Notes under the pieces: model-generated
What the model was told of the DNA's origin: nothing
Databases searched by the model: none
The model's input: the letters and a program-made list of their open reading frames with translations, nothing else
Shown here: piece after piece, positions 1-38,587 of the stretch
Layout: each line of letters opens with the position of its first letter
How positions within the stretch are numbered: the stretch's first letter is position 1
Source of the DNA: a virus
IMG/VR virus record: IMGVR_UViG_3300022220_000011
Coordinates: 1 to 38,587 of that record
Length of the DNA: 38,587 nucleotides
Direction: 5' to 3' (one strand)
Program-made: the position numbers and the translations under genes

Positions 1-1
1 C

Positions 2-22
2 GTCGACAACCCCCAGCCGTAA
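2..22 (+). CDS. 3' end of an upstream gene (last six codons, partial)
   Basis: One frame reads VDNPQP followed by a TAA stop at 20-22, and the next gene starts only at 140. This is compatible with the C-terminus of a gene that begins left of the window. In lambda-type head modules the gene just before the major capsid protein is often a decoration or scaffold/protease protein, but six residues cannot identify it. The assignment rests on position alone. Confidence 0.3.
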   Translation, partial: VDNPQP

Positions 23-30
23 TCCAAAAC

Positions 31-60
31 GACCGGCGCCCATGATGGGAGGCGTCGGTC
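31..60 (+). promoter_or_regulatory. Hairpin in the leader of the major capsid gene
   Basis: GACCGGCGCC (31-40) pairs with GGCGTCGGTC (51-60), with one G-T pair, around a 10-nt loop. Further G/C-rich self-complementary stretches follow at about 66-73 (CGGGCCCG) and 108-120. No T-run follows, so this is not a classical intrinsic terminator. It could be an RNA-stabilising or processing structure ahead of a highly expressed gene, or a weak terminator of upstream transcription. Confidence 0.5.
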
Positions 61-139
61 ACTACCGGGCCCGAGGCCCCCCGTTTTCGAGACTGCAACC
101 CCGCCGGGGCTGCTTCCTCACACAGACAAGGACAAGATC

Positions 140-1225
140 ATGAGTGACAATAGCACCAAGCGAATGATCGCAAGGTACATGGAAGAGGCTACGGCTCCGC
201 TATTTCTGAGCGGATTCTTCCTCACGCCGCCCCGGAACATCCACACGGCGGAGAAGGTCGAGATCGACATTCAGCGCGACGACGAAGAGGTCGCGGTCGT
301 GATTCAAGATCTCAGCGCTGGAAGTCGGCAGAACGAGAATAGCGTCTACACGAACAAGCTATTCACGCCTCCGATTTACGACGAGGAGGGGACGATCACC
401 GCCTACAATCTGATCAAGCGCGTACCCGGGGAGGATCCGTTCCAGGATCCGAACTACGGCGCGAATGCGACGAATGAGGCATTTGCGATTTTCCGCAAGC
501 TCGAACGCAAGATCCGCCGCGCCATCGAGCTCCAGGCCGCGCAAGTCCTCCAGACCGGAACGCTCGATTTGGTGGACGAGAACGGTACGACTCTGTACGC
601 GTTGAATTTCCAGCCGAAGGCGACCCACGTCGCGACGGTCGGCACCGAATGGGCGGCGGATGGAGCGACTGGCGATCCGATCGCCGACCTCGACGCGCTC
701 GCCGAGGTCGTTCGCACGGACGGGAAGCACGACCCAAACAAGATCGTTTTCGGAACGACTGCATGGACGCGCTTCATGGCGAACACCCGGGTGAGAGCGG
801 AACTCGACAACCGCCGGATCAACCTCGGGAACATCGCTCCGCAGGCTCGCGGACGCGGAGCAACGAAGCAGGGCGACTTCATCATTGGCTCGTACTCGTT
901 CGAGCTCTGGACCTACAACGCCACCTATACGACGGCGGCCGGTGTTGGCGGGACGAAGTACCTCGCGGCGGACAAGCTGATCATGCTGAGCGACGGGCGG
1001 CTCGATCTGAGTTTCGGCGGGATCCCACGAATCCCCGGCGCGACCGATTCGAGCGCGATGGCTTTCTTGCCTCCGCGGATCTCCGATGGCGGACGAGGGA
1101 TCGATCTGTCTGTATTCGCCTGGCGGACTCCAGACGGGAAGCATCTCAAAGTCAGCGCCGGGACGCGGCCTCTGACGATCCCCACGGCGATCGATACGTT
1201 TGCGAGCCTCGACGTCGTCCCCTGA
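140..1225 (+). CDS. Major capsid protein, lambda gpE-like family
   Basis: This 361-residue protein fits the lambda E-type (HK97-fold) major capsid family, which forms the icosahedral shell. Family-like features are the N-terminal segment with TAPLFLSGFFLTPP (res. 18-31), the central 'FTPPIYDEEGTITAYNLIKR' block (about 75-94), the helical spine FRKLERKIRRAIELQAAQVLQTG, and a C-terminal half rich in beta strands. Length is close to the 340-aa family norm. The ATG start is preceded by AAGGA (128-132) at proper spacing. It sits immediately before the neck and tail genes, as expected. I am confident of the family; processing cannot be judged from sequence. Confidence 0.9.
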   Translation: MSDNSTKRMIARYMEEATAPLFLSGFFLTPPRNIHTAEKVEIDIQRDDEEVAVVIQDLSAGSRQNENSVYTNKLFTPPIYDEEGTITAYNLIKRVPGEDPFQDPNYGANATNEAFAIFRKLERKIRRAIELQAAQVLQTGTLDLVDENGTTLYALNFQPKATHVATVGTEWAADGATGDPIADLDALAEVVRTDGKHDPNKIVFGTTAWTRFMANTRVRAELDNRRINLGNIAPQARGRGATKQGDFIIGSYSFELWTYNATYTTAAGVGGTKYLAADKLIMLSDGRLDLSFGGIPRIPGATDSSAMAFLPPRISDGGRGIDLSVFAWRTPDGKHLKVSAGTRPLTIPTAIDTFASLDVVP

Positions 1226-1264
1226 CGTCGACTAGCAGACGACACCGCTTGACCGCAATTCTGA

Positions 1265-1292
1265 TCCCCGGGGGCAGTGCGTCCCCGGGGGG
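1265..1292 (+). promoter_or_regulatory. Strong G/C hairpin after the capsid gene
   Basis: CCCCGGGG at 1266-1273 can pair with CCCCGGGG at 1283-1290 around a short loop, 40 nt after the capsid stop codon and 12 nt before the next start. The downstream bases are GGACAGGTCTGACA, so there is no U-tract. It may reduce transcription into the neck genes or protect the capsid mRNA 3' end. This could explain how capsid protein is made in excess over the connector proteins. Confidence 0.5.
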
Positions 1293-1304
1293 ACAGGTCT
1301 GACA

Positions 1305-1694
1305 ATGCCTCGCAGTGATTATGTTGAACGACTCGGCGCGCTCGCTCAGAAGGCCGGCGTCGAGGTCGACCCGTCGCAAATGACGATCGCCGAAATGAAG
1401 CGGGAGATCAGGAGACTCGAAAAGGCCGCTCCGCCGGAGCCTCCCGCGCCTCCGGCGCCAGTGAATGGCGCGGTGGACTCTCGCAGCTTGGGGGGACCGC
1501 CGGACCCGAAACCGCCGGAAGCTCCCCCGGTTCTCTTCCCCTTCCAGATTGCTCCTGGAAAGTCGATCGTGTGTTCGAGGGGCGTCCTAGGACCGGGAGA
1601 GGAGATCCGCCCGAAGGATGTTTCCGGCGGCGTCGAGCAACTCGAGGAGCTCGTCGATCGCGGCTACATTCTGAAGGGCCTCCCGCGGCGATAG
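1305..1694 (+). CDS. Small proline-rich head/neck-region protein, unknown function
   Basis: A 129-residue protein lies directly downstream of the capsid gene and 1 nt before the next one. Residues 1-42 look helical and charged (IAEMKREIRRLEKA). Residues 43-75 are a Pro/Ala linker (PPEPPAPPAP, PPDPKPPEAPP). The last 50 residues form a small mixed domain ending ELVDRGYILKGLPRR. That C-terminal pattern resembles short head-completion or connector accessory proteins found between capsid and tail genes, but I recognise no named family. The role is inferred from position only. Confidence 0.7.
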   Translation: MPRSDYVERLGALAQKAGVEVDPSQMTIAEMKREIRRLEKAAPPEPPAPPAPVNGAVDSRSLGGPPDPKPPEAPPVLFPFQIAPGKSIVCSRGVLGPGEEIRPKDVSGGVEQLEELVDRGYILKGLPRR

Positions 1695-1695
1695 G

Positions 1696-2079
1696 ATGGG
1701 ACTCCGGGAGCAGGCAGCGCTCGACCTGGCGACCATTCTCCAGGACCGAGACGGCGGATTCGGATGGGACATCACGATCACCGATCCGCAATTGAACGAG
1801 GTTGCGCTCGTCGGTTTCTCGACGGACATCGGTCAGAGCATCGACCCGGAAACCGGAATGAGTATCGCGGGCCGAGTCGCATCCGTTGCGGTCCGGCTCG
1901 CGACGCTCGAAGCCGCAGGGATGAAAATTCCGAAGAACATCCCATCGCGTGACTGCCGGCCCTGGGTGGTGAAGTTCGACGACATCGACGGCCAAGCCTA
2001 CACATTCAAGGTGAGCCACCATTTGCCCGATCGAGCCCTCGGACTCGTCGTGTGTTTCCTGGAACACTACAAGCAATGA
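1696..2079 (+). CDS. Putative head-tail connector (neck) protein
   Basis: The product is 127 residues. After an N-terminal helix (LREQAALDLATIL), a beta-rich body carries DIGQSIDPETGMSIAGR, then a SVAVRLATLEAAG segment and a C-terminal WVVKFDDIDG...YTFKVS part. This layout is typical of small beta-barrel neck proteins (lambda FII / Mu gpJ-type position) that close the head and dock the tail. It overlaps the next gene by ATGA (2076-2079), indicating translational coupling. Family assignment is by layout and location, not by a diagnostic motif. Confidence 0.65.
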   Translation: MGLREQAALDLATILQDRDGGFGWDITITDPQLNEVALVGFSTDIGQSIDPETGMSIAGRVASVAVRLATLEAAGMKIPKNIPSRDCRPWVVKFDDIDGQAYTFKVSHHLPDRALGLVVCFLEHYKQ

Positions 2080-2756
2080 CGGCCGTCATCACAGAACTGA
2101 TCGAAGGCCCGGACATGGTGGAAGTCGTCCGGGACAAGATAGCGCTCATCCTCCTCGAAGAGTCTGAAGCTCAATACGAGCTCGCGCAGAAAGCCGGGAA
2201 GCCGCCCAACGAGTGGAAGCTCCGGGTGTTCACCGAGCGAGCCAACGCGTGGGCGGAGTATATCAACTCTCCGGATCCGGACTCGGACGAGGCGAGGCCG
2301 ATCGTGAACGTCGCCTTCCGTCAAGACACATTTCCCGAGGCCAAGGGGAACATCGTCGCGCGCCAACAGGCGGAAGCGCGATATGAGATCGACTGTTACG
2401 GGTACGGCGTCAGCACGGAAACGGATCCAGGTCACGACCCGGGCGACGCAGCGGCCTCCATCGTTGCGATGAGGACCTTGCGACTCGTTCGCCGGATCCT
2501 CATGGCTGGCCATTATGTCGTGCTCGGGTTGCGCGGCGTCGTCGGTAAACGCTGGCCAGAATCGCGCGAGCGGTATCAGCCACAACTCGATCAGCAGGTC
2601 GTGCAAAACGTCGTCGCTGCTCGACTCACTCTCCGCGTCGATTTCAACGAATTCTCCCCGCAAGTGCAAGGAGAGATCATCGAATCGATTTACGCAACAT
2701 TCAGGCGCGAGGGGACCGGAGAGGTCTACTACACCGCGCAATACGATAAGCCCTAG
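2076..2756 (+). CDS. Putative tail terminator / neck protein
   Basis: The product is 226 residues if translated from ATG 2076, which overlaps the preceding stop (ATGA); an in-frame GTG at 2052 lies inside the previous gene and is less likely. It sits between the connector and the tail sheath, where Mu-like phages encode the gp37-type tail terminator. The central part (RQDTFPEAKGNIVARQQAEARYEIDCYGYG) and the C-terminal 'LRVDFNEFSPQVQGEII' resemble strands of tail-terminator folds. Function is inferred from position and overall pattern. Confidence 0.6.
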   Translation: MTAVITELIEGPDMVEVVRDKIALILLEESEAQYELAQKAGKPPNEWKLRVFTERANAWAEYINSPDPDSDEARPIVNVAFRQDTFPEAKGNIVARQQAEARYEIDCYGYGVSTETDPGHDPGDAAASIVAMRTLRLVRRILMAGHYVVLGLRGVVGKRWPESRERYQPQLDQQVVQNVVAARLTLRVDFNEFSPQVQGEIIESIYATFRREGTGEVYYTAQYDKP

Positions 2757-2792
2757 GCGGCGTTGCTGCCAACAGACCGAGAGGATTGAATC

Positions 2793-4556
2793 ATGTCCGT
2801 GGACGCATCTGCCATTGCCCGAGTCGTCGGGATTGAAACGACGTACGAAGATCTCCGCGCCGGCCAGGTCGTATTTCTGCCGCAGCGCTTGCTCCTGATC
2901 GCACAGGGTTCGAGCGCCAGTAGCTACAGCACGACGAAGTTCACCGCGGAGAGTGCACTCCAGGTCGGCAACATTGCCGGGTTCGGGTCGCCCGCACATC
3001 TCTGCATGAAGGAATTCTACCCCGACAATGGGGACGGGATCGGGACCATTCAAGTCGACGTCTGCCTTCTCGAGGACGCTGGCGGAAGCTCTGCAGCCGT
3101 CGGAGACGTCACGCCATCGGGGACGGCGAGCATTGCGGCCGGCTACAAAGCGCGGGTTTCTGGCATCCTCGGACAGAATTTCACGATCCCCGCCGGAGCG
3201 ATCGACGTGACCGACACTTGTCGGAAGATCGGGCAAAGCATCGCAGCGGTCGCATTCATGCCGCTCGACATCTCCTATACCTACGGGACCGTCGCGGCAG
3301 TGCCGGACGCCGGAAACACGGGGGACGGGACGGTAACTGCCTTGTCTGCCGATACTGGCCTGCCGGGTGACTGGCGGCTCGTCTGCAATACAGCAGGCGT
3401 GGACGATGGGATCTTCACCTTGACGGATCCCGAGGGGAGCGTCATTTCGACGACACTCGCGGCTACTCTCACGCCAGGCACGGACGTCGACATCGGAGGG
3501 ATCCAGTTCACCTTGATGGCAGGGGCGGCCGACTACATCGTAGGCGATGGGTTCACGATCACCGTTCCCGCGACGGACGTGCAAGCAACGTCGAAGTGGC
3601 AGGGAGAATCAGCGAACGACATCCTAATCGAGATCATCGACACACTCGGAGATCTAACGTTTGCGATCACCCAGCCGACGGGTGGCACTGGGAACCCGAC
3701 CGTCGACGCGGCGCTCGCGCAAGTTGGCGGGATCTGGAACACCATGGGTTTGAACGCCCTGAACATCGAGGACACGACCGCGCTCGACGCTTACGACGCG
3801 TTCGGCGAGGGCCGATGGGGCGAGCTCGTCCGGAAGCCGATCGTGTTCTTCACCGGCGTCGCATATGCCAGCCGAACGGCGGCGACGGCGATCTCCTCGA
3901 CGCGCACGACTGACCGCACGAATGCCCAGCTCGTCGGAGTCGGGTCGCCGAATCTGCCCTGCGTCATCGCAGCACGGCAGCTCGCGCGCATCGTCAAGCT
4001 CGCGAACAACAATCCGCCGCACGATTACGGAAGCCAACGGGCGAATGGTCTCATCCCTGGTACCGACGGCGAGCAGTGGGACTATCCTGCACGAGACGCG
4101 GCCGTCAAGGCAGGGAGCTCGACGATCGAGATCAAGGGCGGCGTGATCAACGTCTCCGACGTCGTCACGTTCTATGCTCCAGCCGGGGACCCGTCGCCGG
4201 CGTATCGGTACGTCGTCGACATCGTGAAATTGCAAAATTGCATTTTCAACACGGATCTGATCTTCGCAAATACGGATTGGGACGGCGCTCCGTTGATCCC
4301 CGATGATCAGGCGACCGTTAACCCTGACGCGCGCAAGCCGTCGGGAGCGAAGGCGGACCTCTCGAAGATGCTCGATGGACTCGGCGCGCAAGCGATCATC
4401 AGTGATCCGAAGGCCGCAAAGAAGTCGATCGTCGCGAACATCAGCTCGAGCAATCCGAAACGGCTCGACACCGAAGTCACGTTTGCACTGGCAGGCAACG
4501 CGAACATCATCAGCCACACCCAGAAGTTCGGATTCTTCTTCGGGCCGAGCGAGTAA
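2793..4556 (+). CDS. Contractile tail sheath protein (Mu gpL-like)
   Basis: At 587 residues it lies in the expected slot before the tail tube. The C-terminal half carries sheath-like features: FGEGRWGELVRKPIVFFTGV (about 332-351), NLPCVIAARQLARIVKLANN, a long strand-rich stretch with GGVINVSDVVTFYAP, then VVDIVKLQNCIFN and a C-terminal VTFALAGNANIISHTQKFGFFF strand typical of sheath handshake segments. Residues of about 190-265 form an extra Gly/Thr/Asp-rich beta domain (TLTPGTDVDIGGIQFTL) not needed for the core, probably surface-exposed. The start is preceded by GAGAGGA. The product polymerises around the tube and contracts on infection. Confidence 0.88.
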   Translation: MSVDASAIARVVGIETTYEDLRAGQVVFLPQRLLLIAQGSSASSYSTTKFTAESALQVGNIAGFGSPAHLCMKEFYPDNGDGIGTIQVDVCLLEDAGGSSAAVGDVTPSGTASIAAGYKARVSGILGQNFTIPAGAIDVTDTCRKIGQSIAAVAFMPLDISYTYGTVAAVPDAGNTGDGTVTALSADTGLPGDWRLVCNTAGVDDGIFTLTDPEGSVISTTLAATLTPGTDVDIGGIQFTLMAGAADYIVGDGFTITVPATDVQATSKWQGESANDILIEIIDTLGDLTFAITQPTGGTGNPTVDAALAQVGGIWNTMGLNALNIEDTTALDAYDAFGEGRWGELVRKPIVFFTGVAYASRTAATAISSTRTTDRTNAQLVGVGSPNLPCVIAARQLARIVKLANNNPPHDYGSQRANGLIPGTDGEQWDYPARDAAVKAGSSTIEIKGGVINVSDVVTFYAPAGDPSPAYRYVVDIVKLQNCIFNTDLIFANTDWDGAPLIPDDQATVNPDARKPSGAKADLSKMLDGLGAQAIISDPKAAKKSIVANISSSNPKRLDTEVTFALAGNANIISHTQKFGFFFGPSE

Positions 4557-4607
4557 CGACGCCGCGGACGCGGGAGCGTTCGTCCAACACTAACCCAATA
4601 ACCGAGA

Positions 4608-4640
4608 ATGGCGGGGACGGGATCGTCCTGTCCCCGCCAT
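4608..4640 (+). promoter_or_regulatory. Long perfect hairpin between sheath and tube genes
   Basis: ATGGCGGGGA (4608-4617) pairs perfectly with TCCCCGCCAT (4631-4640), and the inner CGGG/TCCTG bases extend the stem to about 14 pairs with one G-U. The loop is about 5 nt. The following bases are CAGTATAGGT, so there is no U-tract. It sits 16 nt upstream of the tail tube start, where it could act as an RNase barrier or processing site, or as a weak transcription attenuator that sets the sheath:tube ratio. Confidence 0.65.
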
Positions 4641-4655
4641 CAGTATAGGTGCACC

Positions 4656-5039
4656 ATGCCAGCAGTCGGCGGATCAATTCAGGCAGTTTCACTTCGAGGG
4701 CGTCTTCTCCCCGTCGCCGCGGACGCGGACGGGACGCGGGACATCGGAGGCTTCGCGAACGAAGTCCAGAGCAACGGTGACGGCTCCGCGCGCATCGTCA
4801 AAACGCGCAAGCCATGGATCATCGGTGGCCTGACGCTCGAGGTCGACGACGACCGGGCGGATCAGGAGTTCCTCCAAGAGATCGCCGATTCGAACGATTA
4901 CGTGTCCATCACGATCGAGCTCGTCTCTGGCACGGTCTACATGGGCGAAGGAACGATCACCGACAATATCGAATTCTCGACGCAGAATAGCACGGCGGGT
5001 GTCACGCTCTCCGGGCCTCGGAATCTCGAGCAACAGTAG
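4656..5039 (+). CDS. Tail tube protein (Mu gpM-like)
   Basis: This 127-residue protein is the right size and position (sheath, tube, chaperone, tape measure) for the myovirus tail tube, which forms the inner conduit for DNA. The sequence alternates short strands: an N-terminal GSIQAVSLRGRLLPV, GGLTLEVDDDRADQEFLQEIADSNDYVSITIEL in the middle, and a final YMGEGTITDNIEFSTQNSTAGVTLSG that resembles Tail_tube family ends. I chose ATG 4656 because an upstream in-frame ATG (4608) lies inside the hairpin stem and would add an implausible Cys/Arg leader. The ribosome-binding site (AGGTG) is weak. Confidence 0.82.
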   Translation: MPAVGGSIQAVSLRGRLLPVAADADGTRDIGGFANEVQSNGDGSARIVKTRKPWIIGGLTLEVDDDRADQEFLQEIADSNDYVSITIELVSGTVYMGEGTITDNIEFSTQNSTAGVTLSGPRNLEQQ

Positions 5040-5047
5040 GAGGAAGC

Positions 5048-5476
5048 ATGTCAGAAGGTGGACCGCTTGACGAGGACAAGATGGATGGGGAATCTGCAGA
5101 AGCCGAATTTCAGCGGTTCGCAGACGAGTTCGAACTGGACATCGACGAGAAGGGAATGGACGACGAGGATCGCCAGGCGTTTCAAGCGTCCAAAAAGGTG
5201 TTCATCCGGGAACTGAAACGAGGCTCCATCGTCGTCGACGAGAGGGGCGCAGCGACGTACACGACGCGCTTCGAAACGAATCCGTCCCCGGTCGTCTTCC
5301 ATGAGCCGACGGGCGCGACTTTCATGGCGAGCGACCAGAAGAAACGGGGACACGACGCTGCGAAAATGTACGCCATGATCGCAGACATGACGCGGCAGAA
5401 CATCCAGCGGTTTTCGAAGATGCCGCGCCGTGATTTGAAGGTCGTCGAATCGGTGGCCCTTCTGTTTTTGGGCTGA
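5048..5476 (+). CDS. Tail assembly chaperone, short (zero-frame) form
   Basis: A 142-residue acidic, helical protein lies between tail tube and tape measure, the conserved place of the G / GT-type (Mu gp41-type) chaperones that coat the tape measure during tail assembly. N-terminal residues 1-45 are strongly acidic; the middle holds AATYTTRFETNPSPVVFHEP; the C-terminal AKMYAMIADMTRQNIQRFSKM is helical. It ends ...VALLFLG, with the last two sense codons inside a TTTGGGC slippery heptamer just before TGA (5474-5476). The start has an AGGAGGAAGC ribosome-binding site. Confidence 0.8.
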   Translation: MSEGGPLDEDKMDGESAEAEFQRFADEFELDIDEKGMDDEDRQAFQASKKVFIRELKRGSIVVDERGAATYTTRFETNPSPVVFHEPTGATFMASDQKKRGHDAAKMYAMIADMTRQNIQRFSKMPRRDLKVVESVALLFLG

Positions 5477-5712
5477 ACGTGTTGACGCCTCTCGTCCGCG
5501 GAGGCGTCGACGCATTCTTGAACAAAGAGGAGGGAGGCCATGGGCTCGTCAGGGTATATGGGGAGATGCTACTCCAGATCCTGCACGACTACCCCGGAGG
5601 CCTCCCGAATGCGCGGACGCTCACCATGACCGAGATCCGATTTTTCTACGATGGGATCCGGCCTGACTTGTATGAAGGCACGCGGCCAAAGCCGACACCG
5701 AAACTCCGATAA
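5048..5712 (+). CDS. Tail assembly chaperone, long form by -1 frameshift
   Basis: If ribosomes slip back one base at TTTGGGC (5467-5473), translation bypasses the TGA and continues L-N-V-L-T-P-L-V-R-G to the TAA at 5710-5712, giving about 221 residues. The downstream part, readable alone from GTG 5479 as 77 residues, contains GEMLLQILHDYPGGLP and MTEIRFFYDGIRPDL, typical of the T domain that binds the tape measure. There is no Shine-Dalgarno sequence before GTG 5479, which favours the fusion over independent initiation. The TAA overlaps the tape measure ATG (TAATG). Confidence 0.75.
5467..5473 (+). promoter_or_regulatory. Programmed -1 ribosomal frameshift site TTTGGGC
   Basis: In the chaperone frame the bases read T-TTG-GGC followed directly by TGA, which fits the X-XXY-YYZ heptamer pattern (TTT GGG C). 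The -1 frame is open upstream and continues 79 codons downstream. Such sites are conserved in tail chaperone genes even where sequence is not. Slippage efficiency is unknown, and the shifted pairings (Leu and Gly tRNAs) involve third-position mismatches. Confidence 0.75.
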
Positions 5713-7943
5713 TGGCAGGACGATTCACAGTCAGCGCCGTATTCAAGGCGATTGACAGATTCTCCCGACCGCTCGCGAAAATGCAGCGGAGGACGCGGCG
5801 CTTTGTCGCTGGCTTCCGTCGCGGACTCAAGCGGATCAACGGAGCTCTGAACGGCGTCCTGGCAGGAGTGAAACGGATCGGCCTGGCCGCGGGCGTCGCG
5901 GGCGCCGCGGTACTTGCCGTCGCGAAGAACATCGCTGGAGTCGGGGCAGGCTTCGAGCAGGCGATCACGGACGTTGGCGCCGTCAGCCTGAAAACGAGAG
6001 AGGAGATAGCGAACCTCGAAGCCGCGGCGAAACAGCTCGGAGCGACGACGAAATTCACCGCGACCGAAGTCGCGGCGGGAATGGAGATCATGGCCAAGGC
6101 GGGGTTCGCGGAAAGCGATATCCTCGTCGGTATCGAAGCGAACTTGAGTGCGGCCGCGGCATCCGGGATGGAACTCGCGGAGGTGTCCGACCATGTGACC
6201 AAGGTGTTAAAGGGCATGGGCCTGGATACGAAGGAGGCAGCGCGAGTCGCGGACGTTTTGGCATTGGCGTCCTCGCGGACGAACAGCACGATCGGGACTC
6301 TGGGTGAGTCCATGCGAAATGTGTCGGCGACAGCACGCAAGCTGGGGATCCCGCTCGAGGAAGTCGTTGCGAGCGTCGCACTGCTCCAGGACGTTGGGCT
6401 AGATGCATCCGTGGCCGGCTCCGCGATGAATACGATGCTCACGAAGTTGTCGAAACCGACGGCGGAGATCACGCGGCAAATGAAGGAGGCGAAGGTTAGC
6501 TTCCAGGATGCAGAAGGGAACATGCTCCCGCTCCGCGAAGTGCTTGCCAATATGTCGAAGGTAGCGAAGGAAAGCGGCGGCAATATGGCCCAGATGGCCT
6601 TCTTTGCTGACCTCGTCGGTCTCCGAGGTCAGAAGGCCGCAGTGAATCTACAGGACCTCCTCATGTCTGGCCGAATCGACGAGCTTACCGAAGCGCTCGA
6701 GAAAGCCGGCGGCTCCGCGAAGAAAATGGCGGATCTGCGCATGGACACCCTGACGGGTGATCTCACTCTGCTCGAGTCGGCCGTCGACGCCGTCAAGGTG
6801 AGAGTGTTCGATCTGAAGGGCGGCCCGCTCCGTGGCGTCGTCAAGGGGATGAAGGACTGGGTCGACAAGAACGGAGAGTTCCAGGCCCTCATGATGGCGG
6901 GCCACATTCAGAAAATCACCGAAGCGCTTCCGGAGATCGTCAAGTGGCTCAAGCGGATCGGGATTGCCGTCGCTGCCATCTGGGCGTTGAACCTAGCGAT
7001 CAAGGTCGTAAACATCACGCTCGCGATTTACGAAGGGGCGGCCGCGGCGGCGAGCGTCGTTCAAAAAATCCTGACGTCGGACGTCGTGAAGAACTCCGCG
7101 GCCTGGGTGTGGAACACGCTGAAGATCATCGCGAATACCGTTGCATCCTGGGCGGTGACGGCGGCGAAATACGCGCAGGCTGCGGCGACGAAGCTCGCAA
7201 CCCTGATGACGAAACGTCTCACGCTCGCGATGATCGCTCACACTCTGAAGACGTGGCTCTCGACGGCGGCAACTTGGGCCTATCAGACCGCGCAGCTCGC
7301 CGCGAACAAAGTGATCAAAGCGGCCCGTGGTCTCGTGAAGGCTCTCATGGGCATCGAGATCGCCGCGACGGCGAAGCGTTGGCTGAGCGTGACTGCGACA
7401 TGGGCGCAGAACACGGCGCAGCTCGCTTACAATGTCACGACGCGCGCGGCTGCCAAGGCGATGCTCGCCTACAAGACCGCCGTCATGGGCGCGGGAGCGG
7501 CGTCCGCCGCGGCCTCGGGCGGATTCTTGGCCGTGATGATTCCGCTCGTCGCCATCGCGGCTGCCATCGGTGCGATTTACCTGGCGTTGAAGCAAATCCG
7601 CTCCCTCGAGAAAGAGACGGGCGGCCTCGGGATCGTCGGTACGATCGGAGAGATGTGGAAGAAAGGAACCCTCGATCCATTCAAGGCCGTCGACGCCGTG
7701 ATGAACGAGCGAGCGCGGGCCGCTCAGAGACAGCGGGAGAAGTCGGGCGGGGGTGCTAAGACCGCGTCGAGGAAGCCCGCCGTCCAACCTACCGGGACCG
7801 GTACCGGTGAACGCCACACGGCGGAGGCAGAGGGGCCGACCGCGACTCTGCTGATCAAAGATGAGACGGGCCGGGCAGTCGTGCCGAAACAACCACGCCG
7901 CGGCCTCCGGCTCAACGTCGAGCCGACCGGAGCGTTCGTATGA
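5712..7943 (+). CDS. Tail tape measure protein
   Basis: The product is 743 residues. The N-terminus is basic (KMQRRTRRFVAGFRRGLKR), followed by a hydrophobic helix. Residues of about 85-310 match the phage tape measure core family: FEQAITDVGAVSLKTREEI, TKFTATEVAAGMEIMAKAGF, and later LGIPLEEVVASVALL and a GLRGQKAAVNLQDL ending. Residues of about 410-640 are long hydrophobic helices with imperfect Trp-rich repeats (LSTAATWAYQTAQLAANK and LSVTATWAQNTAQLAYNV). The C-terminus is a charged, flexible tail. Using the usual 0.15 nm per residue, it predicts a tail of roughly 110 nm. It overlaps the next gene by ATGA. Confidence 0.93.
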   Translation: MAGRFTVSAVFKAIDRFSRPLAKMQRRTRRFVAGFRRGLKRINGALNGVLAGVKRIGLAAGVAGAAVLAVAKNIAGVGAGFEQAITDVGAVSLKTREEIANLEAAAKQLGATTKFTATEVAAGMEIMAKAGFAESDILVGIEANLSAAAASGMELAEVSDHVTKVLKGMGLDTKEAARVADVLALASSRTNSTIGTLGESMRNVSATARKLGIPLEEVVASVALLQDVGLDASVAGSAMNTMLTKLSKPTAEITRQMKEAKVSFQDAEGNMLPLREVLANMSKVAKESGGNMAQMAFFADLVGLRGQKAAVNLQDLLMSGRIDELTEALEKAGGSAKKMADLRMDTLTGDLTLLESAVDAVKVRVFDLKGGPLRGVVKGMKDWVDKNGEFQALMMAGHIQKITEALPEIVKWLKRIGIAVAAIWALNLAIKVVNITLAIYEGAAAAASVVQKILTSDVVKNSAAWVWNTLKIIANTVASWAVTAAKYAQAAATKLATLMTKRLTLAMIAHTLKTWLSTAATWAYQTAQLAANKVIKAARGLVKALMGIEIAATAKRWLSVTATWAQNTAQLAYNVTTRAAAKAMLAYKTAVMGAGAASAAASGGFLAVMIPLVAIAAAIGAIYLALKQIRSLEKETGGLGIVGTIGEMWKKGTLDPFKAVDAVMNERARAAQRQREKSGGGAKTASRKPAVQPTGTGTGERHTAEAEGPTATLLIKDETGRAVVPKQPRRGLRLNVEPTGAFV

Positions 7944-9280
7944 CCTTCCCAGAACCGACAGGAACGCCGAGCTGGGAAACCCGGGTGAGGCCTGGAGCCT
8001 ACACGGCACCGAGCGGCGTCCGGATCCTGTATGACTTCGAAGACGTTGCGCGCGAAATCGACCTCCGCCGGAGCGTCTTCGAATTCCCCGGAGTGGATGG
8101 CGTCTATATCCAACGCAACAAAGTTGGAGCTAGACGGTATCCACTCCGTTGCTATTTCAGCGGTGATAGTCACGACCTCGAAGCGACTGCCTTCGAGGCA
8201 GCTCTGATGGAGGATGGTGTCGGTCGGCTCGAACATCCGCTCTATGGAACCTTCGACGTCGTCCCGATGGGGACGATCACCCGGCGAGACAATCTCGTCA
8301 CCGGAGCCAATCAGTCGATCGTCGAGACGACGTTCTGGCCTCCCCTGCGAGTCCTCTATCCCACCGGGCAGGAGAGCCCGGAGAACGAGATCCTCGCGTC
8401 GCTCGGCAACTTCGACGTCCAGGCAGCGCAGATGTTCTCTGATCTGATGAGCCTCGAGACGATCGTGAAACAGGTCTCACTCAAGGAGGCGATCCGCAAG
8501 ACGCTGAACGAGATCTCGCAGGTACTGGGAACCGTGTCGAAGACGACGTCGGAGGTCAATCGACTTTTCCGGGACGCCCAGTCGATCCTGAACTACGCGC
8601 TCGACGTCCTCGTCGGCCAGCCGTTGCTGCTCGCCCAACAGATCATCAACCTGACGACGCTTCCATCGCGAGCGCTGGCGGGGATCGCAGACCGGCTCGC
8701 AGCCTACGGCGAGCTCGCCGATCGCCTCTTCGGGTCCGAGGCGGGGAGACCCGGCGAGCGGATCGGAACGGCACTCGACCGGCGTCAATCGTCGCTCATC
8801 ACAAACGAGTTCCATCTCGTCGACCTGACGGCAAACGCCGCCGTCGACGGGTCCGTCCAGTCGGCGCTCAATACGACGTTTCGCTATCGGCCCGACGCGC
8901 TCGGGGCAGCCGTCGAAATCTTCGACCAGTTCGACGCGCTCGTCGCATGGCGGGACGCGGCATTCACCGACCTCGCGGACGCCGGCGCCATCTCCGGGAC
9001 GTTGCTCGACCAAGTCGACACCGGCGGCCCGATCCAGTCGCTCGGAAACGCCGTCGCAACCACGGCGGGGAACCTCGTCGAGATCTCGTTCTCCCTGCTC
9101 CCCGAGCGGCGTATCGTCCTCGACCGACCGCGGAACCTGCTCGAACTCGCTTCGGAGCTATACCCCGGAGACGTCGACCCACGGCTCGATGAGCTCATCT
9201 CGAACAATGGCCTCACGGGAGACGAGATCCTCGAACTGCCCCCAGGGCGGACGATCGCTTACTACCCGGAGCCGAGCTAA
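7940..9280 (+). CDS. Tail/DNA circularisation protein (Mu gpN-like)
   Basis: The product has 446 residues. The first about 110 match the DNA_circ_N family seen after the tape measure in Mu-like phages: a VREID-type start (EDVAREIDLRRSVFEFPG), a YPLRCYFSG strand, the SHDLEATAFEAAL helix, LEHPLYGTFDVVPMG, and VETTFWPP. The rest is helical and is less conserved in the family. The product is thought to belong to the tail tip or hub and to be injected or to help tail-tip assembly. It is translationally coupled to the tape measure and abuts the GTG of the next gene without a gap. Confidence 0.85.
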   Translation: MTFPEPTGTPSWETRVRPGAYTAPSGVRILYDFEDVAREIDLRRSVFEFPGVDGVYIQRNKVGARRYPLRCYFSGDSHDLEATAFEAALMEDGVGRLEHPLYGTFDVVPMGTITRRDNLVTGANQSIVETTFWPPLRVLYPTGQESPENEILASLGNFDVQAAQMFSDLMSLETIVKQVSLKEAIRKTLNEISQVLGTVSKTTSEVNRLFRDAQSILNYALDVLVGQPLLLAQQIINLTTLPSRALAGIADRLAAYGELADRLFGSEAGRPGERIGTALDRRQSSLITNEFHLVDLTANAAVDGSVQSALNTTFRYRPDALGAAVEIFDQFDALVAWRDAAFTDLADAGAISGTLLDQVDTGGPIQSLGNAVATTAGNLVEISFSLLPERRIVLDRPRNLLELASELYPGDVDPRLDELISNNGLTGDEILELPPGRTIAYYPEPS

Positions 9281-10348
9281 GTGGCCCGCGTCGCGAGCTA
9301 CACCCGGGACGCGGACGAAGTCTCGCTCCTGATCAACGGAGTCGAGTGGCGGTTCTGGTCCGCTCTCGTCATTCAGCAATCAATCGACGCCTACTCGACG
9401 ATCGCCTTTGCCGCGCCATTCGAAGCGGACCGCGCGGAGTTCCGGGAGACGTTTCGCCCGTTCTCGTTTCAGTTGCTCAAGGTACTACTTGGGGGCAAGG
9501 ATCTCTTCACCGGGACGCTGCTCGACGTCGTCCCCGATCACAGCGCGTCGGAGAGCCTCGTCCAGGTCACCGGATACGGGCTGCCGGGAGTTCTGGCGGA
9601 CGTCAATGCGCCGGCGAGTGAAGTCCCCTTCGAGTTCGACGGATGGGACCTCCGGAGGATCGCAACGACAATCGCCGAATGGTATGGGCTCGTCGTCGAG
9701 TTCGAGGCGGAGGAGGGCGCTCCGTTCGAGAAGGTGGCTCTCGAACCGACGACGAAGCCGCACGAATTTCTCAGTGACCTGGCCCTGCAACGCGGGCTCG
9801 TCATGAATGACACGCCCGAGGGAGCGCTCCGTTTTTGGAGGTCGGTCGAGCCAGGAAACCCGGTCGCGAAGTTCGCCGCCCGGACGCCTCCCGTGACGAC
9901 CGTTTCTCCGTCGTTCAATCCACGCCGGTACTATTCGGAGATCACCGGCTACGGGAAGACGAAGCGAGACCGGGACGGCTCGCAGTACACTGAGCAGAAT
10001 ACCCGGCTCTCCGGCGTCATCCGGCCTCACTCGTTCGATCTGAAGGATACCGAGCCGGCGGATGTCCCCGGCGCCGTCCGCGCGAACATGGGGCGGATGT
10101 TCGGGGAGATGGCAGCCTACTCGATCCCCGAGCTTCCGACGTGGCGGGATCCGGCGGATAGACTCTGGACGCATAACACGACGATCGAAATCACCGCGCC
10201 GGACGTCATGATCTATCACCCGACCGAACTTCTGATCCGCCGGGTGTCGCTGGAGCTCGAGCCGGATCGAAAGGTTGCCGGCCTCGACGTCGTCCTTCCT
10301 GGTTCCTACAGTGGAGAAATCCCGGAGGTCCTACCGTGGGATGGATAG
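9281..10348 (+). CDS. Baseplate hub protein (Mu gp44 / gpP-like)
   Basis: The product is 355 residues, started at GTG directly after the preceding TAA. The sequence shows hub-family traits: SLLINGVEWRFWSALVIQQSIDAYSTIAF near the N-terminus, then FRPFSFQLLKVLLGGKDLFTGTLLDVVP, VQVTGYGLPGVLADVNAP, WDLRRIATTIAEWYGLVVEF (LysM-like helix region), LSDLALQRGLVMNDTPEGALRFWR, and a C-terminal RRVSLELEPDRKVAGLDVVLP. These are the successive strands of a gp27/gp44 hub. It forms the ring to which the spike is attached and overlaps the spike gene by 13 nt. Confidence 0.9.
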   Translation: MARVASYTRDADEVSLLINGVEWRFWSALVIQQSIDAYSTIAFAAPFEADRAEFRETFRPFSFQLLKVLLGGKDLFTGTLLDVVPDHSASESLVQVTGYGLPGVLADVNAPASEVPFEFDGWDLRRIATTIAEWYGLVVEFEAEEGAPFEKVALEPTTKPHEFLSDLALQRGLVMNDTPEGALRFWRSVEPGNPVAKFAARTPPVTTVSPSFNPRRYYSEITGYGKTKRDRDGSQYTEQNTRLSGVIRPHSFDLKDTEPADVPGAVRANMGRMFGEMAAYSIPELPTWRDPADRLWTHNTTIEITAPDVMIYHPTELLIRRVSLELEPDRKVAGLDVVLPGSYSGEIPEVLPWDG

Positions 10349-10908
10349 CGCGTGTCCTGGGGTTCGAGCGAACCGGGAGCGTCGAGACCGTCAAGGTCGA
10401 TCCAGGGGGAGGGGCGAACAAGACCGCGGAACACTACGGTCCCCCCGGCCTGGACGCTCCACCGCTCCCCGGAGACTCCGCGGCGTGCGAGGACTCGACC
10501 GGGACCGGAAGCGCGCAGGCGTCCGGCTACAGCGACGGAACGACCCGCGTCGCACAGCCGGGGGAGTTCCGGACGTACGCCCGGGACGAGGCCGGCCTGG
10601 TCGTCGGATCCATCTGGCAGAAACGAGACGGGACGATCGTCGCGAACAACGCGAATGGGATGATCGAGCTGACGCCGGCCGGCGTGCTGAACATCCTATG
10701 CCCCGAGGTCCGGCTCGGCGACACGGCAGGCCAGCCCGTCGCGCGCCAGGGCGACCTCGTCGCGGTCGTGACTCCGCTCCTGTTGTCCGCCGCGCCCGGT
10801 TCCCCGGTGACTCCCGTTCCGCCGACTGCAGTCAGTCCGCTGACGGGCGGCATCCTATGCACGGGCCAGATCATTTCGGGGGCCGTGACGGTGAAAGCGG
10901 GTCCGTGA
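10336..10908 (+). CDS. Baseplate spike / central puncturing protein (Mu gp45-like)
   Basis: The product is 190 residues from GTG 10336, overlapping the hub gene. It contains an OB-type stretch and then a repetitive beta-helix-like stretch: TRVAQPGEFRTYARDEAGLVVGSIWQKRDGTIVANNANGMIELTPAGVLNILCPEVRLGD. This is followed by the paired ARQGDLVAVVTP segment and a Gly-rich end. This is the usual form of gp45/gpV spikes that cap the tail tube and pierce the outer membrane. It is shorter than lysozyme-bearing spikes, and no enzymatic domain is visible. Confidence 0.85.
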   Translation: MGWIARVLGFERTGSVETVKVDPGGGANKTAEHYGPPGLDAPPLPGDSAACEDSTGTGSAQASGYSDGTTRVAQPGEFRTYARDEAGLVVGSIWQKRDGTIVANNANGMIELTPAGVLNILCPEVRLGDTAGQPVARQGDLVAVVTPLLLSAAPGSPVTPVPPTAVSPLTGGILCTGQIISGAVTVKAGP

Positions 10909-10909
10909 G

Positions 10910-11986
10910 ATGATCGCGAACCTGGGGACGCTCCCGGTCTCGTCCATCAATATCGGACTGGCTGGATCGCTCGTCGGGCTGACCGCTGAGATCGCGAAGC
11001 TCCAGGCGGAGCTCACTGGTATCGCCTCCGCGCTCGAAACCCAGCTGACATTCTCGTCGAACTTCCCGCCGAACCTGGCGGGATATGCGGTGCAATTCAC
11101 CACGGCATTCGATCCGACGTGGATGGCGGCGCTCTTCAGTCCGGCGAATTGGGCGACGCTGAACACTGACGCGAATGCCGATCTCGTGTTGCAGCTCGGA
11201 TTCGTCGACGGCCAGCTCGCAATCACGACTCCCCTAGTCGAAGGACTGGAGGTCGGAGTGTCCGCCGGCGCGTTGACGGGCTGGACCTATTCCGGGCGCG
11301 CGCGCGGATTCGGAACCGAGCTCACGGCGGCGACGGTCAACGGCTTCGCGGGCATTCACCCGGACACCCAGATCGACGCCATCATCATCGCGACGGCGAA
11401 CTTCGCATCCTGGCAGGCATTCGGGGAAGGCTTCCTCGTCGGCACGAGCGACGATGAGGACCTCGGCGCGTCGACCAGCCGGGAACGGCTCCAGGGGATG
11501 GGAGTCCTGAACGGCGGCAACTGGAACGGCGGAGTCGACCAGATACTGAGCCCGCTCCGGATCTTCCTCGCAGAGCTCGAAGGGCGAAAGAGTGCGATCG
11601 AATATCAGCTCGAAGTGACCGTCGGTTTGAATCTGCCGGACCCGGGGGAGATCATCGATTTCGGATTGACGCTGGATCTCGAGGCCGCGCTCGAGAGCAT
11701 GGTCACCGTTCAGACGGATCTCGACTTGCAGGTCACCGGCCTGAACGCGAAGATCGACGCGCTCTTCGACCTCATCTTCGACCTGACGGTTCAACTCAGC
11801 GCCGGCGGGATCACAGTATGGAGCTACAGCGGACGCGCGGGGAGCCTCGGAGCCGAGTTTGCGCCCGAGGTCGACGACGGCCTCCCCGGCGCCGGCGATG
11901 CGTCCTCGTCGACGTACGGGATCGCAATCGCGACCGCGCTCCCGAGTGCTTGGGTGGATTTCGGCAACATCACGATCACAGGCTAG
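10910..11986 (+). CDS. Baseplate-region protein with duplicated motif, unknown function
   Basis: The product has 358 residues. It lies between spike and gp46-like wedge genes, a position with no standard Mu counterpart. It begins with helices (LVGLTAEIAKLQAELTGIASALETQL). A motif occurs twice: LTGWTYSGRARGFGTELTAA (about 123-142) and ITVWSYSGRAGSLGAEFAPE (about 302-321), each followed by strands ending with ...AIIIATA or ...GIAIATA. The region between them is helical (ILSPLRIFLAELEGRKSAI). The repeat points to a beta-sandwich duplication, possibly a baseplate-associated or receptor-facing protein. I do not recognise a named family. Confidence 0.75.
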   Translation: MIANLGTLPVSSINIGLAGSLVGLTAEIAKLQAELTGIASALETQLTFSSNFPPNLAGYAVQFTTAFDPTWMAALFSPANWATLNTDANADLVLQLGFVDGQLAITTPLVEGLEVGVSAGALTGWTYSGRARGFGTELTAATVNGFAGIHPDTQIDAIIIATANFASWQAFGEGFLVGTSDDEDLGASTSRERLQGMGVLNGGNWNGGVDQILSPLRIFLAELEGRKSAIEYQLEVTVGLNLPDPGEIIDFGLTLDLEAALESMVTVQTDLDLQVTGLNAKIDALFDLIFDLTVQLSAGGITVWSYSGRAGSLGAEFAPEVDDGLPGAGDASSSTYGIAIATALPSAWVDFGNITITG

Positions 11987-11987
11987 C

Positions 11988-12422
11988 ATGACGGACGTCC
12001 TCCTATTCCATACCGCTGACGGCGGGGAGATCGAGTACACGAACGGGCAGGCAACCATGTCGGATGGTTTGTCCACGGCCGCCTACTTGTCCCTGTTCGG
12101 CGGAAACGAGCGCGACTCCGGGAGCGACGCGGACGAGCCTCTCGAATGGTGGGGCAATCGAGGCGAGACGGACGAAACGAGGAAATACCGGAGTCGGACG
12201 CAAAGCCTCCTTCGGTCGCTTCCCACGACGAGCGCCAATCTCCAGCTCCTCGAAGAAGCGGCCAATGCCGATCTGGCCTGGATGATCGAAACGGGGATCG
12301 CGGACTCGGTCGCCGCGGCTGCGCGGATCACCGCCCCGAAGCGGATCGAATTCGACGTCGCTATCGTCATCGGTGACGAGACGTTTCCCTTCACGTTCGA
12401 AGAAACCTGGACGGCCTCATGA
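11988..12422 (+). CDS. Baseplate wedge protein (Mu gp46-like, GP46 family)
   Basis: The product has 144 residues from ATG 11988, 1 nt after the previous stop; an upstream ATG in the same frame (11859) would read an Arg-rich shadow. The features are GP46-like: a start with strand DVLLFHTADGGEIEY, MSDGLSTAAYLSLFGGN, then EWWGNRGETDETRKYRSRTQSLL, and a C-terminal IEFDVAIVIGDETFPFTFEETW. GP46 proteins form the inner baseplate wedge with gp47 (J). It is coupled to the J gene by ATGA (12419-12422). Confidence 0.88.
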   Translation: MTDVLLFHTADGGEIEYTNGQATMSDGLSTAAYLSLFGGNERDSGSDADEPLEWWGNRGETDETRKYRSRTQSLLRSLPTTSANLQLLEEAANADLAWMIETGIADSVAAAARITAPKRIEFDVAIVIGDETFPFTFEETWTAS

Positions 12423-13627
12423 GTCTATCAGTCCCAACGACCCAGGAAGTCACGGAGACGATCGTCGCGCAACTCGAGGCGGCGCTATCCCAGACGATCC
12501 CCCTGTTGCCGAAGTCGTTCACCCGGGTTCTGGCGAAGGCGCTCGGAGGCGTTTTCGTCCTGATTTACAAATACGCCGGCTTCGTCTTCCTGCAGCTATT
12601 CGTTGCGTACGCGACGATGCGAGAGACGACGATCAACGGCGTAGTGATTCGGCCGCTCGTCGAATGGGGAAGGCTGATCGGAGTTGGGGATCCGGATGAT
12701 GCGACGCGCGCGGAACTACTGATCGACGTCACGGTCACCGACCAAACGGGCGATCTCGCTGGCGGCTCCCATCTCCTCCGGTCCCAAACGGGCGTAGGGT
12801 ATCAGACGATCACCACGGTTCCGCTGGATGCCGCGACCGTGCAAGTCACCATTCGGGCGACGAGCGATCAGCAAGGCAACGGGGGCGAAGGCGTCATCGG
12901 AAACCTGGAGCCCGGAGACGAGGTCTCGTTTGTCAACCCGCTCCCGAATATCGTCCGCGTCGCGGTCGTCGACTCCCAGACCGTGCAGGCTGCGGACGCG
13001 GAGTCGGAGGAAAACTATCGCCGCCGCGTGATGGAGCGATTCCAGGCGAAGCCGCAGGGCGGCGCATACGCCGATTATCGAGTGTGGGCGACGAGCGTCG
13101 AGGGGATCATTCGGGCGTACCCCTACACCGGGCAGGACCCCGGAGAGGTGGACGTTTTCTGCGAGGCGACGGAGGCGAGCTCGGGGAGCCCGGACGGGAT
13201 ACCGACGGGCGCCCAGCTGACGGCGATTTACGACGCGATCCAGCTCGACGAAGCGGGGACGGCAACGCGGCGGCCAGTCGGAGCGGCCGTGAACGTCTAT
13301 GCAATCACACGGACTGCGTTCGACGTCGACGTCGACGGCCTCGACGTATCGAGCGCCACGGAGACGGAGGCGACGGTCAAGAGTCAGCTCGACGCGGCCG
13401 TCGACGAATACCTCCGCGGTCGGGAACCATTCATCGTCGGGCTATCCGTCCTCCCGCGTTTGGACCGGATCACCGAAGCGGGCGTGTCCGGCGTCGTCGA
13501 CGCGGTCCTCGATGCGACGGGCGCGGTAGCAACGAGCGTCACGGTGGAGAAGGGCGGGACGCCTCTCATCGCCTACACGCTCGACGATGGCGAGAAGGCA
13601 AAACTCGGAGTGATCTCCTACGGGTGA
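12419..13627 (+). CDS. Baseplate J-like wedge protein (Mu gp47-like)
   Basis: The product has 402 residues. It has the Baseplate_J layout: an N-terminal helix-rich part (VAQLEAALSQTIPLLPKSFTRVLAKALGGVF), LIGVGDPDDATRAELLIDVTV, AGGSHLLRSQTGVGYQTI, ATSDQQGNGGEGVIGNLEPGD, then VDSQTVQAADAESEENYRRRVMERFQAKPQGGAYADYRVWA, and VEGIIRAYPYTGQDPGEVDVF. The C-terminal ITRTAFDVDVDGLDV and GLSVLPRLDRITEAGVSGVVDAVLDATGA complete it. It is a structural wedge component linking spike, hub and fibres. Its length is typical of the family. Confidence 0.93.
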   Translation: MSLSVPTTQEVTETIVAQLEAALSQTIPLLPKSFTRVLAKALGGVFVLIYKYAGFVFLQLFVAYATMRETTINGVVIRPLVEWGRLIGVGDPDDATRAELLIDVTVTDQTGDLAGGSHLLRSQTGVGYQTITTVPLDAATVQVTIRATSDQQGNGGEGVIGNLEPGDEVSFVNPLPNIVRVAVVDSQTVQAADAESEENYRRRVMERFQAKPQGGAYADYRVWATSVEGIIRAYPYTGQDPGEVDVFCEATEASSGSPDGIPTGAQLTAIYDAIQLDEAGTATRRPVGAAVNVYAITRTAFDVDVDGLDVSSATETEATVKSQLDAAVDEYLRGREPFIVGLSVLPRLDRITEAGVSGVVDAVLDATGAVATSVTVEKGGTPLIAYTLDDGEKAKLGVISYG

Positions 13628-13630
13628 CAA

Positions 13631-14455
13631 ATGGCACTGAATCCACAGCTCGCATACCCCGCCCAAATCACGACGGGCGATCCAGGCTACCCATACGGCA
13701 AGGCCCAGAACGACATCGTCGAAGGCGACGGAGTCGGCTCCCCGCTGGAGCGTCAGATTTACAACGACATTTTCGGGTTTCAGCAGTCGCTCCTGGTCGA
13801 TGCTGGAATCACGCCGTCCGGCACTCCCGACGAGGTCGGCGCGTCCCAGTACATGGCGGCGCTCGAGGCGCTCGCGCGGTACTGGGCCGACGACGAGCTG
13901 GGCGGGGAGATCGATCAGAATGCGGCGGACATCGCGACGCTCGAAACCTGGCAGAACGCACGGATCCCGCAGAGCTGGGGGCTCGGAGTTCCATTCGTCA
14001 TCACGGCGAACCTTTCGAACCGCTTCAATTATCTGAGCGTGACGGCTGGAACGGTGATCGAGCAGGTTTCGGTGGGAAGCGTCGGCAGCTGCAAGATCCC
14101 CTTCCAGCTCCCCTACCCGACGATGCGGATCAAAGCCAACTCGTTCAAGTGCTACGCCATCGGATCCAGCGGACACGGCTCGCTCCCTCAATTCATGCCG
14201 TCGGCAAACCTCAATTTCTTGGGGCTCTCCGGAGATGCGGGAAGCATTGCGATTGCAACCGACACATCGGCGACGCCGGCGGCGTACGAAGTCGAACACG
14301 CACTGAACGCAACTCACGCGGCGTTCGACCTGTCGGTGCTCCCTAATCAGATGTGGCGACGCTGGGAGGTAGAGTTCAAGGGCGAAGGCGGATCGAATTC
14401 GCAAGTCGGGCTTCGGCTGATCGCAGCGATTCTCTGGTTGGAAGATATTCCCTGA
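13631..14455 (+). CDS. Short tail fibre-like protein
   Basis: The product has 274 residues. The N-terminal about 80 residues follow a pattern common in tail fibre or collar N-termini: NDIVEGDGVGSPLERQIYNDIFGFQQSLLVDAGI then TPSGTPDEVGASQYMAALEALA. A short coil (ELGGEIDQNAADIATLETWQNAR) leads to a C-terminal beta-rich region of about 160 residues that could bind a receptor or decorate the baseplate. It separates the J gene from the gp48-like gene, a variation on Mu order. The start follows the previous stop by 3 nt. Confidence 0.7.
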   Translation: MALNPQLAYPAQITTGDPGYPYGKAQNDIVEGDGVGSPLERQIYNDIFGFQQSLLVDAGITPSGTPDEVGASQYMAALEALARYWADDELGGEIDQNAADIATLETWQNARIPQSWGLGVPFVITANLSNRFNYLSVTAGTVIEQVSVGSVGSCKIPFQLPYPTMRIKANSFKCYAIGSSGHGSLPQFMPSANLNFLGLSGDAGSIAIATDTSATPAAYEVEHALNATHAAFDLSVLPNQMWRRWEVEFKGEGGSNSQVGLRLIAAILWLEDIP

Positions 14456-14473
14456 CGAGCGACCTGGATCCCC

Positions 14474-15250
14474 ATGGCTCTGTTTTCGCTTTTCAAGCGC
14501 CTGCTACCTGACGCGACGGCGTGGCGCCTCATCATCGACCGAACGCTCCGGGACTTCTTCACCGGCCTGTCGGGAGCGGCGGAGGATGCGCGGACGTTCG
14601 TCGACGAGGTTTTCGAAGATCTCTGGCCAGCGACGACGCGCGAGCTCGACCAATGGGTTCATCAGTTCGGAGTGTTCACGAGTGCACTCGACACCGCGGC
14701 GACGAAGCGCTCCGATCTCGACGCAGCCTGGAAGGCGCAAGGCGGACAGGATCCTTCCTACATTCAGACGGTCGTCCAGGAGGCAGGCTTCCCGCTTTAC
14801 TTGCATGATTGGTGGTCCTCAGGTCCGGGGCCGTACGTCCCACGGGATCCGCGCGACTTCACAAATCCAGTCCGGATCGGACTCTGGCGTTGCAGTGCGT
14901 TTGCGAGTCAGCCGCGTTGCTCCAGCGGGGAAGATCCGGGTGGCTTTCCGATCGTGCAACCGCGTTGCAACGCGTTCCTGGCAAACAACACCAACTATCT
15001 GGTGAACCTGAATCTGACGCGCCGAGCGCCGCCCCCGGTTCCCGACGATCCGGCGCTGTGGCCTTTCTTCGTGTACTTCGGACCGGAGACGCTGACGCCC
15101 GGTTCTCTCGTTTCGATCCCGAACGATCGACGCACCGAGCTCGAGCGGCTCCTGCTGAAACTCAATCCGACCCAGCTCTGGATCGTCATCATGGCGGATT
15201 ATGTGACCGAGGGCGTCTTCGACGCCACCTTCGACGCCACCTTCGAGTGA
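14474..15250 (+). CDS. Tail/baseplate protein, Mu gp48 (YmfQ/DUF2313)-like
   Basis: The product has 258 residues. The N-terminal portion shows the family pattern: LFKRLLPDATAWRLI, TLRDFFTGLSGAAEDARTFVDEVFEDLWPATTRELDQWVHQFGV, then KRSDLDAAWKAQGGQDPSYIQTVVQEAGFPLYLHDWW. The middle is Cys-containing and Pro-rich, and the C-terminus returns to a family-like ERLLLKLNPTQLWIVIMADY. The last codons are a 12-bp tandem repeat giving FDATFDATFE. gp48-like proteins link wedge and fibres. Confidence 0.82.
   Translation: MALFSLFKRLLPDATAWRLIIDRTLRDFFTGLSGAAEDARTFVDEVFEDLWPATTRELDQWVHQFGVFTSALDTAATKRSDLDAAWKAQGGQDPSYIQTVVQEAGFPLYLHDWWSSGPGPYVPRDPRDFTNPVRIGLWRCSAFASQPRCSSGEDPGGFPIVQPRCNAFLANNTNYLVNLNLTRRAPPPVPDDPALWPFFVYFGPETLTPGSLVSIPNDRRTELERLLLKLNPTQLWIVIMADYVTEGVFDATFDATFE
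15217..15245 (+). repeat. 12-bp tandem repeat at 3' end of the gp48-like gene
   Basis: CTTCGACGCCAC occurs at 15217-15228 and 15229-15240, followed by a partial third copy (CTTCG). It encodes FDAT-FDAT-FE at the C-terminus. The length keeps the frame, so copy-number change would be tolerated. It is most likely a replication slippage product. Confidence 0.7.
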
Positions 15251-15254
15251 GACC

Positions 15255-17942
15255 ATGACAGTCAAAACACGAACTGAACTGAGCGACGCGGCCGTCGTCA
15301 TCCGCGACGAAGCCGTCGCCGGCGCGAACACGGCCGGCAGAGTCGGCGGATTCTGCAAGGATCTAGTCGACTCGACGGCCCTCTCGAACGAGATCGAAAT
15401 TACCGCGACGGCGGTCGCAACGACGGCGGTCGGTACACTCTCCGGAACGACGACGACGATCGACGGGATCCTCCTGAACGGGGCCGGGACGAGCGTCGCG
15501 CTCCTGACTGCCGAATCGACGCCAGCAAATAACGGCGTTTGGGTGATCCAGTCCGGTCCGTGGACGCGTCCGGCAAACTACGCGGCGGGCTCGAACGCTG
15601 GCGGCAAGCTCGTCACCGTCCAGCAGGGAACCGTTTACGCGGACACGGTCTGGCTTTGCACGGCGGACTACCCGAACGACGTCGTCGACACGGACGGAAC
15701 GACGTGGGAGCGGAAGGGCGTCACCCAGCCGGTTATCGGTGAAAACGACCGGATGGCCTTCGCGCAAGCGCTCGCGATCGTCTATGCGACCGGCGTCAAG
15801 ATCCTAAATCCAACGGGCGCGCAGGATGGGATCTCGCTGACGACGCTAGCCGTCGGGGGAGCGACGACGACGACCGGCGGCGTCCGGCTGGCGAATGACG
15901 TCCACATCCGCGCGGACGGCGCGTCGACCGGTGTCGATCTCATCGGCTGGAACTCGACACTGTCGGCGATTGAGATCGGCAAGGAGAGCCAGGCTTGGTC
16001 GTCGAGTGTCGTGATTCATTCGGGTGGTGTTGGCTTGTCGACGACGAGCAGCACGAGCGCGACCGCGCGCACGCTGCAAATGACCGAGAACAGGATCACC
16101 TTCCAGTCAACCACGCCGCTCACTGCAACGGGTGCGTTGACGAATTGCCAGATCGGAATTGTGACAGCGCCGGCTGGAGAGAATTCGGCGGACCTCGATA
16201 TCTATGCCGGCAACGCTGGATCGGGCTCGGGCGACGCTGGCGGAACGCTGACAATCAAGGGCGGCGTCGAGGATGGCGCCGGGCTGAGCGGTCCGGTCGT
16301 CATTCAGAGCGGATCGACGCAGGTCGGGGAGTTCGCCATCGACGGCAATGGCGAGCATTTGGCGCTGAGTTCTGCCGCGGTCGCTGACGATGGGCATCTC
16401 CGAGGGCCCGAAGGTTTCGCGATCAAGGGACTGAACACCGGCGGCTCGACGACCGTGAACATGGTGGGACTCGCTGGAAACTTCCTCAAGTTCGGGGACG
16501 ACACTGGAATCAGCGGAGCCATTTACGAAATCGCCACTGGAGTGCACGAATTCGAGGTCGGTGGCAGCGACGCGGTCCGAATCGGGGAAACGTTCATCGA
16601 GATCGACCTCGTCGCAACTGCCCCGGTGATTCGACAGGAGGGGATCGCAACTGGAACGATCGACGCTGAGACGCTCACGATTCTCGCGCAGTCGTTGTCT
16701 GGCACGGCCGAAGGCGACGGCGGGGATCTGCTGGTGCAAGCGGGCGACGCGAACACGGACACGGCCACCGATCACGATGGCGGAAACGTCATCGTCCGCG
16801 CCGGAGCGCAAGCGGCGACCGGCGCGAATGGCGCCATCATCATGCAAACGGACGGAGCGACGGCGACGGAGATCGCGCGCTTCGTCCACGACGGCAATCA
16901 TCGGCGACTGCAAGCCCCGAGCGTCTACAGTGAGAACTTCTGGATCGAGGTCATCGGGGAACCCGGCAGCAACGAGCTCGGCTCATATCTCTGGCTCAAG
17001 GCTGGCAAGGGAGGCGTGAACACGGGCGTGAGTGGAGACGGCGGGGACGTCATCATCGAGGGTGGCACCGGCGGAGATGGCAGCACGACGAACGGGGACG
17101 GCGGCGACACTCGGATCCGCGGTGGGCCCGTCGGCACTGGGGGATCCGGCGGAAGCGCCGGGGTGGTCATTCTCGAGACGTCGACCGGAACCGATGTGCT
17201 CCGAACGACGACGGCCGGCGGCGTCATAATCCTCGACGACCTGCAGCTCGACGGCGCTCTGAACCACGACGGTTCGACGGCTGGATTTTTCGGGACGACG
17301 CCAATCTCCCAGCCGACCGCATGGGATGCGATCACGGACAACACTACAGGCACGGCAACACCAACGTGGGCGACGGCGAAGAACGCCGCCGCGGCCGCTG
17401 ATTACGGCGGGATGAAGGTCACCGACAATTCGAGCTCGACGACGATCACTAATCAAAACGACTGGTATCAGTTCACCGAGTTTTCTGCGAACATGCCGGC
17501 CCGAGGCGTCGTTCCGGACAGCACGACGGATCATGATCTGACGATCGCCGTCGCTGGCGATTACGAAATCCACGCAGATTTCAGTTTCTTCGGTGGCAAT
17601 ATCGCAGACTACGAATGGGGGATCTTCGTCGACGGCGTGCTTCTCACAGATTTCAAATCGCGCCGTGACATCGGGACGGCGAACCGCGCCGGGTTCGGAG
17701 CGATTTCGGGGATCGCCACACTCGCGGCCGACGATGAGGTGACGCTCCGGGTTCGCTGCACGTCAACGAGCTCAACGTCCGTGACGGGGGAAGATGTGCG
17801 GCTGTGGGTGCGTCAGGCAGATACCACGCCGGCGGACGCGGATATCTGCGACAACATCCACGCGCAGATTGCGGAGAATGACAACGCGATGAGGACGAAG
17901 TTCGGGAGCACGTCCGGGCTCGGCTTGGTCAATACCGGCTGA
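15255..17942 (+). CDS. Large tail fibre with beta-helix-like repeats and jelly-roll-like tip
   Basis: The product has 895 residues. Residues 1-40 (RTELSDAAVVIRDEAVAGANTAGRVGGF) and 40-155 (TTTTIDGILLNG ... NNGVWVIQSGPWTRPANY ... VYADTVWLCTADYPND) are modules often seen near the base of phage fibres. From about residue 310 to 640, Gly/Asp-rich repeats of the type DGGDLLVQAGD / DGGNVIVRAGAQ / DGGDVIIEGGTGG / DGGDTRIRGGP alternate with plain beta segments, suggesting a trimeric beta-helix shaft. The last about 130 residues (GDYEIHADFSFFGGN, GVLLTDFKSRRD, EVTLRVRCTS) look like a C1q/TNF-type jelly-roll receptor-binding tip. Specificity cannot be inferred. Confidence 0.85.
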   Translation: MTVKTRTELSDAAVVIRDEAVAGANTAGRVGGFCKDLVDSTALSNEIEITATAVATTAVGTLSGTTTTIDGILLNGAGTSVALLTAESTPANNGVWVIQSGPWTRPANYAAGSNAGGKLVTVQQGTVYADTVWLCTADYPNDVVDTDGTTWERKGVTQPVIGENDRMAFAQALAIVYATGVKILNPTGAQDGISLTTLAVGGATTTTGGVRLANDVHIRADGASTGVDLIGWNSTLSAIEIGKESQAWSSSVVIHSGGVGLSTTSSTSATARTLQMTENRITFQSTTPLTATGALTNCQIGIVTAPAGENSADLDIYAGNAGSGSGDAGGTLTIKGGVEDGAGLSGPVVIQSGSTQVGEFAIDGNGEHLALSSAAVADDGHLRGPEGFAIKGLNTGGSTTVNMVGLAGNFLKFGDDTGISGAIYEIATGVHEFEVGGSDAVRIGETFIEIDLVATAPVIRQEGIATGTIDAETLTILAQSLSGTAEGDGGDLLVQAGDANTDTATDHDGGNVIVRAGAQAATGANGAIIMQTDGATATEIARFVHDGNHRRLQAPSVYSENFWIEVIGEPGSNELGSYLWLKAGKGGVNTGVSGDGGDVIIEGGTGGDGSTTNGDGGDTRIRGGPVGTGGSGGSAGVVILETSTGTDVLRTTTAGGVIILDDLQLDGALNHDGSTAGFFGTTPISQPTAWDAITDNTTGTATPTWATAKNAAAAADYGGMKVTDNSSSTTITNQNDWYQFTEFSANMPARGVVPDSTTDHDLTIAVAGDYEIHADFSFFGGNIADYEWGIFVDGVLLTDFKSRRDIGTANRAGFGAISGIATLAADDEVTLRVRCTSTSSTSVTGEDVRLWVRQADTTPADADICDNIHAQIAENDNAMRTKFGSTSGLGLVNTG

Positions 17943-17948
17943 GGCGCG

Positions 17949-18578
17949 ATGGAGTGGCGAAACATTCAGGCGGTCGTGCCGGCAGTCGTTTCGATTCCGG
18001 AGCGGTCGCGGTCGCTCGGTTTGCTGTTGGCGGCGCTCGCGCGCCAGTGTCCGGGATTGACGGTCACCGTCGCGCCACAGTGGCAGACGCGTCCGGGCGT
18101 CGAACCCCGAGCGGCCTTCGAGGCGATCGAGCAGGCGCTCCGTTCCGTGTGGGCTCCCTGGGTTTTCTACTTCGAGGAGGACGTCGAGCTTTCGCAGACC
18201 TTCGGGACGGCTGCCCTCGACGTCCTGAAGAGCGCCGAGCCCGACTGGGCAGGCGTCTCGTTCTTCTCCAGGGGCCGTGGTGACCGGCGCCGAATGGCGG
18301 ACGGCGAGCGGATCGTCGTGTCCATGCCGTTCGTGTATGCGCAATGCGTCGCGGTCCGGCGGGAGGTCGCCGAGTACTGGCGCGGGAGGATCCTCGATTG
18401 GTGGGACGCCGCTCCGCGCGGGAAACAGAAAGCGCCGGATATGGCGCTGAGCGACTGCTGCGAGGAGCTCGGCAGGAACATCGTGACGAGCCTCCCGAGC
18501 CTCGTGCAGCATCGCCGGATCCCGTCGGCCTTCGGCCATGATACCGAAGGCGTCTATGCTCTCACCTTCCCCGGATGA
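17949..18578 (+). CDS. Glycosyltransferase-like protein (GT-A type)
   Basis: The product has 209 residues. The N-terminal VVPAVVSIPERSRSLGLLLAALARQCPGLTVTVAPQ looks like a GT-A nucleotide-sugar fold. APWVFYFEEDVELSQTF holds an EEDV segment in the DXD-like position, and the C-terminal CEELGRNIVTSLPSLVQHRRIPSAFGH matches the 'P-SLVQH...S..G' ending seen in several phage and bacterial glycosyltransferases. It lies 6 nt after the fibre stop. It could glycosylate virion proteins or host surface sugars; donor and acceptor are unknown. Family confidence is moderate. Confidence 0.7.
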   Translation: MEWRNIQAVVPAVVSIPERSRSLGLLLAALARQCPGLTVTVAPQWQTRPGVEPRAAFEAIEQALRSVWAPWVFYFEEDVELSQTFGTAALDVLKSAEPDWAGVSFFSRGRGDRRRMADGERIVVSMPFVYAQCVAVRREVAEYWRGRILDWWDAAPRGKQKAPDMALSDCCEELGRNIVTSLPSLVQHRRIPSAFGHDTEGVYALTFPG

Positions 18579-18600
18579 CGCGAGGCTCCGAGCCGGAATT

Positions 18601-18628
18601 TTGCAGCCAATCACCGAACGCGTATGAT
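18601..18628 (+). promoter_or_regulatory. Sigma70-like promoter candidate
   Basis: TTGCAG (18601-18606) and TATGAT (18623-18628) are separated by 16 nt, in the 157-nt gap after the glycosyltransferase gene. Both boxes keep key consensus bases, and the region is locally less G/C-rich than its surroundings. It would start a transcript at about 18635 covering the lysis-candidate genes. The host sigma factor is unknown, so consensus matching is only indicative. Confidence 0.5.
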
Positions 18629-18633
18629 CGCCG

Positions 18634-18695
18634 GGCCCCTCGCGGGCCAACAGGCTCGAGCGGATCGTAGACGTGAGACCGGTGGACCCCCACCG
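18634..18695 (+). promoter_or_regulatory. Two small hairpins in the presumed 5' leader
   Basis: GGCCC/GGGCC (18634-18638 with 18644-18648) and CGGTGG/CCACCG (18680-18685 with 18690-18695) form short stems between the promoter candidate and the start at 18736. No U-tract follows the first, so termination is unlikely to be strong. A role in leader stability or translation control is possible but unproven. Confidence 0.35.
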
Positions 18696-18735
18696 CTCAG
18701 AGTGTCGCGGACGCCCCGGCCGGAGGAATCAGACC

Positions 18736-19188
18736 ATGCGCAAAATGTCCAAAGACGAAGCGAAACGAAACATCCGGCAACTCATGCTCGTGCAGTTCCC
18801 TCCCCCCGTCTCCGGAGACGCGGAGCTCCCGACCGGCGGATCGGTGGATCAGGAATGGGGAGGGATCCAGCTCCTGATCTATTGCAAGCGGACACAGCCG
18901 CAATTTACGTCAGACCGAGAAGGGCTCGACGCGTGCACCCGCATCAATATCGCAGTCGACGGCAAGAAGAACGACGATCCGATCTATCTCGAATGGCAGG
19001 ATCTCTGGCGGTTGCTATCTGCGCTCGACAAACCGCGCAACGGATATCCAATCCATCCGCCGGAGCGATGCATCCCGTTTATCGAAGCGCTCGAGGATGC
19101 GGAGGAATACGTTCAGACCCCACCGGACGAGGCAAAGGCAGAGGCGAAAGTCGAGCCGAAGGAGTTGCCGCCGGCCGAGGCGAGATGA
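18736..19188 (+). CDS. Protein of unknown function, first gene after the promoter
   Basis: The product has 150 residues. ATG 18736 is preferred over an upstream in-frame codon at 18673 because GGAGGA (18722-18727) lies 8 nt before it. The sequence has a basic N-terminus (MRKMSKDEAKRNIRQLM), a mixed core (GGIQLLIYCKRTQPQFTS, INIAVDGKKNDDPIYLEWQDLWRLLSAL), and an Ala/Glu/Lys-rich C-terminal tail. No family is recognised. It precedes the membrane/lipoprotein genes, so a lysis-linked or structural role are both possible. Confidence 0.75.
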   Translation: MRKMSKDEAKRNIRQLMLVQFPPPVSGDAELPTGGSVDQEWGGIQLLIYCKRTQPQFTSDREGLDACTRINIAVDGKKNDDPIYLEWQDLWRLLSALDKPRNGYPIHPPERCIPFIEALEDAEEYVQTPPDEAKAEAKVEPKELPPAEAR

Positions 19189-19205
19189 CGAATTGAGGGA
19201 AACCG

Positions 19206-19994
19206 ATGACCGTCCCCGAATTTGTGACCGGCGTCCTGAATGCCGGATGGAACTGGCTCGAGCTCCAGCATTCGGCGCTCCCCTGGATCCTGATCCCCGT
19301 GCTGGCCTGGCTCGTCAACTGGGCGATCCGGACGTGGGTCCCGGGTCTCTGGGAATGGCTGACCGACCGGATCGGCCCCCGTCGGGCCGGCCTGTTTCGC
19401 AAGCTCGTCCAGGCCGCGCCGTCGGTCGCAACGGGAGCGGTCATCGTAGCTCTGGCCAAAGGGGAACCCTACGGCGACATCGTCCAGGGGGCACTCGTTG
19501 CCCTCGGGGCTCCGCTCTGGCACGAGGTCCTGAAATGGGCGACGAGCAAGCTCCCGGGACCGACCTACCGCGGCGGCTCCTTCCCAGCTGCCGGCGGCGC
19601 TCCGCCCAAATCCAGGAAACCGGGCGGCCCCGGCTCTGTCGTCCTCGTCCTGCTCTGTGCCCTGGCACTGACGGGTTGCGCGTCGACGCTGACGGAAGCG
19701 CGGTCTGAGAGGCTCTCAGCGGCTCCCAGCGGGAAGCCCGCCGGGCCGGCGCTGGCGGCCCCGGAGCGCTGCGAGAGTCTCGACGACCGGCGGACCCTTT
19801 GGGGAGCCGTGGCCAAGGGCTCGGCCTTCCTCGCTGGCGGCAATGGGCTCGGAGCGGTGACGGCCCCGGAGGATCCTCCGGAGCTCCGGACCGGACTGGG
19901 CATCGCCGGCGCGGCCTTCGGCGCTCTCGCGGCCGGCGCCATGTGGCTCGAACAGGCGTCTGACGCTGCCTGGGTGCGAGAATGCGAGCGCTAG
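19206..19994 (+). CDS. Membrane protein: holin-like half fused to a lipoprotein-like half
   Basis: The product has 262 residues. Residues 24-40 (ALPWILIPVLAWLVNWA) form a strong membrane helix, followed by a basic amphipathic stretch and a second weakly hydrophobic segment (about 73-103). Residues 136-158 then read like a lipoprotein signal placed inside the protein: basic KSRK, a hydrophobic SVVLVLLCALAL run, and lipobox L-T-G-C with Cys158. A third hydrophobic segment lies at 231-248. I found no in-frame ATG, GTG or TTG just before the internal signal, so the halves are one chain. Holin or spanin-type function is inferred from topology and position beside another lipoprotein gene. Confidence 0.7.
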   Translation: MTVPEFVTGVLNAGWNWLELQHSALPWILIPVLAWLVNWAIRTWVPGLWEWLTDRIGPRRAGLFRKLVQAAPSVATGAVIVALAKGEPYGDIVQGALVALGAPLWHEVLKWATSKLPGPTYRGGSFPAAGGAPPKSRKPGGPGSVVLVLLCALALTGCASTLTEARSERLSAAPSGKPAGPALAAPERCESLDDRRTLWGAVAKGSAFLAGGNGLGAVTAPEDPPELRTGLGIAGAAFGALAAGAMWLEQASDAAWVRECER

Positions 19995-20320
19995 GCCTCG
20001 TCCTCGTCGCCCTGCTCGCGGCCTGTACCTGGCGCGATGGGAGCGGCCCGCTGCCTCCTGGACCCGTCCCCGAGCCTGATCCGGCGCCAGTCCCCTCCGA
20101 CCCCTGCGACGAGGCAGAGGCGACGCTCTGCCGGCTGGAGTGCACGACCGAGACCGGTGCGAGTCTCTGCGAGGGGCCGACCGGCGTCCGCTTCGGGCCG
20201 CGATGTCGAAGCGACCGGGCCAAGGGGATCGGATGGGACGCGGACTGCCTGGCCGGAATCACGGATTGCAGCCAAGTCGACGCCGCCGCGTCCGGTGAGC
20301 TCTGCGAGGATGGACCATGA
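19982..20320 (+). CDS. Small Pro/Cys-rich lipoprotein (outer-membrane spanin candidate)
   Basis: The product has 112 residues. The N-terminus MRALGLVLVALLAAC is a short lipoprotein signal with LAAC lipobox (Cys15). Residues 21-40 are Pro-rich (GPLPPGPVPEPDPAPVP), as in Rz1-type spanins, followed by about eight Cys residues that could form disulphides in the periplasm. It overlaps the preceding membrane gene by 13 nt in another frame. Together these suggest an Rz1-like outer-membrane lysis protein, but the Cys-rich tail is not typical of Rz1, so a surface or exclusion lipoprotein is an alternative. Confidence 0.65.
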   Translation: MRALGLVLVALLAACTWRDGSGPLPPGPVPEPDPAPVPSDPCDEAEATLCRLECTTETGASLCEGPTGVRFGPRCRSDRAKGIGWDADCLAGITDCSQVDAAASGELCEDGP

Positions 20321-21042
20321 AGCTCGGCAAGCTACCGAAGGTCGACGACGCCCGAAATCTCCGGATGGCGAACTATCTCGACGGCCGGCGGCTCTCGAAG
20401 CTCCCGCTCTCGAAATCGTGGTCGCCAGCCGTTCACCGGTGGGCCCTCTTCGAGAACGATTCGATCGGCTGCTGCACTTGCGCCAGCGCCGCGCACGCCA
20501 TCCAGAGCTGGACCGCGAACGACGGCGACGAGGTCATCGTTCCGGACGCCGCCGTCCTCGAAGCGTACTCGGCGATCAGTGGATACGATCCGGAGAACCC
20601 GGAAACCGACCGCGGAGCCAGTATTCACCGCGCTCTGAAGCATTTCCGAACGGTGGGGATAGGCGGCCGGCGGATCCTGGGGTTCGCGGAAATCGACCCG
20701 CGCGACGGCGCGACTCTCATGCGATGCATCCATCTGTTCGGAGGCGTCCTGCTCGGAGTAGCGCTTCCGAGGAGCGCGCAAGGGCAGGCGCTCTGGCAGG
20801 ACACGACGGACCGGCCCTGGAGTTGGGGCGGTCACGCCGTCTGGGTTCCCGGATATGACCCGTATATCCGGGAGGTACCGACCTGGGGACGCCTGCTCCG
20901 GATGACGCCGGAGTTCCTGGAGCGGTACTGCGACGAGGCCTATGCCCTCGTGTCCCACGACTGGACGGGTCCCGACCGTACGGCTCCCAACGGATTCGAG
21001 CTCGACGCGCTCGTCCGTGATTTGGCGCTCGTCGCGAGCTAG
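20317..21042 (+). CDS. Papain-like (C1-type fold) cysteine peptidase candidate
   Basis: The product has 241 residues. The region around ENDSIGCCTCASAAHAIQSW (46-65) lines up with the papain 'QGxCGxCW' helix, with Asn47 at the oxyanion Gln place and Cys53 or Cys55 as nucleophile. WGGHAVWVPGYD (170-181) matches the catalytic His strand (His173), and TWGRLLRMTPEFLERYCDEAYALVS resembles the C-terminal papain strands. The Asn of the catalytic triad is not clear. Papain-like proteins of this 'ND..G.C' type recur in phages without known substrate. The ribosome-binding site is GAGGA; the gene overlaps the lipoprotein gene by 4 nt. Confidence 0.65.
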   Translation: MKLGKLPKVDDARNLRMANYLDGRRLSKLPLSKSWSPAVHRWALFENDSIGCCTCASAAHAIQSWTANDGDEVIVPDAAVLEAYSAISGYDPENPETDRGASIHRALKHFRTVGIGGRRILGFAEIDPRDGATLMRCIHLFGGVLLGVALPRSAQGQALWQDTTDRPWSWGGHAVWVPGYDPYIREVPTWGRLLRMTPEFLERYCDEAYALVSHDWTGPDRTAPNGFELDALVRDLALVAS

Positions 21043-21248
21043 GCGGCTCGCGTCGCTCGGGGATCCTCGACGAGGAGCATCCCGACCCAGTCGCGGGGCA
21101 ATCCGAGCCGGCGGGCTCCCTCGTCCCGGGCCCGATGCTGATAGGCGACGACGCGGATCCCCCGAGCAATGCGCTCCTGTAGCGTCCGGCAATCAACCGG
21201 AAACACGAGCCAAGCGGTAGGGGCGAATAGGTGAGCCACGGCGTTCAC
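21039..21248 (-). CDS. Small leftward gene, unknown, probably leaderless
   Basis: The product has 69 residues from GTG 21248. Its stop shares CTAG (21039-21042) with the stop of the rightward papain-like gene, giving a precise tail-to-tail junction. Codon third positions are G/C-rich, and the protein is plausible: TAWLVFPVDCRTLQERIARGIRVVAYQHRARDEGARRLGLPRDWVGMLLVEDP. A good promoter ends just before the start codon. No family is recognised. It is the only leftward gene I support between 0 and 29.7 kb, so it may be a regulator or accessory (moron-type) gene. Confidence 0.5.
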   Translation of the reverse strand: MNAVAHLFAPTAWLVFPVDCRTLQERIARGIRVVAYQHRARDEGARRLGLPRDWVGMLLVEDPRATRAA

Positions 21249-21255
21249 GAGAAAC

Positions 21256-21285
21256 AGTGTAGCAGGCTGAATGGCCGAAGTGCAA
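21256..21285 (-). promoter_or_regulatory. Sigma70-like promoter for the small leftward gene
   Basis: On the minus strand TTGCAC (plus 21280-21285) and TACACT (plus 21256-21261) are separated by 18 nt. The -10 box ends 7 nt before the GTG at 21248, so the transcript would begin at or next to the start codon and have no leader. No Shine-Dalgarno sequence is needed or seen. Support comes from the spacing and from the gene it serves. Confidence 0.5.
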
Positions 21286-21332
21286 ACGGCAGGCCGGCCC
21301 GGGTGAATCCGCGCCGTAAATGAGGTTTTCTG

Positions 21333-21878
21333 ATGACCGATTCCATCGTCCGCGTTCTCCAGCAGCCAGCCGGTGACCGTGACATAGACAATTCAACGGT
21401 CGCGAACACGGCCGGCGCCGGTGGCTTGGCGTATCGCCAGCGGGCCGAGCTGCTGGGCGCGCGCCGGGACCTCGTCGCTCATCTCGCCTCGAGTGCACTC
21501 CCCGGCGCTGGCGCATTCACCGCGCAGGCATTCACGGCCGTCGAGGAGGGGATCACCGTCGTCTCGTTCGTCGTCACCTACACGCGCGGAGCCGCCGGCG
21601 GTTATCCGGTGTTCCGGCCGCAATGGACGGAGGGGAGCAAAACGATCAGCCCAACGGTCGTGAACCGGACGCCGATCTCGTCGAACGGCTACGCCCGGCG
21701 CCGGCTCTACCTCGACGAGCTACAGGGCATCGCCCCGAGCGACGCCAATCCACTGAGCATGGACGTCTCCTACGAGATACCGCGGACGGCGACGGGGATC
21801 CGGTTGCTCGCCGCGGAAGCCGGAGCGACCGGCAGTCCTGGCACAATCGAGATCGGAGTCGCGGAGGGATCGTCCTGA
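21333..21878 (+). CDS. Structural-type protein of unknown function, start of the second appendage cassette
   Basis: The product has 181 residues, started at ATG after GAGG (21322-21325). The N-terminal half is helical (AYRQRAELLGARRDLVAHLASS). The rest is beta-rich with VVSFVVTYTRG, FRPQWTEGSKTISPTVV, ARRRLYLDEL and ATGIRLLAAEAGATGSPGTIEIGV, a pattern seen in virion beta-sandwich proteins. It is coupled to the next gene by TGATG. No named family is recognised; a decoration or fibre-base role fits its neighbours. Confidence 0.7.
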   Translation: MTDSIVRVLQQPAGDRDIDNSTVANTAGAGGLAYRQRAELLGARRDLVAHLASSALPGAGAFTAQAFTAVEEGITVVSFVVTYTRGAAGGYPVFRPQWTEGSKTISPTVVNRTPISSNGYARRRLYLDELQGIAPSDANPLSMDVSYEIPRTATGIRLLAAEAGATGSPGTIEIGVAEGSS

Positions 21879-22273
21879 TGATCCTCTCACCCGAAATCGA
21901 ATTCGACTCCGGCGGCTCGGTCTCGCTCCCGGGTGAATACGCGGTCCCGGTTGGAGTCGCGGTCGGGGATCTGGTGTACGTTTCCGGAGCGGATGCGATG
22001 GACCAAGCGGACAACGCGTCGGAGGCGACGGCACCGGTCAAAGGGATTGTCACGGACAAGCCGACGACGACGACCGCCACGGTTACCTATTTCGGACGCG
22101 TCGAGGGATTCGCCGGCTTCGTTCCCGGGGAGCTCCTGTTCCTCGGAACGACCGGCGGGATCGTCAACTCCGCCGGGATACCGTCCGCCGTCGGTTCGTA
22201 CCTGCAGAAGGTCGGAGTGGCTGCGGATACAGATGCAATCCTGTTCGACCCAGAACCGGGAGTGATTCTCTGA
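21878..22273 (+). CDS. Small beta-barrel protein, domain shared with the 548-aa fibre
   Basis: The product has 131 residues from ATG 21878 (TGATG overlap); an upstream in-frame ATG at 21623 lies inside the previous gene. The sequence GVAVGDLVYVSGADAMDQADN, PVKGIVTDKP, FAGFVPGELLFLGTTGG, VGSYLQKVGVAADTDAILFDP and the ending GVIL follow the same order as the last about 110 residues of the fibre encoded at 22607-24253. Domains like this occur at fibre tips and in head-fibre or decoration proteins. Function is probably structural. Confidence 0.7.
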   Translation: MILSPEIEFDSGGSVSLPGEYAVPVGVAVGDLVYVSGADAMDQADNASEATAPVKGIVTDKPTTTTATVTYFGRVEGFAGFVPGELLFLGTTGGIVNSAGIPSAVGSYLQKVGVAADTDAILFDPEPGVIL

Positions 22274-22593
22274 TGGCACGCAAGAAATACCGAGTCAGCA
22301 CGAAGGCCGCTCCGTTCGTCCGCGGCGGGGAATTCAAGTTCACCGTCGGGTACGACAAGAACTATGGCGTGGGTCCGTTCGATTTGATCGTGCGGGATCT
22401 CCCAATCGTCACCGTCCCACAGCGGGGAGTAGTGACGACGACCAACGCATTCACCCAGGGCGCGCTCGAGACGATGATCGTGCCGCAACGTACCGAACGC
22501 AACGGCCAGAAGTGGCCGAGCGGCCTGCTCTTCGAAGACATCACAGGCGGGCCTCAGCCCGTCGACGTCGATCTCGACTCAATTCTAACCTGA
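22273..22593 (+). CDS. Small protein of unknown function in the appendage cassette
   Basis: The product has 106 residues, with ATG overlapping the previous stop (TGATG). A basic start (MARKKYRVSTKAA) is followed by strands GEFKFTVGYD, FDLIVRDLPIVTVPQRGVVTT, and LETMIVPQR. The C-terminus is acidic. Its tight coupling to virion-like genes suggests a structural or assembly role. I recognise no family. Confidence 0.7.
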   Translation: MARKKYRVSTKAAPFVRGGEFKFTVGYDKNYGVGPFDLIVRDLPIVTVPQRGVVTTTNAFTQGALETMIVPQRTERNGQKWPSGLLFEDITGGPQPVDVDLDSILT

Positions 22594-22606
22594 GGAAGCA
22601 CCAGCC

Positions 22607-24253
22607 ATGGCAACCGCACGATCCCTATACGTCAACGCAGACGGCAGCCTCCAACGTTTCGCCGCGGCCGACACCCTTCAGATCGACAATATCGACGTCA
22701 TCGGAACCGGACACATGACGGTAGGCGCCAGCCTCGGCGCCGGTGACGAGCTCCAGCTAGGACCGACCGCGGGAGCGAGCGGGACGGGAGACGTCCGGGT
22801 CAAGTCCGATCTCCGCGTCGACAATGATCTGTACGTGACCGGATCCTCAGCCGTCACCGTCGACGAGACGGTCACCGGGACATTCAACGCGAACGGTGAC
22901 GTGAATCTCGGCACCGGTGACGACACGATCAACCTAGGCGGGGGAGCCGGCGACACTCTCAACATGCTCGCCGACCTCGTCGTCGGAGTCGGGACGCGCA
23001 CGATCGGTTCGAGCGTGACCGACTTCCTCGACGATATCTGGCTCGACGTCGTCGCCGGCACAGCCAACGCGGCCGTCGCGCTGAATGCGACCGGAAACGA
23101 CGCATCGGGGACGCACGCGATCGGCGTGTACACGGCCGGCTTCGCGAACATCAGCCCGGGGACAGACGACCTCCAAACGGTACTGGAAGCGATCGACACG
23201 GCGATCGGTTCCGGTGGCGCGACGCTCCAGAGCGCCTACGCGGCCGGCAACACGATCGCCGTCACGACCGCGAATGGTTCGATCCAGGTCAGCAACTCGG
23301 CGGACGTGACGAACCTGCTCGACCTCAGCCGGACCTTCGCCGGCGCTGGCGACGCAGTACAAGTCCAGATGGGACCCGGGAACGAAGCCGTCACGGGGAT
23401 CGGCGTCGACGTGTCGAGCGGGACGGGCGCGACCGGTGACTTGCTCTTCGTGAACAATCTCGGCAGCGGCGCGGCGCTACGCGTCCAGGACGGGAGCGGG
23501 GACGTCCTCGTCGTGGACGCCGCCGGCGCGGTGGATATCACGGCGACCTCGGGGCAGGACATCACGATCACCGCGACCGGTGGCGGAGCCGAGATGATTA
23601 TCTCGGCAGTCTCCGGACTCACAATCGACTGCACATCCGCGGGCATTTCGATCGACGCAGACGCGGGGTCGAATTTCAGCTGCGCTGGCGGTGACTTGAC
23701 CTTCGACGCGGCGGCTGGGGAGGTCTACCTCGATGACGTCGGAAATTGGGGAGGGACGCTCTCCCAGAGTAGCGATCGAACGCTCTCGCAAACCGGCGCC
23801 GGCGAAGTCCTGAACGGCGCAACCTCAATCATCGGAGCGGTGAACCGGATCGCCGACAAGATCGAGGACGAGGGGACTGGCCAGTTCGTCGAGTACGCAA
23901 TCGAGAACGCAATCACGCTGGCGGCCGGGGATTGCGTCGCGCGCGGAGCAACCGCCGGCCGCATCCAGCTAGCGGACGCCGACGGCACGAGCGAACAGAA
24001 GAAATACGTCGGAATTTGCAGAACTGGCGGTGTCGGGGATCCGGGTGGTACCGTGTCGGCGACGGTATGGACCGCCGGTGCCCTGGTTACCGGGACCGGC
24101 TACACCGCAGGGAGCGCAATGTTCGTCCCAACGACCCCAGGAGCCCCGAGTACGACGGCACCGACCGGCGCCGGGGATCTCCGTCAGCGTGTTGGGTGGG
24201 CCTTGTCGACGACGCAGTTGATCGCCGATCCGGGTCCACGCGTCATCATGTAG
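22607..24253 (+). CDS. Fibre-like structural protein A (duplicated N-terminus)
   Basis: The product has 548 residues. The N-terminal about 85 residues, with SLYVNADGSL, VGASLGAGDELQLG and LRVDNDLYVTG, are homologous to those of the 691-aa protein at 25076. The central part is Gly/Thr/Asp-rich short beta repeats (DVNLGTGDDTINLGGGAGDTLNM, DGSGDVLVVDAAGAVDITATSGQDITITATGG) typical of fibre shafts. Residues of about 398-420 form a helix. The C-terminal about 110 residues (AAGDCVARGATAGRIQLAD to RVIM) are the beta domain also encoded alone at 21878-22273. The start has a TGAGGAAG ribosome-binding site. Likely a fibre or capsid appendage. Confidence 0.75.
   Translation: MATARSLYVNADGSLQRFAAADTLQIDNIDVIGTGHMTVGASLGAGDELQLGPTAGASGTGDVRVKSDLRVDNDLYVTGSSAVTVDETVTGTFNANGDVNLGTGDDTINLGGGAGDTLNMLADLVVGVGTRTIGSSVTDFLDDIWLDVVAGTANAAVALNATGNDASGTHAIGVYTAGFANISPGTDDLQTVLEAIDTAIGSGGATLQSAYAAGNTIAVTTANGSIQVSNSADVTNLLDLSRTFAGAGDAVQVQMGPGNEAVTGIGVDVSSGTGATGDLLFVNNLGSGAALRVQDGSGDVLVVDAAGAVDITATSGQDITITATGGGAEMIISAVSGLTIDCTSAGISIDADAGSNFSCAGGDLTFDAAAGEVYLDDVGNWGGTLSQSSDRTLSQTGAGEVLNGATSIIGAVNRIADKIEDEGTGQFVEYAIENAITLAAGDCVARGATAGRIQLADADGTSEQKKYVGICRTGGVGDPGGTVSATVWTAGALVTGTGYTAGSAMFVPTTPGAPSTTAPTGAGDLRQRVGWALSTTQLIADPGPRVIM
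22623..22650 (+). repeat. 28-bp direct repeat, copy 1
   Basis: An exact 28-nt sequence, beginning CCCTATACGTCAACGC, encodes LYVNADGSL near the N-terminus of fibre protein A and recurs identically at 25092-25119. The surrounding protein is only moderately similar, so exact DNA identity indicates a recent exchange, or strong constraint on this short motif. Confidence 0.85.
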
Positions 24254-24277
24254 GACAACCACGGACAGGATGGGAAA

Positions 24278-25072
24278 ATGGCCGCGAAGAAACGATCGAA
24301 GAAGACCACCAAGACACGCGCCGGCCGGCGCGCTACGCCAAAGCCAAAGGCACAGGCCGATCCGCTCCAGGCGGAGCGTGACGAATTGCGCCGGATGCGC
24401 GCGGAGTTCGAGCAGGAAAAGCAAGCGCTCGAGGAAGAACGAAGCCTCGAAGACTTGAACCGCAAGCTCGCCGCCGGGGACCTCGAAGTTGCAGACGACG
24501 AGCCCAAGGCGGAACCCGAGCCTCCGCCGGAAACTGAAGAGCAGAGGATCCAGCGCCAGCGGGAGGACGCTCGGCAGCAACGGCGCCGGAAGCGGACCGA
24601 AGAGAAACGCGCCCGGCAGGCTCCTCCCGCGCCGGCGTCGAACGTGGCATCCATCGACGAAGCGCGCTCCAAGAAGACAGCGGCCGAGCCGGCTACCCCT
24701 CCCGCTCCGGCAGAACGCAAACCGATCTCCCTCCCTTTGGAGGAGCTGTATCAGTACAAACTCGAAGTCCTCGTCCGGCGTCTCGACGAGGCGCAGAACG
24801 CAATCCGGCAGCCGTTGCTCACGAAGTATTCGCGGCTGTTAGAGCAGGAGCTCGCAGGCCGCGCACGAAACGATCCAGCGTGCGTGAAAGCGCGGCAGGC
24901 TCAGATCGCCTGCATGTCCGAGCTGCGCGAAAAGCTCGCGGCGGAGCTCCCCGAAGGATACGCAATCAAGCAAGTCCTGACGGCCGAAAGTCGCGTCATC
25001 GCCGAGTATGATCCGGAACGAGCCGCACAGCCGTTCGGAACGCCGGGCGCAGGAGTGAACGAAGAGAAATAG
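24278..25072 (+). CDS. Coiled-coil, highly charged protein between the two fibre genes
   Basis: The product has 264 residues. A very basic start (MAAKKRSKKTTKTRAGRR) leads to a long predicted coiled coil (ERDELRRMRAEFEQEKQALEEERSLEDLNRKLAA). Then come an acidic Pro/Glu patch, an Arg/Gln-rich coil (EEQRIQRQREDARQQRRRKRTEEKRARQ), an Ala/Pro linker, and a helical C-terminal domain (LEELYQYKLEVLVRRLDEAQNAIRQPLLTKYSRLLEQEL). It could be a fibre assembly factor, scaffold or nucleic-acid-binding virion protein. No family is recognised. Confidence 0.7.
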   Translation: MAAKKRSKKTTKTRAGRRATPKPKAQADPLQAERDELRRMRAEFEQEKQALEEERSLEDLNRKLAAGDLEVADDEPKAEPEPPPETEEQRIQRQREDARQQRRRKRTEEKRARQAPPAPASNVASIDEARSKKTAAEPATPPAPAERKPISLPLEELYQYKLEVLVRRLDEAQNAIRQPLLTKYSRLLEQELAGRARNDPACVKARQAQIACMSELREKLAAELPEGYAIKQVLTAESRVIAEYDPERAAQPFGTPGAGVNEEK

Positions 25073-25075
25073 GTC

Positions 25076-27151
25076 ATGGCCGATATCACCGCCCTATACG
25101 TCAACGCAGACGGCAGCCTTTCCCAGCTGTCGGACGGTGACGCTCTGCTCGCCGACATTTTCAATCGAAAGTCGTCCAGTGGAAATCTGGCCGTGGGCGG
25201 CAACGTCACGGGCGCCGATGAGGACATCGTCATCGGCGCCTCGTTGGCGGCAACCGGTGAACTCCAGCTCGGCTCTGTCGACGCGTTGGTCCATGCGCTG
25301 GGAGACGCGGATGTCGATGGCGACTTGACGAGTGAACGCTATTTCCTGGGTGCGCCCGATTTAGGACTTCACCCGATCGCGAACAATCAATCCGTGATGG
25401 TGTGTTGGTGGTCGCTGCAAATCGCGGGTCACGAGCGCGGAGTCATCGGTCCAACGTATAGCCCGGCCAATGTCGGGAACAACGACGATTGGTCCGTCGT
25501 CATCGCCCCCGGGAGCGTTGCGGCGGATGTCCAAAGGGCGATCCTCGGCGTCGTCTCCGACAACGCAGCAGGCGCGGGAGCCGATCTCCAGCAGTGGATG
25601 GATAGCGGCCTCAACACGGCCGTGAGCATCGACAACAATGGCAACCTGAGTCTCTTCGAGGAGGCAGAACTGCGATTCTACGACACCGGCAGCTCCAACT
25701 ATGTCGGCTTCGAGGCCCCGGCTCTGACCGGAGATCAAATCTACGTATTGCCTGCAGCAGATGGAAGCCCGAACGATGTGCTTTACACCAACGGCAGCGG
25801 CACACTGGGGTGGACCTCTGCAGGCAGTGGAGATGTAACAGGCCCAGGAACTCATGCTGATAACGTCGTACCGCGATTCAACGGGATCGATTCGAATGCC
25901 CTGCAAGTCTCGGGACTTTTGATCAACGACGACGACGATTTGATTTTCCCTGCGGCTACGTCTGCAGAAATCCGGTGGGGTGTCGCTCGGTGCCTAACGT
26001 ACTCTGGTACGACCCTGTTCGTTGGACAGGATACGGGGGCGGACTTGGTCGTCACCGTCGATTTAGAGGCGAGTACCACTGTCGAAGCCTCCATTAACGG
26101 GGCTGTCATAATCGACGTTACTGCTGGCGGCCTCAGCCTGTATGAAGCGGCAGAGCTGCGATTCTACGATACCGGCAGCTCCAACTATGTCGGCTTCGAA
26201 GCGCCTGCCCTGACGGCAAATCAGATCTGGATCCTACCGGCGGTGGATTCGACGGGGACGCAGTATCTCCAGTCCGACGGAAGCGGTAACCTCGGGTGGG
26301 GTACGCCCGCGGGAGGCGGGGACGTCAACGGCCCGGCGAGCAGCCAGGACAACATCATCTGTCGCTTCTCCGGGACCGGCGGCAAAACGATCCAGGGCGG
26401 CGGAGCCGACGGCGTCTCCGACAATCCGCCAAGCTACGACGACTCGGGGAACTTCTACGTCGACGCGGATGGTTCGTCGACGGGCGCTCCTCGCATCCTC
26501 GGGGCGGTGGACTTCAGCGATACGGAGGCGATTCAATGGCAGTTCGGTGATAGTGCGAACTCGATTTCGAATTCGTACGGCGGAGCGATGACGATCCGCT
26601 CCTATCACACGATGATCCTTCGAGGGAACAACAGCAACCTCGACACGTCATGGAGTACCGAGACGGGGATCGGCGTTTGGATCGACAACACTGCGGCGGG
26701 TGACGAAGCACTCGTAATCGACCGAGCATCGGGTCAGACGGCGGCGCTACTGCAGTTCCGTCAATCGGGCGGAACGTTGCTGTCGCAGTTCACGAATCTC
26801 GGGGACCTCGACCTGAACGGCGGCAATATCGAAGGCGCTGACACCATCACATACGATGGAGTAACCGCCCATGGGAGCATGGGTACGACGGAGACGTTCG
26901 ACTTCTCTGCGAACCGTCTCCACTCCGCGACGAATAGCGCGGCCTGCACGATCACCTTCACGGCTCCGGCGGGACCGTGCAACGTCATCATCGAATTGAC
27001 GAACGGCGGCGCGTTTGGGATCACTTGGCCCGGAACGGTGACGTGGCCTGATGGTACGGAACCAACCTGGACGACGAGCGGCCTAGACGTCGTCTGCTTC
27101 TATTATAACGGCACCAACTATCGCGGTGGAATGTCACCCGATCACAGCTAG
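25076..27151 (+). CDS. Fibre-like structural protein B with tandemly duplicated shaft domain
   Basis: The product has 691 residues. The N-terminal about 85 residues are paralogous to fibre A (LYVNADGSL, IGASLAATGELQLG). A module reading AELRFYDTGSSNYVGFEAPAL then ILPA/VLPA, a DG or NG turn and GSG.LGW occurs twice (about residues 194-245 and 356-407). This 'NYVGF-P-ALP-DGSGTLGW' module is widespread in phage fibre proteins. The C-terminal part (ADTITYDGVTAHGSMGTTETFDF ... AGPCNVIIELTNGGAFGITWPGTVTWPDG) resembles fibre-tip domains. Likely an appendage or receptor-binding protein. Confidence 0.8.
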   Translation: MADITALYVNADGSLSQLSDGDALLADIFNRKSSSGNLAVGGNVTGADEDIVIGASLAATGELQLGSVDALVHALGDADVDGDLTSERYFLGAPDLGLHPIANNQSVMVCWWSLQIAGHERGVIGPTYSPANVGNNDDWSVVIAPGSVAADVQRAILGVVSDNAAGAGADLQQWMDSGLNTAVSIDNNGNLSLFEEAELRFYDTGSSNYVGFEAPALTGDQIYVLPAADGSPNDVLYTNGSGTLGWTSAGSGDVTGPGTHADNVVPRFNGIDSNALQVSGLLINDDDDLIFPAATSAEIRWGVARCLTYSGTTLFVGQDTGADLVVTVDLEASTTVEASINGAVIIDVTAGGLSLYEAAELRFYDTGSSNYVGFEAPALTANQIWILPAVDSTGTQYLQSDGSGNLGWGTPAGGGDVNGPASSQDNIICRFSGTGGKTIQGGGADGVSDNPPSYDDSGNFYVDADGSSTGAPRILGAVDFSDTEAIQWQFGDSANSISNSYGGAMTIRSYHTMILRGNNSNLDTSWSTETGIGVWIDNTAAGDEALVIDRASGQTAALLQFRQSGGTLLSQFTNLGDLDLNGGNIEGADTITYDGVTAHGSMGTTETFDFSANRLHSATNSAACTITFTAPAGPCNVIIELTNGGAFGITWPGTVTWPDGTEPTWTTSGLDVVCFYYNGTNYRGGMSPDHS
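25092..25119 (+). repeat. 28-bp direct repeat, copy 2
   Basis: This is identical over 28 nt to 22623-22650. The two copies lie 2,469 bp apart in the same orientation and in the same reading frame of paralogous genes. Recombination between them would delete the coiled-coil gene and fuse fibre A's first codons to fibre B. Confidence 0.85.
25645..25755 (+). repeat. Internal duplicated segment of fibre B, copy 1
   Basis: The stretch around GCAGAACTGCGATTCTACGA (from 25664) matches the one from 26150 almost base for base for more than 50 nt, offset by 486 bp (162 codons). Most differences are synonymous. It encodes the AELRFYDTGSSNYVGFEAP module. Confidence 0.75.
26131..26241 (+). repeat. Internal duplicated segment of fibre B, copy 2
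   Basis: This is the second copy of the segment at 25645-25755, in frame and 486 bp downstream. Similarity fades after the LGW turn, so only the module edge is conserved at DNA level. Confidence 0.75.
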
Positions 27152-27160
27152 GGATGGATC

Positions 27161-27784
27161 ATGGGAAACACGGCAACCACGCGCACCTATGCGAAGGCTG
27201 AGTTCACGAGCACGACGCCGCCAGGCAATCCGAACGAGGACATCTTCGCGACCGAGGTCGCTGGCGAAGCTCTGTCGGCGCAGCCCGATCAAGTGTACGC
27301 CGCCGGGACTGACATAGTCGTCCAGTGGACGAGCGCTCTACCAGTCGCCGCGGACATCACGGCGCTCGACGCACTGGTCGCGGCGCATACCGGCGGAGCG
27401 TTCGCGTCTAACACTCAACAGTCCATCGTCGAGGCCGAGACTTCAGACGACACCGGCGATCCGGTCGTTCGAAACACACTGACGACGGGCCAGCTCCCCG
27501 GCGGGGACTACGTGCTCGCATGGTACGCGGAAGGGAAAGTCGACGCGGTCGTCGCAGGTACTGGAGTGGCGATCCGGTTTTACATGACGAAGAACGGCGG
27601 GAGCAGGGAAGAACGCGGCTCGTACTCTGGCGATTTGAATCAGTACAACCCCTTTTCGGGTACCGCTGTGATCAACGTCGACGCTGGCGACGAGTACGTC
27701 TTCGAGACCGAGTTCGAGAAGTTGGGAGCGACCTCGAATCCTGCCTACATCCAGAGATGTAGGACATATCTCAAGCCGTTCTGA
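27161..27784 (+). CDS. Beta-rich appendage protein with jelly-roll-like C-terminus
   Basis: The product has 207 residues. The C-terminal half, with GGDYVLAWYAEGKVDA, AIRFYMTKNGGSREERGSYSG, GTAVINVDAGDEYVFETEFEKLGA and YLKPF, has the layout of a C1q/TNF-like jelly roll, comparable in style to the tip of the 895-aa fibre. The N-terminal part is a smaller beta domain. The start is preceded by GGGATGGATC, and the stop overlaps the next start (TGATG). A structural role near the virion surface is inferred. Confidence 0.65.
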   Translation: MGNTATTRTYAKAEFTSTTPPGNPNEDIFATEVAGEALSAQPDQVYAAGTDIVVQWTSALPVAADITALDALVAAHTGGAFASNTQQSIVEAETSDDTGDPVVRNTLTTGQLPGGDYVLAWYAEGKVDAVVAGTGVAIRFYMTKNGGSREERGSYSGDLNQYNPFSGTAVINVDAGDEYVFETEFEKLGATSNPAYIQRCRTYLKPF

Positions 27785-29157
27785 TGAGCTTTCCTACCTA
27801 CGACAGCACCGCCGGCGCCATCTCGACGGGGACTTCGTCTGGCAACGCTTCGCACTCGCTCGGCGCGGCGAGTGGCAACGATCGGTGCGTGTTGATCTGG
27901 TGCTTCTCGCGTGGCAACTCCGAGGCCGACACCGCGATCACCAGCTGTACATACAACGGTTCTTCATCAGGGGTCACGCTCGTAGGGACCTATACCAGCG
28001 GCGCAGGCTCGAACGTCAGGGTGACGCTGTACCGCGTGATGGACGCTGACCTGCCGTCCAGCTCCGGCTCTTACAACGCTGCATGCTCGAGCAGCAATGG
28101 CCAGGATACCGGCGTCTGCGCCATCTCCTACGAGGACGTCGATCAATCTGATCCGATTGGCGGTGAATACGAGATTGGTCGCGTTAGCGTCGTTGATCCC
28201 ATCAACGACTCGGTGACGACCGACACCGTGAATTCGGTGGTGGTCGATGGCTGCGCCGCCAATTTGACTAGCGGTTCAGCCACGACGACGCAGAGCGGAC
28301 AGACCGAGCGGGACGACCGTACGGCGGGTGAGACGTTAGCGCTCGTCAGCACCCGGCCGGCAGACGTCACCGGTAGCTGGACGCTGGGTTGGGACTTCAG
28401 CGGAGGTCCAAACCGTTCGCAGCACTATCTCGTCGAGCTGCACTCGGCCTCGCCGGGAATCGCGTTCGTCGACATCGACAGCGACACCGCCGTTGGGCCG
28501 AGTCTCACGCTCGGGCCGACGAAGGCCGAGGGCGATCTGATGATCGCCGCGCTCGTCATCACGGACGACATCCCCGACGTTTCATGGTCCTCGGTGCCGA
28601 GTGGTTGGACGCTTTACGTTGACGACCAAGCCACCGGCGGAGCGCCATCGTCGCCCCCCAAGCTGTACATTTGGTACAAGCGCGCAGGCGCTTCCGAGCC
28701 GAGCACGTACACATGGACGGGTAGCGATTCCGACTGTGGATATATTGGCTTCATCTCCGCTTATCGGAACGTCGACGAGACCACTCCGTTCGACGCGACC
28801 CGGACGATAGCGACCGGCTCGAGCGGGAACATCGACCCAACTAGCATCACGACGGTGACGGCGGATGCGTGGGTCGTTGCGGTCGGTTTCCACGACGACA
28901 ACGACACCATCACGGCGCAGTCGAGCGGGTACTCCGTCCGCCTGATGTCCGTGGCACTCGACCCGGGAGCGAGCGGCAACGGAGCCGGGCTCGGGACCTG
29001 CGATATCGACGCCGGCGCGATAGGTGCCGAGAACCCCGGCGCATGGACGAATCCGACGGAGGAATGGGGAGCCGTCACGCTCGCTCTGCGCCCAGCCGGT
29101 GGAGCGCCGCCAGCAGGACCGGAGTTCAACGCGCTGCGATTGGGTCTCAATACCTGA
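27784..29157 (+). CDS. Two-domain beta-sandwich surface protein
   Basis: The product has 457 residues made of two similar halves. Each half carries strands of the type 'DRCVLIWCFSRG / EGDLMIAALVITDDI', 'RVTLYRVMDADLP / PPKLYIWYKRAGASEPSTYTWT', 'VCAISYEDVDQSDPIG / GYIGFISAYRNVDETTPF', and 'VNSVVVDGCAAN / TADAWVVAVGF'. This repeated beta-sandwich with an acidic DVD or NVD-x-x-x-P motif is common in phage appendage and carbohydrate-facing proteins. It may decorate the capsid or fibres. Cys residues occur mainly in the first half. Confidence 0.7.
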   Translation: MSFPTYDSTAGAISTGTSSGNASHSLGAASGNDRCVLIWCFSRGNSEADTAITSCTYNGSSSGVTLVGTYTSGAGSNVRVTLYRVMDADLPSSSGSYNAACSSSNGQDTGVCAISYEDVDQSDPIGGEYEIGRVSVVDPINDSVTTDTVNSVVVDGCAANLTSGSATTTQSGQTERDDRTAGETLALVSTRPADVTGSWTLGWDFSGGPNRSQHYLVELHSASPGIAFVDIDSDTAVGPSLTLGPTKAEGDLMIAALVITDDIPDVSWSSVPSGWTLYVDDQATGGAPSSPPKLYIWYKRAGASEPSTYTWTGSDSDCGYIGFISAYRNVDETTPFDATRTIATGSSGNIDPTSITTVTADAWVVAVGFHDDNDTITAQSSGYSVRLMSVALDPGASGNGAGLGTCDIDAGAIGAENPGAWTNPTEEWGAVTLALRPAGGAPPAGPEFNALRLGLNT

Positions 29158-29166
29158 GGATCCGCG

Positions 29167-29379
29167 ATGCCCCTCTTTCTCGACCTGTTGCCACTCGGAT
29201 TAACCGCGGCGCGAGGCGTGCGCGGTCGGGCGTGCGCCTATGTCGAGATGATTGACCAAGCTGCCATTGGCATCGCAGCGGTCACGGTCGCGGACGCGGA
29301 TGTCACGCAGCCGGCGAAGGCGACGGTCGGAGTTACCGTCGTCCGGTGCCCATTGGAGGATCTCGAATGCGATTCGTAA
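29167..29379 (+). CDS. Very small protein, unknown
   Basis: The product has 70 residues, with ATG after TGAGGATCC. A hydrophobic N-terminal stretch (MPLFLDLLPLGLTAARG) is followed by VEMIDQAAIGIAAVTVADADVTQPAKATVGVTVV. It overlaps the next gene by 13 nt. The tight packing and ribosome-binding site support translation; function is unknown. Confidence 0.55.
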   Translation: MPLFLDLLPLGLTAARGVRGRACAYVEMIDQAAIGIAAVTVADADVTQPAKATVGVTVVRCPLEDLECDS

Positions 29380-29660
29380 TTGGCAGCCAGGCCCGCTTGA
29401 CGGTGGCCTTCACCGTTTCGGGAGCGCCGGCCGATCCCACCATCATCACGGTGAAGATCCGGACGCCGGCAGGCGTCGAGACGTCTCACGTCTACGGGAC
29501 CGATCCGGACGTGAAGAGGTCCGGTGCCGGATCGTATTACTATGATCTGTATTGCGCCGAAGATGGCACTTATCACCATAGATGGACCGGCGCCGGTGCC
29601 CTCGTCGCCGCGGCAGAGACGCGCCACAATGTCGATCCGACGGCCTTCGATACGCCGTAG
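29367..29660 (+). CDS. Small Ig-like virion-associated protein
   Basis: The product has 97 residues from ATG 29367, which follows GGAGGA (29355-29360). The sequence FTVSGAPADPTIITVKIRTPAGVETSHVYGTDPDVKRSGAGSYYYDLYCAEDGTYHHRWTGAGA... fits a small Ig-like fold common in phage structural modules ('DP..V.....P.G......G.D..V...G.Y...........G.W.YRW.G'). It is the last gene of the rightward appendage cassette; 132 nt separate it from the converging endolysin gene. Confidence 0.7.
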   Translation: MRFVIGSQARLTVAFTVSGAPADPTIITVKIRTPAGVETSHVYGTDPDVKRSGAGSYYYDLYCAEDGTYHHRWTGAGALVAAAETRHNVDPTAFDTP

Positions 29661-29792
29661 GGGAGCCGGGAGCCCGGAATCGGCGAAACTGGCCAGCGCT
29701 CAGCCGGAGCCGGACGCTCCCGGGCGCGCTCCCTCCGGATCGACCCCTCGGACCTCCGGACCCGGGACGCCGTCTGAGGGCATCCTGGGGGC
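29661..29792. other. Convergent intergenic region
   Basis: This 132-nt G/C-rich spacer lies between the stops of the rightward cassette and the leftward endolysin. I see scattered self-complementary G/C words (for example CCGGGAGCCCGG near 29668) but no hairpin followed by a T-run in either direction, so no convincing intrinsic terminator. Confidence 0.5.
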
Positions 29793-31445
29793 TCACGTTC
29801 CCTGATAGCCGGCCTGCCGGACGAAATCCTCGAAGACGTCCCCGGGGAAGTGCCGGCCCGGATCCATGTGGTCCGATTTCCGGACGCCCTTGGAAACCTG
29901 CCGGTGAGTCGTCCAGCCGCGGAGCTCGTCCGGGATGCGTTGCCCGGCCTTGAATAGGTCGTATCCGGCTTTGACGCCGGCGGCGTCGACGTACCGCAGG
30001 GGGATCCCCCACCGCGGCATGGTGACGAGGGTAGCCAGCCGGGCCGCATTCCAGATCAGTTGCTCCGAGTAGGCGTCGAGCCACTCCGCCCGGGACTGCC
30101 GAGCGTAGCCGGCGAGCTCGTAGTGGACACCGGTGGCATTCGCGCCGGGCGCGCACCAAGCGACGGCCGTCTCCGGGACGCAGCTGACGATCGAGTCGTT
30201 GTCTACCGCGTAGTGCCAGGACGCCCGCGGCGCTTGGGAGCCCGCCCCCCAGGATGCGACTGCCTCCGCCGTCGACCCCTTCTCCACGGCCTCCATCGAA
30301 TGCAGGACGAGGAGGGCGACATCCGTCCTCGTCGTCCGGGTGAAGTTGCGGCATTCGAGGTAGGGGAGATGCACGAGGTCGATGTCCTCCAGGACGAACC
30401 CGTCGGGGACCTCCGGCAGGACTCCAACATCCGCGAACATGGTGGCGCGTGTCCGCGGCCCGACGATCCCGTCGGCCGTGAGTCCATGGGCGAGCTGCCA
30501 ACGCTGGACGGCAGCCTTCGTCCGAGGTCCGAAGTATCCATCGGCCGTCGCGCCGACGACGCCCTGAACAAAGGCCACATCGTCGCCATTCATGTTCGGC
30601 TTCGTGTAGCGGAGCGTCCGCGTGAAGAGCGGCATCGGTCGCACCACGGGGAGGCTCGGCTGCGGAGCGTGTGAATCCCCGGGGAGCCATGGTCCAACCC
30701 CCGGGTGTCGGAGTTCGAGCGGTCCTTCGCTGGAAATGAGCGAGCAGAGTTGGGGATCCGTCGCGATGTCGTTCAGATCCCTCTCGACGCCGTGGTTGTC
30801 GCCGAGCCGGAAAATGCACGACCGGAGGACGTACGTCGGAAAGGCGCTGTAGTCGGAAAACTTGTCGAGGATGTGAGTCGTCCCGACGGGTTGCCAGACA
30901 TGGCCTCCCGCTTCCGTGGCGGCCTGATATGGGGCGCGCGGGGCGTGCCAACCATAGATCGCCGAACGCGTCGGACGCCCTTCGAGCTTTCGTGTGTTGA
31001 TGTAATCCTTCCCGAGCGTGCGCAGCAGACCGCAACGGCCGCGGCGCTCCTCCTCGATCGCGGCGTGGTGATTCACGAAGGCGGCCGTTGCGCTCATCCG
31101 GTGATCCGGATCCTGGGTGTGCGGAGTGAGCTTCACGTCAGCGGCCTGCCATGTGAGGTCTGCTAGCTTCGCCGTGGGGAGCACGGCTCCGAGCAGGTCG
31201 GCGACTCGCTGCGCCGTCTCGTGAGTCATGGCCACCCGGACGCTATCGGAGGGCGTCCCTATTTTCAGCGCGTCCGTCGAAACGAAGATCGTGAGCCGCG
31301 TGAACCCGTCCGCGGATTTGATTGTGAGCGGGCGCCAGTGAATCAAGTGGTCGCCGCGCTCCACCGCTGCGAGGATTGCGGCCTCGCGTGCTGGCGTGTG
31401 CTCTTCGGGGATACTGCGAACGAATTCCGATCCGGTCGTCGTCAT
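29793..31445 (-). CDS. Endolysin: N-terminal conserved domain, peptidoglycan-binding domain, amidase
   Basis: The product has 550 residues. Residues 1-255 form a domain of unknown function (MTHETAQRVADLLGAVLPTAKLADLTW, YGWHAP, HILDKFSDYS). Residues 289-338 are a PG_binding_1 domain (VQGVVGATADGYFGPRTKAAVQRWQLAHGLTADGIVGPRTRA). Residues 375-540 are an N-acetylmuramoyl-L-alanine amidase (Amidase_2) with probable zinc ligands His382 (VLHS), His514 (TTHRQVS) and Asp528 (DHMDPGRHFP). It cleaves the glycan-peptide amide bond at lysis. No signal peptide is visible, so a holin or spanin partner is needed. No clear Shine-Dalgarno sequence precedes the ATG. Confidence 0.9.
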   Translation of the reverse strand: MTTTGSEFVRSIPEEHTPAREAAILAAVERGDHLIHWRPLTIKSADGFTRLTIFVSTDALKIGTPSDSVRVAMTHETAQRVADLLGAVLPTAKLADLTWQAADVKLTPHTQDPDHRMSATAAFVNHHAAIEEERRGRCGLLRTLGKDYINTRKLEGRPTRSAIYGWHAPRAPYQAATEAGGHVWQPVGTTHILDKFSDYSAFPTYVLRSCIFRLGDNHGVERDLNDIATDPQLCSLISSEGPLELRHPGVGPWLPGDSHAPQPSLPVVRPMPLFTRTLRYTKPNMNGDDVAFVQGVVGATADGYFGPRTKAAVQRWQLAHGLTADGIVGPRTRATMFADVGVLPEVPDGFVLEDIDLVHLPYLECRNFTRTTRTDVALLVLHSMEAVEKGSTAEAVASWGAGSQAPRASWHYAVDNDSIVSCVPETAVAWCAPGANATGVHYELAGYARQSRAEWLDAYSEQLIWNAARLATLVTMPRWGIPLRYVDAAGVKAGYDLFKAGQRIPDELRGWTTHRQVSKGVRKSDHMDPGRHFPGDVFEDFVRQAGYQGT

Positions 31446-31498
31446 GGTGCCAGAACGGTACCACGGGCGGGACGCCGGTTCTAAAACCTGGAGACGAA

Positions 31499-31867
31499 AT
31501 GCCCACCGGTGACCGACAAGAGATGAGCGATCATGATCTCCTCGTTCGCATCGACGAACGCGTGGAGGCGCAGAGCGAGCGGCAGGCGAAAACGGAAAGG
31601 GCTCTCATCGGGGAGGACGGGACCGGCGGCCTCGTCGCCGTCGTCGTCGAGCAGGGCTCGCGACTTTCACAGGTCGAGAAGGACATCGTCGGCACGGAGC
31701 AGAAAGCGGAGGCCGCGCAGGATCTCGCCCGGCAGGCAGGCGCCGCCGCGGCTCGAAAGATGAGCTTGCCACCGAAGAGCCGAACGAGCAGCGCCATCCG
31801 CGCCGCATGGATAGGAGGGCTCGCCACGATCATCGCGGCCGGAATCGCAGCCGCGTCCATGCTGTAG
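31499..31867 (+). CDS. Coiled-coil protein with C-terminal membrane anchor (holin/XhlA-like)
   Basis: The product has 122 residues from ATG 31499, preceded by GGAGACGAA; the upstream in-frame extension overlaps the endolysin gene antisense. N-terminal helix DHDLLVRIDERVEAQSERQAKTERAL and SRLSQVEKDIVGTEQKAEAAQDLARQ form a likely coiled coil. A basic KMSLPPKSRTSSAIRAA stretch precedes one C-terminal membrane helix (AAWIGGLATIIAAGIAAASML). This is the XhlA-type layout of lysis-associated proteins. It is divergent from the endolysin and ends at a strong terminator, so it forms a one-gene transcription unit. Confidence 0.7.
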   Translation: MPTGDRQEMSDHDLLVRIDERVEAQSERQAKTERALIGEDGTGGLVAVVVEQGSRLSQVEKDIVGTEQKAEAAQDLARQAGAAAARKMSLPPKSRTSSAIRAAWIGGLATIIAAGIAAASML

Positions 31868-31894
31868 AAATACCCCGTTCGATACGGAAGCACT

Positions 31895-31932
31895 CCCCCC
31901 AGGGCACGACGCCCTGGGGGGATTTTGCGTTT
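31895..31932 (+). terminator. Intrinsic (Rho-independent) terminator
   Basis: CCCCCCAGGGC (31895-31905) and GCCCTGGGGGG (31911-31921) form a perfect 11-bp stem with a 5-nt loop (ACGAC), followed by ATTTTGCGTTT. It lies 28 nt after the stop of the membrane-anchor gene. In the opposite direction there is no T-run, so it acts mainly on rightward transcripts. Confidence 0.9.
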
Positions 31933-32045
31933 GTGGTCGGCGCTTCCGACCGCCGTGGAAGCCCCGGCGCGCGTCATCCCATCAGGGCCGTAGTTCGTCA
32001 GGGTTGGCACGGTACCGGAGCACGGCGGCCGGTAGCGCCGTCAAA

Positions 32046-32828
32046 TCAGTTTGAGCACGGCACACAGTCTGCTTCGCTCGGCTGAGCGATGCCAGGCGCG
32101 GCCGCGCCTTCGCAGCGATAGCCCGGCGCACAATCCGAATGGACCTCCTCCATGACGGGACCGAGGACGTCGCAGGCGCTCGAGTTCCCGGAACACCAAA
32201 CGTTTCGATAGAGGCACGCGAGGCCCCTCGGAGCTCCGGGGCAAGCCGGGGACGGGTCGCCAGCGACGCACCAGCACTCATGAGGCCCGAACGGAACCCA
32301 GGGATAGACGTCGAGCGTCGCCTCCGTCCCCGTCAAGCACATCCCGGCGGGGTAGGGATAGCTGGGCAGCCAGTCGCAGCCGTCGCAGCATTCGCCTCCG
32401 GTGCACGCGCAGGCTTCCCCCGCCGCGCCGGCCATTGGGGAGCTCCCGGCTTCACCGGCGGAGCCCGCGGACCCGAGCGCTCCCCCCGTCCCCCCGGTGA
32501 GCTGGCCTCCCGTGTTCGTGGTACCGCCGGTGAGGGGGGATCCGCCAGCCGGCGAGCCGGCGCCGGCCTGGGTGCCTCCCCCCGGCTCCGGCGTCCCTCC
32601 GCTCGAAATGTCTGCGCCCGAGCCGTCAGCGCCTCCCACGGCCGGGGCAGTCCGGATCGTGGGGGCTCGGATGGGAGCGGGCTCGACGGCTCCAGCAAGG
32701 CTGCCAGCCGGCAAGGTTCCCGGATCCCCGCCGGCCGGAACTCCGCCCGGAGGATCGCCGTCGCGCTCGGTTGCTCCGCAAGCCACGGCCAGCCAGAAGC
32801 CGCACAGTGCAAGGTCTGACGGTTCCAT
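32046..32828 (-). CDS. Gly/Ser-rich, Cys-rich lipoprotein-like protein
   Basis: The product has 260 residues. A short hydrophobic start with CGFWLAVAC may be a lipobox signal, though it lacks basic residues. Residues 27-135 are a low-complexity Gly/Ala/Pro/Ser linker (TNTGGQLTGGTGGALGSAGS). Residues 138-260 contain about 18 Cys, including CTGGECCDGCDWLPSYPYPAGMC, ECWC and CVPC, consistent with disulphide-bonded extracellular folds. This 'lipobox, Gly-rich linker, Cys-rich domain' plan is common in Myxococcota. It may be a surface or superinfection-related protein. It overlaps no neighbour but follows a zinc-ribbon gene by 3 nt. Confidence 0.65.
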   Translation of the reverse strand: MEPSDLALCGFWLAVACGATERDGDPPGGVPAGGDPGTLPAGSLAGAVEPAPIRAPTIRTAPAVGGADGSGADISSGGTPEPGGGTQAGAGSPAGGSPLTGGTTNTGGQLTGGTGGALGSAGSAGEAGSSPMAGAAGEACACTGGECCDGCDWLPSYPYPAGMCLTGTEATLDVYPWVPFGPHECWCVAGDPSPACPGAPRGLACLYRNVWCSGNSSACDVLGPVMEEVHSDCAPGYRCEGAAAPGIAQPSEADCVPCSN

Positions 32829-32831
32829 GAT

Positions 32832-33170
32832 TCACCGGTACTTGGTGAATCCCCGCCAGCCACATCCGGGACAGCCGAGAGGGATCTGAGGAGGATCTAG
32901 GAATTGCGTCCCGGGAACCATGTCGACGAGCTCGGTTCCGCAATGGTCGCACCCTACTCCGCGCCGTCGCGTTTCACCTTGCGCCGTACGCTCGCGGATG
33001 TCGCGACGAGCTCGCCAGATCTCTTCCGTCGCCAACCCCATCACGGAACACGGCGGGAGGTTTCTGCGCTCCAGGACCGCCATCCATTCGCGCATGGAGC
33101 GGAGATGCTCCTCCATTCGCTGCCGACGGTCGGCCTCGATCCGCGCTTCGTATTCAGCCAGGGTCTGCAT
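32832..33170 (-). CDS. Small coiled-coil plus zinc-ribbon protein
   Basis: The product has 112 residues, started with a clear AAGGAG 8 nt upstream. The N-terminal half is helical (LAEYEARIEADRRQRMEEHLRSMREWMAVLERR). The C-terminal part has CDHCGTELVDM ... CPGCGWRGFTKY, two CxxC pairs that form a zinc ribbon. Such proteins often bind nucleic acid or act as adaptors. It overlaps the MazG-like gene by 17 nt. No more exact family is clear. Confidence 0.7.
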   Translation of the reverse strand: MQTLAEYEARIEADRRQRMEEHLRSMREWMAVLERRNLPPCSVMGLATEEIWRARRDIRERTAQGETRRRGVGCDHCGTELVDMVPGTQFLDPPQIPLGCPGCGWRGFTKYR

Positions 33171-33777
33171 TTGCGAGCTCCTTCATCGTGAAATGGGGGC
33201 AACTTTCCGTGATGAGGATTGCTCCCTGGCCGCGCGCGCATCGTTTTGAACCGACTACTCGAGGCTGGAAGTCCTCGGCGTGCGTGCAGTTGCCACAGCA
33301 TTCCGCCGGCTGTGGCTTCCAGTCATCCGGATAGGTTGCCTGCGATCGTTGTGCCCACGTTGAAAAGGCGTCCTGACAGTCTGGACACCAGGCGTCCGCG
33401 CCTCGAGGCGAGCTGTCGTCCCCGTCGAACGGCCCGGGTGCGGACGGAGCGGCCAAGCCCGGGACCGCGTACCCGCAACAGTCGTACAAAAAGCGAAGCG
33501 CCATCGCTCCGACCTGGGTGATTTCGTGAGCCATTCCTTCAACGGAGTTTTCGCGTACCTCCTCGAGAAACTCCGCCATCTCCTCAGTCAGAACCCCGAG
33601 CCCTTCGTGAGACGAGTGGAACGGCCCGAACTTCCGCGTTGCAGATGCGAGCTCGCACATCACGGCACCGAGTGCGTCGGGCTTGTCGGCTTCTTCGAGT
33701 TCGTCCAGGACGATCCCCGGGACGTCGTCGAGCGCGACAGTTTCCGGGAAGTCAGAAGGCCCCTTCTCGTGAGTCAT
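33154..33777 (-). CDS. MazG-like domain fused to a Cys-rich domain
   Basis: The product has 207 residues. The start at 33777 overlaps the upstream stop (ATGA), rejecting a longer reading to 34056. Residues 40-102, with HSSHEGLGVLTEEMAEFLEEV and MAHEITQVGAMALRFLYD, resemble MazG-type NTP pyrophosphohydrolases; Glu65, Glu66, Glu69, Glu72 and Glu84 could bind Mg2+. Residues 131-194 have seven or more Cys (CPDC, CCGNC, KRC, ESC) and likely bind metal. MazG proteins hydrolyse nucleotides or ppGpp-like alarmones; the Cys domain is an uncommon addition. Confidence 0.65.
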   Translation of the reverse strand: MTHEKGPSDFPETVALDDVPGIVLDELEEADKPDALGAVMCELASATRKFGPFHSSHEGLGVLTEEMAEFLEEVRENSVEGMAHEITQVGAMALRFLYDCCGYAVPGLAAPSAPGPFDGDDSSPRGADAWCPDCQDAFSTWAQRSQATYPDDWKPQPAECCGNCTHAEDFQPRVVGSKRCARGQGAILITESCPHFTMKELANADPG

Positions 33778-34022
33778 TTCGTCGCCGTCCTTTCCGTCCG
33801 CTCGCGTCGCCAATCTGCCTCGGCAAGCTCGCGATTCCATTCCGCGAGTGGCTTCCCACAATCGAGGCAGACGGTCGCGAAGGTGTGGGTGCATTCTTCC
33901 GGCTGCTGCTCGTTCAGAACGTGGCGCATGAGCCACTCGGACAGGCTTCCCCGAAGAGCGATGCGAAACCGCCGGACCGTCTCCGCGTGCCGCTCTGGAA
34001 TGTAGAGCGTGAGGCTGGGCAC
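33774..34022 (-). CDS. Small RHH-like protein with a Cys pair
   Basis: The product has 82 residues from GTG 34022, whose G is the last base of the preceding TAG. An upstream in-frame ATG (34199) would overlap the neighbour and give an Arg-rich shadow. SLTLYIPERHAETVRRFRIALRGSLSEWLMRHVLNE resembles a ribbon-helix-helix DNA-binding unit. It is followed by CTHTFATVCLDCGKPL, a possible zinc knuckle. A DNA-binding regulator is a reasonable guess. Confidence 0.6.
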   Translation of the reverse strand: MPSLTLYIPERHAETVRRFRIALRGSLSEWLMRHVLNEQQPEECTHTFATVCLDCGKPLAEWNRELAEADWRRERTERTATK

Positions 34023-34225
34023 TACTTGCGCTCCAGCCGTTCGAGGCTCTTGGCAATCGCGTCGAGGGCGTCCGCCTGGCGCTCGGCTGCGCGCATGGTG
34101 CGCTCTGCGTAGTTCGATCCGGCGTGCGCTGTGCGTGGTCGCGCCAGCTCGACGACGAGGGCGATCACCAAAACGATCGCAGCGAAGCATAGCACCCAAT
34201 TGCGGGCTGATTCAGGGCTGTTCAT
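34022..34225 (-). CDS. Small single-pass membrane protein
   Basis: The product has 67 residues from ATG 34225, with GGAGGA 3 nt upstream, a strong but close ribosome-binding site. WVLCFAAIVLVIALVVELA is one transmembrane helix, followed by a charged amphipathic tail (YAERTMRAAERQADALDAIAKSLERLERK) likely to oligomerise. It overlaps its neighbour at the stop by 1 nt. Function is unknown. Confidence 0.7.
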   Translation of the reverse strand: MNSPESARNWVLCFAAIVLVIALVVELARPRTAHAGSNYAERTMRAAERQADALDAIAKSLERLERK

Positions 34226-34578
34226 GATTCCTCCGGGCTCCATAGGTGGAAGCAATACGGGTGAAGGTTTATGTAGTCACGATCGGCCGGGAACACTTGG
34301 ACCGCGACATGCTGGCGACCGATGAAGAGTTCCTTCACGTTGCGAAGCTCCTCCCATGATGGCAGTCGACGCCCCCGGGAGAGCGAAACGTGAAGCCACC
34401 AAGTCTGATCCTCGATACGGTCGCAGGATGCGAGTACCTTCAGACCGTCGGAGATCCAGGCGAGAGCGGGCGCGGGAGCTTGTAGTGTCTCCCAGCAGTC
34501 AGGCACCGGGCGGCGTAGGCGTGGCGCGCGGACGTCAATCAGTCGCGCCATGTTCGGAATGTGGATCGCTGCGTTCAT
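34222..34578 (-). CDS. Phage protein of unknown function (recurrent family)
   Basis: The product has 118 residues, with ATG 34578 after GGAGAG. The C-terminal half reads TWWLHVSLSRGRRLPSWEELRNVKELFIGRQHVAVQVFPADRDYINLHPYCFHLW, a pattern I recognise from many phage early regions ('HVS.S...R.PSWEEL..VK..FIG....A.QV.P....YVN.H....LW'), without known function. It overlaps the small membrane protein gene by ATGA. Confidence 0.75.
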   Translation of the reverse strand: MNAAIHIPNMARLIDVRAPRLRRPVPDCWETLQAPAPALAWISDGLKVLASCDRIEDQTWWLHVSLSRGRRLPSWEELRNVKELFIGRQHVAVQVFPADRDYINLHPYCFHLWSPEES

Positions 34579-34604
34579 GGTGGGCTCTCCGGTAGCAATG
34601 ACAG

Positions 34605-34892
34605 TTACTCGCCGAGTGGCCCCATGCGACGCCTACGCGGCGGACGTTGCTGCGCTCCGCCGGGCCGTGGCTTTGTTGCACTCGGCTGCCTCGACGGAAT
34701 CAGCGGCTTCTTCAGCAGCCGGAGCCGGTCCTCGTCGAAGTAGTGAGAGGCAGGCAGCTCGCCACCTTTGCCGAGCTTCGGTTGGACGCAGTACTGAATG
34801 CACCCGCCGTGAAATTCGATCCGCGCGGTGACGACTCCCGCGAGACCCGTAACCCGATCTTTGACCGAAGCCCCCAATTTGATCTTGAACAT
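34605..34892 (-). CDS. Small SH3-like protein, copy 1 of a tandem pair
   Basis: The product has 95 residues from ATG 34892 (AGGAGA 5 nt upstream). KLGASVKDRVTGLAGVVTARIEFHGGCIQYCVQPKL...DEDRLRLL is a short beta-barrel pattern. It is clearly paralogous to the gene at 34963-35244 (ELGCKARDVVTKFTGIVVGRTEWLNGCVRYALQP...DIEQLEVI). The C-terminal tail is basic and Pro-rich. Proteins of this layout recur in phages, function unknown. Confidence 0.75.
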   Translation of the reverse strand: MFKIKLGASVKDRVTGLAGVVTARIEFHGGCIQYCVQPKLGKGGELPASHYFDEDRLRLLKKPLIPSRQPSATKPRPGGAQQRPPRRRRMGPLGE

Positions 34893-34962
34893 TCTGTCTC
34901 CTGTTGCTGGCAGTCCGGCGGGGAGTCGAACACCCGAGAAGGCCCGGCCCCGGACTGGCGCG

Positions 34963-35244
34963 CTAGCGGCGCACTGGGTCTCGCTGGCGTCGTGGCGTCG
35001 GCTTGGGTCCCCCTCCCGGTTCGCTCGGCAGTTTGACCCCACCGGGGATCACTTCCAGTTGCTCGATGTCGACCCACATCGACTCGACGGCCTTCCCGTC
35101 CTTGTCCAGCTTGTCCGGCTGCAACGCGTACCGGACGCAGCCGTTCAGCCACTCCGTTCGACCGACGACGATCCCAGTGAATTTGGTTACGACGTCTCTC
35201 GCCTTGCAGCCCAGCTCGATCGGTTGCCTTTTCTTCGTTGCCAT
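34963..35244 (-). CDS. Small SH3-like protein, copy 2 of a tandem pair
   Basis: The product has 93 residues from ATG 35244 with AAGGAG 7 nt upstream. The body matches its downstream paralogue over about 55 residues: 'GxxxxDxVTxxxGxVxxRxExxxGCxxYxxQP...xxDxxxLxxx'. The basic tail (GGGPKPTPRRQRDPVRR) is also similar in nature. The pair arose by tandem duplication; protein identity is low, so it is old. Confidence 0.75.
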   Translation of the reverse strand: MATKKRQPIELGCKARDVVTKFTGIVVGRTEWLNGCVRYALQPDKLDKDGKAVESMWVDIEQLEVIPGGVKLPSEPGGGPKPTPRRQRDPVRR

Positions 35245-35258
35245 TTGCTTGCTCCTTC

Positions 35259-35798
35259 TCAGCACTCCGAAGTCCAGAGATAGCCCAGCCCGAACCGTGC
35301 GGCCCATTCACTGCAAGTCCGCGTCTCGCTGCAAATCCCGTCACTGTAGCCACACTCGGGGATCTTTCCGGCGGCCGTGACTCGCAGCGTCATGACGCGG
35401 CGATCGTCGAGTTGCTCCCACGCTCCGAGGAAGCGGCCTGGAAACTCGCACCATGGATCATCGTACTCGGGCTCTGCGTCGCTCGGCGTCTCTCCCACGC
35501 TGACGCAGTACAAGTCGCGCGCCTCCGCCTGGGTGTGCGCGACGATCCAGTTCACTTCTGCCTCGAAGATGTGCAGGGCTGGCGCGGCCTTGCTCAGCAA
35601 CTCCGCGACGGCGGCAAGCGGAAGACAGATGGTCCCTTCTCCCTCCGCAGAGACTTGGAGATGGCCGCCGGCGACCCACGCGACGGGGGGATCCGTGCCG
35701 AGGTCATAGAAAGGCGAGCGCAACCACAACGACCAATCCCGATCATCGTCCCGCGCGACGAGCCAGTCTGGCGCTTTGGTTTCAGGAGCGTCGGACAT
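35259..35798 (-). CDS. Protein of unknown function
   Basis: The product has 179 residues. It is acidic and Trp-rich (DWLVARDDDRDWSLWLRSPF, WVAGGHLQVSAEGEGTICLPL, EVNWIVAHTQAEARDLYCVSVGE, FPGRFLGAWEQLDDRRVMTLRVTAAGKIPEC), with Cys-containing C-terminus. The start lies 1 nt after the upstream stop, and the Shine-Dalgarno sequence is poor, so coupling is likely. No family is recognised. Confidence 0.7.
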   Translation of the reverse strand: MSDAPETKAPDWLVARDDDRDWSLWLRSPFYDLGTDPPVAWVAGGHLQVSAEGEGTICLPLAAVAELLSKAAPALHIFEAEVNWIVAHTQAEARDLYCVSVGETPSDAEPEYDDPWCEFPGRFLGAWEQLDDRRVMTLRVTAAGKIPECGYSDGICSETRTCSEWAARFGLGYLWTSEC

Positions 35799-35799
35799 C

Positions 35800-36258
35800 T
35801 CAATACTGATTCGGGCGGTTCGGATCGAGCGCGCGGAGAACGTCCTCGGCTCCCTTGCCGATCAGTCTCTGGAGCGTGATGTCGAGCAGAGTGGCCGCAT
35901 TGTCGGTGAGCCACGCCCGGATCGACGACGAGACGAGACAATCAAAATGGCCATGACACCAAAAGGAACCTTCCTCCGGTCGCCAGTGGCCATCTGTGAT
36001 GATTTCGCGCGCGCGCTTTTCGACTTCCTTCGTGAACACATCTGCGACGACTTCGTTGAAAAGCGGTGGGAGCGTCTTCCAGCTCCCATAGCTGCCATAT
36101 TCCCGGACGTCGCGCGGCTGGAAGAAGCTCTCGAGCTCCTTACGCACCATGTCCCGCCATTGGTCGGGCGTCAGCATCTCGACGAATGCAGAGCGGATTT
36201 GGTCTCGCATCCGCTCGGCTGCGTCCTCGAATGTCACCTTCGCGAGTTTCTCTGTCAT
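35800..36258 (-). CDS. Helical protein of unknown function
   Basis: The product has 152 residues, with GGAGG 5 nt before ATG 36258. It is mostly helical: TFEDAAERMRDQIRSAFVEMLTPDQWRDMVRKELESFFQ, PPLFNEVVADVFTKEVEKRAREIITD, LLDITLQRLIGKGAEDVLRAL. A GHWRPEEGSFWCHGHFDC stretch could hold a metal. It overlaps the upstream gene by 4 nt. Confidence 0.7.
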   Translation of the reverse strand: MTEKLAKVTFEDAAERMRDQIRSAFVEMLTPDQWRDMVRKELESFFQPRDVREYGSYGSWKTLPPLFNEVVADVFTKEVEKRAREIITDGHWRPEEGSFWCHGHFDCLVSSSIRAWLTDNAATLLDITLQRLIGKGAEDVLRALDPNRPNQY

Positions 36259-36989
36259 GCTACCTCCGGGAATGCGGCGTAGCGGACGCCGTCGAGCTCG
36301 GGGAGTTCGAGCGCGCGTCCGTTCACGATCCGCTGCTTAAAAAAGAACGGGAGCCGCAGTACCGCGCAGGCGTCCCGAATCACTCGAACCCAGTCGAGGT
36401 CCATGGGGCGCGCGCCGGGGCCGCTCTCGCCTCCGACGATCGCCCAATGGATCCCGTTCAGATCTGGCCAGTCGATCCGCTCGAGCAGAGGCTCGAACGA
36501 AACGAAGCGGACGACGGCCGGCAGCCGGCGGAGCGCTGCGATCCGCGGATGGCTGATGATGTTCTCGACGGTCGTCCCCATCCAGACATTCGGGGGGAAC
36601 CCGGAGCGCCAGGACTCCGGGACCATGGAGGGGACGTCGTTCGGCCGCTTCGTCAACAGGAGCCAGTCGAGCCAGGGCGTTTGCCGGATGAGCGAGAACA
36701 CCCAGCCGCGCGGCTCGACGAGCTCGGGGCGATCCTCGAACAAGTCACCGACCGACGCGCAAAACGTTCGGGCGCGGACGCCAGCGGCCTCCGCCTTGCG
36801 GTTCCAGTCGAGCGGCTTCCGCCAGTGGGGCTCCGCGAAGAAGCGGTAGTCAATGCCCCATTGCAGTCCATAGAGGCGCTTCCCCATCGCGGCGGCGTAG
36901 CAATGATCGCAGCCGGCGCTCAGCCGCGTGCAACCCCACCACGGATTGAACGTGTGGTGCGTCCACGGAATTTTCGTACGTTCTGCCAT
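36255..36989 (-). CDS. Phage Gp37/Gp68 family (DUF5131) protein
   Basis: The product has 244 residues. The opening (PWTHHTFNPWWGCTRLSAGCDHCYAAAM) has the diagnostic C-x6-C-x2-C cluster (Cys20, 27, 30) reminiscent of radical-SAM clusters. ARTFCASVGDLFEDRPELV, WLLLTKRPNDVP, PNVWMGTTVENIISHPRI, RFVSFEPLLERIDWPDL, IHWAIVGGESGPGARPMDLDWVRVIRDAC and LPFFFKQ are all typical of the family, which is widespread in phages. The substrate is not established. An unusual inverted repeat fills its leader. Confidence 0.93.
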   Translation of the reverse strand: MAERTKIPWTHHTFNPWWGCTRLSAGCDHCYAAAMGKRLYGLQWGIDYRFFAEPHWRKPLDWNRKAEAAGVRARTFCASVGDLFEDRPELVEPRGWVFSLIRQTPWLDWLLLTKRPNDVPSMVPESWRSGFPPNVWMGTTVENIISHPRIAALRRLPAVVRFVSFEPLLERIDWPDLNGIHWAIVGGESGPGARPMDLDWVRVIRDACAVLRLPFFFKQRIVNGRALELPELDGVRYAAFPEVA

Positions 36990-37074
36990 GAGTGAGGCCC
37001 GCGAGTTTGCGCGCCGGGGGGCAGTTGGGGGGCATTCCGCCGCGCCCGACGCGCAAAGTCTCGAGTCTCACTCA
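36989..37074 (-). promoter_or_regulatory. Large imperfect inverted repeat upstream of the DUF5131 gene
   Basis: Arms at 36989-37017 and 37046-37074 (29 nt each, 23 of 29 pairing) enclose a 28-nt G-rich spacer. One arm starts at the DUF5131 start codon and the other ends at the stop codon of the upstream gene, so the repeat spans the whole 82-nt gap. It could be an operator for a dimeric protein or an RNA hairpin controlling translation or termination. There is no T-run. Confidence 0.6.
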
Positions 37075-38007
37075 GGTAATTACGGGACCATACCCGTCGA
37101 CGTCCGTCGTGTCACCATGCGCCGGCCTGGACGGCGCGGCGTCCCCCTTCGGCTGGCTCTTTGGGGGTTCTGGCTGCGGCGCCGGCTCGCGATCCTTGCC
37201 GAGCTTCATGCGGCGGCCGTCCTGGGTACCAGGGACCGGGGGCGGTTCGACGACTTCGCCCGGGACGTCGATCGCGTCCGTTTCTCCGTCCTCGATCGTC
37301 AGAGTCACCTTCGACAGAGTCACGTTCGAGATCAAGTCATGGATCGCCCTTAGGACTTTCCGCTCGGCTTTCCCGATGATCGCATCCGCTCCCATGAGCC
37401 GATTCACACGGACGGCGATCCGGGTGTCGCGGCTATGCCCGTCGGCCCCCTTCGTCACGTCCCGGACGAGCTCCATCGGCTGGCCGTCGAGCCGCCACGT
37501 CGCGCGGAATGGGACGAGCGCTCCCTTCTCTCCGACGCTCTGCGGGACGCCTGGCGTCAGTCTGAGATCGGTGAGCCCGGGAAACTCGACGACCTTGCGC
37601 CGGTAGCCGGCCTTCGCCCCGTAGACACGACCGGAGATGATGTTGATCTCGTTCCCCACCGGACGAAACCCGTTGATCATCGCTTCGACCATGCATTCGC
37701 GGACCTCTGCGATCGAGTACTCCTTCGGCCCTTTCTCGGCTTTCGCCCTGTCGTGCAGGAAACCGAGGGGCGTCCCCTGTAGCGGCATGAAAACCCGAGT
37801 CATCACCTCGTCAGTCAGGACCGCCTTGATCTGACGGATGCCTTCCGCGAGCGAGACGGCCTGCTCAAGCATGGGGAGTAGAGCGAGCGTGTCCGTGTTG
37901 CAGGTCGTCAGAACCGCGTCCAAGCGGTGGATTGAGCGTTCGATCGCCGTCGACGGCTCGGCCTCCGGCGTCTTCGGTTCGGTCTTGGGTTGTGCTTTGC
38001 GTCCCAT
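37072..38007 (-). CDS. RecT-like single-strand annealing protein candidate
   Basis: The product has 311 residues, started at ATG after AGGAGAACG. After a basic, Pro-rich start, residues 40-75 are helical. Residues 76-185, with MPLQGTPLGFLHD, YSIAEVRECMVEAMINGFRPVGNEINIISGRVYGAKAGYRRKVVEFPGL and LVPFRATWRLDGQPMEL, recall the RecT-type pattern '...G..P.GNE..II.....Y..K.GY...V'. Then RIAVRVNRLMGADAIIGKAERKVLRAIHDLI follows. The C-terminus is an acidic/Pro-rich tail. It follows a nuclease by 7 nt, the usual exonuclease/annealase pairing. Family evidence is a pattern only. Confidence 0.55.
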   Translation of the reverse strand: MGRKAQPKTEPKTPEAEPSTAIERSIHRLDAVLTTCNTDTLALLPMLEQAVSLAEGIRQIKAVLTDEVMTRVFMPLQGTPLGFLHDRAKAEKGPKEYSIAEVRECMVEAMINGFRPVGNEINIISGRVYGAKAGYRRKVVEFPGLTDLRLTPGVPQSVGEKGALVPFRATWRLDGQPMELVRDVTKGADGHSRDTRIAVRVNRLMGADAIIGKAERKVLRAIHDLISNVTLSKVTLTIEDGETDAIDVPGEVVEPPPVPGTQDGRRMKLGKDREPAPQPEPPKSQPKGDAAPSRPAHGDTTDVDGYGPVIT

Positions 38008-38014
38008 CGTTCTC

Positions 38015-38587
38015 CTATTGTCGCCGCAAGGCGAGCTTCGTGCGTTGCTTCATCGTAACGGCGCCGGCGGCGTCGAGTAGCTTGCGGAGTTCACGCCTCG
38101 CGGCGGCGCTCTGAACGGCTGGCCCTTTGGCTTCGACGAGCGCTTCGACCTTGACGACGGACATCCTCAGGCAGGCCGCGAAATCTGCGTCGTCGAACCC
38201 GAGTTGCTCGAGGACGCCCCACGCCTCGATCGGATTGAGCTCCCGGTGATCCTCCGCTTGCGACGTGAGCCGCATTCCGTCGGCGCGGACGACGTCGCCG
38301 TGAGTTGCGATCCAGCTCCGGAGCGTGTCCATCGCCCCGAAACAGAGCGCCATCACGCTCTTCGAGCGCTGATAGAGCGTGACGATCTCGTCGTCAGTCA
38401 TTCTCGCGAGCGGGGAGCCGGTGCGAGGAAACCGGCCCTTGACGAGAGCCGCGATGTCGCGCCGCGCCAGGGCGTTGGCTGCCCTGCATTCGTGGGCGCG
38501 CGGGCAGTACAGGCAGTGAGGACCGGAGCGGAAGATCCCATCCCAATTGACGACGCGGGCCCGGGTGTCGTGCAGCCAGTCGAGCGC
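38015..38587 (-). CDS. Cas4/PD-(D/E)XK-type nuclease, C-terminal part (runs off window)
   Basis: The frame is open to the right edge: beyond the Met at 38401 it continues as ALDWLHDTRARVVNWDGIF...SGPHCLYCPRAHECRAANAL. At least 190 residues are seen. GPHCLYCPRAHEC (CxxC-x5-C) is the C-terminal Fe-S-type cluster of Cas4-like and phage exonucleases of this class; the catalytic D/E-x-K core lies outside. The C-terminal 130 residues are a helical extension (LNPIEAWGVLEQLGFDDADFAACLRMSVVKVEALV). It probably resects DNA ends for the neighbouring annealase. Confidence 0.7.
   Translation of the reverse strand, partial: ALDWLHDTRARVVNWDGIFRSGPHCLYCPRAHECRAANALARRDIAALVKGRFPRTGSPLARMTDDEIVTLYQRSKSVMALCFGAMDTLRSWIATHGDVVRADGMRLTSQAEDHRELNPIEAWGVLEQLGFDDADFAACLRMSVVKVEALVEAKGPAVQSAAARRELRKLLDAAGAVTMKQRTKLALRRQ

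Follow-up and report, generated by a model that had tools for sequence, protein, structure and literature searches.

The phage studied here very probably makes two versions of its tail assembly chaperone through programmed -1 frameshifting just before the chaperone stop codon. The analysed DNA (hereafter the window) is an entire IMG/VR virus record of 38,587 bases with 64% G+C, originating from an uncultivated phage. In many tailed phages, two chaperone versions arise because ribosomes slip back by one base. Programmed -1 frameshifting is strongly supported in the present case, since the homologous downstream part is found in the -1 frame and overlaps the stop of the chaperone gene in all 91 junctions compared. 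The explanation that fits best, and which we consider likely, is a -1 frameshift at the heptamer T_TTG_GGC (5467-5473, plus strand as all features below), aided by an RNA hairpin, that gives rise to a fusion of the chaperone with a downstream T-like part beside the unshifted chaperone of 142 aa.

According to profile matches in the window, the genes are arranged in the order sheath, tube, chaperone, T part and tape measure. Upstream of the chaperone reside the genes for the major capsid protein, head closure, the tail sheath (2793-4556; phrog_165) and the tail tube (4608-5039; phrog_4699), while those for the tape measure protein (5712-7943) and the baseplate hub are located downstream. Presence of the tail sheath among the upstream genes assigns the phage to those with a contractile tail. 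The work of Xu, Hendrix and Duda (2004) is said to be the type reference for tail assembly chaperones with programmed frameshift, and two hallmarks of this type recur here: the gene lies between tube (4608-5039) and tape measure (from 5712), a placement also given by the earlier note, and the overlapping second ORF is conserved without a start of its own. The tail tube gene probably starts at ATG 4656 rather than at 4608, as alignments with most relatives begin at about residue 9-17, and position 4608 is not preceded by a Shine-Dalgarno (SD) sequence. The ATG of the tape measure gene overlaps the stop codon of the -1 part (TAATG, 5710-5714) and lacks an SD in the window (0.1 kcal/mol vs. a median of -5.8 in relatives), so that its translation may rely on ribosomes coming out of the shifted frame. 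As an SD is present in most relatives, we do not claim that tape measure translation is generally coupled to the shifted frame.

We infer that the ORF at 5048-5476 acts as tail assembly chaperone. Its start pairs with the anti-SD at -10.2 kcal/mol, and its product matches phrog_4648 (E 6.8e-22), a family of unknown function. The match to PF10109, which comprises the tail assembly chaperones E, 41 and 14, is weak (17.1 bits, below the Pfam cut-off of 25), and six of 14 relatives match this family at E <= 0.01 (best E 8.7e-7). An AlphaFold model of the protein (pLDDT 94) shows similarity, at modest E-values (7.5e-3 and 1.7e-2), to predicted phage proteins whose annotations read tail assembly chaperone and tape measure chaperone, and a structure search with this model retrieved no matching solved fold.

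The chaperone ORF ends with CTG TTT TTG GGC TGA. The earlier note had described an in-phase X_XXY_YYZ heptamer directly preceding TGA and a -1 frame open on both sides. Both observations hold: T_TTG_GGC (zero-frame codons TTG GGC, -1 codons TTT GGG) is followed immediately by the TGA at 5474-5476, and the -1 frame has no stop between 5434 and 5709, ending at the stop codon 5710-5712. In the 21 genes of the window that were examined, in-phase X_XXY_YYZ sequences occur at 12 of 7774 codon positions. T_TTG_GGC is the sole canonical heptamer among the 12 positions of the overlap (5434-5476; P about 0.018), and no other one in these genes directly precedes a stop codon. The bare sequence TTTGGGC is present three times in the window vs. 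2.7 expected, which alone is not significant; therefore, position and relatives had to bear the argument. Searching the available literature library for slippage on TTTGGGC returned unrelated papers only and no published case. The window contains no tRNA genes, ruling out a phage-borne tRNA as explanation for the slip.

Relatives were collected by tblastn, with hits to the chaperone in 26 phage records and to the downstream part in 12. After identical junctions had been removed, phages, IMG/VR and two MAG contigs yielded the 91 distinct ones. T_TTT_TTN is present in 60 of them, mostly as CTT TTT TTG. Among the 42 junctions encoding a chaperone that ends with LFL[GA], CTT is retained in 40, TTT in 41 and TTG in 40 cases, even though TTG accounts for 7% of the Leu codons in this group (TTT for about a third of the Phe codons). 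This retention indicates strong synonymous constraint on a slip that equals the P2 heptamer TTTTTTG. The majority of the family thus carries the P2-type heptamer, whereas the window has GTTTTTG instead: its codons CTG TTT TTG (5462-5470) differ by one base, G5464, which breaks the T-run. G5464 recurs in another contig of this virus (two mismatches across the shared 5.2 kb), making a sequencing error at this position unlikely.

Conservation of the heptamer in related phages had been proposed as a check, and TTTGGGC is not conserved. It appears in 13 of 91 junctions, in 12 of them solely as the end of TTTTTTGGGC, and is the only canonical heptamer of a junction just once, in the window. As TTTGGGC is contained in TTTTTTGGGC, the heptamer of the window may be a remnant. 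Judged by these junctions it is best seen as a derived site in one virus, namely what is left of two overlapping sites after one was lost. It would stay by default once the T-run was lost, and its presence is therefore no independent proof of use. The earlier note was right about the kind of event, a frameshift that joins chaperone and downstream part, and mistaken about the signal, as the slip conserved in the family is T_TTT_TTG. TAG serves as the chaperone stop in 59 of the 91 junctions, probably because the overlapping -1 frame codes for Leu-Val at the stop (CTA GTx).

A canonical heptamer is absent from 28 of the 91 junctions, and yet the -1 arrangement is kept. Twenty of these encode a chaperone ending with LL[MT]D, mostly by CTT TTA ATG GAY TAG (L096, reading CTT TTA ATG GAC TAG, as well as L107, L057, L114, L119 and others). 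TTA is retained in 18 of the 20, even in loci with ~60% G+C where it makes up about 6% of the Leu codons, hinting at a non-canonical slip in this group. CTT TTT ATT or CTT TTT ATG is found at the slip position, again with the arrangement kept, in the Vibrio phages VP16C, CKB-S1, VP16T and 1.009.O (L008, L009, L010 and L012, respectively) and in L020, L080, L090 and L111; there, TTT in the P-site is able to re-pair, whereas the A-site codon is not. Published data likewise contain many phage chaperone frameshifts without an XXXYYYZ motif (PRFect, PMC10885494).

The -1 part (5473-5712; 79 aa plus stop) has homologs in all relatives. In close pairs, its changes at codon positions 1, 2 and 3 of the -1 frame number 39, 22 and 157, respectively, showing that it evolves as a protein in this frame, and in the window the coding score of the region is positive in the -1 frame only. 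Searches of Pfam, PHROGs and NCBIfam gave no meaningful match, and a structure search matched no solved fold. Public annotations of L008, L010, L016, L017, L018 and L024 begin the downstream part at internal codons, resulting in short hypothetical proteins; other records omit it altogether, and the fused product is missing.

Downstream of the slip, a 13-bp stem (5479-5491/5501-5513) enclosing a loop region (5492-5500) is predicted, separated from the heptamer by a 5-nt spacer, i.e. a 3' structure a few bases downstream as in canonical -1 signals and a putative frameshift stimulator. The hairpin has a folding energy of -27.7 kcal/mol (z -5.03; 0 of 200 shuffles as good), the strongest z-score of the 91 junctions, and ranks among the lowest 0.16% of the 45-nt windows of the record. 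When the -1 peptide was recoded synonymously, 23 of 3000 variants folded equally well. Structure just 3' of the stop is enriched family-wide, with a mean z of -1.16 vs. -0.22 at control positions, and helices of 7 bp or more that start at +2 to +9 occur in 19 of 91 junctions vs. 51 of 728 controls, relatives not being independent in either comparison. We assume that the hairpin would stimulate the frameshift. It was absent from the signal as the earlier note described it, as were alternative slips at G_TTT_TTG and at G_GGC followed by the stop.

According to the mechanism we propose, the majority of ribosomes would read TTT TTG GGC TGA and terminate, generating the 142-aa chaperone. A minority would pause at the hairpin, perhaps also at the stop codon, upon which tRNA-Leu may re-pair from TTG to TTT and tRNA-Gly from GGC to GGG, one base back. 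The shifted ribosomes would go on with CTG AAC GTG up to position 5709, completing a fusion protein of 221 aa. The site probably descends from the TTTTTTGGGC of the family: G at 5464 presumably destroyed T_TTT_TTG, so that T_TTG_GGC would now be the heptamer in use.

In a FastTree tree of the fused proteins, the window groups with two further loci, L003 and L037. The T-run is lost in all three, which read T_TTG_GGC (window), CTA TTC CTG GGC TAG (L003) and G_GGG_GGG (L037). In each of them the stop is followed by a strong stem (-27.7 kcal/mol in the window, -29.5 kcal/mol in L003 and -24.8 kcal/mol in L037). L003, the nearest sister, keeps the arrangement and possesses neither heptamer, which counts against the TTTGGGC slip. 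In L003, eight extra codons opening the -1 part sit inside the strong stem-loop (1560-1619). These data suggest that the clade swapped the strong slip for other slips plus structure. Together with the 28 junctions devoid of a heptamer, they also allow the tentative idea, possible although doubtful, that the frameshift has left the two-tRNA heptamer: single peptidyl-tRNA slips beside the stop (G_GGN, G_GAY) or on U_UUN could take its place, with a hairpin adding efficiency in some lineages, such that the -1 outcome would be conserved while the slip chemistry turns over.

The frameshift could be real and nonetheless occur one codon upstream, at the degenerate ancestral site G_TTT_TTG, where with aid of the hairpin tRNA-Phe would re-pair on GTT and tRNA-Leu on TTT. 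This sequence sits exactly where 60 of 91 relatives have T_TTT_TTN, and it retains both TTT and TTG although these codons are rare in the genome (14% of Phe and 9% of Leu codons, respectively). There is precedent for slippage despite a mismatch at the first base, namely G_UUA of equine arteritis virus (PMC5009743). However, tRNA-Phe in the P-site would face a first-position mismatch and T_TTG_GGC re-pairs better, for which reason we regard slippage at the upstream site as unlikely. We give still less credence to a slip by one tRNA, i.e. peptidyl-tRNA-Gly moving from GGC to GGG with the stop codon in the A-site, stimulated by the hairpin and possibly common to the window, L003 and L037. None of these sisters retains the T-run, xxG GGN stop plus a strong stem is common to all of them, and a nearby stop codon is known to affect -1 shifting in pea enation mosaic virus (PMC5009743). 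However, only L003 would need such a slip, given that L037 has the canonical G_GGG_GGG and the window T_TTG_GGC, and no tested precedent was found in this analysis. Mass spectrometry alone is unable to separate these events, because the fusion peptide FLG-LNVLTPL is identical for T_TTG_GGC, G_TTT_TTG and G_GGC-stop.

Alternatively, no frameshift would be required if a downstream ORF of 77 aa was translated from GTG 5479-5481, two bases past the TGA, by internal initiation or by termination-reinitiation. In both the window and L003, a GTG lies close to where the conserved part begins. However, GTG 5479 has almost no pairing with the anti-SD (-2.4 kcal/mol), in agreement with the earlier note, which had stated that the downstream part is devoid of an SD, and it is buried at the base of the 13-bp stem. 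Moreover, 54 of 91 relatives have no ATG, GTG or TTG in the -1 frame up to +15 of the stop, rendering independent initiation very improbable. Hardly credible at all are two further readings: that the fusion stems from slippage during transcription of the T tract, or that the site has decayed and ceased to function. The homopolymer tract, which is at least two Ts shorter than the run of relatives, would be in line with either, but five Ts are short for poly-T slippage, which was described for runs above 8 (PMC3711429), and the T part of the window is still open with a coding-like composition. Hence, a -1 slip of two tRNAs at T_TTG_GGC, aided by the hairpin, is the reading we prefer.

The tail chaperone -1 frameshift is a known kind of recoding, and the present case is very probably a real and ordinary one, distinguished by its uncommon heptamer and by a hairpin of unusual strength. 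The family represents a natural experiment on slippery sites, in which the same -1 fusion is preserved throughout and the heptamer varies by lineage, comprising T_TTT_TTG, T_TTG_GGC, G_GGG_GGN and the non-canonical CTT TTA ATG. The window, combining a heptamer whose second half contains G with a strong hairpin, would be useful to gauge how far structure compensates a weaker slip. The fusion product has been missed in most public records of related phages: the Vibrio phages VP16T/C, the Shewanella phages SppYZU01 and SFCi1 and their relatives encode direct homologs of both parts in the same -1 arrangement; most of these are deposited as hypothetical proteins, with no CDS joining the two. SppYZU01 carries TTTTTTGGGC, whereas VP16 carries CTT TTT ATT and no canonical heptamer.

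Among the known systems, P2 E/E+E' is alike in its position after sheath and tube and before the tape measure and in shifting by -1 towards the end of the chaperone gene. Its slip T_TTT_TTG, at GGT TTT TTG TCG, is the majority slip of the window's family (PMC3091744). In contrast to the window, where T_TTG_GGC directly precedes the stop, P2 slips several codons ahead of it, and no stimulatory structure was found at the slip of P2 and P2-like phages (PMC3091744), whereas the window has a strong hairpin. The T parts of P2 and Mu show no similarity to that of the window by profile. Lambda gpG/gpGT is similar in that a chaperone and a minority -1 fusion are encoded between the major tail protein and the tape measure (PMC5009743); the window differs from lambda by its contractile tail and its heptamer. 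Mu gp41 shares the gene order, the myovirus type and a weak profile similarity of the chaperone, but shifts by -2 (annotated as verified), whereas the family of the window shifts by -1.
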